From Methylophaga sp. (GTDB lineage Bacteria; Pseudomonadota; Gammaproteobacteria; Nitrosococcales; Methylophagaceae): a DNA stretch of 64,000 nt. The notes under the pieces were generated by a model, which saw only the letters and a program-made list of their open reading frames with translations, had not been told where the DNA came from and ran no database searches. Made by a program: the position numbers and the translations under genes. The stretch is taken from contig NVWQ02000027.1 of NCBI GenBank assembly GCA_002733715.2, positions 1 through 64,000 on the forward strand, given 5' to 3'. Shown here piece after piece: positions 1 through 64,000 of this stretch; position 1 is the first letter of the stretch, and each line of letters opens with the position of its first letter.

Positions 1-79
1 CAAAAAAGCGTCACTCACATACAGGCGGTGTTTCACCTGTTAAATTTGAGGAAGCGTATTTTTCGGAATTACAGTCTGT

Positions 80-526
80 CTAATGAAATCTGGGAAGTCC
101 ACTTATTCCTATTGGTGAAACCTCCACGGGACGGTAATTAAAGAAGTATCGCGTATTATCAAACGGCCAGAAGAAGGCTATGCCCAAACCACCATTAGTG
201 AATGCATCAAGCACACCGTGTGATATCGCCGATAAAGATAAAATGATAAACACTGCTAATAATTTAGCTTTAAACTGGAAATAAGCACGAAAAAACACGC
301 CCGTGACTAACGCCGCCATCATTATAGAAAAGACAATGGAATGCGTAGCACCCCTATGCCCCCACGGGCTTTCATATGGCACGCCTATCAAAAAACCGAC
401 CACATCGGCATCTGGCAATAGCGACAATACTACCGAAAAGAATAAACAACGGCGCCAATAAGGATGATCATCAAAAATAGTTGTTGCTCCATAAGCAACA
501 AAGGCATGGGTGAAAATTGATGCCAT
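80..526 (-). CDS. YdjM/DUF457-like inner-membrane metal-dependent hydrolase family protein, short at C-terminus
   Basis: This 148-residue hydrophobic protein has the features of the DUF457 (YdjM-like, LexA-regulated in E. coli) family: an early D-A-D-V motif after the first membrane segment, HRGATHS near residue 57, and SHGVLDAFTNGG near residue 103, the conserved His/Asp positions thought to bind metal. About four hydrophobic segments are visible. Relatives usually run 160-200 residues and end with a further conserved segment after the SPIGIS motif. Here the frame stops eight residues after it, so the gene may be truncated or frameshifted; no convincing continuation was found in the other frames before the window edge. 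The promoter-bearing repeat at 564-620 points into it. The molecular function of the family is not established. Confidence 0.7.
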   Translation of the reverse strand: MASIFTHAFVAYGATTIFDDHPYWRRCLFFSVVLSLLPDADVVGFLIGVPYESPWGHRGATHSIVFSIMMAALVTGVFFRAYFQFKAKLLAVFIILSLSAISHGVLDAFTNGGLGIAFFWPFDNTRYFFNYRPVEVSPIGISGLPRFH

Positions 527-563
527 CGCTTAAACCGCCTTTCTATATACCCAAATTACTTGT

Positions 564-592
564 ACTATACTCGTAAAAATTCAATCTGTGGA
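564..592 (-). promoter_or_regulatory. Sigma70-like promoter inside a dispersed repeat, reading into the DUF457 gene
   Basis: On the minus strand TCCACA (587-592) and TATAGT (564-569) are separated by 17 nt, and the -10 box ends 37 nt before the ATG at 526. The same layout with better boxes occurs in the repeat copy at 18361-18419. Assignment is by consensus match and geometry only. Confidence 0.5.
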
Positions 593-620
593 TTTTCACT
601 CTTCCGTCACTCCGGTATGC
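564..620 (-). repeat. Promoter-bearing dispersed repeat, copy A
   Basis: Read on the minus strand, this segment aligns with 18361-18419 on the plus strand at about nine of ten positions over some 55 bp, starting with a shared ACCGGAGTGACGGA block and ending at the -10-like TATAGT. It overlaps the left arm of the palindromic element at 606-676, so the promoter part and the hairpin part look like one composite element. Coding sequence is absent. Confidence 0.65.
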
Positions 621-676
621 TTTTAGCCGGAGTCTTACTTGTGCGGAGATCCCAGCTAAAAGCATACTGGGATGAC
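606..676. repeat. GTCAYYCC palindromic element, copy 1 (double hairpin)
   Basis: The segment opens with GTCACTCC and closes with GGGATGAC. Each half can fold by itself (TCCGG...CCGGA and TCCCAG...CTGGGA), and the two halves are also complementary through a shared ATGCTTTTAGC core. Related elements lie at 38473-38555 and 41041-41115, with a half copy at 18361. All are intergenic. This is the build of small non-autonomous palindromic repeats (MITE/REP-like). Confidence 0.75.
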
Positions 677-738
677 GAGGTTTTTTGCAATTTTATGGGT
701 ATATAACAAACAAATATGAAGACAAGGATGCAAACACA

Positions 739-2043
739 ATGAATCTAGAATCAATCAAAGCAGAATTTTTTCAATTGCTTGATGTATTGGCTAAATGGGC
801 GGTAAGTCCTAAATTCTACGCCCAAATCATTGCCATTGTTTTAGCTATCATACTCGCATGGATGTTAGCCAAAATATTAAAACGTAAGCTTTCGTTTTTA
901 AACACACCTCCGACGGCCTCAAGTTCAAAGCTGGCACACGGATTATTAACGGGTTTTTATACTGCTCGTGACCTTGTGTTCCCTGTGCTAGCTGTTTCGT
1001 TTCTTTCAATTGCCATTCAAGCAACCCATATACAAGTTGGGCAGTCATGGCTAGTTATTATTGCCCAAGGGCTAAGTGTAGTGCTTTTATTGCGCACAGC
1101 TATCACTCGGTTTATACACAATAGCTTCATCCGCTCATTATTTCTATGGGTCGGTATCCCCGTTGCCACCTTACATGTTTTCGGTTGGTTAGATAACACG
1201 ATTACTTTCTTAGATAGCATGGCTCTGGAAGTGGGCAATATTCGTTTATCTGCTTATGCCCTTGCCCGAGTAGCTGTTTTTGGTTCCATACTGTTTTGGC
1301 TAGGTCGAATTTCAAATAAAGCCGGACAAGAAGCCATTCGTAGCCAAGAAAAATTAGACGTGCGAAGCCAAGAAGTATTTTCTAAGCTATTTGAAATTGC
1401 ACTCTTCATGGTTATCTTTTTTGTATTGTTACAAATTGTCGGCATAAACCTCACCACCCTTGCCGTATTTGGTGGCGCCTTAGGTGTGGGATTAGGGTTT
1501 GGTTTGCAACAAATTGCAGCGAACTTTATTTCAGGCATTATTATTTTACTCGATGGTTCAATGACTGTCGGTGAATATATCGAGTTAGAAGACGGCAGAA
1601 GCGGACACTTAATTGCCATCAATATGCGTTCTTCAACTATTGAAACATTTGAAGGCAAAGAGATTGTCGTGCCTAATGAACAATTTATCACCACCGCTTT
1701 CACCAACTGGACGCGAAAAGATCCCTACCAACGTTATACCGTTGAGTTTTCCGTATCCTACGATAGTGATATCCCTGCTATTCCGGCACTTATATTAGAA
1801 GCGATTAGGAAACATCCACAAATTATTGAAACACCTGAACCCTCCGATTGTGAAATCATCGGCTTTGGCGACTCAGGGGTAAACTTCCATGTCGAATACT
1901 GGATGGAAGGTATTGATGATGGCAGAAACAGAGTTGATTCTGATTTAATGCTAATTATTTGGAATACGCTAAAAGAAAATAATATTTCAATGCCATTCCC
2001 TCAACGTGAAGTACGTATTATTGGTGGGGAAATGCCGAAATGA
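739..2043 (+). CDS. MscS-family mechanosensitive ion channel
   Basis: A membrane channel of the MscS family that would open on membrane tension during hypo-osmotic shock. The sequence shows several N-terminal hydrophobic segments. These are followed by the Gly/Ala-rich pore-lining helix (AVFGGALGVGLGFGLQQIA, roughly residues 245-263), then the soluble beta domain with GEYIELEDGRSGHL and VPNEQF, the signature region of the family. At about 434 residues it is longer than E. coli MscS (286) and resembles the mid-size paralogues with extra N-terminal helices. I chose the ATG at 739 because AAGGA lies about 10 nt upstream; an in-frame TTG at 685 would add 18 unlikely residues reaching into the palindromic repeat. 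It stands alone, with no operon partner. Confidence 0.9.
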   Translation: MNLESIKAEFFQLLDVLAKWAVSPKFYAQIIAIVLAIILAWMLAKILKRKLSFLNTPPTASSSKLAHGLLTGFYTARDLVFPVLAVSFLSIAIQATHIQVGQSWLVIIAQGLSVVLLLRTAITRFIHNSFIRSLFLWVGIPVATLHVFGWLDNTITFLDSMALEVGNIRLSAYALARVAVFGSILFWLGRISNKAGQEAIRSQEKLDVRSQEVFSKLFEIALFMVIFFVLLQIVGINLTTLAVFGGALGVGLGFGLQQIAANFISGIIILLDGSMTVGEYIELEDGRSGHLIAINMRSSTIETFEGKEIVVPNEQFITTAFTNWTRKDPYQRYTVEFSVSYDSDIPAIPALILEAIRKHPQIIETPEPSDCEIIGFGDSGVNFHVEYWMEGIDDGRNRVDSDLMLIIWNTLKENNISMPFPQREVRIIGGEMPK

Positions 2044-2090
2044 GCTTAGGAAGATTAAATCCGCTTTCTTCCCTGCTTTGGTCTTGACTA

Positions 2091-2121
2091 TTGACTTGCC
2101 AAGCAGAACTGCCCGTATATG
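2091..2121 (+). promoter_or_regulatory. Candidate promoter for the DUF3800-like gene
   Basis: TTGACT at 2091-2096 is followed after 18 nt by GTATAT (2115-2120), about 67 nt before the start codon at 2188. A second TTGACT lies at 2084. The -10 box is poor, so this is a consensus-based guess. Confidence 0.3.
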
Positions 2122-2161
2122 AATAAGAATTACAGGGGAAATCTGTTCCCGTTAATAATAA

Positions 2162-2168
2162 GTTAGGC
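2162..2168 (+). other. Integron-type core site GTTAGGC at the 5' border of the DUF3800-like gene
   Basis: GTTAGGC matches the R' core consensus GTTRRRY of integron attC sites. The following ORF starts 19 nt later, as is usual for gene cassettes. Its exact inverse, GCCTAAC, lies 3 nt after the stop codon. No integrase gene or attI site is present in the window. Confidence 0.4.
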
Positions 2169-2187
2169 AAAATAAGGACTTAATCAA

Positions 2188-3030
2188 ATGGAAACAAATA
2201 GGTTCGTAACAGGAATCGATGATATTGGTACAATGTCAGGAAAAAGCGCAGGTTGGTCACTTATTTCTTTTCATGAAGAATATTTTTCAGAGTTCAACCA
2301 ATCAGCACAGGACACTCTTAATAAAAGTGGCCTAAAAAGCTTTCATGCTAAAGAATTTAAAAGAAAAAAATCAGAATACTATGGCCAGTTCCTATCGCTG
2401 ATTAAAGAAACCCTTGCGAAGGGAAACAGTTCTTTCATTTGCTGTACGCTTCTAGATGAAGCGTGGAAAAATGAATTTAAGGGGTTCTGCGAAATGCTCA
2501 TAGGTGATGCATTTCAACAGGCAAATATTGATAACAATGGAATTATTGAAGCATCTAAAAGAATTGCTGCCCCATTATTTACATACCAAAGAATATCGTC
2601 TCAAAAAACAACAGCAAAATATACTTCCATTGATATCGATAGAGACTCCGTATTAAGCAAGTTGAATGATAATGACCTTATTATTAGGGGTAAGAAAATA
2701 TCCTCACAAATACCAATATTTGCATCTCTTAATGCGTACGGCAGAAAACAATTCCCCTCTGCGCCTTTAATTGAAAAAGACTCAATTAATATACTAAATG
2801 ACGAAGAATCATTTTTAATCCAGGCAGCAGATATATTTGGCAATTTTTCAACAGCACTTTCCTTTAAAACACTGGGTAAAGAATCCAAAAGTAACAACCT
2901 AAAATGTGAGATTTTTGAGAACGTTTATAGTGACCTGATTGATCCCTCACACATTTCAGATAGTGTTGATTTAGATGGTGACGATTTAGTGTTAAAAAAC
3001 AATGGCTCTTTTACACTATGTGTGAGTTAA
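2188..3030 (+). CDS. DUF3800-like (RNase H-fold) protein of unknown function
   Basis: A 280-residue soluble protein that I place tentatively in the DUF3800-like group. It has an acidic N-terminal strand motif (GIDD, Asp11/Asp12), a following FHAKEFK block (52-58), an IDID acidic strand (148-151), and a late QAADIF motif (Asp215). These are the spacing and residues expected of the D-E/D-D pattern in this RNase H-like family, which is often found beside mobile elements and defence genes. The start is set by AAGGACT about 10 nt upstream. It precedes the large ATPase gene at 3115 on the same strand with an 84-nt gap, so the two may be co-transcribed. Its borders look like those of an integron cassette. 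Codon use is AT-rich like the next gene. A nuclease role is inferred, not shown. Confidence 0.6.
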   Translation: METNRFVTGIDDIGTMSGKSAGWSLISFHEEYFSEFNQSAQDTLNKSGLKSFHAKEFKRKKSEYYGQFLSLIKETLAKGNSSFICCTLLDEAWKNEFKGFCEMLIGDAFQQANIDNNGIIEASKRIAAPLFTYQRISSQKTTAKYTSIDIDRDSVLSKLNDNDLIIRGKKISSQIPIFASLNAYGRKQFPSAPLIEKDSINILNDEESFLIQAADIFGNFSTALSFKTLGKESKSNNLKCEIFENVYSDLIDPSHISDSVDLDGDDLVLKNNGSFTLCVS

Positions 3031-3033
3031 AAT

Positions 3034-3057
3034 GCCTAACAATTGCATCAACCTGAA
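3034..3057 (+). other. attC-like left half after the DUF3800-like gene
   Basis: GCCTAAC (3034-3040) starts 3 nt after the stop and continues AATTGCATCAACCTGA, which resembles the left half of integron attC sites such as those of aadA cassettes (CTAACAATT..TCAA..). The expected complementary right half ending in GTTRRRY is not found downstream, so the site would be truncated. Low certainty because half sites are short. Confidence 0.4.
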
Positions 3058-3114
3058 CTCATTGGTAAATTTATTGAATGGAACTGTTTTTTCTTAATTA
3101 AGGATTAGAGTTGG

Positions 3115-5466
3115 ATGCTGAAAAAAATAAAATTAATACAAGGAATTGGCAGCTTCACCAAGACGACGGCGGGAGGAATAGATCTTGGTGACGTTACAAT
3201 TATTTACGGCGAGAACAGGAATGGAAAGAGCACTCTTTGTGATGTAATACACTCTCTTGCAGAAAACGACACTAACTTTATCTTGAATCGAAAGAGCATT
3301 CCAAATAATCAAGCACAACCACCAAAAGTAGAACTTATGTTCGGAACTCAGGCTGGGAATGTTACTGCTATTTTCGAAAATTCCCAGTGGGGAGTAAAAA
3401 ATCCTGAGTGTTCAAAGCTATATGTTTTTGATCAAAGCTTTATCCATAGAAATGTAATCACCGGACAAAAACTAGAACGGTCAAACTCCGAAAGTATGAC
3501 TAGCTTCATTCTTGGTGAAAATAATACTGCCTTATTTGTCACTTTAGCAGATGTGAATAACAACCTTCGCGAAGAGCGCAGGCTTCTTTCAAGCATAGAA
3601 GGGCAATTTACACCTCACCATGTGGGCAATGTTACTGGGTATGTTAACTCGGCTTTACCTACAGAGAGTAAAGAGCAGTTAGAAACAAACGTAGCAGCAC
3701 ATGAAACATCAAAACAGCAAATTACAACTACCATTCAAAACACCGACAAAATCAAGCGACGTAATGTTCTCAGTGCGGTTGGCACACAAGTCAACTTTGC
3801 TCAAGTGTGTAGTTCGATTAATACTGTATTAGCATCTAGTCTTCAAAATGTTCATCAAGACTCCTTGGTGTCATTACAAAATCACATGACAAATCATGTA
3901 AACAATTCAGTTGCCTTTAAAGGCTGGGCTAGTCAAGGTATAACTCAAATTAAAGATGGCTGTCCTTTTTGTGGTCAGGTTTTAAGTGCTGATGCTCAAG
4001 GTCTAATTGCAGCGTATCAACAGGCCTTTAATGCTGAGTTTGATAAATTTAATAATGAAACAAGACAATCTTTAAATAACCTTCGTCAGCCATTTAGTAT
4101 TCCTAATACTCGTGAAAACCTTATTCAGCAACATCAAGCCAATCAACAAGTGTTTGAGTTGTATGTAGAGCCTCAAATTACAACAAATCAAGCTTTAGCA
4201 CAGTTAACTACCTCGTTATTGCAAAAGTATGAAGCTATTCTTACTTCTTTTGATGCTGTTATTACAAATAGCCAACTAGCTACGGAGTTCTGGACTCCGA
4301 GGCTAGAGCAAAAACTTGCTACACCATATGAGCCATCTGAACTTGTTAGTTTCGAAGTGCTAAACACAACAGCAGAAACGTACACCCGAGCTATCAATGA
4401 TTACTCGGCTGTGGCAGGACAAATTAATGCTATCTTAAATGAATATAAAAGCTCGCTTAATGAAGCTCAGTTAAAAAGTCAACTGGCAGTGATAACGCAA
4501 GAACAAACTCAGGTTAGTTTGTCGCTAAAGCGGATTTCATTAGAACCTCTTTGTGTTCAATATAGGCAAAAACTAGCAACTGTTAACCAGTTAGATGCTA
4601 CTTACAAATCACAAAAACAGCAGCTTGAACAATCACAAACTGCCTATCTGGACACTTACTTCAATTTGATAAATAAACTGTTCCGTCAGCTTGGTTCAAG
4701 TAACTTTGAGATTATTAAAGTACCTAATAATCGCGGTACACAAATTATCTATGATCTTCGTGTTAAATTCAAAGATGAAGAAATCCCTTCAGATAAAATT
4801 AGCTCGGTCTTTAGTGAGTCAGATCGAAGGGCATTGGCTCTTTGTATTTTTCTAGCAAAGGTCATCTCTTTACCTCAAGAGGAACGAGCGAAAGCTATTT
4901 TAGTTATGGATGACCCAGTTACAAGTTTTGATAATGAACGGATTGAACTAATTTTAATCAAACTAGACGAATTACAGAGGAGCATCAAGCAGCTTATAAT
5001 CACAACTCACTATAAGGGGATGGCTGCGAAAACTGCTAAAAAGTTCAGGCACTGTGCCAAGGCATTAAAATTAGTTAACGGAAATGACACTTGTCTAATA
5101 TATGGTGTCGAGATCAGAGATATGATTGCCTCGGATCATGATATAGCATTTGATCGAATCAAAGCTTTTGTCGAGAGAGAAACACATGATGATATTCGAA
5201 CAAGTTTACGACCCTTTATAGAGAGTGAAATTCGTTTTCGGTTTAAGAAACCTTTAGTTGAGCTTGGTAAAACTTTGTTAAGTGATCTTTCTCCATGTAT
5301 AGAAATATTGAAAGATAATGGGCATATTACTGCTGATGTTGAAGCACGACTGAGTTCAATAATAAATTCTCTAAATACACCGATGCATGAAATTGGTGTT
5401 GATCCGATTGAGAATACTAGGTCATTAGCAGAGCAAATACTAAATGTTGTATACAACGATCTATAA
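3115..5466 (+). CDS. AAA_13/SMC-type ATPase with zinc-hook CxxC (candidate defence ATPase)
   Basis: A 783-residue ABC/SMC-type ATPase. The Walker A GENRNGKST lies at 32-40, an ABC-signature-like SESDRRALAL at 567-576, Walker B ILVMDD at 595-600 with the D-loop SFDNER, and a switch histidine in ITTH at 632. Between the two halves is a long Gln/Asn-rich helical, probably coiled-coil, region broken by CPFCGQ (Cys283, Cys286), which looks like a Rad50/RloC-type zinc hook for dimerisation. After the ATPase core comes a helical tail of about 130 residues with ERETHDD, RPFIESEIRFRF and MHEIG motifs. This organisation is that of the AAA_13 group, including RloC and PrrC, but no anticodon-nuclease module is recognisable, so an effector may come from the upstream gene. 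The start ATG follows AAGGATTAGAG. Involvement in phage defence is inferred from family and context. Confidence 0.75.
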   Translation: MLKKIKLIQGIGSFTKTTAGGIDLGDVTIIYGENRNGKSTLCDVIHSLAENDTNFILNRKSIPNNQAQPPKVELMFGTQAGNVTAIFENSQWGVKNPECSKLYVFDQSFIHRNVITGQKLERSNSESMTSFILGENNTALFVTLADVNNNLREERRLLSSIEGQFTPHHVGNVTGYVNSALPTESKEQLETNVAAHETSKQQITTTIQNTDKIKRRNVLSAVGTQVNFAQVCSSINTVLASSLQNVHQDSLVSLQNHMTNHVNNSVAFKGWASQGITQIKDGCPFCGQVLSADAQGLIAAYQQAFNAEFDKFNNETRQSLNNLRQPFSIPNTRENLIQQHQANQQVFELYVEPQITTNQALAQLTTSLLQKYEAILTSFDAVITNSQLATEFWTPRLEQKLATPYEPSELVSFEVLNTTAETYTRAINDYSAVAGQINAILNEYKSSLNEAQLKSQLAVITQEQTQVSLSLKRISLEPLCVQYRQKLATVNQLDATYKSQKQQLEQSQTAYLDTYFNLINKLFRQLGSSNFEIIKVPNNRGTQIIYDLRVKFKDEEIPSDKISSVFSESDRRALALCIFLAKVISLPQEERAKAILVMDDPVTSFDNERIELILIKLDELQRSIKQLIITTHYKGMAAKTAKKFRHCAKALKLVNGNDTCLIYGVEIRDMIASDHDIAFDRIKAFVERETHDDIRTSLRPFIESEIRFRFKKPLVELGKTLLSDLSPCIEILKDNGHITADVEARLSSIINSLNTPMHEIGVDPIENTRSLAEQILNVVYNDL

Positions 5467-5505
5467 AAAACACATACAAATAGCTCCAGCGGACAATTTA
5501 AAGCG

Positions 5506-6165
5506 TCACTTATTTTCAATAGCATGGCTAATTCTCTCTAAGCACTCAATCATATCATCTTGCTCACTAACAAATGATTCAGCAATAGTGAGCTGAACAT
5601 GACTTGGAATAAAGGGTGCGGTAACCACTTTTCCCTCACCGCCCACACCATCAATTCGCACAGGAAATATCGGTACACCTGACCATGCGGCGAGACGTGC
5701 TACGCCGCCCTTGAGCTTTCGTGGTGGATCGGTATCAAGGTGTATTTTGCCATGGGGGAAGATGGCAATCACTTCTCCAGCTTGTAATGCACGCAATGCT
5801 TGGCGCAGAGCCAGTTCGGGTTTTCCTTTTCGATCAACGGGAATACAACCCGCCTTTTTAAATAGCCAATGTAATATGGGGCGTTCATATTCTTCTTTTG
5901 CGATTAAAAATCGTAATGGTCTGCGGCTTGCCGAAATTAATAATAAGGGATCAAGCCCAGAAACATGGTTGGCAACGACAAGTGCTCCGCCTGTTTCAGG
6001 TAATGGGATATAGGTTTTTGGAAGACGGTGAACAACGCGACATAACAGTCGAACTAATCCATCAATCCAGTTAATTGAACGCCCTGCCCACACGGCAACC
6101 GAGGCACGATCACCCAAATAAACAACACATGCTATTGCAACAATAGTGGCAATGAGCCAAGTCAT
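5506..6165 (-). CDS. PlsC-like 1-acyl-sn-glycerol-3-phosphate acyltransferase family protein
   Basis: A membrane-associated lysophospholipid acyltransferase (PlsC family). One N-terminal hydrophobic segment is followed by the catalytic HX4D motif in NHVSGLDPLL (about residue 88), the IPVDRKGK acceptor-binding block, and IFPHGKIH, which corresponds to the family's FPEG-type motif with Pro-His instead of Pro-Glu. The protein is 219 residues, close to the family norm. It probably acylates a lysophospholipid at the cytoplasmic membrane; the exact substrate cannot be read from sequence. It lies 3 nt downstream of the yciO-like gene on the same strand, so MarR-yciO-plsC probably form one transcript. 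The His in place of the usual Glu is worth noting when comparing with true PlsC. Confidence 0.8.
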   Translation of the reverse strand: MTWLIATIVAIACVVYLGDRASVAVWAGRSINWIDGLVRLLCRVVHRLPKTYIPLPETGGALVVANHVSGLDPLLLISASRRPLRFLIAKEEYERPILHWLFKKAGCIPVDRKGKPELALRQALRALQAGEVIAIFPHGKIHLDTDPPRKLKGGVARLAAWSGVPIFPVRIDGVGGEGKVVTAPFIPSHVQLTIAESFVSEQDDMIECLERISHAIENK

Positions 6166-6168
6166 CCA

Positions 6169-6792
6169 TTAATCCTGAAAGTGAGAGGGATCGCCCAGTC
6201 CAACGCGCATCACCTCGGGCATATCATCAATAAATTCAATCACCGTCGTTGGCTCATTAGTGCCATAACCGCCATCAATCACTAAATCAACCTGTTTATT
6301 TAGGCGATCAACAATCTCTTCTGGATCGGTCATTGGAAGCTCTTCATCTGGCATGATCAGCGTTGAGCTCATCAATGGTTCATTCAATTCTTCTAATAGC
6401 GCTAAGGTAATTTCATTATCTGGAATACGTAAGCCAATGGTTTTACGTTTGGCATGTTGTAAGCGTTTAGGCACTTCTTTAGTCGCAGGTAATACAAAGG
6501 TATAAGCGCCTGGTGTATGTGCTTTTATCGCACGATAGACACTGTTATTCACTTTAGCATAGGCTGAAAGCTCAGATAAATCACGGCAAACCAAGGTAAA
6601 GTTATGATCGCTATCTAAATCACGGATCCGCCGAATTCGATCCATCGCATTTTTATCACCGATATGGCAGCCGATCGCATAACCTGAATCTGTCGGATAA
6701 ACAATGAGCCCCCCTTTTCGAATAATATCGCAAGCTTGTGCTATTAATCTTTTTTGCGGATTGTCGGGGTGGATATGAAAAAATTGACTCAC
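6169..6792 (-). CDS. yciO: YciO-type Sua5/YrdC/TsaC family protein
   Basis: A 207-residue Sua5/YrdC-domain protein, the length of E. coli YciO (206). The fold's nucleotide and RNA-binding features are present: the IVYPTDSGYAIGC motif near residue 30, the basic KRKTIGLRIPDN block near 114 and MSSTLIMP near 140. TsaC proteins make threonylcarbamoyl-AMP for tRNA t6A; YciO paralogues have this fold but their activity is weak or different, so the role is less certain. Its start codon overlaps the stop of the upstream MarR gene (ATGA), which indicates translational coupling. Confidence 0.8.
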   Translation of the reverse strand: MSQFFHIHPDNPQKRLIAQACDIIRKGGLIVYPTDSGYAIGCHIGDKNAMDRIRRIRDLDSDHNFTLVCRDLSELSAYAKVNNSVYRAIKAHTPGAYTFVLPATKEVPKRLQHAKRKTIGLRIPDNEITLALLEELNEPLMSSTLIMPDEELPMTDPEEIVDRLNKQVDLVIDGGYGTNEPTTVIEFIDDMPEVMRVGLGDPSHFQD

Positions 6793-7208
6793 GATAAACT
6801 CACTCTAATTTTCTGGCACAGCTGAATTAACTGCTCTGCTTCGTTATTAGTTAAACCTGTTGCGCATAGTGCTTGCTTTGCAATACTGTCAGCATCCGCC
6901 ACTAATGATTGCCCTTGTTGAGTTAGGCTAATGCATTTTTGGCGTTCATCACCGGGTTCAAACTCGCGCGTTATATAGTCTAACGCTTCTAATCTTTTTA
7001 ATAACGGCGTCATTGTTGGCTTGCTTAAGCCTATGGTAGTTGCAAGCTCTGTTACTGAAACGCTGTCTTTCTGCCACAAAGCCATCATCACTACAAATTG
7101 TGGATAGGTTAAATTGAGCGGCTTTAATAAAGATCGATAGGCCTGCGTAATGATGCTTGACGTCGAATAGAGCGTGTAACAAATCTGCTCCGTAAGAATG
7201 GGTCCCAT
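6789..7208 (-). CDS. MarR-family transcriptional regulator
   Basis: A 139-residue MarR/DUF24-size winged-helix repressor with the typical order: an N-terminal dimerisation helix, LTYPQFVVMMALW, the recognition helix region in VTELATTIGLSKPTMTPLLK (about residues 53-72), and the wing with REFEPGDERQKCISLTQQG. The family's D-x-R salt-bridge pair (D81 and R83 region) is present. Members bind palindromes as dimers and are usually released by phenolic ligands or by cysteine oxidation; a Cys lies in the wing (QKCIS) and another near CATGL. It is divergent from the small exported protein gene at 7334, with a 16-bp palindrome between them that is a good operator candidate. Confidence 0.85.
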   Translation of the reverse strand: MGPILTEQICYTLYSTSSIITQAYRSLLKPLNLTYPQFVVMMALWQKDSVSVTELATTIGLSKPTMTPLLKRLEALDYITREFEPGDERQKCISLTQQGQSLVADADSIAKQALCATGLTNNEAEQLIQLCQKIRVSLS

Positions 7209-7276
7209 GCCAAAAACTTCTCTTTAAAAATAAGTTTGACAAATTATACAGAGTATCAAATAATTAGTATACGAAC

Positions 7277-7292
7277 CATTAGTTGACTAATG
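7277..7292. promoter_or_regulatory. Perfect palindrome CATTAGT-TG-ACTAATG, candidate MarR operator
   Basis: Two perfect 7-bp arms separated by TG lie in the 125-bp gap between the divergent MarR gene and the small exported protein gene. Palindromes of 14-20 bp of this AT-rich type are usual MarR sites. Binding is inferred from position and symmetry. Confidence 0.5.
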
Positions 7293-7333
7293 TATTCGAC
7301 CGGAGATTAAAACCATTAAAACGAGGATTTACC

Positions 7334-7642
7334 ATGAAAAATTTACTTTCTATTTTTGTACTTATCACCGCACTTTCACTGTCTAGCTTTGTTGTAGCAG
7401 ACGATATGAAAGCCAAATCAACTGACTATATGCCAAGCCTAATTACGGCTACACCACTTGAAGGGCGTCAACTTGCCATTCTAATGGTGAGAAAAACAGT
7501 GGGCACTATTCAACGTGACGGCAAAACAAAACATGCTGTTAGAGATATTTATGAAGGCGATCCAATGATGTTAATGCGTGCTGTTGAGTTAGTGAATGCA
7601 GAGTTCGCCATTATTGCTGTAGCCAATGATTACTGGCGTTAA
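7334..7642 (+). CDS. Small exported protein of unknown function
   Basis: A 102-residue protein with a clear Sec signal peptide: Lys3, a hydrophobic run LLSIFVLITALSLSSF, and a cleavage site near VVADD, leaving a mature periplasmic part of about 80 residues. I do not recognise the family. The mature part is mixed alpha/beta in appearance and carries RQLAILMVRKTVGTI and AVRDIYEGDP. The ATG at 7334 follows ACGAGGA at a good distance; an in-frame TTG at 7283 would start within the palindrome and is unlikely. Divergent orientation from the MarR gene suggests it belongs to that regulator's target set. A terminator follows. Confidence 0.75.
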   Translation: MKNLLSIFVLITALSLSSFVVADDMKAKSTDYMPSLITATPLEGRQLAILMVRKTVGTIQRDGKTKHAVRDIYEGDPMMLMRAVELVNAEFAIIAVANDYWR

Positions 7643-7657
7643 AAAATCATTAGTTTG

Positions 7658-7690
7658 AAAAAGGCGGGCTATTTTTAGCCTGCCTTTTTT
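7658..7690 (+). terminator. Rho-independent terminator, possibly bidirectional
   Basis: AAAGGCGGGCTA pairs with TAGCCTGCCTTT around an ATTTT loop and is followed by a T-run; the A-run before the stem allows it to work for the convergent gene at 7694 too. Confidence 0.8.
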
Positions 7691-7693
7691 ATT

Positions 7694-8518
7694 TTAGAAT
7701 GTAGTCCAGATTGGTGTGCATGATTCTGGCAAGGCCGATAACATTCCAAGTTCAGCCCAACTATCTGGTGTATGAAAATCTGATCCGCAGGAAGCGTATA
7801 ATTCAAATTTCTCGGCTAACCGCGCTAAGTTTTTTACTTCTTCAGGATGTTGCCGCCCTGACACCACTTCAAAACCGACCCCGCCCGCCTCTTTAAATTC
7901 TGTAATTAATCGACGTAATTTGGTGGCGGTTATTTTATAACGTGCGGGATGCGCAATCACGGCTTGGCCACCCGCGCTGTTGATCCAACTGACGGCTTCA
8001 TGCAATGTTGTCCATTGACCCGGCACATAGCCCGGTTTGCCCCGCACTAAATAGCGCTTAAATACACTGGGGATATCTTTTGCATAATTATGCTCGACTA
8101 AGAACTTAGCAAAATGAAGACGGCCTAGCATCACCTCTGATGCATATTTTCTGGCACCTTCGAGTGCACCAGAGATCCCTGCTTTATCCAAGCGTTTTGC
8201 GATTTCATGCGCTCGACCTACTCGAAAATCACGCATTGCGGTCAGCCCTTGTTGTAATTCGGCATTTTCTGGATCGATATTTAAACCCAAAATATGCACC
8301 GTACCATTACCCCATGTGACTGATATTTCAACACCTGAAATTAGGGTTAAGTCTGTTGCTTGTGCCGCTTGTTTTGCGGCGGCAATTCCTTCCGTTCCAT
8401 CGTGATCCGTCAGCGCTAACACATCGACATTATGTTCAATCGCACGTGCAATTAACGCTTCTGGCGAAAGAGAGCCATCTGAAGCGGTTGAATGGGAATG
8501 TAAGTCGTAACACGTCAT
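7694..8518 (-). CDS. rnm: PHP-domain 5'-to-3' RNase AM / 3',5'-nucleotide phosphatase (RnmA/YciV/TrpH)
   Basis: A 274-residue PHP phosphoesterase. The metal-site motifs are all visible: DLHSHSTASDGS at the N-terminus, LTDHDGTEG near residue 38, the Glu of GVEISVTW near 63, IAHPARY near 188, and SGRQHPEE plus SCGSDFH toward the end. Known members (E. coli YciV/RNase AM) remove 5' nucleotides from rRNA during maturation and hydrolyse 3',5'-bisphosphonucleotides. The E. coli gene neighbours yciO, as here in the wider neighbourhood, which supports the assignment. It converges with the small exported protein gene and shares its terminator. Confidence 0.85.
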   Translation of the reverse strand: MTCYDLHSHSTASDGSLSPEALIARAIEHNVDVLALTDHDGTEGIAAAKQAAQATDLTLISGVEISVTWGNGTVHILGLNIDPENAELQQGLTAMRDFRVGRAHEIAKRLDKAGISGALEGARKYASEVMLGRLHFAKFLVEHNYAKDIPSVFKRYLVRGKPGYVPGQWTTLHEAVSWINSAGGQAVIAHPARYKITATKLRRLITEFKEAGGVGFEVVSGRQHPEEVKNLARLAEKFELYASCGSDFHTPDSWAELGMLSALPESCTPIWTTF

Positions 8519-8570
8519 GTATACTAGTTTACGTTAAAATCATGATTTTTTCTTAGAGGATAAAAAAATA

Positions 8571-8870
8571 ATGCTGTATGCCATTATCAGTGAAGACATA
8601 ACTAATAGTTTGCCGCTTCGCATAAAAGCTCGGCCAGCACATATTGAGCGTTTAAATGAACTAAAACAGCAGGGGCGTTTAGTGCTCGCGGGGCCTCATC
8701 CAGCCATTGACAGCAATGATCCCGGTGAGGCTGGTTTTACTGGAAGCTTGGTGGTAGCTGAATTTGCTGATCTAACATCAGCCCAAGCATGGGCTGATGC
8801 TGATCCCTATGTAGCAGCTGGAATCTACGCTAAGGTTCTAGTTAAACCATTCAAGAAAGTGCTGCCATGA
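8571..8870 (+). CDS. yciI: YciI-family protein
   Basis: A 99-residue YciI-like protein, the usual size. The conserved [20 protein letters not shown] block (residues about 23-42) with its His, and the later [12 protein letters not shown] motif, match the ferredoxin-like YciI fold with a putative His/Asp active site. Biochemical role is unknown in most bacteria. The ATG follows AGAGGATAAAA. Its stop overlaps the start of the bolA-family gene (ATGA), so the two are translationally coupled. This pairing of yciI with a bolA gene next to rnm and yciO-like genes recurs in gammaproteobacteria. Confidence 0.85.
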
Positions 8871-9142
8871 CCGATACTATTACTAAGTTAAAGCAAGCAC
8901 TGGCTGGTTTAGAGCCAAGCTATCTTGATATTAAAGATGATAGTGCGCTTCATGCTGGGCATGCGGGAAACACGGGTGGTGGTCATTATACAGTCACGAT
9001 CGTAAGTGATGCCTTTGATGGCTTGGCTATCATTAATCGTCATCGGCTAGTTTATGATGCTGCTAGCACTTTATTAGAAAAGGAGATTCACGCACTGAGT
9101 ATTAATGCAAAAGTGCCGAGTGAATTTAAGAATAATAAATAA
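8867..9142 (+). CDS. BolA-family protein
   Basis: A 91-residue BolA/IbaG-like protein. The helix-turn-helix-like KH fold is seen in [23 protein letters not shown], which contains the FxGxxxxxRHRxVY core. BolA proteins pair with monothiol glutaredoxins to bind [2Fe-2S] clusters through an invariant His, here the RHR histidine near residue 64, and E. coli BolA also acts as a transcription factor affecting morphology. [15 protein letters not shown] near residue 25 is typical of the BolA rather than the IbaG branch. It is coupled to yciI by a 4-nt overlap. Confidence 0.88.
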
Positions 9143-9143
9143 C

Positions 9144-9171
9144 ATTGTGAACTGAACAGTCACAATATTTT
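9144..9171 (+). terminator. Weak hairpin after the BolA gene
   Basis: ATTGTGA and TCACAAT arms (9144-9150, 9160-9166) with a 9-nt loop are followed by ATTTT. It could be a weak terminator. The stem is AT-rich and short. Confidence 0.3.
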
Positions 9172-9179
9172 AATAATTT

Positions 9180-11381
9180 ATGACTGAAAATACTGCAACT
9201 AAATCTCGAAACCAAGCTTTTTTAGAGCAACATGAGCGCCAACGATTAAGTAAGTTGTGCAATCGTACAATCGATTTACGTGGCAAAGTAGCCGGAGAAT
9301 GCCAAGCCTATCAGTTCGGTGACAAAACACATTATCTCGATGACCGAGGCTATTTAATCGCCAAGCAATTACTTGAACGCTTTAATGGCCGCTATACTTT
9401 TGGTGTTTATGAAACCGTATTAAAAGCGCTCAAACAATTATCTGCTAAAGATGAAAGTGCGGCTGAAAAAGAGCTTGAATTCATTCTAAGTCGCAGTAAG
9501 TTCGAAGTACAATTAATTCCTTTTGATCGCCAGTTACAACGTAAAGAATCTCGCATTATTTTTGCAACGCCTGTTGATCTTCGTGTCGCTGATGTGCTGT
9601 ATCACGGCGCCACCATGGATATTACCTCCAGCGCTATTAGCATTGCATTAAAGCGTGTATCAACACTCAATAAAGGCGATCAACTCTCAGTGAGCTTCCC
9701 TGAGCTTGCATCGAACCCTAAATTAAGACTCCTTACCAATATGGCCTATTCTGTTCTTGCTATAGAACATGATGATTTACGCACGCGTCTTGTCTTGCTT
9801 CGTAATCGCAAAGATAACGATGAAGTAACACAACAGCTAGATCTTTGGTGTGAACACCATAATTCGCCAGAATATCTTGATCTTGATAATGAACTATTCA
9901 ATTTAGCATGCCGCTATTATCAGCACCTTTATTGCCGCACTTTAACAAGCCCTCAATTTTGGCTAAACTTAAATAATACTCAAGATCCCATAAAAGCATT
10001 CCAGTTAGTCCCTACCTCAGAATCAACATTAGATCCCTTTCGAAAAGAGGGTGGTGATGTCGATTTTTCACTGTTACCTTTTACTGAAATAGTTACTGAG
10101 CAATCTGATTTACTGCTACAGATATCATCTCAGGGAGTCCATGTTGCTCGCAGAGATGATGTATCACAAATGGCGGCGCTGCTAGACAAGCATCTTCTCC
10201 AAGAATCTAGCCATATTTTCTTATTGAAAACCCAGAAAATTAATATCAACAGCCTTGATTTCGGATATGAAATATCCAAAATAGCAGAAGATGCCCCAAA
10301 TTATGCAGATAATCTAGAAAAACGACTAAGTGATATTGGCGCCATCACTTCCGTTACCAACCTCTCATCCTGCTGCAATATGTTAGCCAAATCTTTAGAG
10401 GAAGGCATAAGCTCTATTGTTACCCCGTGGCAGGGAAAGGCGATAGAACCAACCGACTTTAAGCACACTATAACGCGAGAAAAATCACGATATTTGATTC
10501 ATACCAGTATTCAGATGCTTGCAAAAAACACTAAATTTAAAGCTACAACTGTAGATGTCTCTGTTTCTGGTCTTGCACTCAACTTACCCGGAGATATTGC
10601 ATTAACACTTGGCAGTCGCGTATCCATTGATTTTATCCGCTGGCAACAACAAACTTCTAATGTAAAATTAACAAAGTTAACATATCTGGTACGCAGTTGC
10701 CGCAGTTGGGATGGCACCACGCATATAGGCCTAGAGCGCGATAAGGTAAGTGCAACAAGCAGTGTTAATCAATTTTTCATCTCTGCAATTAAGCGTAGTA
10801 AAGCGCAGTTAGCCAAAGATAATCAAGATACAATTATTAGTCAAGAATCCAATATTTTTGGTGCATTGCTGGGACAATACCTTGCGACAATCCCTTTCTA
10901 CTTAGGAATGGATGATGATAACAAACGTATTTTACAAGCCGTTATATCTACTAATAACGCCCACGAAAACACTTTCTGGCTAGCATTTCAGAACCTTGTT
11001 ACCATGATGTCAGAATTACTCAATTCGCTCCCTGAGAATACTACCGACTCCATTCACCTTGGCATCTATTGCTATCAAGATAACTCAGGTAGCTGGCACA
11101 TAGAAACTGATCATGAGTTTAGTTCTATCAATGAAAAATCTGTATTTATTAACCGAGCACTTGCAAGTGAACATCATCATTTCTTCCATTGCCGCTTATG
11201 CCCAGTTAAATATACATGGTTCGACCAAGAAACTGAATTGAACCGGCAGCTACTCAATTTACGTAATCATAGCCCACACAAAGTAAAACAAATGAAAAGC
11301 ATTTTCCTCAGCTTTTTTGCTGTGGGTGAACTCACCGATATTACTGATATCATTAGTGCTAATTACCAGCATATTCTCTAG
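9180..11381 (+). CDS. Large double-PilZ-domain protein
   Basis: A 733-residue protein without membrane segments carrying two PilZ-type c-di-GMP-binding modules. The first has RKESR at 121-125 and the degenerate DITSSA, while the second has REKSR at about 433-437 and a canonical DVSVSG at 459-464, so the second is the likelier ligand site. The remaining sequence, including the C-terminal 250 residues, is not a family I recognise. Such long soluble PilZ proteins are effectors in c-di-GMP signalling. A diguanylate cyclase is encoded in this window at 50024. The gene stands alone after bolA and converges with pmbA. There is no strong ribosome-binding site just before the ATG; the 30 bases upstream are A/T-rich. 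Confidence 0.8.
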   Translation: MTENTATKSRNQAFLEQHERQRLSKLCNRTIDLRGKVAGECQAYQFGDKTHYLDDRGYLIAKQLLERFNGRYTFGVYETVLKALKQLSAKDESAAEKELEFILSRSKFEVQLIPFDRQLQRKESRIIFATPVDLRVADVLYHGATMDITSSAISIALKRVSTLNKGDQLSVSFPELASNPKLRLLTNMAYSVLAIEHDDLRTRLVLLRNRKDNDEVTQQLDLWCEHHNSPEYLDLDNELFNLACRYYQHLYCRTLTSPQFWLNLNNTQDPIKAFQLVPTSESTLDPFRKEGGDVDFSLLPFTEIVTEQSDLLLQISSQGVHVARRDDVSQMAALLDKHLLQESSHIFLLKTQKININSLDFGYEISKIAEDAPNYADNLEKRLSDIGAITSVTNLSSCCNMLAKSLEEGISSIVTPWQGKAIEPTDFKHTITREKSRYLIHTSIQMLAKNTKFKATTVDVSVSGLALNLPGDIALTLGSRVSIDFIRWQQQTSNVKLTKLTYLVRSCRSWDGTTHIGLERDKVSATSSVNQFFISAIKRSKAQLAKDNQDTIISQESNIFGALLGQYLATIPFYLGMDDDNKRILQAVISTNNAHENTFWLAFQNLVTMMSELLNSLPENTTDSIHLGIYCYQDNSGSWHIETDHEFSSINEKSVFINRALASEHHHFFHCRLCPVKYTWFDQETELNRQLLNLRNHSPHKVKQMKSIFLSFFAVGELTDITDIISANYQHIL

Positions 11382-11409
11382 TTTTCTCGAAGCGAAGTAG
11401 GGGGGGCTA

Positions 11410-12738
11410 TTAGCCTGCCACCATCATATTATCAATCCAAACCGAACCCGTTTTAGTACTACCCCTTGATTCGATATCGTTACCGACAGCCTGAATACCC
11501 ATAAACATCTCGGCTAAATTACTGGCAATAGTGAACTCGTCTATCGGATATTGAATTTCGCCATTTTCAACCCAAAAACCAGCGGCACCTTGTGAATAGT
11601 CACCGGTGATGATATTCACTCCCATACCCATTGTTTCGGTCACCAACACACCTGTACCCATTTCTTTTAACAAAGATTCAAAGCCTAGTTCGCCACTATC
11701 AATGGTCAAATTACGTACACCGCCAGCATTACCCGTTGTTTTCATTTTTAATTTTCGGGCTGAATAGGTATCTAATACATAGCTTTGTAATATGCCGTCT
11801 GTCACTAAATCTCTTGTTTTTGTCGCGATTCCATCGCCATCAAATGCCGCACTACCCAGCCCTTTTAATAAATAAGGTTGCTCATGAATATGGATAAATT
11901 TTGGAAATATTTGCTTGTCTAAATGATCCAGCAAAAAGGATGATTTTCGATATAAGGCACCGCCTCTTATTGCTGAAATAAACTTGCCGAATAATGACGG
12001 AGCAATATCTGCCGCAAAAATAATTGGATAGTTTCCTGTTTTAATTGTTCTAGCATTCAGTCGGCGAAGGGTGCATTCTGCTGCACGCTGGCCAATGGCG
12101 GTTGCAGACTGCATATCGGCTGCATCTCTAGCCATATCGTACCAATAATCGCGCTGCATTCCGCGCTCGTCATCGGCTATTAATGTGCATACTAGACTAT
12201 GACGAGAGCTTACTGTTTGACCAACAAATCCATGGCTATTAGCTTGAACATAAACACTCTGATGAGTTGATAGACTTCCACCCTCTGAGTTCGTTATTTT
12301 CGAATCAACGTCGAGACCTGCTTGCTCACACTCCGTTGCAATAGCAATAGCTTGCTGCGTGTCAATATCCCATGGATGGTGTAACGATAAATCAGGAAAT
12401 GCAGTTGCCATCAATTCGGTAGCCGCCAGCCCCGCACAGTCATCTTCTTGGGTATGCTTGGCAATGCCACAAGCGGCTTTCACCGCATCGGCTATCGATT
12501 CTGGTCGCAGATCAGATGTGCTAGCTGAGGCTTTACTTTTCCCTAAGTAAACGGTTATACCCAAGCCTTTATCATTATTATATTCTAAAGTTTCAACATC
12601 ACCTTGGCGCACGGTAACGGATAAGCCTTTAGTTTGGCTCACGCCCACTTCGGCAGCACTCGCACCTTGTTTTTTAGCTTGTTGTAATGCGACTTCTGCA
12701 GCCTGTAGTAATGCATTGTTGTCTATTTGTTCGCTCAT
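11410..12738 (-). CDS. pmbA: PmbA/TldE metalloprotease-family subunit
   Basis: A 442-residue member of the TldD/PmbA family, the usual length. With TldD, PmbA (TldE) forms a heterodimeric zinc protease that degrades unfolded peptides and matures microcin B17 and CcdA in E. coli; the metal ligands lie in TldD, while PmbA has only partial ones. Sequence features are the SVTVRQGDVETLEYNNDKGLG-type N-terminal block (positions about 48-68), FGKFISAIRGGALYRKSSF, and the Gly-rich C-terminal GVNIITGDYSQGAAGFW. No tldD is in the window. It lies 3 nt after moeB on the same strand, in a prmC-moeB-pmbA transcription unit. Confidence 0.9.
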   Translation of the reverse strand: MSEQIDNNALLQAAEVALQQAKKQGASAAEVGVSQTKGLSVTVRQGDVETLEYNNDKGLGITVYLGKSKASASTSDLRPESIADAVKAACGIAKHTQEDDCAGLAATELMATAFPDLSLHHPWDIDTQQAIAIATECEQAGLDVDSKITNSEGGSLSTHQSVYVQANSHGFVGQTVSSRHSLVCTLIADDERGMQRDYWYDMARDAADMQSATAIGQRAAECTLRRLNARTIKTGNYPIIFAADIAPSLFGKFISAIRGGALYRKSSFLLDHLDKQIFPKFIHIHEQPYLLKGLGSAAFDGDGIATKTRDLVTDGILQSYVLDTYSARKLKMKTTGNAGGVRNLTIDSGELGFESLLKEMGTGVLVTETMGMGVNIITGDYSQGAAGFWVENGEIQYPIDEFTIASNLAEMFMGIQAVGNDIESRGSTKTGSVWIDNMMVAG

Positions 12739-12741
12739 GTT

Positions 12742-13494
12742 TTAACCTTTATTACTATTACACACAGGACATTCAGGACTCTGTTTTAATTTTAGCTCCT
12801 GCCATGTCATTGTCATTGCATCTAAAATTAATAATCGGTTCGCCAGTGACTCACCAATATTTGTTAGTAATTTTATTGTCTCAACGGCTTGAATGCTGCC
12901 AATAATACCTAATAATGGCGAAAGTACACCGCTTTCGGAACAGGTTTCTTGTAGTTCACCATCATCTTGATAGACGCAGCGATAACATGCACTGCCAACT
13001 TGTCGAGCATCATACACGGTTACTTGTCCTTCCATGCGAATAGCCGCGCCTGAAACAAGCGGGGTTTTTGTCTGTTGAGTCACTTCATTTAATAAAAATC
13101 GAGTGGCGAAATTATCACTACAGTCGACCACCACATCGACTGTCTCCATTACTTTTGTTAGATCCGCCTTAGTAAATCTTTTAGAATTAATTTCAAGTTG
13201 TATTTCGCTATTAATCGCCCGCAAACTTTCTGCTGCTGACTCCACCTTTAGCTTATTAATATTTTTTTCAGTATGGATGATTTGCCGCTGTAGATTTGAT
13301 AATTCAACCTTGTCATCATCGACCAAGGTTAACTTCCCCACACCTGCTGCGGCTAAATATAATGAAACCGGCGCACCCAGCCCTCCAAGCCCTACAATTA
13401 ATACGCAACTTTTCAATAATTTTTGTTGGCCTTCAATATCAATCTGTGGCAACAAAATCTGTCTGCTATAGCGTAATAATTGTTCATCTTTCAT
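12742..13494 (-). CDS. moeB: MoeB/ThiF-type sulfur-carrier adenylyltransferase
   Basis: An E1-like enzyme of 250 residues, the size of E. coli MoeB (249). It adenylates the C-terminal glycine of MoaD (or ThiS) for molybdopterin (or thiamine) synthesis. The nucleotide loop GLGGLGAPVSLYLAAAGVG lies near residues 35-53, the conserved NLQRQI near 67 and DCSDNFATR near 128. The structural zinc ligands are the CYRC pair near 168 and the CPVC pair at the C-terminus. There is no rhodanese domain, so it is of the short MoeB/ThiF type. It overlaps prmC by 4 nt. Other molybdopterin genes are not in the window, so MoeB versus ThiF is decided by length and by prmC linkage. Confidence 0.85.
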   Translation of the reverse strand: MKDEQLLRYSRQILLPQIDIEGQQKLLKSCVLIVGLGGLGAPVSLYLAAAGVGKLTLVDDDKVELSNLQRQIIHTEKNINKLKVESAAESLRAINSEIQLEINSKRFTKADLTKVMETVDVVVDCSDNFATRFLLNEVTQQTKTPLVSGAAIRMEGQVTVYDARQVGSACYRCVYQDDGELQETCSESGVLSPLLGIIGSIQAVETIKLLTNIGESLANRLLILDAMTMTWQELKLKQSPECPVCNSNKG

Positions 13495-14330
13495 TGATTT
13501 TTTTGCCCCATTACAACACGATCATTGCCACCAAAATCTTGGTGTGATGATACGTTTGTAAATCCTCTTTCATGAAATGATTCTTGCACTTGTTGTGCTT
13601 GATCATAGCCATGTTCCACTAATAGCCAGCCAGATGATTTCAGGCAACGTTGTGCCTGTCGCACTATTATACGGATATCATCTAAACCATCCTCACCTGA
13701 TATTAATGCAGCTAATGGCTCAAATCGTACATCTCCTTTTAATAGGTGCGGGTCATCTTCTCGAATATAGGGCGGATTACTCACCACCAGATCTAAAGTG
13801 CTACCAGCAACAGCCTCTAACCATTGTCCCTGCCAAAAAGATACATTGTTCAGTTGATTCTGAACAGCATTTTTTTTAGCAATAATCAATGCCGACGATG
13901 ATTGGTCCATTGCCAAGATCTGCGATGTGGGCTGCTCATATGCCAGTGATAATGCGATTGCACCACTGCCCGTTCCTAAATCGGCGACAATCATATTAGG
14001 CGTGAATTTGCTTAGCGCTAACTCAACCAACAATTCAGTATCAGGGCGCGGGATTAAAGTATCAGCTGTAACATTCAAATCTAATGCCCAAAATCCACGT
14101 TGACCCGTAATATGGGAAATAGGCTGACCTTGTTGCCTCTGTTTTATTGATTGTTCAAACGCATTGTACTGCTGCTGATTAAGCTGCTGATCAGCCCTGC
14201 TATGTATAAATGTTGTTTGGCAACTTAATACATGACAAAGCAATACTTGAGCATCGAATTCTGGGCTTTCTGATTCAACTAGCTTCTCACGGCCATAGAT
14301 TAATGCTTGGGAGATATTCATTATCTGCAC
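13491..14330 (-). CDS. prmC: Peptide chain release factor N5-glutamine methyltransferase PrmC
   Basis: PrmC (HemK) methylates the Gln of the GGQ motif in release factors RF1 and RF2. The 279-residue protein shows the N-terminal helical domain, the SAM-binding ADLGTGSGAIALSLA motif near residue 115, and the catalytic NPPY motif in VVSNPPYIRE near 186. The first possible start (14330) is followed by a second ATG three codons in (14321), which fits family N-termini slightly better. In many gammaproteobacteria prmC follows prfA; prfA is absent here and a large palindromic repeat (14371-14446) lies upstream instead. moeB and pmbA follow closely. Confidence 0.92.
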   Translation of the reverse strand: MQIMNISQALIYGREKLVESESPEFDAQVLLCHVLSCQTTFIHSRADQQLNQQQYNAFEQSIKQRQQGQPISHITGQRGFWALDLNVTADTLIPRPDTELLVELALSKFTPNMIVADLGTGSGAIALSLAYEQPTSQILAMDQSSSALIIAKKNAVQNQLNNVSFWQGQWLEAVAGSTLDLVVSNPPYIREDDPHLLKGDVRFEPLAALISGEDGLDDIRIIVRQAQRCLKSSGWLLVEHGYDQAQQVQESFHERGFTNVSSHQDFGGNDRVVMGQKNQ

Positions 14331-14370
14331 ATAATACTATAAGTAAGACTATTCATTTTGCGGATTTTTT

Positions 14371-14446
14371 AATTTGTCATCCCGACCAGAGGGAGGGATC
14401 TTTATGCTTAAGCGTAAGATCTCTCCCTCTGGTCGAGAGGACAATT
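14371..14446. repeat. Near-perfect 76-bp palindrome (GTCATCCCGACCAGAGG family)
   Basis: Arms of about 37 bases meet at a central CTTAAG with no loop and only a few mismatches; they begin with AATTTGTCATCCCGACCAGA and end with TCGAGAGGACAATT. The sequence differs from the ATGCTTTTAGC elements but shares the GTCAYYCC ends. It lies between prmC and the response-regulator gene and could fold as a long cruciform or RNA hairpin. Confidence 0.8.
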
Positions 14447-14491
14447 AGTGCTATCTTTCTTATTATCCTAAAATCCGATTAATCAGATCTC

Positions 14492-15763
14492 TTATAGAAT
14501 CCCTGCGTTCAGAAGCAATGCAACAGCTACTATTGAAACCACAACAACGGATAACACCATCACAACTTCTTTAAGGAACGAAACTTTTTTCGTTAGCTCA
14601 TCAAGTTGGATCATAACTAGACTATTCGTCTCATCTTCTTTTTCTTCAGGTTTTTCGGCTTCTAACTCTGCAAGATGGCTGGTTATTTTTTCCGCTAAAT
14701 TCATATCTAAATATTGTGCCGTTAATGGCGATACATTTTGCTCCACCTGTTGGCTTGCAACAAGAGATATGCGCTGCTCTTGTCCTTCTATCCATACATT
14801 TCCCTGCTGTTCCAGTGTCTCCATGGCTTTTAATGGTAAATCAAAATCATCTATCGCAAATTGCACCGCTGACTCAACAGTGTCATCAATCATTTGCTGT
14901 GCCGTTTTCTGTGCAACTTCAACCGTAGCTTGCTTCGTTTGCTCCTTCAATTGCTCCTTAAACGAAGGTAATAAATTTGCCAGATGACTTGCTATAGATG
15001 TTTCCATTGAATCTAGGACAATCTGTCTACTTACATCCTCGACCCTTTCTTGTATTATTTGCTGAATTTTTGGTAATAAGTTATTTTCTATATTAGCCGA
15101 AATAGTAGCTTCTAACTGACTGTCATCCCTTGGCTCATGCACAGTATTTTGCACCTGATTAGCCATAATACCTTTAACCGTTTCCGCAACGATTCGACGA
15201 GTAACATCCCCCACCTGTTCATAGATGGACTTTTGTATTCCCGGCAACCATTCTTGTTCTAGTCGTGCAATAACAACGTCATCCATAATTAAGGGTGTTG
15301 TCTTTATCTCTGGCTGAGGCTCAAGAACGGGCTCCATTACCGACGATATTTGTGCTACACGCTCTTCTGCAGGCTTATCTTCAACGTCAACATGACGTTC
15401 AAGCTGGTTCATAATTTCTGCCAATATTTCTCTTTGAGGTGGCTTCGTCAGAGCAGCAATAGCACCCACAGCAATCGCATTATCTTGGTCTCCTTGCGTA
15501 TCATGTCCTGTACACATGACTACAGGAATAGCACTTAAACTCTCATTTTCTTTAATCTTTTTAGTAGTCTCAAGCCCATCTAAGCCCTGCATTGTGACAT
15601 CCATAAAAATAATATCTGGATTTACATTGCTTGCATTCAAATAACTCAACGCTTCTTCACCACTAGCAATTTGAACAATATCAAGATCGTAGGGTGCTAA
15701 TAATTTACTCAGTGTTAATCTGGCTACACGTGAATCATCAACAACCAGTGCTTGTCTTTGCAT
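14492..15763 (-). CDS. Response regulator with N-terminal receiver, helical repeats and C-terminal membrane anchor
   Basis: The first 120 residues form a CheY-like receiver: Asp9/Asp10 acidic pair, phospho-acceptor Asp55 in FMDVTMQ, Thr85 and Lys107. Next is a long helical region, in which a module of about 35 residues with LPxIQxxIxExVxDVxRxIV occurs twice in tandem (around residues 178-212 and 232-266), followed by more helices rich in Glu/Gln. The protein ends in one hydrophobic segment, VVMVLSVVVVSIVAVALLLN, which would anchor it in the membrane by its C-terminus. No output domain is recognised. No histidine kinase is adjacent; rsmE and DUF3301 lie upstream on the same strand. A tail-anchored receiver is unusual. 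Function unknown, possibly as a membrane scaffold or phosphorylation-dependent adaptor. Confidence 0.75.
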   Translation of the reverse strand: MQRQALVVDDSRVARLTLSKLLAPYDLDIVQIASGEEALSYLNASNVNPDIIFMDVTMQGLDGLETTKKIKENESLSAIPVVMCTGHDTQGDQDNAIAVGAIAALTKPPQREILAEIMNQLERHVDVEDKPAEERVAQISSVMEPVLEPQPEIKTTPLIMDDVVIARLEQEWLPGIQKSIYEQVGDVTRRIVAETVKGIMANQVQNTVHEPRDDSQLEATISANIENNLLPKIQQIIQERVEDVSRQIVLDSMETSIASHLANLLPSFKEQLKEQTKQATVEVAQKTAQQMIDDTVESAVQFAIDDFDLPLKAMETLEQQGNVWIEGQEQRISLVASQQVEQNVSPLTAQYLDMNLAEKITSHLAELEAEKPEEKEDETNSLVMIQLDELTKKVSFLKEVVMVLSVVVVSIVAVALLLNAGIL

Positions 15764-15786
15764 TTCCTACCTCTCGTGCTTACCCT

Positions 15787-16113
15787 TTATTCAGCTCGAT
15801 AAACATCTAAATTTATTTTAGTTACATGTCGGCCTAACATCACGATCTCGCCTTGATAACGTTGTGCCATATCACTGGCAAACTCAAAAAAATACGTCCG
15901 TTGAAATTGCATTCGCCCTTGGCTATTTCGTATCAATCGTATTTTTTTCCAGCCAACGGTATCATTCAAAAATGATACACCTAGCCTGTCGCATCGACTT
16001 CTTGCCGCTTGAATAGCGTGTTCTGCCACCCCTCGACTATCCCACCAAAACCATGCTGCACCTACTAACAGTACAATGATAAAGCCATCACCTGTCACCC
16101 TATATCCCCCCAT
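15787..16113 (-). CDS. DUF3301 small membrane protein
   Basis: A 108-residue protein with one N-terminal hydrophobic helix (FIIVLLVGAAWFWWDSRG), then a basic cytoplasmic domain with the conserved A-x-x-C-x-x-x-x-V-x-F-L-x-D-T-V motif and RTYFFEFASD. This is the DUF3301 pattern. The family has no known function. The gene overlaps the 3' end of rsmE by 19 nt, so the pair is co-transcribed and probably coupled. Confidence 0.8.
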   Translation of the reverse strand: MGGYRVTGDGFIIVLLVGAAWFWWDSRGVAEHAIQAARSRCDRLGVSFLNDTVGWKKIRLIRNSQGRMQFQRTYFFEFASDMAQRYQGEIVMLGRHVTKINLDVYRAE

Positions 16114-16823
16114 AGTGCTTGCACAACAGTCATTGCTGCTACTGCTGCTGTTTCTGTTCGTAAAATTCTCGGGCCCATTGTTACCGCCTGAAAATCCATG
16201 TTAACAGCCTGTTGAACTTCTTGTTCAGCTAGGCCACCTTCAGGCCCAATCAATAGCGCTACTTCATTTTGTTTTGTCAGCGCCGTTAGTCCAGAATCAG
16301 CTAAGGGATCTAATACCAATCGACATTTTACCTTACAGTTATTGATCGCTTCTTCTAGCTGCGTCACATTACTCAAAATGGGTAGTATTGATCGGCCACT
16401 TTGTTCACAGGCGCTAGTGATGATGCCCTGCCAATGCGCTAATCGTTTTTCTGCACGGCCGCCAGCAAGCGAAACATTACATCGCTTCGTTATTACTGGA
16501 ATAATATGGTTAACACCTAGCTCCACTGCTTTTTGCAAAGCATAATCCATACGTTCGCCCCGTGAAACACCTTGCAGTAATGTTATAGACAGTGGTGACT
16601 CATTATCCACGTTTAGTAACTTCACTAGTTTTACCGTAGCACTGCGCCTAGTAACATCATCTAATACCGCTGAATATTCTAAGCCCCTTCCATCAAACAA
16701 ATGCAGTTCGGCGCCTGATTTTAGCCGTAAAACTTGAACAGCATGTCGATGTACCTTGTCTGGCAAGGTCATTGTTCCCGTATTATCACCCAATTCTGGA
16801 CAATATAATCGTGTAATTCGCAT
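16095..16823 (-). CDS. rsmE: 16S rRNA (uracil(1498)-N3)-methyltransferase RsmE
   Basis: A 242-residue SPOUT-class RNA methyltransferase that makes m3U1498 in 16S rRNA. An N-terminal PUA-like domain (H-x-x-x-V-L-R-L-K in RHAVQVLRLKSG) is followed by the trefoil-knot SAM site: GVSRGERMDYALQKAVELGV near 93, VALLIGPEGGLAEQE near 196, and MGPRILRTETAAVAA near 219. Length is as in E. coli (243). Only 20 nt separate its start from the divergent IMPase gene, so each promoter must overlap the other's coding sequence. Confidence 0.95.
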   Translation of the reverse strand: MRITRLYCPELGDNTGTMTLPDKVHRHAVQVLRLKSGAELHLFDGRGLEYSAVLDDVTRRSATVKLVKLLNVDNESPLSITLLQGVSRGERMDYALQKAVELGVNHIIPVITKRCNVSLAGGRAEKRLAHWQGIITSACEQSGRSILPILSNVTQLEEAINNCKVKCRLVLDPLADSGLTALTKQNEVALLIGPEGGLAEQEVQQAVNMDFQAVTMGPRILRTETAAVAAMTVVQALWGDIG

Positions 16824-16843
16824 GTGTTTAGTATACTGATGTT

Positions 16844-17644
16844 ATGGTCAATTTAGAACGCATAAAAGAGATTGTTATATCAATCAGCAAAGCTGAGCTT
16901 CTGCATCGCTTTAATTCTGTAGCACGTAATTACAAAGCAGATGGTAGCGTGGTCACCGAAGCGGATCTTATTATGCAATCTCGCCTCACTGCCGCATTGC
17001 ATAATGCCTATCCTGATATTCAATTATTAGGTGAAGAAATGTCTGCTGAGCAACAGCAACAGCTATTATCTTCTGGTCAGGCTTTATGGTGTTTAGACCC
17101 CATTGATGGAACCAGTAATTTTGCTGCTGGCGTACCCTATTTCTGTGTTTCTTTAGCCTTAATTGAGCATGGGAAAGTTACTTTAGGGCTAATTTATGAT
17201 CCCATTCGTGATGAATGTTTTTCTGCTCAACTCGGTCAAGGAGCAACATTAAACGGGCAAATACTTTCATCAAAAACTACCGGCTTATCACTGGATCACG
17301 CTATTGCTTTAATAGACTTCAAACGCTTAAAACCTGAGTTAGCAACACAATTGGTGACGAGCAGACCTTACGGTTCACAACGAAGTCTTGGATCAATTGC
17401 ACTTGAGCTATGCTGGATTGCAGCCGGGCGAGGCCATATTTATCTGCATGCAAAACAACAGTTATGGGATTATGCCGCAGCACAATTAATATTAAGTGAA
17501 GCAGGTGCATTTACCTGCACACTCGAAGGCAAAACTCTCTCAAGTAATCAATTAGAACCGCTATCGACGATTGCAGCATTAGATGAAGAGCTGTTCAAAC
17601 AATGGTGTAATTACCTCAATGTCCAGCCCACTCATTTATCCTGA
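16844..17644 (+). CDS. Inositol-monophosphatase-family phosphatase
   Basis: A 266-residue Mg-dependent, Li-sensitive phosphatase of the IMPase/CysQ/HisN superfamily. The metal ligands are in GEEM (about 64), LDPIDGTSNF (about 86) and WDYAAAQLI (about 207). The family dephosphorylates inositol phosphates, 3'-phosphoadenosine phosphate or histidinol phosphate; the sequence alone does not tell which. The ATG lies 20 nt from the divergent rsmE start. The 3' end overlaps pgeF by 26 nt. Confidence 0.85.
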   Translation: MVNLERIKEIVISISKAELLHRFNSVARNYKADGSVVTEADLIMQSRLTAALHNAYPDIQLLGEEMSAEQQQQLLSSGQALWCLDPIDGTSNFAAGVPYFCVSLALIEHGKVTLGLIYDPIRDECFSAQLGQGATLNGQILSSKTTGLSLDHAIALIDFKRLKPELATQLVTSRPYGSQRSLGSIALELCWIAAGRGHIYLHAKQQLWDYAAAQLILSEAGAFTCTLEGKTLSSNQLEPLSTIAALDEELFKQWCNYLNVQPTHLS

Positions 17645-18359
17645 TTGGCCCGCTCCTGATACGGTTAAAGCTGTATCCACAACACGACAGGGAGGTTTTA
17701 GCCTCCCCCCTTTCGATAGTCTAAATCTAGGCCTGCATGTCAGCGATTCTGCTGCTCATGTTGAAAAAAATTGTAATCACTTAATTGAAATAGCACAGTT
17801 ACCTGAATCCCCACGTTGGTTAAACCAAGTCCATGGCACCACCGTCTCCACAGCCAGTGCCTGGAAAATTGATGATGAAGCTGATGCCATGGTCAGTGAA
17901 CAAGCTAATCAAGTCTGCGCAATCATGACCGCAGATTGTTTGCCCATATTATTGTGCAATCAAAGAGGCGATAGGGTTGCCGCCATTCACGCAGGATGGC
18001 GCAGCTTGGCAGCCGGCATTATTGAAAAAACACTTCAGAACTTCAACTGCCCACCACAACAAATAATGGCCTGGCTTGGCCCTGCAATTGGCCCAACACA
18101 ATTTGAAGTGGGCACTGATGTTTATCAGACTTTTAGCCAACACTCCGAACAAGCTCAACAGGCCTTTGTGCAAACAGATGCAACTCATTATTTCGCCGAC
18201 ATCTACTTGCTTGCAAAGCAGCGGTTAAATGCTCAAAATATTCACGCTATTTTTGGTGGCGATTGTTGTACCGTCTCTGAATCTACCCGCTTTTTTTCGT
18301 TCCGACGTGATGGCATCACAGGCAGAATGGCATCGATGATATGGACTACCGATAAATAA
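17619..18359 (+). CDS. pgeF: Purine nucleoside phosphorylase / multicopper-oxidase-type YfiH (PgeF family)
   Basis: A member of the YfiH/LACC1 (DUF152) family, 247 residues. Its zinc site is a conserved set of His and Cys: His in LNQVHGTTV, Cys in MTADCLPIL, and His in AIHAGWRSLAAGI. The STTRQGGFSLPPF N-terminal motif and WLGPAIGPTQFEVG also fit. Reported activities are purine nucleoside phosphorolysis and adenosine deamination; PgeF also edits peptidoglycan precursors containing L-Ser. I chose the ATG at 17619, inside the 3' end of the upstream gene, because it gives the conserved short N-terminus (MSSPLIYPDWPAP); an ATG at 17583 adds 12 non-conserved residues. A promoter-bearing repeat begins 2 nt after its stop. 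Confidence 0.88.
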   Translation: MSSPLIYPDWPAPDTVKAVSTTRQGGFSLPPFDSLNLGLHVSDSAAHVEKNCNHLIEIAQLPESPRWLNQVHGTTVSTASAWKIDDEADAMVSEQANQVCAIMTADCLPILLCNQRGDRVAAIHAGWRSLAAGIIEKTLQNFNCPPQQIMAWLGPAIGPTQFEVGTDVYQTFSQHSEQAQQAFVQTDATHYFADIYLLAKQRLNAQNIHAIFGGDCCTVSESTRFFSFRRDGITGRMASMIWTTDK

Positions 18360-18360
18360 A

Positions 18361-18419
18361 GCATATACCGGAGTGACGGAGGAGCGAAAATTCACACATT
18401 GAATGATTACGGGTATAAT
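18361..18419 (+). repeat. Promoter-bearing dispersed repeat, copy B
   Basis: This 59-bp segment matches copy A (564-620, minus strand) at about nine of ten positions, beginning with a half copy of the GTCAYYCC palindrome (ACCGGAGTGAC) and ending in TATAAT. It fills the gap between pgeF and the ZIP transporter gene. Confidence 0.65.
18391..18419 (+). promoter_or_regulatory. Sigma70 promoter for the ZIP transporter, carried by repeat copy B
   Basis: TTCACA (18391-18396), a 17-nt spacer and a perfect TATAAT (18414-18419) lie 35 nt before the ATG at 18455. A run of eight C (18434-18441) lies between the -10 box and the ribosome-binding site GGAATAAG. Confidence 0.65.
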
Positions 18420-18454
18420 CGCCCAATCATTCACCCCCCCCTTGCTGGAATAAG

Positions 18455-19249
18455 ATGGAATTATTACTCTGGATCATTAGCTTTAGCCTAATTGGTGGCT
18501 TATTAAGCGTCATACTTGCATCGTCATTTTTATTATTGTCTGAAAGTGCGCGCAATGTCGCCGTACCTCACTTAGTCAGTTTTGCTATTGGCGCATTATT
18601 AGGCGCCTCATTATTAGGGCTTATCCCTCACGCCTTAGATCCTGAGTTTAGTGTCGATCCACATGATATTGGCTTAACGTTACTGCTTGGTCTTCTCAGC
18701 TTTTTTGTATTAGAAAAGCTCGTTCTTTGGCGTCATTGTCATCACGATCACTGTGACGTTCATGATCCCGATTCATCTGCCCACACTCACGACAACAAAG
18801 CTAAAGCTGCAGGCACATTAATTCTGGTAGGTGACGGCATTCATAACTTTGTCGACGGAATTCTGATTACTGCCGCATTTCTTACTGATACTCATTTAGG
18901 TATTGTCACTGCATTAGCAATTGCCGCTCATGAAATTCCACAAGAATTAGGAGACTTTGTCATTTTATTACACAGCGGATTCAGCCGTAAGAAAGCATTG
19001 TTCTTTAATATACTTTCAAGCTTAAGCACCGTTGTAGGAGCCGTTATGGCCTATTTCCTATTAGCAGATATGCAGTTTTTACTACCCTATATTCTAGTTG
19101 TTGCCGCTTCTAGTTTTATTTATATTGCTGTTGCCGACTTGATTCCCGGCTTACATCACAAAGTTAAACCATCAGAAACATTGCAACAAATTTCACTTAT
19201 CGCTGCAGGCACAATATTTATATATATTACCCACAGCACACTGCACTAA
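18455..19249 (+). CDS. ZIP-family divalent metal transporter
   Basis: A 264-residue inner-membrane ZIP transporter with about eight hydrophobic segments, importing Zn2+ or related ions. A cytoplasmic loop is rich in His and Asp (CHHDHCDVHDPD, then HTHD), typical of metal-binding ZIP loops. Helix 4 carries the HNFVDGI motif and helix 5 HEIPQELGD, the two signature metal-site motifs. It is 264 residues, like ZupT (257), but the HEIPQELGD form fits the broader ZIP group. The gene starts 36 nt after a repeat-borne promoter, and waaF follows after 4 nt, so the LPS genes downstream may share this transcript. Confidence 0.88.
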   Translation: MELLLWIISFSLIGGLLSVILASSFLLLSESARNVAVPHLVSFAIGALLGASLLGLIPHALDPEFSVDPHDIGLTLLLGLLSFFVLEKLVLWRHCHHDHCDVHDPDSSAHTHDNKAKAAGTLILVGDGIHNFVDGILITAAFLTDTHLGIVTALAIAAHEIPQELGDFVILLHSGFSRKKALFFNILSSLSTVVGAVMAYFLLADMQFLLPYILVVAASSFIYIAVADLIPGLHHKVKPSETLQQISLIAAGTIFIYITHSTLH

Positions 19250-19253
19250 AGCT

Positions 19254-20312
19254 ATGCCTCGTGTAATTAATAAAATTCTGATTGTAGGCCCATCATGGAT
19301 TGGCGATATGGTGATGGCTCAGTCTTTATTTAAAACTATTAAAAAAAATAATCCTAGCGTCATAATTGATGTGATCGCATTGGCTTGGACAAAGCCACTT
19401 TTAGAGCGCATACCTGAAGTGAATAAGTCTATTATCACGCCAATTAGTCATGGCACTTTCGGCTGGAAGCTACGAAAAAAAATAGGACAGGAACTGCGTA
19501 GTGAACACTATGATCAAGCGATAGTTTTACCCAACTCATGGAAATCTGCACTTATCCCATGGTTTGCCAATATTCCTATTCGAACGGGGTGGCGAGGCGA
19601 AATGCGTTATGGCGTATTAAATGATATTCGAGTACTCGATAAATCCATTCTACCTCTTATGGTACAACGTTATGTTTCATTAGCGTACCCCGCAGAGCAG
19701 GCAAATACAGTGCCTAATTATCCTAAACCATTAATGGTCGCTCAATCCGCACCCACACAATTTCAATTTACTTTAAAACCCAATCAAAAACGACTGATTT
19801 TATGCCCCGGCGCTGAGTTTGGCCCCGCAAAACAATGGCCGGCAACGCATTATGCCGAACTGGCCGACACATTAATTAAGCAAGGTTGGCAAGCCCTGAT
19901 TTTAGGCTCAGAAGCCGATAAAGTAACCGCCGATGAAATAATTGATGATCTCAATTCAGAATCCCGTTCCGCAATCTTCAATCTTTGCGGTAAAACAGAA
20001 TTAAGTGAGGCTATCGACTTACTCGACACAGCCGACCTAGTTGTATCAAATGACTCAGGGTTAATGCATATTGCTGCCGCACTACAAAAACCACTGTTCG
20101 CTATTTACGGCCCCACATCACCTAATTTCACACCGCCACTCTCCGATAACGCCCACATCATCCAAATTAAAGTTGATTGTGGCCCCTGTTTTCAGCGAGA
20201 ATGTCCTGAACAGCATCATCGCTGTATGCGTGATATTAGTAGTGAACACATTCTTAACCTTATACAAAACCCCACCAAGAAACTAAACCATAATGATCAC
20301 CATTCAAAGTAG
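19254..20312 (+). CDS. waaF: ADP-heptose:LPS heptosyltransferase II
   Basis: A 352-residue GT9 family enzyme that transfers the second L,D-heptose to the LPS inner core. Features are GPSWIGDMVMAQSLFKTI at the N-terminus, the CPGAEFGPAKQWP donor-site block near residue 180, and VVSNDSGLMHIAAALQKPL near 263 with the GPTSP loop. The Cys-rich CGPCFQRECPEQHHRCM segment near the C-terminus is typical of WaaF. The gene is 4 nt after the ZIP gene and overlaps the next gene by 20 nt. Confidence 0.93.
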   Translation: MPRVINKILIVGPSWIGDMVMAQSLFKTIKKNNPSVIIDVIALAWTKPLLERIPEVNKSIITPISHGTFGWKLRKKIGQELRSEHYDQAIVLPNSWKSALIPWFANIPIRTGWRGEMRYGVLNDIRVLDKSILPLMVQRYVSLAYPAEQANTVPNYPKPLMVAQSAPTQFQFTLKPNQKRLILCPGAEFGPAKQWPATHYAELADTLIKQGWQALILGSEADKVTADEIIDDLNSESRSAIFNLCGKTELSEAIDLLDTADLVVSNDSGLMHIAAALQKPLFAIYGPTSPNFTPPLSDNAHIIQIKVDCGPCFQRECPEQHHRCMRDISSEHILNLIQNPTKKLNHNDHHSK

Positions 20313-21798
20313 CATAGCAAAAATCAGATTAAGTACTGCATTGGCAAGCTTGTTAATATCAATTATAGCTTTTTACGGAAATGATCTTCTCAACCGTGAT
20401 GGGATATTGTATGTTGATATGGCTAGCGCTTATGCTCAAGGTGGCTTCGAGGCCCTATTACAGTACTCTGATTTCGGCTGGCCTTTTTTTTCTATCGTTA
20501 TCGCTTATATTCATCAAATAACCCACTTGCCAGTCGAATTAAGCGCCATCGTACTCAACGTCTTTCTCTTCGTCGTATTAACAGATGCATTAGTTCTCGT
20601 CAGTAATAAAATATTACCCAATTCACGTCAAGTTGCTTTTGCAGCATTACTATTTTTGTGTTTTCTGACGCTCAATCATTATCGAGTCTTTATTGGTCGA
20701 GATGTTGGTTACTGGGCTTTCTGTATGCTGGCTTTGTATCAATTTATTCTTTATTTAGAGAAGCCATCCATTAAAAAAGCACTGCTGTGGCAAGTCCTTA
20801 TGGTTCTCGCCATCTTATTTCGAATTGATGGAGTGGTTATTTTATTAGGTCTGCCACTCTATTTATTTACAACTCAATCGCCGACAATCGCACTAAAACA
20901 GATCATTCAATTCTTCTACTTATTAATCGCCGGTGCACTGCTAGCGATGTTGATTGCTATAGACCAATCTAGCTTAGCAACAATCTTTAGTAAAATAGGT
21001 TCAGTAACGAAATACATAAACCCTGATAATGTACTCACACATTTCAAGCTTAATACGGATCTGATTGAAACCCATATCCTAAATAAATGGTCAGCACGAT
21101 ATAGCGCCCTCATTCTCAGCTCAGGGCTCATTACCATGCTAGCTTACAAGCTAATAAATGCATTAACGCTTGGGTATCTTGGCATTTATATCTATAGCTT
21201 ATGGAAACATACATTTCACAGAGTAACACCATACCGTAAGCTCATTGCCTATTTTCTAGCACTTAATATTATCATTCTGCTTGGCTTTATTTTTACTGAA
21301 TATTTTGTGTCAAAACGGTATACCGTACTTGCGGTAATGTGTTTATTATTATTAATGCTTCCGAGAATATGTGACACACTAGAAAAGGTATGGCTTGCCA
21401 AATATAAGCCTATTATTGTGGCTGTAGGTCTCATTCTCTTTGTTAGTCTAGTTGATAGTGTCACCCATTCAAACTCTAAGCTTTACATAAAGGATGTAGC
21501 CATTTGGGCAAGCAATAATTTGCCTGAAACCAGTACCGTACTCACCAACAATAAAATCATTAAATATTATTTTAATAATCACCAACCTGTCGCTAAAATT
21601 TCGCTAACCCCGAGCGTCAATGCCTATCAAAATATCGATGGCTATCAAAATTATGACTATTTAATAATTTTGCTTGAAAAGAACAAGTCTAAACAACTGA
21701 GGCAGCAATTAACGACGATGAAGATTAAACCGGTGTTTAAGCTAGAAAATGAACGTGGCAGCAATGCAACGGTTTATCAAATCCAACCATCAAAATAA
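20293..21798 (+). CDS. GT-C-type multi-spanning glycosyltransferase (GT39-like)
   Basis: A 501-residue integral membrane protein with some ten to twelve hydrophobic segments and a first periplasmic loop motif RDGILYVDMASAYAQGG, the acidic site expected of lipid-linked sugar GT-C transferases (ArnT/PMT, GT39). A soluble C-terminal part of about 90 residues follows. It would transfer a sugar from an undecaprenyl-phosphate donor to a periplasmic acceptor, possibly the LPS core or lipid A given its overlap with waaF. The acceptor cannot be told from sequence. Confidence 0.7.
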   Translation: MITIQSSIAKIRLSTALASLLISIIAFYGNDLLNRDGILYVDMASAYAQGGFEALLQYSDFGWPFFSIVIAYIHQITHLPVELSAIVLNVFLFVVLTDALVLVSNKILPNSRQVAFAALLFLCFLTLNHYRVFIGRDVGYWAFCMLALYQFILYLEKPSIKKALLWQVLMVLAILFRIDGVVILLGLPLYLFTTQSPTIALKQIIQFFYLLIAGALLAMLIAIDQSSLATIFSKIGSVTKYINPDNVLTHFKLNTDLIETHILNKWSARYSALILSSGLITMLAYKLINALTLGYLGIYIYSLWKHTFHRVTPYRKLIAYFLALNIIILLGFIFTEYFVSKRYTVLAVMCLLLLMLPRICDTLEKVWLAKYKPIIVAVGLILFVSLVDSVTHSNSKLYIKDVAIWASNNLPETSTVLTNNKIIKYYFNNHQPVAKISLTPSVNAYQNIDGYQNYDYLIILLEKNKSKQLRQQLTTMKIKPVFKLENERGSNATVYQIQPSK

Positions 21799-21810
21799 TG
21801 GTAATGTTCA

Positions 21811-22065
21811 CTACTTGCTAGAAAATAATTCTGATTCAATCACATCTGCAGCCACACCTGCTAAATTATGCACATCTTCTGCTAAGCAATACTGTTTAGC
21901 ATTTTCTGATAAGACTGCGTATTGTTCAGATCTGAGCGTTAATGATTCTTCAATAGATTGATTTAATTGAGATTGCTTAAATGGATAATCAATAACTGTG
22001 CCTGCTTTGGCATTTTTAACGTGCCATACAAAGCCACTATTTTCTGTGGCGATCACGGGTAAGCC
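21811..22065 (-). pseudogene. C-terminal fragment of a GT4 (WaaG-like) glycosyltransferase
   Basis: Read on the minus strand, this encodes GLPVIATENSGF followed by AKAGTVIDYPF, then helical sequence to a stop. It aligns with the C-terminus of the waaG product in this window (GLPVLVTDVCGY, AKAGQIVPSPF), which carries the same donor-binding and last-helix region. An in-frame stop lies a few codons upstream of the GLPV, and no Rossmann N-domain precedes it, so this is a remnant of a second such gene. The 237 nt from 22066 to 22302 show no gene I can support; they hold the upstream region of the next operon with an AT-rich TATTATACT box near 22256. Confidence 0.7.
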
Positions 22066-22302
22066 ACAATATAATCACCAAAGCGATAGAAAGTTACTGG
22101 ACTTTGAAAATAAAGATAGAGTCATAACAGGTAGAATATTTAAATTAGTTAAGCAGTGTTGCTATCATGCATATTGTAAGATACATGCCAAAATCACAGA
22201 GAAATACGGTAAAATAGAGTATTACTGCCTTAAGTATTCCTTAATTCAAGGATTATATTATACTGTTACTCTAAATATCTAAACACTAAACTTGGAAAAA
22301 AA

Positions 22303-22986
22303 ATGTCTGACACTGATAATACGCCTAAACTCCAGTTCTCTGAAAAATATGATGAAGCGCATGCAAAAACCTATTTTGAGAAACATGAATACGGTGGAGT
22401 TTGGCGCAGCCTATCAAATTGGCGCGATCACCAAGTCGCAAGAAAGGCATTAAAGATCGCAGGCAACCCCAATACCATACTCGATATGCCTTGTGGAACA
22501 GGTCGATTCTGGGATCTTCTTATTGAAAATCCCAAAAGAGAAATTCATGTCAGTGATAACAGCCAAGAAATGATTAACGCGGGTTTGAAATATCGCAAAC
22601 CAGAAATCACAAGTAGAATAACATCCTCTTTTCAAGGTTCTGCTTTTGATTTACCTGTAGCCAATAACTTTGTAGAGTCTGTTTTTTGTATGCGCCTATT
22701 TCACCATATCGGCAAACATGAAGATAGAACAAAAATACTTGCTGAACTTCACCGGGTTTCATCTTCTTCCGTGATCTTATCCTTATGGGTCGATGGTAAC
22801 TTTAAATCATGGCGACGTAAAAGAAATGAAGCTAAAAGAAAAGCTCATCGCTATCAAAACCGTTTCGTTATCCCTGTAAAAACGATTGAGGATGAATTTT
22901 CCCAAGCCGGATTTTCTATTGAAGCCCGTTTAGACTTTGTTCCTGTCCATTCAATGTGGCGCACATATGTATTAAAAAAATTATAA
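22303..22986 (+). CDS. Class I SAM-dependent methyltransferase
   Basis: A 227-residue Rossmann methyltransferase. The SAM motif I is ILDMPCGTGRFWDLL (about residue 58) and a Methyltransf_11 pattern follows: HVSDNSQEMI, FDLPVANNFVESVFCMRLFHHI. The basic C-terminal half (KSWRRKRNEAKRKAHR) is like those of methyltransferases in LPS and O-antigen clusters. Substrate unknown. It begins the operon of core-modifying genes and is followed 16 nt later by the kinase-family gene. Confidence 0.8.
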   Translation: MSDTDNTPKLQFSEKYDEAHAKTYFEKHEYGGVWRSLSNWRDHQVARKALKIAGNPNTILDMPCGTGRFWDLLIENPKREIHVSDNSQEMINAGLKYRKPEITSRITSSFQGSAFDLPVANNFVESVFCMRLFHHIGKHEDRTKILAELHRVSSSSVILSLWVDGNFKSWRRKRNEAKRKAHRYQNRFVIPVKTIEDEFSQAGFSIEARLDFVPVHSMWRTYVLKKL

Positions 22987-23002
22987 GGTTTGGAACTACA
23001 TA

Positions 23003-23776
23003 ATGACTGACTATTATGGTGGGGGATGGCAAAAAATACTAGCCGCCAATAACTTAGAAAGTTTCGATGCCTTATGGGAATTAAAAACCGAATGGTTCGA
23101 GGCTCCCAATATACGTCGAGGTGGTTGGAGTGGCGTTATTAAGTTAGATCTAGACACGCCTGAAGGCAAAGTGGGGGTCTTTATTAAACGACAAGAGAAC
23201 CATCTAACTAAAACACTGTTTAATCCTATTAAAGGCCGCCCAACCTTTGAGCGCGAGTTCCAGAATCTTTTGCGCCTTAAAGAGCATAAAGTACCAACGC
23301 TAGAGCCAGTTTATTTTTCAGCTAGAAACCATAATGGTGAGCTACAAGCAATATTAATTACTAAAGAATTAGCTGGATATTTACCCCTTGATTCTGAACG
23401 TTTCTTAGAGAATAGCGGATTAATCAGAGATGCTGCTCATAAAAATCGTTTACTTCAGGCAATTGGCGATACATTACGCAAAATGCACCTCCACCATTTT
23501 CAACATAATTGCCTCTATTTAAAGCATATCTTTGTCAGGCCTGTTGGTAACGATTGGGATGTTAAGGTTATTGACTTAGAAAAATTAAAAAAAACCATTT
23601 TCAAAAGAAGTGCCGTTATTCGAGATCTATACACTTTGCATCGTCACACAACAGGATGGTCTGCACGAGATCAAGTAGTCTTATTTAAAAGTTACCGACA
23701 AGAAACAAAGCTTTCTAAAACATCAAAAAACCTGTGGAAAACGATTGAAAAAAAGATACTGTCAAAACGAGGATAA
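23003..23776 (+). CDS. InaA/Kdo-WaaP family LPS kinase-like protein
   Basis: A 257-residue protein of the InaA/WaaP lipopolysaccharide-kinase family. It has the N-terminal GWSGVIKLDL glycine region, VFIKRQENH with the likely ATP-binding Lys, a catalytic-loop-like HHFQHNCLYLKHIFV near residue 165, and the metal-binding VKVIDLEK near 190. InaA-like proteins often carry a His/Asn-rich catalytic loop rather than the classic HxD. It could phosphorylate a core sugar. It is in the operon with the methyltransferase and carbamoyltransferase genes. Confidence 0.8.
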   Translation: MTDYYGGGWQKILAANNLESFDALWELKTEWFEAPNIRRGGWSGVIKLDLDTPEGKVGVFIKRQENHLTKTLFNPIKGRPTFEREFQNLLRLKEHKVPTLEPVYFSARNHNGELQAILITKELAGYLPLDSERFLENSGLIRDAAHKNRLLQAIGDTLRKMHLHHFQHNCLYLKHIFVRPVGNDWDVKVIDLEKLKKTIFKRSAVIRDLYTLHRHTTGWSARDQVVLFKSYRQETKLSKTSKNLWKTIEKKILSKRG

Positions 23777-23838
23777 ATTCGATGATTCTCAATGATATAA
23801 TAAGCAGCAATTCCTAAAATAATAAAGATAAATTAACC

Positions 23839-25560
23839 ATGATCGTATTAGGCCTCTCTGGCGCAGTAAATCACGACGCATCCGCTGCTTTATATATTGA
23901 TGGAAAACTCATTGCAGCCGCAGAAGAAGAGCGCTTTTTGCGAGACAAGCATGCTAAAGGTAAAATGCCTTATGAGGCGACTAAATTTTGCCTAGAACAA
24001 GCAGGCATTAAACCTGAACAAATTGATATTGTTGCGTTTCCTTATGCAGAAATCGGTCTTAAATCACCTGCGCGCTGGCACTATGCTAAACGCCATTGGT
24101 ATGCGCCAGATCGCGCGTTAACCGCATTATTCAGCGGCAATCGTCGTTACTGGCGAAACCATAGAAATGTAATGAAGTTACTTGATGATCTAGGTATTGA
24201 TTCTAATCGAGTTAAATTCGAAGCCGTCGAGCATCATCTAGCTCATGCTAGCAGCGCTTATCATCTTAGCGGTTTTAAAGAGAAAACCGCCATTATTGGT
24301 ATTGATGGTAAAGGTGAATATGCCACTACCTTCTTTGGTTATGGTGAAAATGGCAAAATTCATAAAATTAAAGAATTTTATGATCCTGATTCTTTAGGCG
24401 GTATGTATGGCGCATTAACTGAATTACTTGGTTTCGAAATGTTGGATGGTGAATTTAAAGTAATGGGAATGTCCCCTTATGGTAATCCTAACCGCTTCGA
24501 TTTCTCTCGTTTAATTGACTGCCATGATGGCGAATTCAAAATAAATACTAAGTTAATCAATACTGTTGGTCTTCGACGCTATAAAAAAGATGGTAAAGGC
24601 TATTTCTTTAGCCCTAAACTCATCGAATGGTTAGGTCCAATCCGTGAAGGCGATGAAATCGACGACCCTTATATTGATTATGCTGCCAGCATTCAGGCTT
24701 TATTAGAAAAAACTGCACTGCATCTTATCAACTATTATTTAGGTGATATTATTAAAGAAACAGGCAAAGTCTGTTTCGCAGGCGGCGTTGCACTGAATGT
24801 TAAATTAAATCAACGTATTATCGCCATGCCAGACGTGAAAGAACTATTTGTACAACCTGCTGCCAGCGATGCTGGAACAGCCATTGGTGCTGCAAGTTAT
24901 GCCTCTGAAATGGCTGGCGTTCCGGTTGAGAAAATGGAACATGTCTATCTCGGTCCCTCCTATACAAATGAGCAATGTATTGCGGCATGTGAAGCTTATC
25001 CTGAAAATGTGACATGGCAAAAACTAGACAACACAATCCATAAAACGGCTGAAATTCTCAACGCAGGCAATCCCATATCCTGGTTCCAAGGACGCATGGA
25101 ATTTGGCCCGCGCGCATTAGGTAATCGCAGCATCTTAGGTAGCCCCAACCATTCTGGCGTTGCTGATCGCATTAATGCCCAAATAAAGTACCGTGAACGT
25201 TGGCGCCCTTTCTGCCCAAGTATTCTAGACACCGTGGCCGAAGATATTTTGCAAACAAATCATCCCAGCCCGTATATGACGTTTACGTTTGATGTGGCCG
25301 AAAAATGGAAAAATCGCATTCCAGAAGTTGTCCACGAAGATGGCACCGCACGGGCACAAATCGTCACCAAAGCAACCAATCCAAGATACTATTCATTACT
25401 TGAAGAGATGGAAAAACTTACTGGCAATGGCGTTGTCTTAAACACATCGCTTAACCGACGAGGCGAACCCATGGTATGTAGCCCAACTGACGCATTAACT
25501 ATGTTTTATGGTTCCGATTTAGAATACTTGGTGATGGAAGACATTTTAGTCACCAAATAA
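23839..25560 (+). CDS. NodU/CmcH-family carbamoyltransferase
   Basis: A 573-residue carbamoyltransferase. The N-terminal Kae1-like domain has HDASAALY and AAEEERFLRDKH, with the iron-binding-type HHLAHASSAY near residue 131 and the catalytic-type GGVALNVKLN near 316. The C-terminal YrdC-like nucleotide domain holds RMEFGPRALGNRSILG near 418 and LNTSLNRRGEPMV. Enzymes of this family move a carbamoyl group from carbamoyl phosphate to a sugar hydroxyl. In Pseudomonas the heptose of the LPS inner core is O-carbamoylated by a relative; the heptosyltransferase context here suggests the same job. Confidence in the exact acceptor is moderate. Confidence 0.88.
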   Translation: MIVLGLSGAVNHDASAALYIDGKLIAAAEEERFLRDKHAKGKMPYEATKFCLEQAGIKPEQIDIVAFPYAEIGLKSPARWHYAKRHWYAPDRALTALFSGNRRYWRNHRNVMKLLDDLGIDSNRVKFEAVEHHLAHASSAYHLSGFKEKTAIIGIDGKGEYATTFFGYGENGKIHKIKEFYDPDSLGGMYGALTELLGFEMLDGEFKVMGMSPYGNPNRFDFSRLIDCHDGEFKINTKLINTVGLRRYKKDGKGYFFSPKLIEWLGPIREGDEIDDPYIDYAASIQALLEKTALHLINYYLGDIIKETGKVCFAGGVALNVKLNQRIIAMPDVKELFVQPAASDAGTAIGAASYASEMAGVPVEKMEHVYLGPSYTNEQCIAACEAYPENVTWQKLDNTIHKTAEILNAGNPISWFQGRMEFGPRALGNRSILGSPNHSGVADRINAQIKYRERWRPFCPSILDTVAEDILQTNHPSPYMTFTFDVAEKWKNRIPEVVHEDGTARAQIVTKATNPRYYSLLEEMEKLTGNGVVLNTSLNRRGEPMVCSPTDALTMFYGSDLEYLVMEDILVTK

Positions 25561-25584
25561 TCATTTCTTTAAACAGGATAACGA

Positions 25585-27408
25585 ATGTTCAAAAATATCA
25601 ATGTAACGGTTTATTTCTTATGCACATGGCTCTTTAGCATATTTTTGACCACTCATTTTCTAATTGAAATTCCAGCGGACACAACCCACGACCATATTCA
25701 TAGCTTTTTAGCCTTAGCGACTTATGGCCTTATGTATCAAGGCCCCGCTATTATTAGTTACTGGCTGTTGCGACGCTGGAAGTCTCTTGCTGTCAGCTCT
25801 GCCATTTTCTTTTCCGTCCTTGGGCATAGTATTGTTTTTATTGATTCTCACTTATTCGATCTTTATGCCTTTCACATCAATGGTTTTGTCTGGAACCTAT
25901 TAACCACACCGGGTGGTTTTGAATCTCTGGGGGCAGACCAAACTAATATTTTTGTCACATTATCCTATATCGCCGTGCTTGCTAGCGTACATCTTGTTGG
26001 CTTATACCTTGCCTTAAAAATTCCAAAATTCCATATCCCGACGAGTGCTGTCGTTATGTTATTCCTAGCTGCAACACTCACAGAGAGAGCGGTGTACGGC
26101 TATAGCAAAGCGAGCCTTTATGGCCCAATTTTAGATCGAGGCGATGCACTCTTTTTATATCAGCCCATGAGCATGAATTCTTTACTGAGAAAGCTGGGGG
26201 TTGACGTTAAAAAAACGTCACGAATCAAGCTGTCCCAACTAAAATCAGAACAACTTGATTACCCTAAAAAACCAATACAATTAACGAAGGTCGATAAACC
26301 ATTTAATATTATCATGTTGATATCTGAATCCATGCGTTGGGACCTTTTAACACCCGAAATCATGCCTAACATGAGTGCTTTTTCAGAAAAATCATGGAAT
26401 TTTACACAGCATTATTCTGGCGGAAATGGCACACGGCAAGGTTTATTTTCTCTGTTTTACGGCCTGCATGGTAACTATTGGGATGCCTTCTTGCGCAAGC
26501 AACAAGGTCCGATACTATTCGATGTGCTTAACGACTATGGCTACCAATATTTTATCTATACTAGCGCCCGATTTACCTATCCTGAATTTGATAAAACACT
26601 GTTCAGTCAAATTCCGCCTGAGAACCTTATCGAGCACAATAAAGAAGAACCCTGGAAACGTGATCGTACCAATACCACCGCACTTATTAACGCCATCCAA
26701 AATAGAGACCATGCTAAACCCTTTTATGGCTTTCTCTTCTTTGAGGCGACGCACGCACGCTATTCATTCCCAGAAGAAGCCATTATCCGCAACGATTATC
26801 TAAAAACACTCGACTACGCAGGTTTATCTCGTAAAGAACTTGCGCCACAGATCGAGGGCATGAAAGCACGCTATGAAAATGCCGCTCATGGCATTGATAT
26901 TCAGCTGAAACGTATTGTTAAATCTCTGGAAGAATCAGGCGATCTTGATAACACGCTCGTGATAATAACAGGGGATCATGGCGAGGAATTTATGGAGCGT
27001 GGTCGATGGGGACACAACTCTGCTTTTACTGATTGGCAAGTACGCACGCCTATGATTGTCTGGATGCCTGGTAGCTCCCCAAAAACGATTACAGCCCCTA
27101 CCAGTCATATGGATGTGCCAATAACGATATTAAGCCGATTGGGCGTGCAAAACCCAGTGAAAGACTATAGCCTCGGCATTAACCTAGCAACACCCGAAGA
27201 AAATCGTAATATCATTGTTGCAAGCTGGTCAGACATTGGGCTTATTAACGAGCATGGCAAGCTAGTGATTCCTTTTAAATCAACAACACAACATAAAAAC
27301 CTAGCGATGGATCTCAACGATAATCCTGTTGATAGCGCCGCTTTAACAACCCAAATGCAGTCCATTATTTTTCAGGCATTAAATGATGCCCATTACTATA
27401 AAAAATAA
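25585..27408 (+). CDS. Inner-membrane alkaline-phosphatase-superfamily protein, YejM/LapC-like
   Basis: A 607-residue protein with about five N-terminal membrane helices and a large periplasmic domain of the sulfatase/alkaline phosphatase fold. The domain starts at NIIMLISESMRWD (about 236) and includes ITGDHGEEFMERG (about 461) and the late metal-binding region. Its architecture, DUF3413-like N-terminal plus sulfatase-like domain, is that of YejM/PbgA/LapC, which controls LPS synthesis through LapB/FtsH in E. coli. In YejM the active-site residues are degenerate; here Asp/His of GDHGEE and the Ser of SESMRW remain, so an enzymatic role (for example phosphoethanolamine or phosphoglycerol transfer) is also possible. 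It lies in the LPS core operon between the carbamoyltransferase and the DUF115-like gene. Confidence 0.75.
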   Translation: MFKNINVTVYFLCTWLFSIFLTTHFLIEIPADTTHDHIHSFLALATYGLMYQGPAIISYWLLRRWKSLAVSSAIFFSVLGHSIVFIDSHLFDLYAFHINGFVWNLLTTPGGFESLGADQTNIFVTLSYIAVLASVHLVGLYLALKIPKFHIPTSAVVMLFLAATLTERAVYGYSKASLYGPILDRGDALFLYQPMSMNSLLRKLGVDVKKTSRIKLSQLKSEQLDYPKKPIQLTKVDKPFNIIMLISESMRWDLLTPEIMPNMSAFSEKSWNFTQHYSGGNGTRQGLFSLFYGLHGNYWDAFLRKQQGPILFDVLNDYGYQYFIYTSARFTYPEFDKTLFSQIPPENLIEHNKEEPWKRDRTNTTALINAIQNRDHAKPFYGFLFFEATHARYSFPEEAIIRNDYLKTLDYAGLSRKELAPQIEGMKARYENAAHGIDIQLKRIVKSLEESGDLDNTLVIITGDHGEEFMERGRWGHNSAFTDWQVRTPMIVWMPGSSPKTITAPTSHMDVPITILSRLGVQNPVKDYSLGINLATPEENRNIIVASWSDIGLINEHGKLVIPFKSTTQHKNLAMDLNDNPVDSAALTTQMQSIIFQALNDAHYYKK

Positions 27409-27413
27409 CCTCT

Positions 27414-28358
27414 ATGCTGAATTCCCTCACAAAATTTAAACATAAAATACAATTGAAACTCAGGCGGTTACGCCTGGGTAAACGATTTAAACACCAATAT
27501 TCTTGCCACCCAAAGTTTCATATTCAACGCGGTGACTTAACTCACGATATTTTTTGGCATAATAAAAAAGTAGCCCAAGTAGGTGGGCTGAAGTCTATCA
27601 AAAAAACATTTCAAGGTAATTGTTTTACAGTCGCTGCAGGTCCATCCTTAAATGAAATTGATTTTCAGCAATTAAAACCATTTGACTGCATTAGTCTCAA
27701 CTGCTCAATTAAAAAGTTTTCTGACCAAGGATTCCAGCCCAAACACTGCATCATCATCGACCGTCGTGTATTTGAAAATGACTGGAAATGTATAGAAGCA
27801 TCTATTTTATCCGGTGCTAATTGTTACTTTTCTGCCGTAGGTCTATCACGTATTTGCGAACGTGATCCTAGCTTACTAAATCAAGGTAATATTTTCCTTA
27901 TCGAAGGGATAGGACGCCAATTCGGATTGCCAAGACCCTCTGTACCAGAGTTTTACAAGAAATATCAACATGACTCTGATATTTATTTGGCAGATAACAT
28001 TCTAACAAGAGGTGCCATCGGCTTTAGCCTGAATGCTGAAAAAGGCTTCTTTTATGGAAAAACGGTCGCTACTTGGGCTGTACAATTAGCGCCCTATCTT
28101 GGCTACAAAAATAATTATATCCTTGGGATGGATTTAGGAGGAACAGGCAAAAGTTACTTCGACTCATCAGATAGAACATCCATCCCCTATGATTTCATCT
28201 CACTCTATGATCCCTATATAAAAGTTTGTTTTGAACAGGCTCAACGTGCGGCAAAAGAAAATGATTTCTGTTTGTATAATTTATCTCAATACAGTACTTT
28301 ACCCAATGACATTGTTACAAAGATAAGTTTTGATGATGTTATCAAACAGGCAACTTAG
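27414..28358 (+). CDS. DUF115/GT42-like glycosyltransferase-related protein
   Basis: A 314-residue protein with a basic N-terminus and a motif FTVAAGPSLNEIDFQQLKPF (about 77-96) followed by CISLNCSI. This matches the N-terminal nucleotide-binding region of DUF115 (6-hydroxymethylpterin diphosphokinase-like) and CST-type sialyltransferases (AGNGPSLKEIDY...F.CN). Later parts (ILTRGAIGFSLNAEKGFFYG and LGYKNNYILGMDLGG) fit this fold, with a conserved acidic G-M-D-L motif. LPS clusters of other gammaproteobacteria often include an annotated LPS core biosynthesis protein of this type. Donor and acceptor are unknown. It is 6 nt after the sulfatase-like gene. Confidence 0.6.
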   Translation: MLNSLTKFKHKIQLKLRRLRLGKRFKHQYSCHPKFHIQRGDLTHDIFWHNKKVAQVGGLKSIKKTFQGNCFTVAAGPSLNEIDFQQLKPFDCISLNCSIKKFSDQGFQPKHCIIIDRRVFENDWKCIEASILSGANCYFSAVGLSRICERDPSLLNQGNIFLIEGIGRQFGLPRPSVPEFYKKYQHDSDIYLADNILTRGAIGFSLNAEKGFFYGKTVATWAVQLAPYLGYKNNYILGMDLGGTGKSYFDSSDRTSIPYDFISLYDPYIKVCFEQAQRAAKENDFCLYNLSQYSTLPNDIVTKISFDDVIKQAT

Positions 28359-28494
28359 CTTTGCCATTCTACATCTCAAACTTAAGGTCTAAAATCAGTC
28401 AATACAAAACATTTAGTTTTGTCTATAATGAAACTGGATATTGCATTATTGGGTTCGAGCTCTTGTTTACATTTTTGATCACAGGAAGGAAGTA

Positions 28495-29241
28495 ATGAAA
28501 GTTATTGGGCTAATACCCGCGCGCATGGAAAGCAGTCGTTTGCCTGGAAAACCATTATTAGATTTCTGGGGTATGCCGATGGTTGTCCACGTTGCAAAAC
28601 GCGCCCAACTAGCTAATTTTCTTGATGATGTCATTATATGTACAGATAGCTACAAAATTGTAGATGTGTGTACCTCATATGGAATACCTTGCTGTCTAAC
28701 CAGTTCACACAACAGAAATGGTACGGAACGAATCGCGGAAGCTGCAAAAGCACTCAATATTAATAATGATGATATTGTGATTGATATTCAAGGAGATGAA
28801 CCTCTCATCGATCCTAACTCAATTGACAATGTCATCTCATTTATCAAGAAAAACAGTTATGATATTGTCGTTCCATATATCAAGCTAGAGGGAGAAGAAG
28901 ATATTAACCGTGTCAAAATAATCGATAGCCGAGGCAGGGTTTTATATATGAGTCGTAAAAATGTTCCATATAGCTTTATTAAGAGCTCCGAGTTAAAAAA
29001 GCATCTTAGTGTCATTGGTTTTAGAGTTGATGCTTTAAATACATTTGCAGACTCTGACCCAACACCACTTGAAGAAATTGAAGGCATTGAATTACTACGT
29101 GCTCTTGAATTGGGCATGAATGTTGGCACATTTGAAGAATTCGGAGAATCTACATCTGTTGACACACGTAGTGACTATGAACGAGCACTCAGAATGATGC
29201 AAAAAGATCATGTATACGTAGAGCATTTTTATGAACGCTAA
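28495..29241 (+). CDS. kdsB: KdsB-type CMP-2-keto-sugar-acid cytidylyltransferase
   Basis: A 248-residue enzyme that activates Kdo (or a related 3-deoxy acid) with CTP. The N-terminal IPARMESSRLPGKPLLDFWG is the family's nucleotide-binding loop, and NGTERIAEA, DIQGDEPLID and ESTSVDTRSDYER complete the KdsB pattern. I chose the ATG at 28495, which has a strong AGGAAGGA 5 nt upstream; an upstream TTG at 28441 adds 18 non-conserved residues. A hairpin (ACAAAAC, ATTTA loop, GTTTTGT; 28404-28422) and a possible -10 box lie in the 136-nt gap before it. The 3' end overlaps the HAD gene by 11 nt. A second, housekeeping kdsB may exist elsewhere, in which case this would be a cluster-specific paralogue. 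Confidence 0.85.
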   Translation: MKVIGLIPARMESSRLPGKPLLDFWGMPMVVHVAKRAQLANFLDDVIICTDSYKIVDVCTSYGIPCCLTSSHNRNGTERIAEAAKALNINNDDIVIDIQGDEPLIDPNSIDNVISFIKKNSYDIVVPYIKLEGEEDINRVKIIDSRGRVLYMSRKNVPYSFIKSSELKKHLSVIGFRVDALNTFADSDPTPLEEIEGIELLRALELGMNVGTFEEFGESTSVDTRSDYERALRMMQKDHVYVEHFYER

Positions 29242-29881
29242 TATTCATATAAGTTTTGACCTTGATGGAACACTTATTGACAGTATTCCATTAATGAAAG
29301 ATAGTTGGGAAAATGCTAATAAATTATTAAATTTAAAAGTGGGCTGGGAACAATATCGGGCAAATATTGGGCTTCATTTTGATGAAATTTGTAGCAACCT
29401 CAATCTTGAATTTGCAAAGGAAGAAATAAAACAAACCTATTTTGAATATAACAAAAATAATATTAAGAAAATCCAATTAATGCCAGGTGTATCAACGCTA
29501 CTTCAAGAGCTATCTGAGCAGCATATTTCATGGTCGATACTCACGTCAAAGCCTAGATATACTGCTGAAGATATTATTCAGCATTTTGGTTTTCAACCTG
29601 CTGCAATGATATGTTCAGATGATGTCAAAATAGGAAAGCCTCATCCGGAGAGTGCAGACCTATTACAAAAAAGATTGCTCCACCAAAAGTTTGAAGATAC
29701 CTATTATGTAGGAGATACAGTCATCGACCATATTTTTGCCCTCAATTCTGGATTCCAATTTATTCAGTTCCAGCAACAAACACAGGCTATGCTAGATAGT
29801 GAAAAAACAGATGCACTTATTTTAAACCCTCGACCCATAATACATTCAATGGATGTATTGCTAACTACTATATCCTCGTAA
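29231..29881 (+). CDS. HAD-superfamily phosphatase (phosphoglycolate-phosphatase-like)
   Basis: A 216-residue HAD hydrolase. Motif I is FDLDGTLIDS (about residue 9), motif II has the Thr/Ser in ILTSKPRY, motif III the Lys in CSDDVKIGKPHPE, and motif IV VGDTVIDH. The alpha-helical cap is of the C1 (PGP) type. It is neither the tetrameric KdsC type nor the GmhB type by sequence pattern, yet it overlaps kdsB, which suggests a role in sugar-phosphate dephosphorylation for core precursors. Substrate unknown. Confidence 0.8.
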   Translation: MNANIHISFDLDGTLIDSIPLMKDSWENANKLLNLKVGWEQYRANIGLHFDEICSNLNLEFAKEEIKQTYFEYNKNNIKKIQLMPGVSTLLQELSEQHISWSILTSKPRYTAEDIIQHFGFQPAAMICSDDVKIGKPHPESADLLQKRLLHQKFEDTYYVGDTVIDHIFALNSGFQFIQFQQQTQAMLDSEKTDALILNPRPIIHSMDVLLTTISS

Positions 29882-29912
29882 TCATTCAATCTGCATGACT
29901 ACGAATATAGAT

Positions 29913-30250
29913 TATATACCCAAACGCATTCAAGATGCAGATGAAAACTGCTGAAAGTTATCATTTATGGTAGTATCTAGTGAGCTCGAGAGCTGAGGTA
30001 ATGTCGTAGAGAAAAACCGGTCGATTTGTTCTCTAAATTCATTAGTAGTTGCAAAATATCGGTTATTGCGAGCATGTTTGTTCATGATCTTCCAGAGTCG
30101 CTCAATCGGGTTTAGATTTGGACTGTATGGTGGAAGAAAATGGAGCGTTATTTTCTGTTTTTCAGCCGCTTCACTAACGGCTTTGGAGCGATGATAACCT
30201 GCGCGATCAAGCACTAAATGGATCGTGCCACTGCTTGGTTGGGTAGGCAC
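29913..30250 (-). mobile_element. Truncated IS630-family element (C-terminal transposase fragment with one end)
   Basis: Codons 30250 down to 29930 (minus strand) encode a 106-residue fragment with LDRAGYHRSKAV and LPPYSPNLNPIERLW, the second Asp and the DDE-type Glu region of IS630/Tc1 transposases. The first catalytic Asp domain and helix-turn-helix are missing, so it is not functional. The transposon end after the stop is TATATACCCAAACGCATTCA (29913-29932); IS630 elements insert at TA. The other end is not found. The 13-bp TATATACCCAAAC occurs again at 32334-32346 in the same orientation. Confidence 0.8.
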
Positions 30251-30295
30251 TTAGAAAATTGACGATTGAATCGCCATATAGCAAAAGTTTAGCTT

Positions 30296-32293
30296 TTATT
30301 CATGACCTGCCTTACCATGAAGTAACAGGTCCATCGATACCTGGATATAGGCCAGCAGTTTTTGGCTTAAACTTTGTTGTAACACTTCATCTGAAATTAC
30401 TTGGGTCTTATCCACGTCTTTCAAATTGTAATTATAGAGCTTCTCAGGTAAATTCGGGCTTTTCACTAATAACTTATCGCCTTGAATAAATGCCGTTGTA
30501 TGATCTGAGCTAGAAGGTTTAATCATAGCAAAACCTGCATCACTGACATTCAATAAATCTCGCCCCCAACAACTAATTGAAGAATCTCCACCTAACAGAC
30601 CAGCCATGATAGGTACAATGTCAACCTGAGAACCGACTATTGAATTTGTAGCATCGTGGTTTTTGAGAATATCAGGTGCAATCACTAATAACGGAACGTT
30701 AAACCGCATTAAGTCCATATCAGTTACTTGCTTATTGGTACCAAAACCATGGTCACCGACAAGAACAAAAATGGTATTTTTGTAAAAACCATCATGCTGA
30801 ATTTTTTTAAAGAATTGACCTAATGCCCAATCAGCATAGCGCATCGCCGTCAAATGCTCATTCAACCCACCAAACTCTGTTACCCGCTCAACAGGCAATG
30901 GATCAGGTAAAGCATAAGGAGTGTGGTTCGACAAGGTTTGCAAGAAAGCAAAAAACGGCTGATCTTTGGGGATTTTTTTCAGCTCTTGTGCTGCCCGATC
31001 AAACATATCTTCATCCGAAACACCCCATGTTGGATCAGAAAATTTTGGATTGATAAAATCATGCCTGCCTATAAAGGTTTGCATGCCTTGTCCACCAAAA
31101 AAACCATTTTGATTATCCCAAGCAAAATCACCATTATAAATATAGTAACTTTTATAGTTTCTATCATTGATAACTTTTAATATACCGGCAAACTTGGTGT
31201 CACCTTGAGGTAATTGCATCAAGGTTTCATAACCGGGCAAATTGGGGAAACAGGCCATTGATGCAAACATGCCTTGGTGTGTATGCGTGCCATTTGAGAA
31301 GAAATGATCAAATAACACGCCCTGTTTCCTGATCTTGTCGAACTCAGGGGTAATACCATAGTCATGACCCAAACTACCTACAAATGCACCATTAAAACTT
31401 TCCATCAGAATAAACACTACATTAAGTGGTTTCTTTGGAAGGGGAACAGGCGAATGATAGCGTCGATAAACGGGTGAGAATTCAGAGTTAATAACCGTAT
31501 CCCTTTCAGTTAACAAAAGCTTCTGAACGATCTTTTCTGCACTATCCATGTCCATTTTGCTAAGCCATTTTTTTTGCTCCTCACCTTTATGAGATTCCGC
31601 AATGACTGCTTTTATCAATGTGAAACTTCCATTTAGAGCTAAGTGATTGGCAAATAAATAATCGCTGTGGAAGGCATCTCCCCAGCGTAACGGTGGGCCA
31701 TGACGTAAGGTGCCTCTCGCGGCTAAAGCTGTCAGTACCAGAACTACTAAAAAGGCCACGCATCGGATAACATACAATGATTTACCTTGAGTTTTGTCGT
31801 CTAAATAACGGCTTATTTTCGTTAATAACCAAGCAAACAAGCCTGTAATAAAGCCAATAATAAGGAGATATCTAACAACGGGAAAGCCATTCCAGACCAT
31901 GCTTGCTACTGTTTCAGGATCTTCTTGGATGTACTGAAAAACCAAGCTATTTAATCGAACATGGAACTCATGATAAAAATCCAGTTCCATAATGGCCAGA
32001 AAGGTAATGATCAACGCAATGATGATCAAATAGATACGCCCGATTTTTTTATTAAGGCCCGCAGGGTACAACAAAAATAAAACAAGCGGAATCATCACAT
32101 AGGCTATGACAATAAAATCAAACCGCATTCCAACCAAAAATGAATTGACGATTTCGCCAACAGGGATATCAGTCGTCAGTTCATCATTACGCCAGTATAA
32201 AATAGCTCTTAATATCGACTGCAACGCCCACAACAAAAATGTGCCTCCCAATAGGAAATAAAGATCGGAACGTAACGAGGTGATTTTTTTCAT
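30296..32293 (-). CDS. LTA-synthase-family (LtaS/OpgB-like) phosphoglycerol/phosphoethanolamine transferase
   Basis: A 665-residue membrane enzyme with five N-terminal helices and a periplasmic sulfatase-fold domain. The domain begins at NVVFILMESFNGAFVGSLG, where the Ser/Thr nucleophile region follows the ME-S motif, and includes SNGTHTHQGMFAS, and VLVGDHGFGTNK with metal ligands Asp and His. This is the LtaS/OpgB pattern; in Gram-negatives such enzymes move glycerol phosphate or ethanolamine phosphate from phospholipids to glucans, lipid A or LPS. It heads the minus strand after waaG and lies beside an IS fragment. The catalytic Thr of the LtaS family appears to be within the THTHQG segment. 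Substrate is inferred only from the LPS context. Confidence 0.82.
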   Translation of the reverse strand: MKKITSLRSDLYFLLGGTFLLWALQSILRAILYWRNDELTTDIPVGEIVNSFLVGMRFDFIVIAYVMIPLVLFLLYPAGLNKKIGRIYLIIIALIITFLAIMELDFYHEFHVRLNSLVFQYIQEDPETVASMVWNGFPVVRYLLIIGFITGLFAWLLTKISRYLDDKTQGKSLYVIRCVAFLVVLVLTALAARGTLRHGPPLRWGDAFHSDYLFANHLALNGSFTLIKAVIAESHKGEEQKKWLSKMDMDSAEKIVQKLLLTERDTVINSEFSPVYRRYHSPVPLPKKPLNVVFILMESFNGAFVGSLGHDYGITPEFDKIRKQGVLFDHFFSNGTHTHQGMFASMACFPNLPGYETLMQLPQGDTKFAGILKVINDRNYKSYYIYNGDFAWDNQNGFFGGQGMQTFIGRHDFINPKFSDPTWGVSDEDMFDRAAQELKKIPKDQPFFAFLQTLSNHTPYALPDPLPVERVTEFGGLNEHLTAMRYADWALGQFFKKIQHDGFYKNTIFVLVGDHGFGTNKQVTDMDLMRFNVPLLVIAPDILKNHDATNSIVGSQVDIVPIMAGLLGGDSSISCWGRDLLNVSDAGFAMIKPSSSDHTTAFIQGDKLLVKSPNLPEKLYNYNLKDVDKTQVISDEVLQQSLSQKLLAYIQVSMDLLLHGKAGHE

Positions 32294-32333
32294 TCTTGTC
32301 TCAAGTGGATTTTATGATCGCTAAAGATATAAT

Positions 32334-32346
32334 TATATACCCAAAC
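32334..32346 (+). repeat. Second copy of the IS-end motif TATATACCCAAAC
   Basis: Thirteen bases identical to the IS630-fragment end at 29913-29925, in the same orientation, lie in the 60-bp gap between the LTA-synthase-like gene and waaG. A shorter copy (TATATACCCAAA) lies at 544-555. Confidence 0.5.
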
Positions 32347-32353
32347 ACTGAAT

Positions 32354-33475
32354 TCACTTCGTCATCTTTTTAATAATCTCAACTATTTTCTCAGGCATAC
32401 TATAAAGATCTTCACTATCGGAATAGTGAATTCCATTGTCAGACCAAATTTTTCTATCTGCTTGTAACATTTCGGTAAGTTGTAAACCAAAATGGTGCTG
32501 ATCAAATGGTGATGGCACAATTTGTCCGGCCTTGGCGGCGGTTACATGTTTTGCATAACCACAGACATCTGTGACTAACACGGGTAACCCCGCTATTATC
32601 GCCTCAATTATCACCATTCCTGCGGCTTCTTTTCTGGCAGGATGCAATAATAAATCAGCGCTTAATAAAAATCTTGGCACATCATTTCGTCCGCCAAAGA
32701 AAATAATCTGATTTTGAAGCTTAAGTTGATTAATAAGCTTTTGGTATGGTTCGGGACTACCTTCGCCCAGTATAAAAAGCTTTGTTTTTGATCGTAGTAG
32801 TTCAGGCAGTGAGGCCAAGCCTTGAATAGCGCGATCCACACCTTTCCTTTTAAAGCCGGTTCCTACCATAAGCAGTATGGACTCATCGTCCTTTATATTA
32901 AATTCCTGCCTGAAATCTTGTCTAATCGCTTGCCAGTTTTCTGGGCGCTTTCTGCTTTTATCTATTCCCGGAGGAAGCATAATCAACCGTTCATCTGGCG
33001 TGTCATAATGCTTCTTAAATAAATCTCGTTGGGTCTCTGAGATCATCAACGAAACGGTTTTACTTTGTTTTGAAAAGACCGCCTGTTCATTTTTATAAAA
33101 AATCTGAAAACGCTTGCTAAACTTTTGCAAAAAAGAACTCTTTTGGTTTTTCACTTTGTCGATATAACACGCATCTGCCGCATAATATAAATCCAAACCC
33201 GGAATTTTATTAAAGCCAATAACCAAGTCATAATTGCCTTGTTTTAGCATTGGGCTAACTTGCTTGATATAGGAAGCGACCTTTCGGTGATTACTCCAGC
33301 CTCTTGGCTTAATCATGTGTACATTAAAACCTTCAGGGATATCGCCTTGCCATTGCATGATATAAACATCAATCTCATAACCACGCTCACGACACATCGT
33401 CATGATCCTTAAAAAATCACGTTCCAAACCACCGAAAGGGAAAAATTTATATAAACAGACAGCTAGCTTCATCAA
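32354..33475 (-). CDS. waaG: LPS core glucosyltransferase I, GT4 family
   Basis: A 373-residue GT-B retaining glycosyltransferase that adds the first hexose to heptose II of the core. The N-terminus KLAVCLYKFFPFGGLERDFLR is the WaaG acceptor-side signature. The donor-site region shows VGTGFKRKGVDRAI near 213, and AGMVIIEAIIAGLPVLVTD near 293, with the E-x7-E motif of the family. Length is the same as E. coli WaaG (374). Its start overlaps the stop of the upstream double-kinase gene (ATGA), so it is in the waaP-kinase-waaG transcript. Confidence 0.92.
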   Translation of the reverse strand: MMKLAVCLYKFFPFGGLERDFLRIMTMCRERGYEIDVYIMQWQGDIPEGFNVHMIKPRGWSNHRKVASYIKQVSPMLKQGNYDLVIGFNKIPGLDLYYAADACYIDKVKNQKSSFLQKFSKRFQIFYKNEQAVFSKQSKTVSLMISETQRDLFKKHYDTPDERLIMLPPGIDKSRKRPENWQAIRQDFRQEFNIKDDESILLMVGTGFKRKGVDRAIQGLASLPELLRSKTKLFILGEGSPEPYQKLINQLKLQNQIIFFGGRNDVPRFLLSADLLLHPARKEAAGMVIIEAIIAGLPVLVTDVCGYAKHVTAAKAGQIVPSPFDQHHFGLQLTEMLQADRKIWSDNGIHYSDSEDLYSMPEKIVEIIKKMTK

Positions 33476-34884
33476 TCAATGACCTTTAATAACAGGTTCT
33501 GCAAGGCTGACGAATGCCAATTCCGTAAAAAACGTGCTTTATCTTTTTTAAATCGACGTTGAAATGATTGAACGCTTGAATGTTCCTGCATGGCATCCAA
33601 ATCAATAATCTCTATCTCTCCATTTTCTTTTATTAACAAATTGCTTGCCTTAAAATCGCCATGGCTTATTTGATATTGTTTAAAGGTATCAAAAAGTGTT
33701 TTAATCTGAGTCAACTCCTCATCGGTAGGCATGCGTTCGTTAAATACGGATAACATTTCCTGACCATCACTTTTTTCACAAATAAAATAAGCGGTTGAAC
33801 GAAACCAGCCATAACGCTGTTCAATAAAACCCAACGGTGAAGGTGTCGCTACACCTAATAATTGCAATAAACGTCCATTGCGCCATGACACTGCTGCTCT
33901 GCTTGGCCGATAGCATCGTTTTATAAAGTGCCAGAAGCTCTTTATGTTATAGCGTTTTATGACCAGTTCTCTACCTGCATAATTAAGCTGTACAACCGTA
34001 GCCGAATTACCTGCTTTTAATATCTTTCCCGTTGTTACAAGTTGATCCATGTTCTTGATAAAATCATCTCCTACTTCATCAAGAAAAGGGCGATAAAAAG
34101 CATATTGTTGCGAGAACGTCTTTTTATATGCTGTCATTGTGCACTTTCGGAAACATTTTTTAAGGTAATTTACTTTACGTTTTTGCCAGGCTTGTTTTAC
34201 CAGACTCTCAAACTTTTTATGCTCGACCTCACCATATTGCCAGTCTCGTTGCTGATAATATTGCTGTAGCTTGCTTATGAACACTTTCTGTTCGCGAGGT
34301 TTGAACTGTACAATCAAAACAGCCAAATTAGCCAGACTATTTTCCTTACCCACTGATTGCGTATTTTCATCTGCATAAATAGAAGCCAAATCAATAAGAT
34401 AAAGTTTATCGTCGGTAACCAAGATATTATCCAAATGAAAATCACTATGGAGTAAGCCTGCATTGTGTAACCTTGCAGCTAATGCCATCAATTCATCACC
34501 ATATTTTAAGACCATTTCATTTGTGTTGGCAAAAGATGTAGATCCTTCAAGATACTGATAGGCAATAACACAATAATCAGAGTGAGTATCATCAGTGAAT
34601 ATAAGCTCTGGCACATTAATATCCGTCTGCTTTATTAACTGATAACCCCGCACTTCTCTTGCTAACTCGCGTTCACCTTTGCTTTGTTTGATAAATAGCT
34701 TAACAAGCAAACTGTGACCCGCGTCATCATATGCTTTGACCACTAATCGCTTGCTCGCTAATAAACGTAATATTTGAGTGCAACGATACGATTTATTTTC
34801 GATATTCAAATCAAAAGGCAAAGGGATCGTCTCTTCTCCTTTTTTAAACGATGTTAAAAGCGCATCAAAATGGATTGTTTTCAT
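33472..34884 (-). CDS. Tandem-kinase LPS core protein with two Kdo/WaaP-type domains
   Basis: A 470-residue protein with two kinase-like halves. The first has a catalytic HSDFHLDN at 146-153 and a metal motif YLIDLAS at 162-168; the second has HGDFKASN at 408-415 and IIDLD at 426-430. The central KKCFRKCTMTAYKK linker is basic. Both halves keep the HxDxxxxN catalytic residues, so both may be active. The Pseudomonas core locus includes two adjacent small kinases of this family plus WaaP; this looks like a fusion of two such kinases. It phosphorylates, presumably, core heptoses. It overlaps waaP and waaG by 4 nt each. Confidence 0.82.
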   Translation of the reverse strand: MKTIHFDALLTSFKKGEETIPLPFDLNIENKSYRCTQILRLLASKRLVVKAYDDAGHSLLVKLFIKQSKGERELAREVRGYQLIKQTDINVPELIFTDDTHSDYCVIAYQYLEGSTSFANTNEMVLKYGDELMALAARLHNAGLLHSDFHLDNILVTDDKLYLIDLASIYADENTQSVGKENSLANLAVLIVQFKPREQKVFISKLQQYYQQRDWQYGEVEHKKFESLVKQAWQKRKVNYLKKCFRKCTMTAYKKTFSQQYAFYRPFLDEVGDDFIKNMDQLVTTGKILKAGNSATVVQLNYAGRELVIKRYNIKSFWHFIKRCYRPSRAAVSWRNGRLLQLLGVATPSPLGFIEQRYGWFRSTAYFICEKSDGQEMLSVFNERMPTDEELTQIKTLFDTFKQYQISHGDFKASNLLIKENGEIEIIDLDAMQEHSSVQSFQRRFKKDKARFLRNWHSSALQNLLLKVID

Positions 34885-35693
34885 TCAGCTTTACCATTAT
34901 CTCGTAATTTAACCGCACGTTTACCGACGTTATCCCAAAATGACTGCTGTTTACTCAATGCCTCACGCAATGATAACCCTGAATAAAGCGTGATAAATCG
35001 AAAGCAATCACGCTGTGTTAGATCAACATCCAATGCCGAAAAATACAGGCTACCAATATCTTTAACCAACCAGCGTTGTGGTACTTTTTTGCGGATCTGG
35101 GCACGATGCAGATCGATCAAAAATAATCTTGTTTCATCTTCAATCGTGTTTGTTGTTGCAAAAGACTTATCCAGCAAGAAATGGCATAAGTAAAAATCAC
35201 GATGATTAAGCCCACTTTCATGCATTTTTCTTGAAATATTCGCTATCTTAGTTATTAATCTACGTTTACTCTGAAATGTCGGTGGTGTTTGTCGCCATTG
35301 TTTAGCCAAATGTTCAAGACTCATCGTATCAACAAGCTCGTCCGTCACCAAAAAAGACGTTTTCTTTGCGGGGTTCCAACCTCGCTCCCCATAAGCGGCG
35401 ATTTGCATGCTATCTAATTGATTTTTCTCCAACAGCTGAATCGCTAACCATTCATTTTTAGCGCTAATGATAGGCAGGCGGAATTGCAAAAGGTTTTTAA
35501 CGATCTCCGCCCAACCAATACCTTGATGATATTTAAGAAAATAAGATTTCTCACCCAAAACAAAACGTAAGGTGCGGCGACCTTCTTTTTGGCGAAAAAT
35601 TTCACCTTCTATCTGTTTCACCATTGAAAATGGATCCTTGCCCAGCCATTGCTTAACGAGATCTTCTCTCAAATAGTATGTGTTTTTCTGCAT
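34881..35693 (-). CDS. waaP: LPS core heptose(I) kinase
   Basis: A 270-residue WaaP/RfaP kinase that phosphorylates heptose I of the inner core, important for outer-membrane stability. Features are FFLKYHQGIGWAEIVKNL-type ATP region (the Lys in YFLKYH near 54), catalytic HRDFYLCH at 164-171 and the metal motif LFLIDLHRAQI near 190. Length is as in E. coli WaaP (265). It is the first gene of a four-gene unit (waaP, tandem kinase, waaG, LTA-synthase-like) and is divergent from gmhA across a 106-nt gap. Confidence 0.92.
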   Translation of the reverse strand: MQKNTYYLREDLVKQWLGKDPFSMVKQIEGEIFRQKEGRRTLRFVLGEKSYFLKYHQGIGWAEIVKNLLQFRLPIISAKNEWLAIQLLEKNQLDSMQIAAYGERGWNPAKKTSFLVTDELVDTMSLEHLAKQWRQTPPTFQSKRRLITKIANISRKMHESGLNHRDFYLCHFLLDKSFATTNTIEDETRLFLIDLHRAQIRKKVPQRWLVKDIGSLYFSALDVDLTQRDCFRFITLYSGLSLREALSKQQSFWDNVGKRAVKLRDNGKAE

Positions 35694-35799
35694 ATTGAAT
35701 TAGTTGTTCATTTTTATGAGTAGTAAGTGGTCATGTTTTGATACACTATCTTTAAAATATCACTAGATATTATCACTTAGCCCGCATAAGAGGTAAGCC

Positions 35800-36357
35800 G
35801 TGTCATTCAAATCAACACTTCGTCGCCACCAAAATATGGTTGAAGGCTTATATGCTCTAGAGCCTCAAATTAACATACTGATTGAAAACATTAGAAAATG
35901 CCTCGGCTCAGGCAATAAAGTATTGTTTTTTGGCAACGGTGGCAGCGCCTCTGATGCCCAACATTTAGCCGCTGAATTTGTGGTGCGTTATTACAAACAA
36001 CGCAAACCATTAGCTGCAATTGCGCTCACAACCGACACCTCTATCATCACTGCCCACGGCAATGATTATAGTTTTGACACCATATTTGATCGCCAAATCG
36101 AAGCATTAGCAAAAGCGGGAGATATTGCGATTGGCTTATCGACCTCAGGCAATAGCGGCAATGTCATAAATGGTCTAAATACCGCAAAACAAGCAGGCTG
36201 TATCACGATTGCATTTACAGGCCAGCAGGGTGGTCAATTACTGGATAGTGCAGATCACTGTATTTGTGTACCTTCTGATGAAACTGCGCGTGTGCAAGAA
36301 GGCCATATCATCATGGGTCATTGGTTGTGTGAAGCACTCGATGAAAGTCTTGGCTAA
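35800..36357 (+). CDS. gmhA: Phosphoheptose isomerase GmhA (SIS domain)
   Basis: A 185-residue sedoheptulose-7-phosphate isomerase, the first step of ADP-heptose synthesis. The SIS-fold motifs are FFGNGGSASDAQHLAAEF (about 45-62) and GLSTSGNSGNVINGL (about 112), with the catalytic Glu and His pair (Glu in AAEF, His in GHIIMGH near 171). Length is near the E. coli enzyme (192). hldE, the next pathway enzyme, is encoded 3 kb on. An FAD oxidoreductase gene follows after 3 nt. Confidence 0.92.
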   Translation: MSFKSTLRRHQNMVEGLYALEPQINILIENIRKCLGSGNKVLFFGNGGSASDAQHLAAEFVVRYYKQRKPLAAIALTTDTSIITAHGNDYSFDTIFDRQIEALAKAGDIAIGLSTSGNSGNVINGLNTAKQAGCITIAFTGQQGGQLLDSADHCICVPSDETARVQEGHIIMGHWLCEALDESLG

Positions 36358-36360
36358 TTA

Positions 36361-37554
36361 ATGGCTCAGAAGAATTTCACAACTGATGTCGTTATTATCG
36401 GTGCAGGCATTGCTGGCTTATGGCTACATAATCGCCTAAACCAAATGGGCTTTCATGCCTTGTTGTTAGAAAATAAAACCATCGGCAATGCACAAACATT
36501 AAGCTCGCAAGGCATTATTCATGGCGGTGCTAAATATGCGCTTAATGGCATCCTATCTAAGGCAAGCCACGCCATCGGCGACATGCCTGCTAGATGGCAA
36601 GCTTGTTTAGCGGGTAAAGGTGATGTTGACCTAACACAAGTCAAGGTATTAGCAGACCACCAGCTAATGTGGTCAAAACAGCAGCTTTCTTCAAAAATGG
36701 TGTCATTCTTTGCCAGCAAAGCACTAAGTAGTCGTATGCAAAACGTAGCAAAATTAGATCAACCCGCATTATTTCAAGATCCAAAATTTAAAGGTGCACT
36801 GTATCGCCTAGAAGAGCCTGTATTAGATATTACAACCGTATTAAACGCCTTAGCCAAACCTTGGCAAAATCGCATCCTAAAAATTGACAACATTACTTGG
36901 CAAAAGTCTGATCATCAAGTGCTGTCATTGCTGGTTAACAATGGTGAGCTTGGAATCAAAGCGCAACAATTTGTACTAACAGCAGGTGAGGGTAATCAAG
37001 CATTACTTGATGAATTAGCGATTAAAAAACCTGTCATGCAACGCAGACCATTGCAAATGGTGATGTGCAAGGCTAGAGATCCAGCACATTCGCTACCTGC
37101 GATTTATGCGCATAGTTTAGGTTCAGGCTCAAAACCAATTGCAACAATAACAAGCCATTTAACCGACGATGGCAACATTGTTTGGTATATTGGCGGCAAC
37201 ATTGCTGAAAATGGCGTGGGCAAATCATTCGATCAATTAACAGTCGAGGCCGAACAACTTTTACACGATATTCTACCGTGGTATGAACACCCCGAACTAG
37301 AATGGGCTACCCATGATATCAACCGTGCCGAACCCAAACAATCCGCCCTATCTCGTCCAGATACCGCCTTTGTAGAATCTAAAGACAATGTACATATCGC
37401 ATGGCCAACAAAATTAGCCTTAGCACCTGATCTTGCTGATAATATCATCGAAAAACTCAAAGGATCTAGTTTAATGGCAGGAAAACATGAAGAAGTAACC
37501 GGCTTGCCCACCGCCACCATAAGCCCCACATTATGGGATAGTAAATTCAAATGA
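36361..37554 (+). CDS. FAD-dependent oxidoreductase (DAO/glycerol-3-phosphate-dehydrogenase type)
   Basis: A 397-residue flavoprotein. The dinucleotide motif VVIIGAGIAGLWLHNRL is at residues 10-26, followed by the family's SSQGIIHGGAKYAL (about 43-56) and a later FVLTAGEGNQALL. The fold is the D-amino-acid-oxidase/GlpD type, so it would oxidise a secondary hydroxyl or amine. Substrate unknown. It lies 3 nt after gmhA and overlaps the next gene by 4 nt (ATGA), so it is part of a gmhA operon together with an aldo/keto reductase. Confidence 0.8.
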   Translation: MAQKNFTTDVVIIGAGIAGLWLHNRLNQMGFHALLLENKTIGNAQTLSSQGIIHGGAKYALNGILSKASHAIGDMPARWQACLAGKGDVDLTQVKVLADHQLMWSKQQLSSKMVSFFASKALSSRMQNVAKLDQPALFQDPKFKGALYRLEEPVLDITTVLNALAKPWQNRILKIDNITWQKSDHQVLSLLVNNGELGIKAQQFVLTAGEGNQALLDELAIKKPVMQRRPLQMVMCKARDPAHSLPAIYAHSLGSGSKPIATITSHLTDDGNIVWYIGGNIAENGVGKSFDQLTVEAEQLLHDILPWYEHPELEWATHDINRAEPKQSALSRPDTAFVESKDNVHIAWPTKLALAPDLADNIIEKLKGSSLMAGKHEEVTGLPTATISPTLWDSKFK

Positions 37555-38345
37555 CAGCCCATTTAGATCAACGTAAACAAATTGCAGATACGGGAGTATT
37601 TATATCGCCACTAGGTTTAGGCACAGTAAAAATAGGTCGAAATACCGCCGTAAAATACCCTGACAGCTTCAAAATACCCGATGATGAACAAGTACAAAAC
37701 CTACTAGCCCAAGCATGGGATTTAGGCATTAACTTAATCGACACCGCACCCGCTTACGGCAACAGCGAACAACGCCTAGGTGAGTTATTAACAAAACAAG
37801 ATCATGACTTTGTCATTGCCACAAAAGTAGGTGAAACCTTCGATGCCAAAACAGGTGAATCTCATTACAACTTCACCCCAGAATTTATCACCGCCAGCAT
37901 CCACCAAAGCCTAAAAAACCTACGTAGAGACGTACTCGATATCGTATTAATTCATTCTGATGGCAACGACAAACAGATAATAGAACAAGGCGCATTAGAG
38001 GTATTAAACGATTTGAAACAACAAGGTTTGATTAGAGCCACAGGCATGTCCACCAAAACAGTAGAAGGCGGCTTATTAGCACTACAACAATCCGACCTAG
38101 CCATGGTGATGCATAATCTAGACTATCAAGCCGAACAAGCAGTACTAGACCAAGCTGCAAAAGATAACAAAGGCATCTTCATCAAAAAAGCCCTCGCCAG
38201 TGGTCATTTATCAAAAGACAGCGTGCAAGATAACTTCAACCTTATTTATGCTAATCAAGCAGTGAGTAGCATCATTATCGGCACAATCAACCCAACGCAT
38301 CTTGAAGATAATGTTGTTAAGACATTAAAAGCATTAACACCGTAG
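37551..38345 (+). CDS. Aldo/keto reductase
   Basis: A 264-residue NAD(P)H-dependent aldo/keto reductase of the D-threo-aldose-dehydrogenase/L-galactose-dehydrogenase branch. The catalytic tetrad is Asp-Tyr-Lys-His: LIDTAPAYGNSEQRLGELL (Asp about 63, Tyr about 68), the Lys of VIATKVG near 91, and a His in VLIHSDG near 133. It is short (typical AKRs run about 300-330), lacking part of the C-terminal loop. The stop codon TAG is contributed by the first bases of a GTAGGTTGGG repeat. It is coupled to the FAD oxidoreductase, which suggests a common substrate, perhaps a heptose or other aldose. Confidence 0.82.
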   Translation: MTAHLDQRKQIADTGVFISPLGLGTVKIGRNTAVKYPDSFKIPDDEQVQNLLAQAWDLGINLIDTAPAYGNSEQRLGELLTKQDHDFVIATKVGETFDAKTGESHYNFTPEFITASIHQSLKNLRRDVLDIVLIHSDGNDKQIIEQGALEVLNDLKQQGLIRATGMSTKTVEGGLLALQQSDLAMVMHNLDYQAEQAVLDQAAKDNKGIFIKKALASGHLSKDSVQDNFNLIYANQAVSSIIIGTINPTHLEDNVVKTLKALTP

Positions 38346-38421
38346 GTTGGGATGATGCAAAAATCCCAACGCCACCGCAACATATAGAAATTGTTGGGTT
38401 TCGTACCTCAACCCAACCTAC
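38342..38421. repeat. GTAGGTTGGG...CCCAACCTAC palindromic repeat, copy 1
   Basis: The segment begins GTAGGTTGGGATGATGC and ends CTCAACCCAACCTAC. It has near-perfect terminal arms, with inner ATCCCAAC and GTTGGGTTTCGTACC segments. A related element lies at 60612-60677. The first GTAG gives the stop codon of the upstream gene. Confidence 0.75.
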
Positions 38422-38472
38422 CATTAGATTTTTCACCACAGAGACAAGGAGATCACTGAGTTAAAAAGTATT

Positions 38473-38555
38473 GTCACTCCCACAAAAGTGGGAATCTAAC
38501 GATATTAGCTACTTGATAAGTCCATAGATTCCCGATAAAAGATCTCGGGAATGAC
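38473..38555. repeat. GTCAYYCC palindromic element, copy 2
   Basis: GTCACTCCCACAAAAGTGGGA (first hairpin) and TCCCGATAAAAGATCTCGGGAATGAC (second hairpin) form two stem-loops in tandem, with the same ends as the elements at 606 and 41041. Confidence 0.75.
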
Positions 38556-38602
38556 GGAGTGTAGACCTACAGCTTTCAATGCTTACCCAAAGTCTCGTTT
38601 TT

Positions 38603-38707
38603 ATCGCCCTTGAAAACAGCCTGTTTTGTGGATGAAGCGGATAAGTGTTTGAGCGTAGCGAGTTTTTATCCGCGCCACAAAATAGGCTATTTTCAAGGAT
38701 AAGCGAT
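38603..38707. repeat. Large nested inverted repeat, intergenic
   Basis: Outer arms ATCGCCCTTGAAAACAGCC (38603) and CTATTTTCAAGGATAAGCGAT (38687) are near-complementary, with TTTTGTGG and CCACAAAA continuing inward. Inner perfect arms GCGGATAA (38637) and TTATCCGC (38666) enclose a GTTTGAGCGTAGCGAG loop. There is no gene inside. This type of element is seen as intergenic repeats in other bacteria. Confidence 0.7.
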
Positions 38708-38731
38708 AATGCCGAGTGCCTTTTTCTTTGG

Positions 38732-38765
38732 TTCAGTTTCTTTTGGGCAAGCAAAAGAAATGAAC
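38732..38765. repeat. Hairpin GTTCAgTTTCTTTTG / CAAAAGAAAtGAAC
   Basis: Perfect 9-bp TTTCTTTTG/CAAAAGAAA arms around GGCAAG, extended by GTTCA/TGAAC with a single bulged base. It lies just before the 3' end of the HEPN-like gene. The whole stretch 38346-38785 (440 bp) is a block of four repeats with no gene. Confidence 0.7.
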
Positions 38766-38785
38766 GCCCAGCGGCAGCGAAATAA

Positions 38786-39559
38786 TTAGATTAAGTCTAT
38801 TGAATCTCTATACTCACCCACTTTAGAAGCAAGGCTGTCAACATAATCCGTCATGCTTTGAGCTAGCATATTAATTTCATCTTCATTAAACGTTATTAGT
38901 TCATTTTCCACTAATGATTCTTTTAATGTTCTAGGGGTAGCATTACCAACTTGCTTCAAAACTCTTGCATTAATAATTCCCGCTGCATGCACTATTGAGT
39001 GACGACATGCTTGTCCCAAAATAATATTATTCACATGGACTGTTTTTTCAATTTTTATCCCAAAGTATTGGTTAAATTCTCGCTTAATGCTTTGCATATC
39101 CTGAAAACTAATATTATTTTTTGAGATCAATAATTCTCCAATTTCCGCTCCTAGCGAACCAGTTAGATTTAATAATTCTGCAACACTAAGTTTTAACTCA
39201 GTACCAAGAACTCTTTTATCTCCATTGTCCCCATATTCATCAACTGCATATTCTGATACAACTTTAAATAAATCAGTAATAGTCGAACCAAAATAAGAAA
39301 CAAGTAGAACTACTGCCTGATTGTTTATTACCTCATACCTTCCTTTCAAGGAATCATTTTTCCTAATATCCCTGAGGAGATCTAAAACCCTTTGACCGTT
39401 CTGCTGTGGATGAAGAATCTGTTTTCTATCAATTAAAAACTGATTTAATTCTTCAATAGAACTAATAGCAAGATCAACAACTTGACGATCAAAGTGAATA
39501 AGCTTTTTTACTGACTCAATATTTTCGTTGAATGTTTTTACTATACTTACCGTGTCCAT
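38786..39559 (-). CDS. HEPN-like protein with RX4H motif
   Basis: A 257-residue all-helical soluble protein that I could not place in a named family, but with RHSIVHAAGIIN (residues 186-197), which has the Rx4-6H active-site signature of HEPN ribonucleases and the surrounding R-h-x-I-V-H-x-x-G-x-I-N pattern found in several HEPN groups. The first 60 residues are helical and possibly coiled. HEPN proteins are toxins or effector RNases in toxin-antitoxin, abortive infection and CRISPR systems. Here no MNT or other antitoxin partner is adjacent. The gene sits alone between a repeat block and hldE, in a spot that interrupts the gmhA-to-hldE region. Its base composition is more AT-rich than hldE's, which is consistent with acquisition. 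Confidence 0.65.
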   Translation of the reverse strand: MDTVSIVKTFNENIESVKKLIHFDRQVVDLAISSIEELNQFLIDRKQILHPQQNGQRVLDLLRDIRKNDSLKGRYEVINNQAVVLLVSYFGSTITDLFKVVSEYAVDEYGDNGDKRVLGTELKLSVAELLNLTGSLGAEIGELLISKNNISFQDMQSIKREFNQYFGIKIEKTVHVNNIILGQACRHSIVHAAGIINARVLKQVGNATPRTLKESLVENELITFNEDEINMLAQSMTDYVDSLASKVGEYRDSIDLI

Positions 39560-39577
39560 TCTTGCTTTTAATATCCT

Positions 39578-41023
39578 TTATCTACCCTGATTAATCTTCT
39601 CAACAATAGCCGAGGTAGAACAATTAGCCGTCATCCCCATCACTTTGACTTCACCACCATATCCCTCAACAATCTCCCAACCAACCACACCCTTCTTATC
39701 GTAATCGCCACCCTTAACCAAAATGTCAGGCTGAATCTCACGTAATAAAGCTTCCGGTGTATCACCCTCAAAACACGTCACCCAATCAACCGATGCTAAA
39801 CCCGCCAACACCGTCAATCGTCGATCGGCGGAATTAATAGGTCGTCCTGCACCTTTTAATTTAGCTACTGATTTATCTGTGTTAATTGCTAAGACCAAAC
39901 GATCACCTTGTGCTCGCGCTTGCTCTAAATAGGCCACATGACCGGCATGCAGAATATCAAAACAGCCATTGGTAAACACGACTTTCTCACCACGTTGCTT
40001 GGCTTGATCAACAGCTAGCGTTAACTGCTCAACTGTCACTACACCGGCAATACTATGATCGGTATTATTGTTGCCTTGATGGCGTTGATATTCCGCTTGT
40101 AACTCGGGACCACTGACTGTTGCCGTGCCTAATTTACTGACAACGATACTGGCAGCGACATTGGCTAGCGTTACCGCTTGCTCTATATCACCACCCGCCG
40201 CTAGGGTTGCAGCTAAGGTTGAAATAACTGTATCTCCAGCTCCTGTTACATCAGCCACTTCTTTGGCGATAGCAGGTAGATGAAATTCTGCTTGGTCTTT
40301 GCGAATAAGTGACATGCCATGTTCACTGCGAGTGATTAGCAATGCGCCTATATCCAATTGAGTGATTAATTGTTGTGCTTTTTCAATTAAATCAGCTTCT
40401 GATCCAATCTTGCCTACTACTGTTTCAAATTCTGTCATATTTGGAGTGATTAAATCTGCACCACGATATTTCTCGAAATCACTGCCTTTAGGATCAACCA
40501 GCACAGGAATATCATGCTGCTTGGCTAATTTAATCCAATATTGCGGATCGGCTAAGGTACCTTTATTGTAATCCGATAGCACCATCACCGATGTATCAGC
40601 CATTAACGGCTCGACGATATCTTTCAATGCTAACCATTCATCACTGCCAAAAGGCGATTCAAAATCCATTCGCAGCAACTGTTGATGATTACTAATCACG
40701 CGACGTTTAATAATGGTGTTAGTAGTTTCTGAATAATTAAAGGCACAATCGACACCAACAGAATTAAGCTTTTGTTGTAATACTTTTGCGGCATCATCTA
40801 AACCCGTAATGCCACACACTTGGCTTTTTGCACCAAGCGAAGCAATATTCATCGCCACATTGGCAGCACCGCCAGGTAGCTCTTCTATACGTTCGACATT
40901 AACGATGGGAACAGGGGCTTCAGGGGATATTCGGCTGGCTTTACCATGATAAAAACTATCGAGCATGAGATCGCCGATAACTAGGACTTTTGCTGTATGG
41001 AACTGTGGGAATGTATTTTTCAT
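39578..41023 (-). CDS. hldE: Bifunctional heptose kinase/adenylyltransferase HldE
   Basis: A 481-residue fusion with the length and order of E. coli HldE (477). The N-terminal ribokinase domain phosphorylates D-glycero-D-manno-heptose 7-phosphate; it has LPGGAANVAMNIASLGA (about 50) and the ATP-site GAGDTVISTLAATLAAGG (about 264). The C-terminal cytidylyltransferase-like domain has FTNGCFDILHAGHVAYLEQA (about 350) with the HxGH motif, and makes ADP-heptose. An intact Asp in GAGD acts as catalytic base. It is followed (downstream, lower coordinates) by the HEPN-like gene and preceded by a palindromic repeat. Confidence 0.95.
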   Translation of the reverse strand: MKNTFPQFHTAKVLVIGDLMLDSFYHGKASRISPEAPVPIVNVERIEELPGGAANVAMNIASLGAKSQVCGITGLDDAAKVLQQKLNSVGVDCAFNYSETTNTIIKRRVISNHQQLLRMDFESPFGSDEWLALKDIVEPLMADTSVMVLSDYNKGTLADPQYWIKLAKQHDIPVLVDPKGSDFEKYRGADLITPNMTEFETVVGKIGSEADLIEKAQQLITQLDIGALLITRSEHGMSLIRKDQAEFHLPAIAKEVADVTGAGDTVISTLAATLAAGGDIEQAVTLANVAASIVVSKLGTATVSGPELQAEYQRHQGNNNTDHSIAGVVTVEQLTLAVDQAKQRGEKVVFTNGCFDILHAGHVAYLEQARAQGDRLVLAINTDKSVAKLKGAGRPINSADRRLTVLAGLASVDWVTCFEGDTPEALLREIQPDILVKGGDYDKKGVVGWEIVEGYGGEVKVMGMTANCSTSAIVEKINQGR

Positions 41024-41040
41024 AGTTTTATTTGTTACCT

Positions 41041-41115
41041 GTCATTCCCGCATGCTTTTAGCGGGAATCTATTTCCATCTGCATGGGTTCCGGCTAAAAA
41101 GATCACCGGAATGAC
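41041..41115. repeat. GTCAYYCC palindromic element, copy 3
   Basis: The segment opens with GTCATTCCCGCATGCTTTTA and ends with CACCGGAATGAC. It shares the ATGCTTTTAGC core with the element at 606-676. It lies between waaC and hldE. Confidence 0.75.
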
Positions 41116-41140
41116 GAACTTAATAATTAGAGCTTAACGC

Positions 41141-42178
41141 TTATTTTGCAGGCAAAAGGCTTTCCAGTCTATCCCAAACTTGTTGCGCGCTTATATTTTC
41201 CATACAAACGGGTTCACCCTTTACAGATTTTTCAAGCGGGCATTGTCGTTTGTAACAGGGTGCACAATCAAAATCACTAATGATATGTTGCTGATTTTGA
41301 CCATAAGTACCAATCAACTTAGTATCGGTTGCACCATAAATTGTTACCGTTGGCAGACCTACAACGGCTGCCAAATGTGCAAGCCCAGTATCGCTACACA
41401 CTGCACCTGCTGCTTTATGAGTAATAGTGGCCATTTCATTTAATGATAATCGTGGCAGTGCATAGGCCTTTGGGCTAACACTGGCGATCTGTTGTGCCCG
41501 TTGAAATTCCTCATCATTACCACAGGGTAATAATACAGAGTAGTCTTGCGTGACGGCTTTATCTACTAATAATTGCCATGAAGATAAAGGCCATAATTTA
41601 GTTATCCAGCTGGCATTATGTACAAACAGTAGATATTTATCGGGCAGTTCAAAATCTAGTTTCGGCAGCTCATATTCACTTAAATCAACGCCATAGTCAG
41701 CAGGCGTATCGGGCAAATTATATTTCAATACTTGCGCCATCAACTCGCGTATTTTTTCAATTGAATGTTGTTTTATATTGACCGTGTAGCGATATTTATA
41801 GGCCCAATGGGCAGGCGTCTCGCGGACACAGTTTTTATCTAGACCATGCACCTTACCTTTATGCAACCATGATACAACCGCACTTTTTAGATTGCTTTGA
41901 AGATCAATGACCACATCATAGTCTTGCTCGTTGAGCTGCTTATAAAAGTTGGGTAATCGACCATCTTTCCATGCCGAAATGGGTTCTTTTCGCCACTGTC
42001 TATGTGCAGTTTTAATGACGCGTTTTACATTAGGATGCCATAAAGGCACATCGGCAAAAGTCTGATCGACCACCCAATCAAATTCAATATTAGGAATGGC
42101 TCGAGCAGCATCGGTTATTGCCGGCAAAGCATGCATCAAGTCGCCCATAGATGTGAGCTTGATGATAAGTACTTTCAT
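41141..42178 (-). CDS. waaC: ADP-heptose:LPS heptosyltransferase I
   Basis: A 345-residue GT9 enzyme that adds the first heptose to Kdo2-lipid A. KLTSMGDLMHALPAITDA lies at the N-terminus with the catalytic Asp (SMGD), and the donor site is at SDTGLAHLAAVVGLPTVTIYG (about 262). The C-terminal segment CAPCYKRQCP resembles WaaF's. The longer N-terminal domain and the SMGDLMHALP motif distinguish it from WaaF. It lies 1 nt after thrB on the same strand. Confidence 0.95.
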   Translation of the reverse strand: MKVLIIKLTSMGDLMHALPAITDAARAIPNIEFDWVVDQTFADVPLWHPNVKRVIKTAHRQWRKEPISAWKDGRLPNFYKQLNEQDYDVVIDLQSNLKSAVVSWLHKGKVHGLDKNCVRETPAHWAYKYRYTVNIKQHSIEKIRELMAQVLKYNLPDTPADYGVDLSEYELPKLDFELPDKYLLFVHNASWITKLWPLSSWQLLVDKAVTQDYSVLLPCGNDEEFQRAQQIASVSPKAYALPRLSLNEMATITHKAAGAVCSDTGLAHLAAVVGLPTVTIYGATDTKLIGTYGQNQQHIISDFDCAPCYKRQCPLEKSVKGEPVCMENISAQQVWDRLESLLPAK

Positions 42179-42179
42179 T

Positions 42180-43115
42180 TTAAATAAGTGGGTTATCCCG
42201 ATGCTGCGTCAATATCTTCAAGAACGCATCTGGATTTTTTATTTGTGTTAATTCGCCGTCACGTGGAAATAATTTATCTTGTAGACGTGATAACCAAAAG
42301 CGTAATGCCGCGGCACGTAATACCAAATTAAAATTGTTTTTTTCAGCTTCCGTTAATGAGCGTTGTTGCGAATAAGCCATTATTAAAGCCGTATAGCGTT
42401 CGGCATCAATCAGGCCTTGATCGTCGACACACCAATCATTAACGACAACAGCAAGATCGTAAAGCAGATATTCATCACAGGCATAATAAAAATCAATAAT
42501 GCCTTTAAGTTCATTGCCATCAAATAAGGCGTTGTCACGAAATAAATCTGAGTGCGTTAAACCATACGGTAAATTCAGATCAGCGTAATCCGCTTGAAAT
42601 GCCAATTCATCTTCAAGCAATTCAGCAGAGTGATCATCTAATAACGGTAGAACGGTCTCTGCTATTTTTTGGCGCCAATCTGGGCCGCGTTCCGTCATCC
42701 GTTTAAATTCAAACTGCTGACCAGCAATATGCATTTTAGCAAGCACATCGCCAATCGCTTCACACTGAGCGATAGTAGCAATGTCACTAACACCACGTCC
42801 TGATAGGCGCATCACTAGCGCGGCGGGTTTGCCACAAAGTCTTTTTAAATAATTACCTTGCTTGTCTGCTGCGGGGTGTGCAGACGGAATATCGTGCTGG
42901 TAGAAGAACGTCATCACATAAAGAAAATACGCTAATTCATCAAATGAATGCTGCTCAAACAAAGTCAGTACAAACTCACCCTGTTGCGTAGTCACAAAAT
43001 AATTGGTGTTTTCTATACCGTCGCTAATGCCTTGGTATGATACTAAATCACCGACGGCATAATCTTGCAAAAATGCGACCAAATCATCGCGCCCAACTTC
43101 TGTATAAACTGACAT
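42180..43115 (-). CDS. thrB: Homoserine kinase, type II (APH fold)
   Basis: A 311-residue aminoglycoside-phosphotransferase-fold homoserine kinase (Pseudomonas-type ThrB, not the GHMP type). YQGISDGIENTNYFV (about 25) is the substrate-binding N-terminus; the catalytic LTHSDLFRDNALF (about 185) holds Asp and Asn, and the metal motif is GIIDFYYACDEY (about 205). It phosphorylates homoserine in threonine biosynthesis. In related gammaproteobacteria it adjoins a DUF2782 gene and polA, as here. Confidence 0.92.
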   Translation of the reverse strand: MSVYTEVGRDDLVAFLQDYAVGDLVSYQGISDGIENTNYFVTTQQGEFVLTLFEQHSFDELAYFLYVMTFFYQHDIPSAHPAADKQGNYLKRLCGKPAALVMRLSGRGVSDIATIAQCEAIGDVLAKMHIAGQQFEFKRMTERGPDWRQKIAETVLPLLDDHSAELLEDELAFQADYADLNLPYGLTHSDLFRDNALFDGNELKGIIDFYYACDEYLLYDLAVVVNDWCVDDQGLIDAERYTALIMAYSQQRSLTEAEKNNFNLVLRAAALRFWLSRLQDKLFPRDGELTQIKNPDAFLKILTQHRDNPLI

Positions 43116-43142
43116 AAAACCCTAAAACCTAGAAGCAGTGAA

Positions 43143-43484
43143 TTACCACTTATACAAAATCCAATTCGGCACTATATGACCTGATAATTCATGCTGTTGT
43201 GAATCGAAAGAGCCATCTCCATCGGTGTCGATGAAATAATATGGCACACCCACAGTTGGTGTTACTTTAATCATATAAATTTGACCGTTCATGCGATATT
43301 CTTCAATGGTACGATCGTCTTTTTGGATAATATTTATTTCGGGCTCAATGCTTTCACCATCCATTAAAGGTTCAGGCAGAATCGGTGGTTGAGGAAGATT
43401 TGAATCCTCTGCCCAAATATTAGCTGACATTAATAATGCCACAGCGCATACAATATGCATAAAAGACAATTTATAATTCATCAT
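43143..43484 (-). CDS. DUF2782 periplasmic protein
   Basis: A 113-residue exported protein. The N-terminal signal peptide (YKLSFMHIVCAVALLMSANIWA) is followed by an acidic proline-rich stretch and the DUF2782 core with VTIIQKDD-like INIIQKDDRTIEEYRMNG, MIKVTPTVGVPYYFID, and a C-terminal WILYKW. Conserved next to polA and thrB; no known function. It reads away from polA, across a 90-bp gap. Confidence 0.85.
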   Translation of the reverse strand: MMNYKLSFMHIVCAVALLMSANIWAEDSNLPQPPILPEPLMDGESIEPEINIIQKDDRTIEEYRMNGQIYMIKVTPTVGVPYYFIDTDGDGSFDSQQHELSGHIVPNWILYKW

Positions 43485-43525
43485 CGTACTCCGAAATATA
43501 GTGTTTCAAATATAGCATTTTCAGC

Positions 43526-43555
43526 GTGACGATTAAAGACTTATTACCTTATAAT
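43526..43555 (+). promoter_or_regulatory. Candidate polA promoter
   Basis: A perfect TATAAT (43550-43555) lies 20 nt before the ATG at 43575, with GTGACG (43526-43531) 18 nt upstream as a weak -35. Confidence 0.35.
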
Positions 43556-43574
43556 TTTAGTGATATTCAAGCTT

Positions 43575-46346
43575 ATGAAACAAACAGCCCCTTTTATCTT
43601 AGTTGATGGCTCCTCTTATCTTTATCGCGCTTACCATGCAATGAGCCAAGCCAATCTTACCAATGCCCAAGGGCAAGCGACCGGCGCAATTTATGGTGTT
43701 GTGAACATGCTTAGAAAGCTGCTAGTTCAGTACAAACCTGAGCTTATAGCCGTCGTTTTTGATGCTAAGGGAAAAACCTTTCGCAATGAACTGTATGCAG
43801 AATATAAAGCCACTCGCCCGCCGATGCCTGATGATTTGCGCGAACAAATTGAACCATTACATGATGTCGTTCGTGCGATGGGATTTCCGTTAATAATGGT
43901 TTCAGGTGTTGAAGCGGATGATGTGATCGGCACTTTGGCTCAGCAAGCCACTGATTTAAAACTTGACACGGTTATTTCCACTGGCGATAAAGATATGGCG
44001 CAGTTGGTCAATGAGCATGTCACTTTAATCAATACTATGAGCAACACCATGACGGATATTGATGCTGTGCATGAAAAATATGGCATTGCGCCGAACCGTA
44101 TTATTGATTATCTCGCACTGATGGGCGACAAGGTTGATAATATTCCTGGCGTGCCCAGTGTGGGCCCTAAAACGGCAACTAAATTGTTGCAGCAATACGA
44201 TTCCTTAGAAGGCGTTATTGCTCATGCCAAGGAAGTCAAAGGAAAAATGGGGGAGAAATTACGTGAAGCCGCGGCTGATCTGCCACTTTCTTACCAGCTC
44301 GCTACCATTAAGCTTGATGTTGAGCTAGATGATACGCCCACCAGTTTGCAGCTGCAACAACCCGATCGTGAGGCTTTGTTAGCTTTATTTAAACACCTTG
44401 AATTTAGAACCTGGACAAAAGAATTAGCTGTAAATCAAGGGGGCAGCCAGCTTGATTTGCCATCAAAAAATGGCGTTCAAGATAAACCTCCCGGAATCAA
44501 GCTGGCTGCCCCCTTGATTCCTGAGCCGCCAGCGGAACAGAATTATCAAACAATTTTAACGCAAGCACAGTTAGATTCATGGCTAAAAAAACTAAAAAAC
44601 TCCGACCTGTTTGCTTTTGATACTGAAACCACCAGCCTAAATTATCTTGATGCCCGTATTGTCGGTTTATCGTTTGCTGTTAAAGCAGGTGAAGCGGCCT
44701 ATTTACCACTAAAACATGATTATATGGGTGCGCCCGAACAACTTGATTTTAATTCGGTCATGGCACAGTTCAAGCCTTTATTAGAAGATCCTAAACAATT
44801 TAAAGTAGGTCAAAACCTCAAATATGATCGCCATATTCTGCTCAATCACGACATTGATTTACAAGGTATTCAGCATGACACCATGTTGCAATCATACGTG
44901 TTGAACAGCACAGCAACTCAACACAATATGGATGCATTGGCAGAAAAATATTTAGATCGCAATACAATTCATTTTGAAGATGTGGCAGGCAAAGGTAAAA
45001 AGCAACTGACGTTTAATCAAATTGATCTTGAACAAGCCTCACCTTATGCCGCCGAAGATGCTGATATCACATTGCAGCTACATCAGACCTTATGGCCACA
45101 ATTGCAGGCGATTCCAAGTTTAGAAAAAGTCTACACCGAACTTGAAATGCCGTTATTACCTGTTATCAATTCGCTTGAACGCAATGGCGTCAACATTGAT
45201 ATTTGGATGTTGCAGCAACAAAGTGATGAGCTCGGCCATAAAATAGATAAATTACAACAACAAGCATGGCAGATCGCCGGTGAAGAGTTCAACTTGGGTT
45301 CGCCTAAACAATTAGGTACCATTTTGTATGACAAGCTTGAATTGCCCATTTTGAAAAAAACACCCAAAGGCCAAGCTTCAACTGCTGAAAGTGTGCTGCA
45401 AGATCTCGCTGATGATGGCCACGAGCTACCGCAAGTTATTATGCAATATCGTAGTTTGAGTAAACTCAAATCAACCTATACCGATCGCCTTCCAGAGCAA
45501 GTTAATAGCTCAACAGGCCGTGTTCACACCTCTTATCATCAGGCGGTAACAGCCACGGGACGCTTGTCGTCATCCGATCCTAATTTACAAAATATTCCCA
45601 TTCGCAGTGAAGAAGGCCGCCGTATTCGTGAAGCCTTTGTGCCGCCCGAGGGTTATACCCTGCTCGCTGCTGATTATTCGCAAATTGAATTGCGAATAAT
45701 GGCACATTTATCACAAGATCAAAGCCTACTAAAAGCGTTTGCTGCTGGCGAAGATATTCATCGCCACACCGCATCAGAAATATTTGCTGTCGCATTAGAT
45801 GATGTGTCTAGCGATCAACGTCGTAGCGCCAAAGCCATTAACTTTGGTTTAATTTATGGCATGTCAGCGCATGGTTTATCAAAACAATTAGGCATTGAAC
45901 GCCACCAAGCAGCCGATTATATGACCACCTATTTTGAACGTTATCCCGGTGTGAAAGATTATATGAACAGCACCCGCGAACAAGCTAAATTGGATGGTTA
46001 TGTTGAAACCTTATTCGGTCGTCGTTTATACCTACCCGAAATTAACGCTAGCAACGGTATGCGTCGTCAATATGCTGAGCGCACAGCGATTAATGCACCA
46101 ATGCAAGGTACGGCAGCAGATATTATTAAACACGCAATGATTGCTATTCAACACTGGCTAGAAGAATCAAACAGTAATATTAGAATGATTATGCAAGTGC
46201 ATGATGAACTGGTATTTGAAGTACCACTTGATCAGATCGATGATGCCAAAGCTAATATTGAAAAATATATGATGGATGCAGCTGAACTGGATGTGCCACT
46301 AGAAGTCAGTATGGATACCGGTGATAATTGGGAACAAGCGCATTAG
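43575..46346 (+). CDS. polA: DNA polymerase I
   Basis: The replication and repair polymerase, 923 residues from the ATG at 43575 (a GTG five codons upstream is also in frame, but MKQTAPFILVDGSSYLYRAY fits family N-termini better). Three domains: the 5'-nuclease (residues about 1-285), with GDKDMAQLV and YLALMGDKVDNIPGVPSVGPKTA; the 3'-5' exonuclease (about 330-510) with FAFDTETTSL, whose Asp and Glu are intact so proofreading should be active; and the family A polymerase with the finger helix RRSAKAINFGLIYG, and the palm motifs DYSQIELR and VHDELVF. The linker between the nuclease and exonuclease domains, residues 287-315, contains a perfect 25-bp inverted repeat (44433-44457 with 44495-44519) that is in frame. 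Confidence 0.97.
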   Translation: MKQTAPFILVDGSSYLYRAYHAMSQANLTNAQGQATGAIYGVVNMLRKLLVQYKPELIAVVFDAKGKTFRNELYAEYKATRPPMPDDLREQIEPLHDVVRAMGFPLIMVSGVEADDVIGTLAQQATDLKLDTVISTGDKDMAQLVNEHVTLINTMSNTMTDIDAVHEKYGIAPNRIIDYLALMGDKVDNIPGVPSVGPKTATKLLQQYDSLEGVIAHAKEVKGKMGEKLREAAADLPLSYQLATIKLDVELDDTPTSLQLQQPDREALLALFKHLEFRTWTKELAVNQGGSQLDLPSKNGVQDKPPGIKLAAPLIPEPPAEQNYQTILTQAQLDSWLKKLKNSDLFAFDTETTSLNYLDARIVGLSFAVKAGEAAYLPLKHDYMGAPEQLDFNSVMAQFKPLLEDPKQFKVGQNLKYDRHILLNHDIDLQGIQHDTMLQSYVLNSTATQHNMDALAEKYLDRNTIHFEDVAGKGKKQLTFNQIDLEQASPYAAEDADITLQLHQTLWPQLQAIPSLEKVYTELEMPLLPVINSLERNGVNIDIWMLQQQSDELGHKIDKLQQQAWQIAGEEFNLGSPKQLGTILYDKLELPILKKTPKGQASTAESVLQDLADDGHELPQVIMQYRSLSKLKSTYTDRLPEQVNSSTGRVHTSYHQAVTATGRLSSSDPNLQNIPIRSEEGRRIREAFVPPEGYTLLAADYSQIELRIMAHLSQDQSLLKAFAAGEDIHRHTASEIFAVALDDVSSDQRRSAKAINFGLIYGMSAHGLSKQLGIERHQAADYMTTYFERYPGVKDYMNSTREQAKLDGYVETLFGRRLYLPEINASNGMRRQYAERTAINAPMQGTAADIIKHAMIAIQHWLEESNSNIRMIMQVHDELVFEVPLDQIDDAKANIEKYMMDAAELDVPLEVSMDTGDNWEQAH
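44433..44519. repeat. Perfect 25-bp inverted repeat within polA linker
   Basis: The arm at 44433-44457 (AATCAAGGGGGCAGCCAGCT then TGATT) and the arm at 44495-44519 are exact reverse complements, separated by 37 bp that themselves hold a GCCAT/ATGGC hairpin. Each arm also begins AATCAAG and ends CTTGATT. The left arm encodes NQGGSQLD and the right arm GIKLAAPLI, so the element is translated. Confidence 0.9.
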
Positions 46347-46372
46347 CGTTAGTTAGGCTTATCAATAAAAAT

Positions 46373-46402
46373 TTCGTTGGTCCTGAGCCTGTCGAAGGAT
46401 GG
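46373..46402 (+). repeat. Partial copy of a CTGAGCCTGTCGAAGG-type intergenic repeat
   Basis: TTCGTTGGTCCTGAGCCTGT followed by CGAAGGATGG is the core of a widespread intergenic palindromic repeat in many bacteria (usually read as CCTTCGACAGGCTCAGGACG). Only one arm is present. It lies between polA and fadL. Confidence 0.45.
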
Positions 46403-46541
46403 CAAAGCTAAACTTCCATCCAAATACTTTCATATAACTAAAACAAATAAGAAGCTCTGTTTTTATTATTTGTAATTATAAGCGTAGCCTTTTAAACTAT
46501 ACACCTTTACATATTTAGTTAATCTTTTTAGGAAATCAATC

Positions 46542-47816
46542 GTGACCAAGTCCACTTTAAAATCGTTGGCATTCTTCTCAGCCATCGCATTCAGCTCAGC
46601 AACTTTTGCAACAAATGGTTATCTAGCCCACGGCTACGGCATTAAATCTAAAGGTATGGCGGGAGCAGGTGTTGCTCTGCCACAAGATGCATTAATCGCT
46701 GCTACCAATCCGGCGGGTATTGCATTTGTCGGTAATCGTCTTGATTTTGGTGTATCAGTATTCAGTCCACGTCGCAGTTATGAGGTAGAAGGCACACCTT
46801 CTGCGTCTCCTGCGCTTGCACCGGGAAAAGTCGACAGTGACCGTGAATATTTTATTATTCCTGAATTTGGTGTGACCTGGCAGTTAGATGATCATAAAGC
46901 AGTGGGCATTACTATTACAGGTAATGGCGGTATGAATACTAAATATGCTGCTAGCGACAATACCTTTGGCGGCGGTGCTGCCGGCATTGATTTAGCGCAA
47001 TTATTTATCGCTCCTACTTTTTCTTATCGTTTTGATAATGATGCGGCAATTGGTGTATCTGCCATTTTGGCTTATCAAGGTTTTGAAGCTAAAGGTTTAA
47101 GTGCATTTGGCGGTTTATCAAATAGTGCTTCAGATTTAACGGATAACGGTCATGATAGTTCGTATGGTGCGGGCATTAATCTTGGTTTTATTCTACCGGT
47201 AGGCTCTAAAGTAACCTTGGGCGGTGGCTATCGCTCTCGTATTTACATGTCGGAGTTTGATGATTATAAAGGTCTATTTGCAGAAAAAGGTGACTTTGAT
47301 ATTCCCGCTTCTGCCACCATCGGCCTAGCATGGAAAACAACTGAAAGTCTTACCGTATTATTAGATGTTCAAAAAACATGGTATAGCCAAGTTGATGCTA
47401 TTGGCAACAGCCAGAATCCAGCTATGGGTATTTGTGGCACTAGAGTGACCCCTACTTCACCTTCATGTTTAGGCGGCAACAACGGCCTTGGCTTCGGCTG
47501 GAATGATATGACCACGGTTAAATTGGGTGTGCAATATGAAGCATCAAATGACTGGACATGGCGTGCAGGTTATAGCCATGGCAACCAACCTATTCCTGAT
47601 TCAGAAGTATTCTTCAATATTCTTGCACCCGGCGTAATGGAAGAACATTTCACTGTTGGTTTCACCAAAAAATATGATGGTGGTCGCCAAGAAATTAACT
47701 TTGCAGCGATGTATGCACCTGAATATAGTGTAAAAGGTGCCATTAGCCCAACACAAACTGTTGAGCTTGAAATGAAACAATATCAACTTGAGCTAGGCTG
47801 GTCATTTTTATTCTAA
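46542..47816 (+). CDS. Outer-membrane long-chain fatty acid/hydrocarbon transporter, FadL/OmpP1 family
   Basis: A 424-residue 14-stranded outer-membrane beta-barrel. A signal peptide (KSTLKSLAFFSAIAFSSATFA) precedes the mature N-terminus TNGYLAHGYGIKSKGMAGAGVALPQDALIAATNPAG, the FadL hatch domain with its NPA motif near residue 53. The C-terminal residues end in LGWSFLF, with the aromatic residue usual for barrel assembly by BAM. It transports long-chain fatty acids or hydrocarbons; the exact ligand is open. GTG start at 46542 is set by AGGA 8 nt upstream. A strong terminator follows. Confidence 0.88.
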   Translation: MTKSTLKSLAFFSAIAFSSATFATNGYLAHGYGIKSKGMAGAGVALPQDALIAATNPAGIAFVGNRLDFGVSVFSPRRSYEVEGTPSASPALAPGKVDSDREYFIIPEFGVTWQLDDHKAVGITITGNGGMNTKYAASDNTFGGGAAGIDLAQLFIAPTFSYRFDNDAAIGVSAILAYQGFEAKGLSAFGGLSNSASDLTDNGHDSSYGAGINLGFILPVGSKVTLGGGYRSRIYMSEFDDYKGLFAEKGDFDIPASATIGLAWKTTESLTVLLDVQKTWYSQVDAIGNSQNPAMGICGTRVTPTSPSCLGGNNGLGFGWNDMTTVKLGVQYEASNDWTWRAGYSHGNQPIPDSEVFFNILAPGVMEEHFTVGFTKKYDGGRQEINFAAMYAPEYSVKGAISPTQTVELEMKQYQLELGWSFLF

Positions 47817-47840
47817 ACTATCACCCTTTTTAAAACTAAA

Positions 47841-47870
47841 AATAGCGGCAACTTATGCCGCTATTTTTTT
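47841..47870 (+). terminator. Rho-independent terminator of the FadL-type gene
   Basis: Ten-base arms AATAGCGGCA and TGCCGCTATT with a 5-nt ACTTA loop are followed by a T-run. Confidence 0.92.
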
Positions 47871-48006
47871 GGTTGTTATTCAGGCTTACCCTCGCCCCAT
47901 TTCAATAAACCCACAGCTCTACAACTAGCGACGGTTATTTAAAAGAGGCTATTCTATGGCACTAATATTGCTAATGTTTTCCATATAAACACTGTATTAA
48001 TTAGAA

Positions 48007-48543
48007 ATGAGCATTATTGTGAGTATGAAAATTACGCCAACATCAGAAGAAATCAAGCTGAAAGAGAATGATTTCATCACATCTAAAACAGATCTAAAAG
48101 GCAAAATAACCTACTGTAATGAATCTTTCATTTACTTCTCAGGTTATGAAGAAGCTGATCTTATTGGCCAACCACACAATATTATTCGTCACCCAGATAT
48201 GCCTCGTGCCGTTTATCGAATGATGTGGGAAAATTTACAGAAACAACAAGAGTTTTTCGGAATTATAAAAAACCTCTCTAAAAATGGTGCGTATTACTGG
48301 ACTTTTGCCAATGTAAGCTCAAGCTTTGATGAAAAAGGCAAACCCATTGGCTATTATTCAGTACGCAGACACGCTTCTCCACAAATCATAAATCTCCTGA
48401 CTCCCATTTATAAAGAAATGGTAGCTGAAGAAGGAAAACACAATAACAGTAATCAAGCGATGGACACATCAATTCAAATACTGAATGATTTGATCTCGGA
48501 TCAGCAACAAAGCTACAGTGAGTTTATCTATACCCATGCCTAA
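48007..48543 (+). CDS. Aer-like PAS-domain aerotaxis sensor subunit
   Basis: A 178-residue PAS protein without membrane segments. It closely resembles the PAS domain of E. coli Aer: [19 protein letters not shown], then [21 protein letters not shown] (about 57-77), and ISGYYSVR-like [13 protein letters not shown] and the Trp in MMWENL are part of the FAD-binding surface in Aer, so this protein probably binds FAD and senses redox. The start could also be an ATG at 48025. The 3' end overlaps the methyl-accepting gene by 8 nt, which suggests the two act as a split Aer receptor. Confidence 0.8.
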
Positions 48544-50017
48544 TAAAATAATAAAACTACTACTTGTCGGCATGGTCATCTTGATGACGCTTGCCTTGGT
48601 CTTTATCTATAATGCAAGCCCATGGTTTTTGCTGGCTATTGTGGCTTCAGTTATTTTGCTCGTCATCAGCAAAACTGAAACAGATCTTAACGCATCGCCT
48701 ACTCTGATGAGCATTATGAAGATGCTGCATAATATTCGTAATGGTCAATTAGAATATCGCATAATATTAGTTGATAAGGACGATCCTTATTATAGTATTG
48801 CTTGGCAACTCAATAATGCTGCTGATCAAATTGAAGCGGTTATGCGTGAAGCACAGTCTTCCTTTATTGCTGCAAACTGGCAAGAATTCTATCGAAAACC
48901 ACTTTCTAAAGGTATTAGCGCTGGCTTTCATTCTCAATTTAAGAATGTTGCTATGTCGATTGATTCCATTGCTGATTCTTATTGGTCGCAACAAGAAGAT
49001 GAGATGTTTTCTAAACTAGGTAAACAAAAATCTGAACATTTATTGGAAAATATTGGCCACACTCAAAGAGATCTTGGCATTATTTCTAACGACATGGTGT
49101 CTGTAGCAGAGTTATCAAAAGAGTCTGCAGAAAGTGTGATTGAGAACCAAAAGACGGCCAATACCCTGCATGACCGCCTAAATATTATTGTTGAAAAATC
49201 AACTGCAATGCGATCAAGCTCTCATGAGCTTGCTGATAGCAGCGAACAAATTAAAAACATGGTATCGATGATTGTAGGTGTGGCAGAACAGACCAATTTA
49301 TTAGCACTCAATGCCGCGATTGAAGCTGCACGTGCCGGTGAGCATGGCCGAGGTTTTGCTGTAGTAGCTGATGAAGTTAAAAATTTAGCCGCAACAACTA
49401 AAGATGCCGCCGAGCAAATTGCCAAGATTATAGGTCGGTTCTCAACAGCAAGTAAAGCCATGTCAGAAGATACGGATACCATGGCGACACTTTCGGAAGA
49501 TTCCAAAGATCTTATTGATGAATTTAAAGTTAGTTTTGATCGCTTAGCGTCTAGCTCTCAAGACACCTATGAGATGGTGTCAAATACCAAAATAATCTGT
49601 AATACTGCACTGATTAAGGTTGACCATATCATTTATATGCAGCGTGCTTACTATGCTGTTGAAACAAATGCACCAACAGGTGAGGCAGGTCAAACTGTAA
49701 CGGTTAATCATCATGACTGTCGTTTCGGTAAATGGTATGATTCAGGGGATGGTCAAGAACAATATAGCCATTTGCCTACTTATGCTTCAATTATGGAGCC
49801 GCATAGCCAAGTTCATAGTAACGTGCATCAGGTAATCGATATATTAGGTCAAGACTGGAGCCAAAATAAAGGACTTCAACTCAAAATTGTTGAGCATTTA
49901 GCCCAATCAGAAAAAGCAAGCGCAGAGCTAATTTCGCTACTTGATACCCTTGCTGATGAGAAAAAACGCTTTGAATCGGTATCTGCTGATACTGTTGGTG
50001 AGATCGATTTGTTCTAG
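48536..50017 (+). CDS. Methyl-accepting chemotaxis protein with CZB domain
   Basis: A 493-residue chemoreceptor. Two N-terminal hydrophobic segments (about 4-45) are followed by a HAMP-like region rather than a large periplasmic domain, then the long signalling coiled coil, with the CheA/CheW-binding tip in [18 protein letters not shown] and [16 protein letters not shown] (about 250-285). The C-terminus carries a CZB zinc-binding domain: [16 protein letters not shown] (about 391) plus later His residues ([10 protein letters not shown]). CZB domains sense zinc or oxidants such as hypochlorous acid. I chose the ATG at 48536 because it starts with the membrane segment; an upstream ATG at 48518 adds six residues. 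Coupled to the PAS gene. Confidence 0.85.
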
Positions 50018-50023
50018 ACTTTT

Positions 50024-50953
50024 TTACTGCGAGACGATCGCCTTGCCACCTTGTTTTTTAACTTGATAAAGTCTTTTATCAGCTGTTTCTATTATCGTGT
50101 GTATGCTATCAGTGATATCTTCATTCTTTATAGGTTGAAGACTGGCGACACCTAAACTCAGCGTCAGATAATCCGCCACCGTCGAATGAGCATGTGGTAT
50201 TTTATTCGCATCAAAGGCTTGCTGCACTAATTCCGCTACTATTCTTGCTGCGGCAAGATCTGTTTCAGGAAGAATAATGGCAAATTCTTCGCCGCCATAT
50301 CGTGCAACTAAATCACCTGGTCGCTTAATCACTGATTGTATTAATTGTGATACTGCTTTTAAGCAATCATCGCCTGCTTGATGACCATAGTTGTCATTAT
50401 AGGGTTTAAATTTATCTATATCTGCCAAAATAAGTGATATTGGTGTGTTGCTACGCATGCTACGTTTAAATTCTTTCAGCATTACTTCATCAAAATGGCG
50501 CCGATTTGCTAAGCCTGTCAAGCCATCTTTCATTGCCATTAATCTTAGCTTTTGGTTAGCTTTTTGCAAATCATGCCGCATATTAGCTATGCGTTGCATT
50601 GCATCTAATTTAGCATTTAAGACCACCGCATCAATCGGCTTGGTAAGATAATCATCACCGCCTGCTTTAATACCGCGGGCAATATCATCTGAATCTGTCA
50701 TTGCAGACAAAAAGATTATGGGCACCCAGTCATTATCTTGTTCACTTAATGCACGAATTTCTTTCGCCGCTTCAATACCATCTTTAATCGGCATAATAAC
50801 GTCTAACAAAACTAAGTCAGGCTCAGTGATGCTAAATTGTTCCACAGCTTGTTGGCCGTTATCCACCGCAATCACCTGATGACCCGCGTCTTCAATATAA
50901 GACTTGATCACTATTCGACTTGAACGAGAATCTTCTGCAATAAGGACTTTCAT
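50024..50953 (-). CDS. REC-GGDEF diguanylate cyclase (PleD/WspR-like)
   Basis: A 309-residue response regulator. The receiver has Asp8 and phospho-acceptor Asp51, Lys105 and a Thr in SAMTDSDD. The GGDEF domain has ADIDKFKPYNDNYGH and GGEEF at 220-224, with the inhibitory RxxD site at 211-214 (RPGD), exactly five residues before the signature, so the enzyme should be active and subject to product inhibition. It makes c-di-GMP on phosphorylation. Its likely partners include the PilZ protein at 9180 and the type IV pilus genes. It converges with the chemoreceptor gene over 6 bp. Confidence 0.93.
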   Translation of the reverse strand: MKVLIAEDSRSSRIVIKSYIEDAGHQVIAVDNGQQAVEQFSITEPDLVLLDVIMPIKDGIEAAKEIRALSEQDNDWVPIIFLSAMTDSDDIARGIKAGGDDYLTKPIDAVVLNAKLDAMQRIANMRHDLQKANQKLRLMAMKDGLTGLANRRHFDEVMLKEFKRSMRSNTPISLILADIDKFKPYNDNYGHQAGDDCLKAVSQLIQSVIKRPGDLVARYGGEEFAIILPETDLAAARIVAELVQQAFDANKIPHAHSTVADYLTLSLGVASLQPIKNEDITDSIHTIIETADKRLYQVKKQGGKAIVSQ

Positions 50954-51017
50954 ATTTTATATTTGTACACTAATGTCATAGCACGAAGTCTACTTGTTTC
51001 GTAAGCTGAAAACATGA

Positions 51018-51911
51018 CTATTTCCTTTTTTTTGCCCGTGGGTGTGAACTGTCATACACTTTCGCCAACTGCTGAAAATCAACATGGGTATAGATCTGTG
51101 TGGTGGATATATCGGCATGGCCTAGTAATTCTTGAACTGCACGTAAATCGCCGCTAGCTTCCAACATATGTGAAGCAAAAGCATGACGTAAACGATGTGG
51201 GTGAACACGATCTGAAATACCTTGTTTTTTACCCCAATAGTTTAATCGTTGTTGAATAGAGCGTGTCCCTAATCGCCGGCCTTGCTTGCCCACAAATAAC
51301 GCTGCCTGTTCAAATGAAGCCCACTGTGTCCTTTTTTCTAACCAATCGTTTAATGCCAAAATGGCTTGCTTGCCAACGGGTATTACACGGCTTTTATTAC
51401 CTTTACCGGTGACATATACAAGCTGATCGCCAAAATCAACATCACGTATATCCAAATCAGCTAATTCGGCCAAACGTAAACCTGATGAATAAAACAGCTC
51501 CATAATGGCGCGATCTCGACAAGCAATAACGCTGTCTATAGCTGAAATATCTAACAAACCATTCATTTGATCAACATCTAATGTGGAGGGTAAGCGTTTT
51601 TTTGATTTAGGCGCTTGTACCGCTTGGGCAGGGTTTAAATCTGCTAGGCCTTCCCGAATTAAATAACGGTATAAGCTCCGTATTGCTGACAATGCACGTT
51701 GAATTGTTCTCCCTGACAAACCTTGCTGATGAAGTTGTGCTATGAATTGCCGGATATGACTACTTTTTAATGTCGTCCACGTTACTAAATCGTGCTGTTC
51801 ACAAAAGGCTAATAATCGTTTTAAGTCGCGCTGATAATTTGTCACCGTATGCGGTGACATGCGTTTTTCTTGCGCTAAATAGTGCAAGAATGAAGTGATG
51901 TCATTAACCAT
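51018..51911 (-). CDS. xerC: Site-specific tyrosine recombinase XerC
   Basis: A 297-residue recombinase that, with XerD, resolves chromosome dimers at dif. The N-terminal SAM-like core-binding domain is followed by the catalytic residues: Arg in SSGLRLAELADL (about 148), Lys in GKGNKSRVIP (about 172), His-x-x-Arg in HPHRLRHAFASH (about 239), His in LGHADIST (about 263) and the nucleophile Tyr in TQIYTHV. It overlaps the DUF484 gene by 8 nt. Confidence 0.95.
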   Translation of the reverse strand: MVNDITSFLHYLAQEKRMSPHTVTNYQRDLKRLLAFCEQHDLVTWTTLKSSHIRQFIAQLHQQGLSGRTIQRALSAIRSLYRYLIREGLADLNPAQAVQAPKSKKRLPSTLDVDQMNGLLDISAIDSVIACRDRAIMELFYSSGLRLAELADLDIRDVDFGDQLVYVTGKGNKSRVIPVGKQAILALNDWLEKRTQWASFEQAALFVGKQGRRLGTRSIQQRLNYWGKKQGISDRVHPHRLRHAFASHMLEASGDLRAVQELLGHADISTTQIYTHVDFQQLAKVYDSSHPRAKKRK

Positions 51912-52596
51912 ATGGCCGTAATAAGCGCATTGTAACCTCGCCCAAGAAACTCAAATAATCTGTTGCCATATCAGCATGAAAACGGTCTTCATCATAACTG
52001 GCAATGGCTAATATCCCCGCGCAAGGTTCATGACCTAATGGCAAGCAGGCAACTGATTGCACCTTATCTGCCTTCTGGGGAAATAATAATTCATTTTGGG
52101 CTTTAGTTAAGCGGCCACACACCGGTTGTTGTTTTGATAATAATTTATCAAATATGCGTAAATCTTCAGCGTCAGCATGTTGTTGAACAATATTCTCATC
52201 TGTTTCGGGTAGTGCCGGCGGTGTGTCGCCTGCATAAAACCATCTTAATGCCACTTCATCAGCATTAAATTCTTGTTTTAATTCGGTCATCAACATCGGC
52301 AATAAAGCCCCGAAAGACGGCGCATCCATCAAGCGCAAACAAAGCTGATGAATGCGTGCCTGCAAAGCCGTATTTTGACGAGCATTATCAATAAGCATGC
52401 TTAATTGCTCATGTAACTGCTGATTTTTTCCTTTTAGGCGTTCTAATTGTCGCTGAACCAGTGAAATGGTTCCTTCTGGCGGTTGTGCTAGTTGCAATGA
52501 ATCCAGAGCATCAGGATGATCCAAGAAAAAATCTACATGCTCCTCTAAATAATCCTTTATCTGCTGTGTCGTTATTGATTGTTTATCATCGTCCAC
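51904..52596 (-). CDS. DUF484 family protein
   Basis: A 230-residue GAF-like protein of the DUF484 family. The N-terminal [19 protein letters not shown] motif (about 15-33) and a coiled segment around [19 protein letters not shown] precede the GAF-like C-terminal. Function unknown, but the gene is conserved between dapF and xerC in gammaproteobacteria, as here. Its start lies 25 nt inside the 3' end of dapF. Confidence 0.92.
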
Positions 52597-53420
52597 GCGA
52601 TTTCTCCGTCAAATACTTGTGTTGCTGGCCCTGTCATTTGCACAGAAGCCTCTTCATCCGGCCAAGCAATGGTTAATTGTCCGCCGAGCAATGATACCGT
52701 CACTTCTCGCGCCAATAGCCCCTGCTGAATTCCACTCACTACTGCGGCACATGCTCCCGTACCACAAGCCTGTGTTTCACCCACGCCACGTTCAAAAACA
52801 CGTAATTTAATCTCATTAGGGCTAAGGATCTGCATAAAACCAACATTGACACGTTCAGGGAAATCTTTGTGACCTTCAATCATCGGACCTAATATTGCCA
52901 CATCGGCGGTATCAATATTATCAACAAGCATTACCGCATGAGGATTGCCAATTGAAACGGCGCTGACTTCTATGCGCTGAGTATTCGGCAAATCTAAAAA
53001 ATAATTTACCGCTTGTTGTTTGGCAAGAAAAGGAATGTCATTTGGTTCAAAATGTGGTTTCCCCATGTCAACACGAATATCGCCTTGCTCTTGTATACTC
53101 GGATAAATGACACCAGAATTTGTTTCAACGGCTATCGTTGTTTTATCCGTTAAACCTTTATCATGAACAAATTGAGCAAAACAACGTACTCCGTTACCGC
53201 ATTGCGCCACTTCACCACCGTCAGCATTAAAAATACGATATTTAAAATCGACACCACTTTTCACTGGCTTTTCCACCAATAATAATTGATCACAGCCAAT
53301 ACCAAAATGCCGATCCGCTAAAAACCGAATCTGACTAGCCGTTAGATTGACAGACTGATTAATGGCATCAATAACAATAAAGTCATTACCCAAGCCATGC
53401 ATTTTGCTAAATTTCAACAT
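52572..53420 (-). CDS. dapF: Diaminopimelate epimerase
   Basis: A 282-residue PLP-independent epimerase that converts L,L- to meso-diaminopimelate for lysine and peptidoglycan. The two catalytic Cys lie in [10 protein letters not shown] (about 74) and [11 protein letters not shown] (about 221). Start [15 protein letters not shown] is typical. The length is close to the E. coli enzyme (274). Part of the lptM-lysA-dapF-DUF484-xerC operon. Confidence 0.96.
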
Positions 53421-53454
53421 TGCAGAAGAATTATTGCATTAATAGATGTGTCCA

Positions 53455-54705
53455 TTATTCTGGAAGAACCTGCTCGCCAGCATACAACGATTCGATTGTT
53501 TCTCTTTGCCGGATCACATGCATTTGCTCACCATCTACCATTATTTCAGCAACACGTGGCCGCGAGTTGTAATTTGAACTCATCGTAAAACCATAGGCAC
53601 CCGCACTACGAATCGCTAGCAAATCGCCCTGCTTAATGGCCAGTGTTCTATCTTTTCCTAGAAAATCACCTGTTTCACAAATAGGGCCGACAATATCATA
53701 TTGCTGTGCCTCAATCGTATCGTCAATAACGACCGACTGAATCATCTGCCAAGATTGATATAATGCCGGTCGTAATAAATCATTCATTGCCGCATCCACA
53801 ATTGCAAACTGTTTATCGTCTGTTGGCTTTATATATTCTACTTTTGTCACCAAAATGCCCGCGTTGCCTGCAATCGCTCGACCTGGTTCTAATAACACTT
53901 CCAAATCACGCCCTACTAATAATTCACGCAGAGCCATTGCATATTCTGTTGGACTGGGTGGCGTTTCATCTTGATAAGTAATACCTAAACCGCCGCCCAC
54001 ATCTAAGTGTGTCAGTTTAATTCCTTGCTCGGCTAATTTATCAATCAATATCAATACACGTTTTAACGCATCAACAAAGGGGGTGACCGTTGTTAACTGC
54101 GATCCAATATGGCAATCAATTCCTACTAGATTTAAATGCGGTAGTTGTGCTGCTTTTTGATATACCGCTTCAGCATGCTCAATGGCAATACCAAACTTGT
54201 TTTCTTTTAGCCCCGTTGAAATGTACGGATGTGTTTGTGCATCAACATCAGGATTTACCCGAATTGAAACCGGAGCGTGCATTCCGAGTTCACCCGCAAT
54301 CGTATTGATTCGTTCTAATTCAGCAACAGACTCAACATTAAAACAGCGTACCCCTTGCTCTAATGCGTAATTAATTTCCGCAACTGTTTTGCCTACTCCA
54401 GAAAAAACCGTTCGGCCAGCTTTGCCGCCCGCAGCCAAAACACGCGCTAATTCGCCTGCAGACACAATATCGAATCCAGAACCTAGTCTTGCCAAAACAT
54501 TCAATACGGCTAAGTTAGAATTTGCCTTTACGGCATAACAAACACAATGCGCCATTCCTTCAAAAGCATCATCAAAAGCTCGCCAATGACGCTCTAATGT
54601 AGCGCGAGAGTATATATATAGTGGCGTGCCAAATTTACTCGCAATCGACGATACTGCAAGCTCCTCAGCAAATAAGTTGTTGTCTTTATATTCAAAATAA
54701 TCCAT
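53455..54705 (-). CDS. lysA: Diaminopimelate decarboxylase
   Basis: A 416-residue fold-III PLP enzyme that makes L-lysine from meso-diaminopimelate. The PLP Lys lies in CYAVKANSNLAVL (about 59), the phosphate-binding region in LDVGGGLGITYQ (about 230), EPGRAIAGNAG (about 285), and the active-site Cys in PICETGDFLGKDR (about 345). A Tyr in SAGAYGFTMSSNYN completes the site. It follows lptM after 7 nt. Confidence 0.96.
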   Translation of the reverse strand: MDYFEYKDNNLFAEELAVSSIASKFGTPLYIYSRATLERHWRAFDDAFEGMAHCVCYAVKANSNLAVLNVLARLGSGFDIVSAGELARVLAAGGKAGRTVFSGVGKTVAEINYALEQGVRCFNVESVAELERINTIAGELGMHAPVSIRVNPDVDAQTHPYISTGLKENKFGIAIEHAEAVYQKAAQLPHLNLVGIDCHIGSQLTTVTPFVDALKRVLILIDKLAEQGIKLTHLDVGGGLGITYQDETPPSPTEYAMALRELLVGRDLEVLLEPGRAIAGNAGILVTKVEYIKPTDDKQFAIVDAAMNDLLRPALYQSWQMIQSVVIDDTIEAQQYDIVGPICETGDFLGKDRTLAIKQGDLLAIRSAGAYGFTMSSNYNSRPRVAEIMVDGEQMHVIRQRETIESLYAGEQVLPE

Positions 54706-54712
54706 ATCGTCT

Positions 54713-54841
54713 CTAACCTAACCAATTAACCAAGGCATTTCCTTCAGGCAAATAAAGATCACCTTTTTGACCACAGGCTGTCGTTAATAACACAAGACAA
54801 ACTACAGTGGCTACTCGCTTCCAAGTAGTGATTTTGTTCAT
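54713..54841 (-). CDS. lptM: LPS translocon maturation lipoprotein LptM (YifL)
   Basis: A 42-residue lipoprotein too short for automatic ORF tracks. The N-terminal Lys and Arg are followed by a hydrophobic run and the lipobox LLTTACGQKGDLYLPEG, in which the Cys at 23 would be lipidated; CGQKGDLYLP matches the LptM signature CGQKGPLYLP. LptM helps mature the LptD disulfide bonds in the outer membrane. The gene lies 7 nt before lysA, its usual place in gammaproteobacteria. The 276 nt upstream to pilB hold no gene. Confidence 0.9.
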   Translation of the reverse strand: MNKITTWKRVATVVCLVLLTTACGQKGDLYLPEGNALVNWLG

Positions 54842-55117
54842 TATTTCTATCCTACGTCCGATAATGATTGTAAGTATATACGGGAATAGGGATTACCGTC
54901 TCAACTTACACACTAGAATTTATCTGACAACTTGCATAGTATTGTTGTTTTGAGATAAAGATGACCGCATTCATAATAGTATATGGATAATGATAATTAA
55001 CATTAATAATCAGGTTTAACTATTGGTTTTTGCCAACTATACAACGAAAACAATCATCTTTTAGTGGTAAGCTAACAATTGAACAGATAAATATATTTTT
55101 AGAGTCGTACTACACAC

Positions 55118-56833
55118 ATGGAAACAACTGAAACACCAACACGATTGAACGGTTTAGCTAGACGCCTCGTTAACGATAATCTGTTAAATGAAGACGATGC
55201 TTTAGCGGCACAACACGATGCAAAAGAAGCAAAACAAACCTTTGTAAGTTTTTTAGTTAAAAATGAGCTCGTAGCTAGCCCAGAAATTGCACTCGCTGCA
55301 TCGCAAGAGTTTGGCGTTCCTCTTTTTGACCTTCGCACGATGAGCATGGAGGCCATCCCGACAGGGCTCATCAAAGAAGCGTTAATTAATGAACATAATG
55401 CTTTGCCTCTCTTTCAACGTGGATCTAGACTTTATGTTGCCGTGTCAGATCCGACCAATTTGCAAGCCATGGATGTGTTTCAATTTAACTCTAGTTTTAA
55501 TACTTTTCCTGTGCTTGTCGAAGAACATTTATTAGCATCCACAATTGAACGCTCTTTAAATGCCGATGACGCAGAAGATTTTGATGATTTCGGTGATGCC
55601 GACTTAGATGACCTTGATATTGGTCAAGATGAAATTGAGCAAAAGGACGATGCCGCATCTGGGGCTAATGAGACACCTATTGTCCGTTTTGTGAATGGTA
55701 TTTTAACTACAGCCATCAAGTCTGGGGCTTCTGATATTCACTTTGAGCCTTATGAAAAGAAATTTCGTGTGCGTACCCGTATTGATGGCATATTGCATGA
55801 AATAAAATCAGCGCCTATTAACCTTGCCGGGCGAATTGCCGCCCGCCTAAAAGTATTGTCTCGCTTAAACATTGCTGAAAGGCGTGTTCCCCAAGATGGT
55901 CGAATGCGACTAAAACTATCTAAAACAAAAACCATTGATTTTCGAGTGAATACTTGTCCAACCTTATTTGGCGAGAAAATAGTATTACGTATTTTAGACC
56001 CCACCAGCGCACAATTAGGGATTGATGCATTAGGCTATGAAGAAGACCAGAAAAAGATTTTCATGGAAACAATGCATAAACCTTATGGAATGATCTTAGT
56101 TACCGGCCCCACCGGTAGTGGTAAAACGGTATCACTCTATACCGCACTTAATATTCTAAATACCGAAGATAGAAATATATCTACTGCGGAAGATCCGGCT
56201 GAAATTAGTTTGGCAGGGATTAACCAAGTTAATGTAAACCCTGGTGTAGGTCTCACTTTTTCTGACGCTTTGCGCGCATTTTTACGGCAAGATCCAGATA
56301 TCATTATGGTAGGTGAAATCAGGGATCTAGAAACGGCTGAAATTTCCATTAAAGCAGCGCAAACAGGGCATATGGTATTATCAACACTACATACTAATGA
56401 CGCACCGCAAACATTAACTCGCTTAGCCAATATGGGAGTGCCGACTTTTAATATTGCATCCGCAGTATCATTAATTATTGCACAACGTCTTGCACGGCGG
56501 TTGTGTAGCGCCTGTAAAGCACCTGATAATCTTCCGCCCGAAACGCTTTTAGATGAAGGCTTCACCCAAGAACAAATTGACGAAGGGGTAACAGTCTATA
56601 AACCAGTTGGTTGTGATAAATGTACTAATGGCTATAAAGGTCGTGTTGGTATTTATCAGGTGATGCCGATATCTGATGCAATGGCAAGAATCATAATGGA
56701 AGGTGGCAATGCAATTCAACTTGCCGATCAGGCTGAAAAAGAAGGTATTGATGATTTGCCCAAATCAGGTCTTAAAAAAATAGCGGCTGGTTTAACTAGT
56801 CTCGAAGAAATCAATCGCGTAATTAAGGAGTAA
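55118..56833 (+). CDS. pilB: Type IV-A pilus extension ATPase PilB
   Basis: A 571-residue secretion ATPase that powers pilus extension. An N-terminal MshEN-type region (about 1-150, which binds c-di-GMP in relatives) is followed by the N2 domain and the ATPase core: the Walker A GPTGSGKTV (about 329), Asp box, Walker B MVGEIRDLETAEI (about 393), His box, and the zinc-binding CSACKAP...CDKCTNGYKGR. The order pilB-pilC-pilD is canonical; no pilA is upstream in the window. Confidence 0.95.
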   Translation: METTETPTRLNGLARRLVNDNLLNEDDALAAQHDAKEAKQTFVSFLVKNELVASPEIALAASQEFGVPLFDLRTMSMEAIPTGLIKEALINEHNALPLFQRGSRLYVAVSDPTNLQAMDVFQFNSSFNTFPVLVEEHLLASTIERSLNADDAEDFDDFGDADLDDLDIGQDEIEQKDDAASGANETPIVRFVNGILTTAIKSGASDIHFEPYEKKFRVRTRIDGILHEIKSAPINLAGRIAARLKVLSRLNIAERRVPQDGRMRLKLSKTKTIDFRVNTCPTLFGEKIVLRILDPTSAQLGIDALGYEEDQKKIFMETMHKPYGMILVTGPTGSGKTVSLYTALNILNTEDRNISTAEDPAEISLAGINQVNVNPGVGLTFSDALRAFLRQDPDIIMVGEIRDLETAEISIKAAQTGHMVLSTLHTNDAPQTLTRLANMGVPTFNIASAVSLIIAQRLARRLCSACKAPDNLPPETLLDEGFTQEQIDEGVTVYKPVGCDKCTNGYKGRVGIYQVMPISDAMARIIMEGGNAIQLADQAEKEGIDDLPKSGLKKIAAGLTSLEEINRVIKE

Positions 56834-56836
56834 CTC

Positions 56837-58087
56837 GTGGCTCAAGCTATCGTTCGAAAGAAAAAGAAAATCAAGGTTAAGGTTGACCCCATTTTTACTT
56901 GGCAAGGTACTAATAAACAAGGCCGAAAAATTAAAGGTGAGCACTCCGCGCCTAATCTTAATGCCGCAAAAGCAATCTTGCGCCGCCAGGGCATTACACC
57001 CATCAAAGTTAAGAAAAAATCTAAAGATTTGTTTGCTCCCCGCAAACCTGCCATTAAACCTTCCGATATTGCAATATTCAGCCGTATGTTAGCGACTATG
57101 ATGTCTTCTGGTGTTCCCCTTATGCAATCAATGGAAATTATTGGTGAAGGCCATGAAAATGCCAGCATGCAAGAGATGATTCTTGCCATTAAATCTGATG
57201 TGGAGTCAGGAACCAGTCTTGCCGAATCATTGGGTAAATTCCCGCTGCATTTTGATGATTTATTTGTCAGTTTGGTGCATGCCGGTGAGCAATCAGGTAC
57301 GCTGGAAACATTGCTGCATGAAATTGCAATCTACAAAGAAAAAACAGAAGCACTAAAATCAAAAATTAAAAAGGCCTTAGTTTATCCCATCGCCATTATG
57401 GTGGTTGCCTTCGTAGTGACAGCCATTTTAATGATTTTTGTAATCCCTCAGTTTGAAGTGTTATTTGCAAGCTTTGGGGCTGACTTGCCCGGATTAACTA
57501 AATTCGTTATTAGTGTTTCTATCTTCTTCCAAAACTGGTGGTGGTTAATTTTCGGCAGCATTATTGGTGCTGTTTTTGCCCTAAAAGAAAGTATTCGACG
57601 CTCAACCAAAGTCGCTCACTTCTTTGATCGTATGCTATTAAAGGTCCCAGTTATTGGCATAATCATGACAAAAGGGGCTATTGCTCGTTTTGCTCGTACA
57701 TTTTCGACTATGTTCAAAGCAGGTGTGCCCATGGTTGAAGCAATGGTTTCTGTTGCTGGCGCCACCGGTAATATTGTGTATAAAGAAGCAACAATGAGTA
57801 TGCGGGAAGATGTATCAGCAGGTACTCAGCTCAATGCCGCCATGGTTGTGCATAAAGATTTATTTCCTAATATGGTTATTCAAATGGTCGCCATTGGTGA
57901 AGAATCAGGTGCCTTAGATAACATGTTGGCTAAAGTAGCGGACTTTTTTGAGGCCGAAGTCGATGATGCTGTAGATAATATGACAGCACTAATGGAACCC
58001 ATGATTATGTCCTTTTTGGGGGTGGTAATCGGTACACTTGTTATTGCTATGTATCTACCTATCTTTAAATTGGGCGCAGTTGTTTAA
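56837..58087 (+). CDS. pilC: Type IV pilus inner-membrane platform protein PilC
   Basis: A 416-residue T2SSF-type platform with two homologous domains (residues about 75-200 and 280-400), each with a helical bundle and membrane segments. FSRMLATMMSSGVPLMQSME opens the first and FARTFSTMFKAGVPMVEAM the second. The basic N-terminus IVRKKKKIKVK is unusual but conserved in place. It starts 3 nt after pilB and pilD follows after 21 nt. Confidence 0.94.
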   Translation: MAQAIVRKKKKIKVKVDPIFTWQGTNKQGRKIKGEHSAPNLNAAKAILRRQGITPIKVKKKSKDLFAPRKPAIKPSDIAIFSRMLATMMSSGVPLMQSMEIIGEGHENASMQEMILAIKSDVESGTSLAESLGKFPLHFDDLFVSLVHAGEQSGTLETLLHEIAIYKEKTEALKSKIKKALVYPIAIMVVAFVVTAILMIFVIPQFEVLFASFGADLPGLTKFVISVSIFFQNWWWLIFGSIIGAVFALKESIRRSTKVAHFFDRMLLKVPVIGIIMTKGAIARFARTFSTMFKAGVPMVEAMVSVAGATGNIVYKEATMSMREDVSAGTQLNAAMVVHKDLFPNMVIQMVAIGEESGALDNMLAKVADFFEAEVDDAVDNMTALMEPMIMSFLGVVIGTLVIAMYLPIFKLGAVV

Positions 58088-58108
58088 CAACATTAAGAGT
58101 GAACTGTA

Positions 58109-58972
58109 ATGGCTATCGTTGAAATACTGCAAGCATCGCCTGCATTATTTATTACCGTTATTACAATTTTAGGATTGCTAATCGGTAGCTTCCTAAATGT
58201 AGTTATTTACCGCCTGCCAGTAATGATGCAACAAGAATGGCAGCAGCAATGTGATGAACTAAGTGGCAAAGAGCTTGAACCCACTGAAGCCTTTTCACTC
58301 AGCCAGCCTCGTTCACGCTGTCCGAAATGTAATCATGAAATAACAGCTTTAGAAAATATTCCCGTACTAAGTTATCTTGCATTGGGCGGAAAATGTAGCC
58401 AATGCAAGACAGCTATTTCCGCTCGTTATCCGCTCATAGAAGCTTTTACAGGATTATTGTCAGGTCTTATTGCATGGCAGTTTGGTTTTGACTGGAGTTG
58501 CTTTGGCGCTTTATTGCTCACTTGGTCACTTATTTCTCTCAGCTTTATTGATATTGACCATCAGTTACTACCTGACAGCATCACCCTCCCCCTTATGTGG
58601 CTAGGTATTATTTTCAGCTTCTTTACTGTTTATACCGATCTTCATTCAAGCATCATCGGTGCCATTGCAGGTTACTTATCTCTTTGGCTTGTGTATCAAG
58701 GTTTCAAGCTAGTCACTGGCAAAGAGGGTATGGGCTACGGCGATTTTAAATTATTAGCCGCATTGGGGGCTTGGCTTGGCTGGTCACTGCTACCCACCAT
58801 TGTATTACTGTCTTCTCTGGTCGGCGCGATTATTGGTATTTCACTTATTGTTTTTCGACAACATCAGCGTGATATTCCAATTCCTTTTGGTCCATACCTT
58901 GCTGCCGCAGGCTGGATAGCGTTAATGTGGGGACACCAAATTAATATACTTTATATTAATTGGATGGGATAA
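58109..58972 (+). CDS. pilD: Prepilin peptidase/N-methyltransferase PilD
   Basis: A 287-residue inner-membrane enzyme that cleaves and N-methylates prepilins. The cytoplasmic zinc site is CPKCNHEI and CSQCKTAI near residue 72. Catalytic Asp residues lie in SFIDIDHQLLPD (about 149) and GMGYGDFKLLAALG (about 208). About eight hydrophobic segments. The classic pilB-pilC-pilD-coaE order. Confidence 0.94.
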   Translation: MAIVEILQASPALFITVITILGLLIGSFLNVVIYRLPVMMQQEWQQQCDELSGKELEPTEAFSLSQPRSRCPKCNHEITALENIPVLSYLALGGKCSQCKTAISARYPLIEAFTGLLSGLIAWQFGFDWSCFGALLLTWSLISLSFIDIDHQLLPDSITLPLMWLGIIFSFFTVYTDLHSSIIGAIAGYLSLWLVYQGFKLVTGKEGMGYGDFKLLAALGAWLGWSLLPTIVLLSSLVGAIIGISLIVFRQHQRDIPIPFGPYLAAAGWIALMWGHQINILYINWMG

Positions 58973-58978
58973 ACAATA

Positions 58979-59602
58979 TTGCTCAAAATAGGTCTAACAG
59001 GAGGTATTGCCAGCGGAAAATCTACCGTTTGTGCCTTATTTAAGCACTACCAAGTGCCTATTATTGATGCTGATACCATTGCTCGCCAACTTGTTGAACC
59101 CAATGAGGAAGCTTATGCTGAAATTATTCAAAGCTTCGGAAAAGGAATACTGCAGAAAGATCAGACCATCAATCGTAGCAAGCTTCGCCAAATAATTTTT
59201 TCAGATCTTGTTGCAAAACAGGCCTTAGAAAACATTCTTCATCCAAAAATACGCCAACAACTGATCTTAAAATCCCAGCAGCAACACGGTTCCTATATTA
59301 TTCTTGCTATCCCTTTATTAATTGAATCCAATATGCACGATTTAGTTGATCAAGTGCTAATTATCGATGCACATCCAAGCTTGCAGCTCAAACGCCTACA
59401 ACATCGTGACGGCATCTCAGCAGAACAAGCACAAGCAATGCTCAATGCTCAATGTAACCGAGAACAACATTTAGCCTGTGCAGATGATATTATCGACAAT
59501 AATCACAAGCCTGCCTGCCTAAGCAAGCAAATCGAACGATTGCATCAAAAATATATTAAACTCAGCAATGGTTGCCAGCACAGCAATAGTAATGGACAAT
59601 AG
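58979..59602 (+). CDS. coaE: Dephospho-CoA kinase
   Basis: A 207-residue P-loop kinase that completes CoA synthesis. The Walker A GGIASGKST (about 8-16), the CoA-site DADTIARQLV, and the lid VLIIDAHPSLQLKRL...RD follow. The start is a TTG at 58979 with no AUG alternative near the conserved LKIGLTGG start. It lies 6 nt after pilD. Confidence 0.92.
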   Translation: MLKIGLTGGIASGKSTVCALFKHYQVPIIDADTIARQLVEPNEEAYAEIIQSFGKGILQKDQTINRSKLRQIIFSDLVAKQALENILHPKIRQQLILKSQQQHGSYIILAIPLLIESNMHDLVDQVLIIDAHPSLQLKRLQHRDGISAEQAQAMLNAQCNREQHLACADDIIDNNHKPACLSKQIERLHQKYIKLSNGCQHSNSNGQ

Positions 59603-59627
59603 ACCCTATTACTAACGCATAAAACTT

Positions 59628-60404
59628 TTGCCCGTGACTGACACTATTATTTACGAACAGCCTCTGAATGAACGGATCCGAACTTTTCTTAGAATAGAAT
59701 TTCTATTTAAACGGATTGATCGTATTTTAGAACATGGAAGCACTGCACAGCACCGAGACGCATTAACCAATTTGCTCAATATATTGTCTATCTTTGAGCG
59801 TTCCGATCTAAAGCAAGAAATAATAAAAGAATTAGAGCGCTTAACCACGACATTGTCCGCATTAGAAAACAAGCCAGGTGTAGATATGGCTGCGCTTAAC
59901 GACTTATTAGGGGAGCTAGATCAGATCCTTGATGAACTTCACTTGAAAAAATCAGCCCTTGGCCAATCATTGCGTGACAATGATTTTTTATCCAGTATCC
60001 GTCAGCGAGCGACGATCGCTGGTGGTAGCTGTGCTTTTGACCTTCCCGCCTATTATTATTGGTTGCAACATACCTCAAGTGAAGTTCAAAATCAGCAATT
60101 ATTAACATGGATAGGACAATTAGACAGTGCTCGATCAGCTATCGATATCGCTCTTAAACTTATTCGTGAAAGCACTGGATTCAGAGAGCTTTCCGCCCCA
60201 TCAGGCTTTTACCAACAAAGTTTAGATAATAGTCATTCTCACCAACTTATCCGTATAAAAATACCTAAAGATGCTAATTGCTATCCTGATATCAGTGGTG
60301 GCAAACATCGTTTTACCGTCCGTTTTATGGAGTTTGATATTGAGCAACGTGCCAAGCAAGTGACAGATGATATTGAATTTTCACTTAGCTGCTGTGCAAT
60401 GTGA
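59628..60404 (+). CDS. zapD: Cell division protein ZapD
   Basis: A 258-residue cytosolic ZapD (DUF1342, YacF) protein that cross-links FtsZ filaments at the septum. [19 protein letters not shown] (about 8-26) is the family signature, and the later [13 protein letters not shown] is conserved. The start is TTG at 59628 or GTG at 59634; there is no good ribosome-binding site to decide. The stop overlaps the yacG start by one base. Confidence 0.93.
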
Positions 60405-60607
60405 TGGTTAAGACAGTTAAATGCCCCACATGTAACGCAAATGTGCCATGGCAAGAAGATCAGCAATGGAAACCCTTTTGCAGTGAACGCTGTAAATTAA
60501 TTGATTTAGGCGAGTGGGCAAGCGAAGGCCACCGTATTACTGGCGAATCCGTGCAAGTGGAAAATTCACTTGATCCTGATACATTTAATTCCTCAGACTA
60601 TCATTAA
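60404..60607 (+). CDS. yacG: DNA gyrase inhibitor YacG, zinc-binding
   Basis: A 67-residue zinc-binding protein. [10 protein letters not shown] (Cys pair near residue 7) and [22 protein letters not shown] (Cys pair near 27) make the four-Cys site. YacG inhibits GyrB binding to DNA in E. coli. I chose ATG at 60404, overlapping the zapD stop (TGATG); a GTG at 60401 is the alternative. A GTAGGTTGG repeat begins 5 nt after the stop. Confidence 0.93.
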
Positions 60608-60611
60608 AACC

Positions 60612-60677
60612 GTAGGTTGGCTTGAGGAACGAAACCCAACATCGATTGTTGAGATTCCTACGTCATCCCAAGCTACG
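60612..60677. repeat. GTAGGTTGG...CCAAGCTACGC palindromic repeat, copy 2
   Basis: It begins GTAGGTTGGCTTGAGGAACG and ends GTCATCCCAAGCTACGC, with inner AACGAAACCCAACA sequence as in copy 1. Its last CTA (60673-60675) is the nadA stop codon read on the minus strand. Confidence 0.7.
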
Positions 60678-61749
60678 CATCACCGGCAGTTAAAATCCCC
60701 TGTTCTCTAGAAAAATCAATCATGCGGTTAAGAGGAAGCAATGCTTTCTTACGCGTTTCTTCATCAACTTCAATCGTATTTGTGCCATCACGTAAAGCTT
60801 CATACAAGTTCACTAGAGTATTCATCGCCATCCACGGGCAATGCGCACAACTTTTACAGGTCGCACTTTTGCCGCCCGTTGGCGCGGGGATAAGCAGCTT
60901 ATCCGGTACGGCCTGTTTCATTTTATAAAACAAACCATGATCCGTTGCAATAATCAGTGTCGGTGCGTTTGATTTTTTACCTGCTGCAATAATCTGTTTG
61001 GTTGAACCGACAAAATCTGCTTTAGCAATCACTGCTTCTGGTGATTCTGGATGCACTAATACTTCGGCTTGCGGGTGTTTCTTCATCAACTCTTCAAGCT
61101 CATAAAGCTTAAATTCATCATGCACCACACAATTACCTTGCCACATAATCATATCGGCATTGGTTTTATTTTTAATATATTGGCCTAAATGGCGATCAGG
61201 GCCCCAGATAATTTTTTTACCTTCATCCATCAAATGCGAAACGATCTGAATCGCATTGCTAGACGTTACAATCCAATCTGCACGCGCCTTTACTTCAACA
61301 CTGGTATTGGCATACACCACTACTTCTCGGTCAGGATGCTGATCACAAAACTGGCTGAATTCATCAATCGGACACCCCAAATCGAGTGAGCATTCGGCAT
61401 CTAGCGTGGGCATAATAATTGTTTTTTCAGGGCTTAATATCTTCGACGTTTCACCCATAAAACGTACGCCACAAATCACTAAAGTGTTCGCACTATGCTG
61501 TGCACCAAAGTTTGCCATATCAAGCGAATCAGAGACATGGCCACCGGTCTCTTCTGCTAAAGCTTGTAATTCATCCTCAACATAATAATGAGCAATCACC
61601 ACGGCATTTTTTTGCTTTAACAATGCTTTTATTTTAACAATATAGTCTGCTTTTTCAGCTTCTGACAACCATGGGCTCGGCACAACATTATCAATAATAT
61701 TATCTATGCTTGCTTGTAATTTATGGGGAATTGTTTCAGCTAAGCTCAT
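60673..61749 (-). CDS. nadA: Quinolinate synthase A
   Basis: A 358-residue [4Fe-4S] enzyme that condenses iminoaspartate and dihydroxyacetone phosphate to quinolinate for NAD synthesis. Three cluster Cys are visible: [11 protein letters not shown] (about 117), [10 protein letters not shown] (about 204), and the C-terminal [13 protein letters not shown] (about 297). Length is close to the E. coli enzyme (347). Start overlaps the mutT stop by 4 nt. Its stop codon lies in a dispersed repeat. Confidence 0.95.
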
Positions 61750-62144
61750 TTTAATTCACTCTTGATTGCATTAATAATTTCCACATTGGCAGCGGGGAAA
61801 TCATCTTCCCTTAGAGCTGCTACTGTGCACCAGCGTAGTTGCTGCCTTTCTCGACTTTGTGGTTCGCCACAAAAACGGTCTACCCACCATACATCTAACA
61901 ATACACTTTTATCACCGTAGTCATGGCTAATTTTTATTAGTGCGTGAGCAGACGTAATGGTAAGTCCAATCTCCTCATCTATTTCACGTACTAAGGCATC
62001 ATAAACAGACTCACTTTCCTCAATTTTGCCGCCAGGAAACTCCCACAGACCGCCTTGATGCTGATGTGCTTGACGCAATGCTAGTAAAATGTCCTTCTCT
62101 GAATTAACAATTACTGCCACTGCCACATGAACAGCTTTAGCCAT
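61746..62144 (-). CDS. mutT: 8-oxo-dGTP diphosphatase MutT
   Basis: A 132-residue Nudix hydrolase that removes 8-oxo-dGTP. The Nudix box is [20 protein letters not shown] followed by EIGL, matching GX5EX7[19 protein letters not shown] is the MutT form. The ATG at 62144 is chosen because it overlaps the stop of the upstream zinc-ribbon gene (TAATG) and gives the conserved [10 protein letters not shown] start; an upstream ATG adds 13 residues in another gene's frame. The usual SecA-linked C-terminal thiamine-phosphate-synthase fusion is absent. Confidence 0.9.
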
Positions 62145-62335
62145 TAATCCACCAGCACATACGTAGCACCGCAATAAGGACAAGATACCTCGCCTTTAGC
62201 TTCAACGTCCAAATAAACTTTTGGATGTGCATCCCATGCTTCCATTTCAGCCGTGGGGCAACTTAGCGGTAAATCAGAGAGGCGAACTTCATAACGTTGT
62301 TGTGCACATGATGCCAGTGTTGTTTTTTCATTCAT
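62144..62335 (-). CDS. Zinc-finger (zf-CHCC) domain protein
   Basis: A 63-residue protein of the zf-CHCC family, related to the NDUFS6/mitochondrial complex I subunit domain. LSCPTAEMEAWDAHPKVYLD and SCPYCGATYVL supply the Cys-His-Cys-Cys zinc ligands. Function unknown in bacteria. It lies between aspS and mutT and is coupled to mutT by one base. Confidence 0.82.
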   Translation of the reverse strand: MNEKTTLASCAQQRYEVRLSDLPLSCPTAEMEAWDAHPKVYLDVEAKGEVSCPYCGATYVLVD

Positions 62336-62375
62336 CGTTTAAATTTCCTCTTTACCACAAGTAAACTGAGTTATT

Positions 62376-64000
62376 TTATTCTGAAGTTGAGTCTGCAATA
62401 ACAGGTGCTTTACGCAAGCGAATATTTAATTCTTTCAGTTGCGCTTCACTAACATTGCTTGGTGCATCCGTTAACAAACAGCTCGCTGATTGTGTTTTAG
62501 GGAAGGCCATAACATCACGGATAGAAGCAGAACCAGTCATCAACATCGCTAAACGGTCTAAACCGAATGCCAAACCACCATGTGGTGGACAACCGAATTT
62601 TAATGCTTCTAATAAGAAACCAAATTTATCATCGGCTTCTTCTTTAGATATGCCCAATAGCTCAAATACTTGGCTTTGCACATCCGCTTTATGAATACGC
62701 ATTGAACCGCCACCTAATTCGGTGCCGTTTAATACCATATCGTAAGCGCGCGATAAGCATTTACCTGGATCGGTTTCTAGCAAGCCTAGATCTGATTCAC
62801 GTGGCGCAGTGAATGGGTGATGCAAAGCAGTCCAACGATTTGATTTTTCATCCCACTCAAACATTGGGAAGGCTACAACCCATAACGGTTGCCAACCATG
62901 TTTAACAAGATCTAAATCATGACCTACTTTAACGCGTAGTGCGCCAATTGCTTCATTTACAATGCGCGCTTGATCAGCGCCAAAGAACACTAAATCACCT
63001 GTTTGTGCCTCTGTACGCTCCATAATAGCCGTAACCACATCATCAGGCAGGAATTTTAAGATAGGTGATTGCAAGCCTTCACGGCCGGCAGCAAGATCAT
63101 TCACTTTAATATACGCCAAGCCTTTTGCACCATAAATACTAACAAATTTAGTGTAACCATCAATGTCTTTACGGCTTAACGTTGTACCATTAGGTACTCG
63201 TAAAGCAACAACACGGCCATTTTCATCATTGGCAGGGCCTGAAAATACTTTGAAATCAACGTCTTTCATGAGGTCGCTTACTTCAACTAACTCTAAATCA
63301 ATACGTAAGTCAGGTTTGTCACTACCGTAGCGAGCCATTGCTTCCGCATACGTCATGCGCGGAAATGGATTCGGTAACTGTTGCTCTAAAACATTGGCAA
63401 ACAAACTACGGATCATTTCTTCCATCATGTTCATCAAATCTTCTTCTTCAATAAAAGAAGCTTCAACATCGACTTGGGTAAATTCTGGCTGACGATCAGC
63501 ACGTAAATCTTCATCACGGAAACAACGTACAATTTGATAATAACGATCCATACCCGCCACCATCAACAACTGCTTAAACAATTGTGGTGATTGCGGCAAA
63601 GCGAAAAAATCACCTTGATGGGTACGACTGGGCACTAAATAATCCCGTGCACCTTCTGGTGTCGCCTTGGTTAAAATGGGTGTTTCAATATCTAAGAAGC
63701 CATTATCATCTAAGAATCGGCGTAATTGGTTAGTGATTTTTGAACGGAAACGTAGTTTTTGCTGCATTTCTGGGCGACGAAGATCTATATAACGATGGCG
63801 CAAACGCACATCCTCATTCACTTCCGCTTGTTCTGTTAATGGAAACGGCGGTGTTTCAGCACGGTTTAAAATTTTAACTCGATTAGCGACGATTTCAATC
63901 TTACCACTTTTCAGATCAGCATTGTCACTGCCATCAGGGCGCAAACGAACAGTACCTTCAATTTCTAATACATACTCACTACGCACGCGTTCTGCAATAG
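62376..64000 (-). CDS. aspS: Aspartate-tRNA ligase, N-terminal part beyond window
   Basis: This class II aminoacyl-tRNA synthetase fragment is cut off by the window edge; the visible part has 541 codons with an open frame to 64000, where the start lies beyond. The catalytic-domain features are present: motif 1 in [24 protein letters not shown], motif 2 in [25 protein letters not shown], and motif 3 in [15 protein letters not shown]. The bacterial-type GAD insertion lies between. E. coli AspS is 590 residues, so about 50 N-terminal residues are missing. It is upstream of the zinc-ribbon, mutT and nadA genes on the same strand. Confidence 0.95.

What the first reader, a model, noticed from the sequence alone, without database searches (positions are those of the whole stretch)
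541..620. A dispersed 57-59 bp repeat that carries a sigma70 promoter at a fixed distance before two unrelated membrane-protein genes
Seen: minus-strand 564-620 and plus-strand 18361-18419 agree at about nine of ten positions, each beginning with an ACCGGAGTGACGGA arm and ending with a -10-like box (TATAGT; TATAAT). Both keep a 17-nt spacer and a -35 box (TCCACA; TTCACA). The distance from the -10 box to the start codon is 37 nt for the DUF457 gene and 35 nt for the ZIP transporter gene. Inference: the palindromic element may move as a unit with an outward promoter and so rewire expression of neighbours.
Basis: partly seen in the sequence, partly recalled or inferred. Interest (0 to 1): 0.7.

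Follow-up and report, generated by a model that had tools for sequence, protein, structure and literature searches.

The report
Mini-transposon end grafted onto native promoters
The repeat is one end of a small, dispersed, gene-less transposon of a marine methylotroph-like bacterium; in both places it landed inside an already existing promoter box, so it probably swaps the upstream half of that promoter, a trick already known from the Correia elements of Neisseria.

Summary
In detail: the two copies match at 87% over 53 bp, share a 17-nt spacer, and the distances of 37 and 35 nt are correct. The repeat is not a 57-59 bp unit. It is one end of a roughly 110-180 bp non-autonomous transposon (MITE) with IS630-type inverted ends (TACCCGTGATCATTCAAT) and a TA target duplication. 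Copy 1 is a full 134-bp element (568-701); copy 2 is a left-truncated end (18362-18415). There are 21 close copies and 109 such ends in the genome (reversed-pattern control 0), and more across the genus. An intact IS630 with the same ends sits in a related Methylophaga genome (G017). Empty sites in relatives show that both -10 boxes are native: TATAGT in G017 for DUF457, and TATAAT/TATGAT conserved genus-wide for ZIP. The element inserted at their TA and put its own -35-like hexamer exactly 17 nt upstream. So the repeat carries a -35 plus half a -10, and the host completes it. Copies are not enriched upstream of genes (18 start-facing, 16 stop-facing; null 53%) and their distances range from 6 to 425 nt. 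This matches the published 'Black promoter' of Correia elements: a new member of a known kind. Promoter activity itself is untested.

The parts
568..701 (-). Full-length MITE, copy 1 (subfamily A, 134 bp): left end TACCCATAAAATTGCAAAAAACC..., two CGTC-tagged hairpins, right end ...GAGTA facing the DUF457 gene
   Evidence: Genome copies aligned by eye and paired ends; empty site in G017
566..567 (.). TA target duplication, DUF457 side
   Evidence: Empty site TTGTTTGTTATAGTATAAG in G017 locus L187
702..703 (.). TA target duplication, other side
   Evidence: Same
587..592 (-). -35-like hexamer TCCACA supplied by the element
   Evidence: scoring
564..569 (-). -10 box TATAGT: first TA from the element, TA from the duplicated target, GT from the host; TATAGT is present in the empty site
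80..526 (-). DUF457-type membrane protein gene (148 aa; weak match to PRK11648 metal-dependent hydrolase)
604..677 (.). Internal palindrome: two CGTC-tagged hairpins (CGTCACTCCGGTATGCTTTTAGCCGGAGTCT and CGTCATCCCAGTATGCTTTTAGCTGGGATCT); the element strand folds at -46.5 kcal/mol, z -6.4
18362..18415 (+). Copy 2: left-truncated MITE (right half only), ending GGGTA at the ZIP promoter
18391..18396 (+). -35-like hexamer TTCACA supplied by the element
18414..18419 (+). -10 box TATAAT; native box is TATAAT in G017 and TATRAT upstream of ZIP across the genus
18455..19249 (+). ZIP-family metal transporter gene (264 aa; matches ZupT model PRK04201 below its cut-off)
29913..30250 (-). IS630-family transposase C-terminal fragment with an outer end TATACCCAAACGCATTCAAGATGCAG; remnant of a related autonomous element

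Best explanation
The repeat is one terminus of an IS630-type MITE. SHOWN: ends matching an intact IS630 in a relative; TA target duplication; preference for TATA targets; many copies in this genome and genus; at both window loci the insertion went into the TA of a pre-existing -10-like box, leaving a -10 intact while replacing everything upstream of it; the incoming end carries a T-N-N-A-C-A hexamer exactly 17 nt upstream. INFERRED: RNA polymerase uses the hybrid promoter (element -35 plus native -10), so the insertions changed the strength and upstream control of the DUF457 and ZIP genes without moving the transcription start; copies were mobilised in trans by an IS630 transposase of the kind still intact in G017; copy 2 later lost its left half. 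The stated confidence is for the identity as an IS630-type MITE inserted at native -10 boxes; actual use as a promoter I would put at about 0.55.
For: 21 copies of the 62-bp end in the genome. 62 + 47 ends match TATACCCGTGATCATTCAAT within 3 mismatches against 0 for the reversed control; ends also in many same-genus genomes and rare elsewhere. About 45 paired ends enclose 83-277 bp. Intact IS630 in G017 (L151:70-1180; IS630 equivalog model E 1.8e-65) has ends TATACCCGTGATCATTGAAACTGCAG and TATACCCGTAATCCTTCAATTTGCAG. Empty sites: DUF457 in G017; ZIP in 26 same-genus genomes, -10 conserved about 35 nt before the ATG; uvrD and ndk in G023. Target: TA followed by TA in 45% of ends against 10.5% of intergenic TA. 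-35 score of T..ACA ends is on average at the 91st percentile of intergenic TATA sites, 34 of 35 at 17 nt; native upstream hexamers in the relatives score far lower.
Against: No expression data. Only decayed IS630 fragments were found in this genome, and their recognisable ends differ somewhat from the MITE ends. The -35 hexamers are imperfect and their 2nd and 3rd positions vary most among copies, which does not suggest selection on them. Promoter-like ends are not enriched facing genes. The avoidance of the last 25 nt before a start codon by promoter-like ends (2/52 against 13/49, p 0.0016) was found post hoc and was not significant in new data (0/17 against 3/31).
Confidence: 0.85

Rival explanations
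1. One reading: a 57-59 bp promoter cassette moves as a unit and brings a complete sigma70 promoter to a fixed distance from genes.
For: Two copies with the same -35/-10 geometry at 37 and 35 nt; 34 of 35 T..ACA ends have the 17-nt geometry.
Against: The unit is about 134-150 bp with a second inverted end; both -10 boxes pre-exist in relatives; orientation is random and distances are broad.
Confidence: 0.05
2. The elements are neutral insertions that the genome tolerates because they leave the native -10 in place; the -35-like hexamer is coincidental and the genes are expressed as before, or through some other -35 or activator.
For: Random orientation; variable -35 positions; insertion into TATA targets alone explains the location.
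Against: Any native -35 at 17 nt has been displaced by the insertion, so expression must use the element's sequence, an upstream readthrough transcript, or an activator; the element hexamer scores better than the native sequence.
Confidence: 0.4
3. The internal hairpins, not the ends, are what matters: the element acts as an RNA-level or terminator-like regulatory hairpin.
For: Very stable fold, z -6.4; Correia RNA is cut by RNase III (PMC10969869, PMC2649163).
Against: Copy 2 has lost half of the palindrome, and at the DUF457 and ZIP genes the hairpins lie upstream of the predicted transcription start.
Confidence: 0.15

Closest known systems
Correia repeat enclosed elements (CREE, nemis) of Neisseria and their 'Black promoter'
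   Same: Roughly 70-160 bp MITE; ends begin TATA; TA target duplication; a -35 and a partial -10 lie in the element and the target completes the -10 (PMC2649163); target preference resembles -10 boxes and favours fusion promoters (PMC9330008).
   Different: Different end sequence (TACCCGTGATCATTCAAT, not TATAGYGGATTAA...), different core (CGTC-tagged hairpins), different host; an IS630 source is identified here.
IS630 / Tc1-mariner family insertion sequences
   Same: TA target duplication and matching terminal repeats; intact IS630 with the same ends in G017.
   Different: No transposase in the element; the TGCA of the IS630 ends is TGTGNA/TGTAAA in the promoter-like MITE ends.
IS elements forming hybrid promoters with a resident -10 (for example IS2, IS256, IS257; PMC9330008)
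   Same: Outward -35 in the end plus a resident -10 at 17-bp spacing.
   Different: Here the target duplication (TA) is itself part of the -10, so the spacing is preset whenever the insertion hits the second TA of TATANT.
CGTC-tagged REP palindromes (PMC3733652)
   Same: The element core consists of CGTC-tagged hairpins that also occur alone elsewhere in this genome.
   Different: In the MITE they lie between IS630 ends, which would give them a transposase.

Membership tests
IS630-derived MITE | Terminal inverted repeats matching an IS630-family element | tested here: met
   G017 IS630 ends match
IS630-derived MITE | TA target-site duplication | tested here: met
   Empty sites at DUF457, uvrD and ndk
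IS630-derived MITE | Short, no transposase gene, many copies | tested here: met
   134 bp; dozens of copies
IS630-derived MITE | Mobilised by the IS630 transposase in trans | not testable with these tools
   Needs an in vivo or in vitro transposition assay
Correia element | End sequence TATAGYGGATTAA... | tested here: not met
   No element end matches; 6 weak hits in the window against 4.8 expected
Correia element | Element-borne -35 and partial -10 completed by the target (Black promoter geometry) | tested here: met
   Sequence level only
Correia element | Measured promoter activity | not testable with these tools
   No transcript data
CGTC REP (internal hairpins) | CGTC tag at one end of a short palindrome, multicopy | tested here: met
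   106 matches to one hairpin type, 0 for the reversed control
CGTC REP (internal hairpins) | Unpaired tail fitting CCA, loop of 4-5 nt | not tested
   -

The most novel reading that the evidence does not exclude
CGTC-tagged REP palindromes, reported to lack any dedicated transposase (PMC3733652), are spread in this genus by being packaged between IS630 ends: 11 of 30 sampled CGTC-hairpin loci lie between two IS630-type ends and 5 more next to one. This would link REP spread to promoter grafting in one small element.
Probability: 0.3. Interest if true: 0.5.

Novelty: new member of a known kind. Interest (0 to 1): 0.35.

Why it matters
It gives a clean, sequence-level example with empty sites of how a TA-targeting mini-transposon can land inside a promoter, keep the -10 box and replace only the -35 side, here before a metal transporter and a membrane protein gene. 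It extends the Correia-type mechanism to an unrelated marine gammaproteobacterial genus with an identified IS630 source, and it suggests a possible vehicle for CGTC REP palindromes.

Tried and rejected
Promoter-guided placement: rejected. Orientation matches the null in this genome (18 start:16 stop), in G017/NORP53 loci (34:19, null 60%) and in G023 (13:10, null 60%). Selection for a fixed promoter-start distance: start-facing ends of both classes are over-represented at 25-50 nt (T..ACA 16/52..GCA 11/49; TATA null 14%), so this is better explained by native -10 boxes being TATA targets than by the -35. Avoidance of the last 25 nt by promoter-like ends looked significant (p 0.0016) but was post hoc and did not reach significance in new data (p 0.54). 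Preferential targeting of perfect -10 boxes: not seen; TATAAT and TATAGT make up about 10 of 107 ends, at or below expectation from intergenic TA sites. Intact IS630 in the window's own genome: none found, two fragments only. Correia membership: end sequence not met. The primary Correia promoter paper PMC3024310 is not held.

Full report
1. Observation. The -35/-10 hexamers, the 17-nt spacer and the 37/35-nt distances are correct. The promoter motif alone is not above chance in the window; the shared repeat is.

2. The unit. A search of the window's own genome (2.83 Mb, 80 contigs, window = contig 25) with the 62-bp end gave 21 matches. Reading their flanks shows a longer element: a left end TATACYCGTGATCATTCAATTTGCAAAAAACC, a pair of CGTC-tagged hairpins, and a right end ...GGAGCGAAAATTCACAGATTGAATGATCACGGGTATA. 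The 20-nt end pattern occurs 109 times within 3 mismatches, the reversed control never. About 45 pairs of inverted ends enclose 83-277 bp and fall into several subfamilies. One of these, 162 bp long, has TTYACA-N17-TATA at both ends. In the window, copy 1 is complete (568-701). Copy 2 is a left-truncated half (18362-18415), joined to host DNA after AAATAAAG; a deletion at the short AAAG homology is an inference.

3. Organism and source. Exact ends in the named genome collection occur only in Methylophaga-type MAGs (NORP53 above all) plus one unclassified proteobacterial MAG. Contig lengths show that G017 is NORP53. In G017 an intact 1.1-kb IS630-family element (IS630 equivalog model, E 1.8e-65; DDE_3) has ends TATACCCGTGATCATTGAAACTGCAG and TATACCCGTAATCCTTCAATTTGCAG, that is, the MITE ends. 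The window's genome keeps only fragments, one of them in the window (29913-30250; 66% identical to the G017 transposase).

4. Empty sites and the origin of the -10 boxes. DUF457: G017 reads TTGTTTGTTATAGTATAAG where the window has TTGTTTGTTA-TA-[TACCC...GAGTA]-TA-GTACAAG. This gives a TA duplication and shows TATAGT before insertion. G023 has two other MITEs at exactly this TA. ZIP: none of the 26 same-genus relatives with the gene carries this element at the promoter; G017 reads AAATAAAGTATAATC, most others AAATAAGGTATGATC, about 35 nt before the ATG. So TATAAT is a conserved native box and its distance to the ATG is native. uvrD and ndk give further empty sites with one TA. In both window cases the second TA of TATANT was the target, so the element's terminal TA replaces the first TA of the box and the -10 survives unchanged.

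5. Promoter reading. 34 of 35 T..ACA ends place their best -35 at 17 nt, and their scores average the 91st percentile of intergenic TATA sites (matrix frequencies from memory). ZIP goes from about -4 to -1 in relatives to +5.5; DUF457 from -3.7 to +1.3. This predicts a hybrid promoter; it does not show one. Against a general promoter role: orientation is random in this genome, G017/NORP53 and G023.

6. Targets. 45% of ends lie next to a further TA against 10.5% of intergenic TA sites. TATA-rich targets include -10 boxes, which can explain the over-representation of ends of both classes 25-50 nt before start codons without any selection for the -35. Gene calls behind these counts are my own simple ORF calls, so individual distances may be off where a start codon is misjudged.

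7. Known kinds. PMC2649163 describes the 'Black promoter' of Correia elements: -35 and a partial -10 in the element, completed at some insertion sites. PMC9330008 notes that the TA/TATA targets of these elements favour fusion promoters. PMC10969869 lists other MITEs with sigma70-like promoters (MITEAba12, BrickBuilt, QMITE1, SonMITE_1). The window element works like these at the sequence level, is not a Correia element, and is a new IS630-derived MITE family.

8. Extra lead. The core hairpins are of the CGTC-tagged REP type, said to lack a transposase (PMC3733652). 106 matches to one hairpin type exist; of 30 loci, 11 lie between two IS630-type ends, 5 beside one and 14 have none.

Noticed in passing
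L003, L010, L016, L020, L021 (element cores): A 25-nt insert (ACCCAGTCGAGCTGAGCACAAGCTT or close) sits in the loop of some CGTC-type hairpins and is absent from otherwise identical ones; looks like a nested tiny repeat.
   Followed up: no
window 29870-29913: A degenerate ~40-bp pair of MITE ends (TATCCTCGTAATCATTCAATCTGCATGACTACGAATATA) next to the IS630 fragment.
   Followed up: no
window 38344-38421 and 60612-60677: GTAG-type palindromes (GTAGGTTGGG...CCCAACCTAC) in two places.
   Followed up: no
window 44433-44519: Perfect 25-bp inverted repeat (AATCAAGGGGGCAGCCAGCTTGATT) inside a 928-aa ORF.
   Followed up: no
L186 (G023) upstream of the DUF457 homologue: Two different MITEs inserted in tandem at exactly the TA used by the window copy: a repeat-hit target.
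   Followed up: partly
L211 and L239 (nadC upstream), L213 and L235 (C4:7818 homologue): Relatives also carry IS630-type ends at or very near the same upstream position, either shared by descent or repeat hits.
   Followed up: partly
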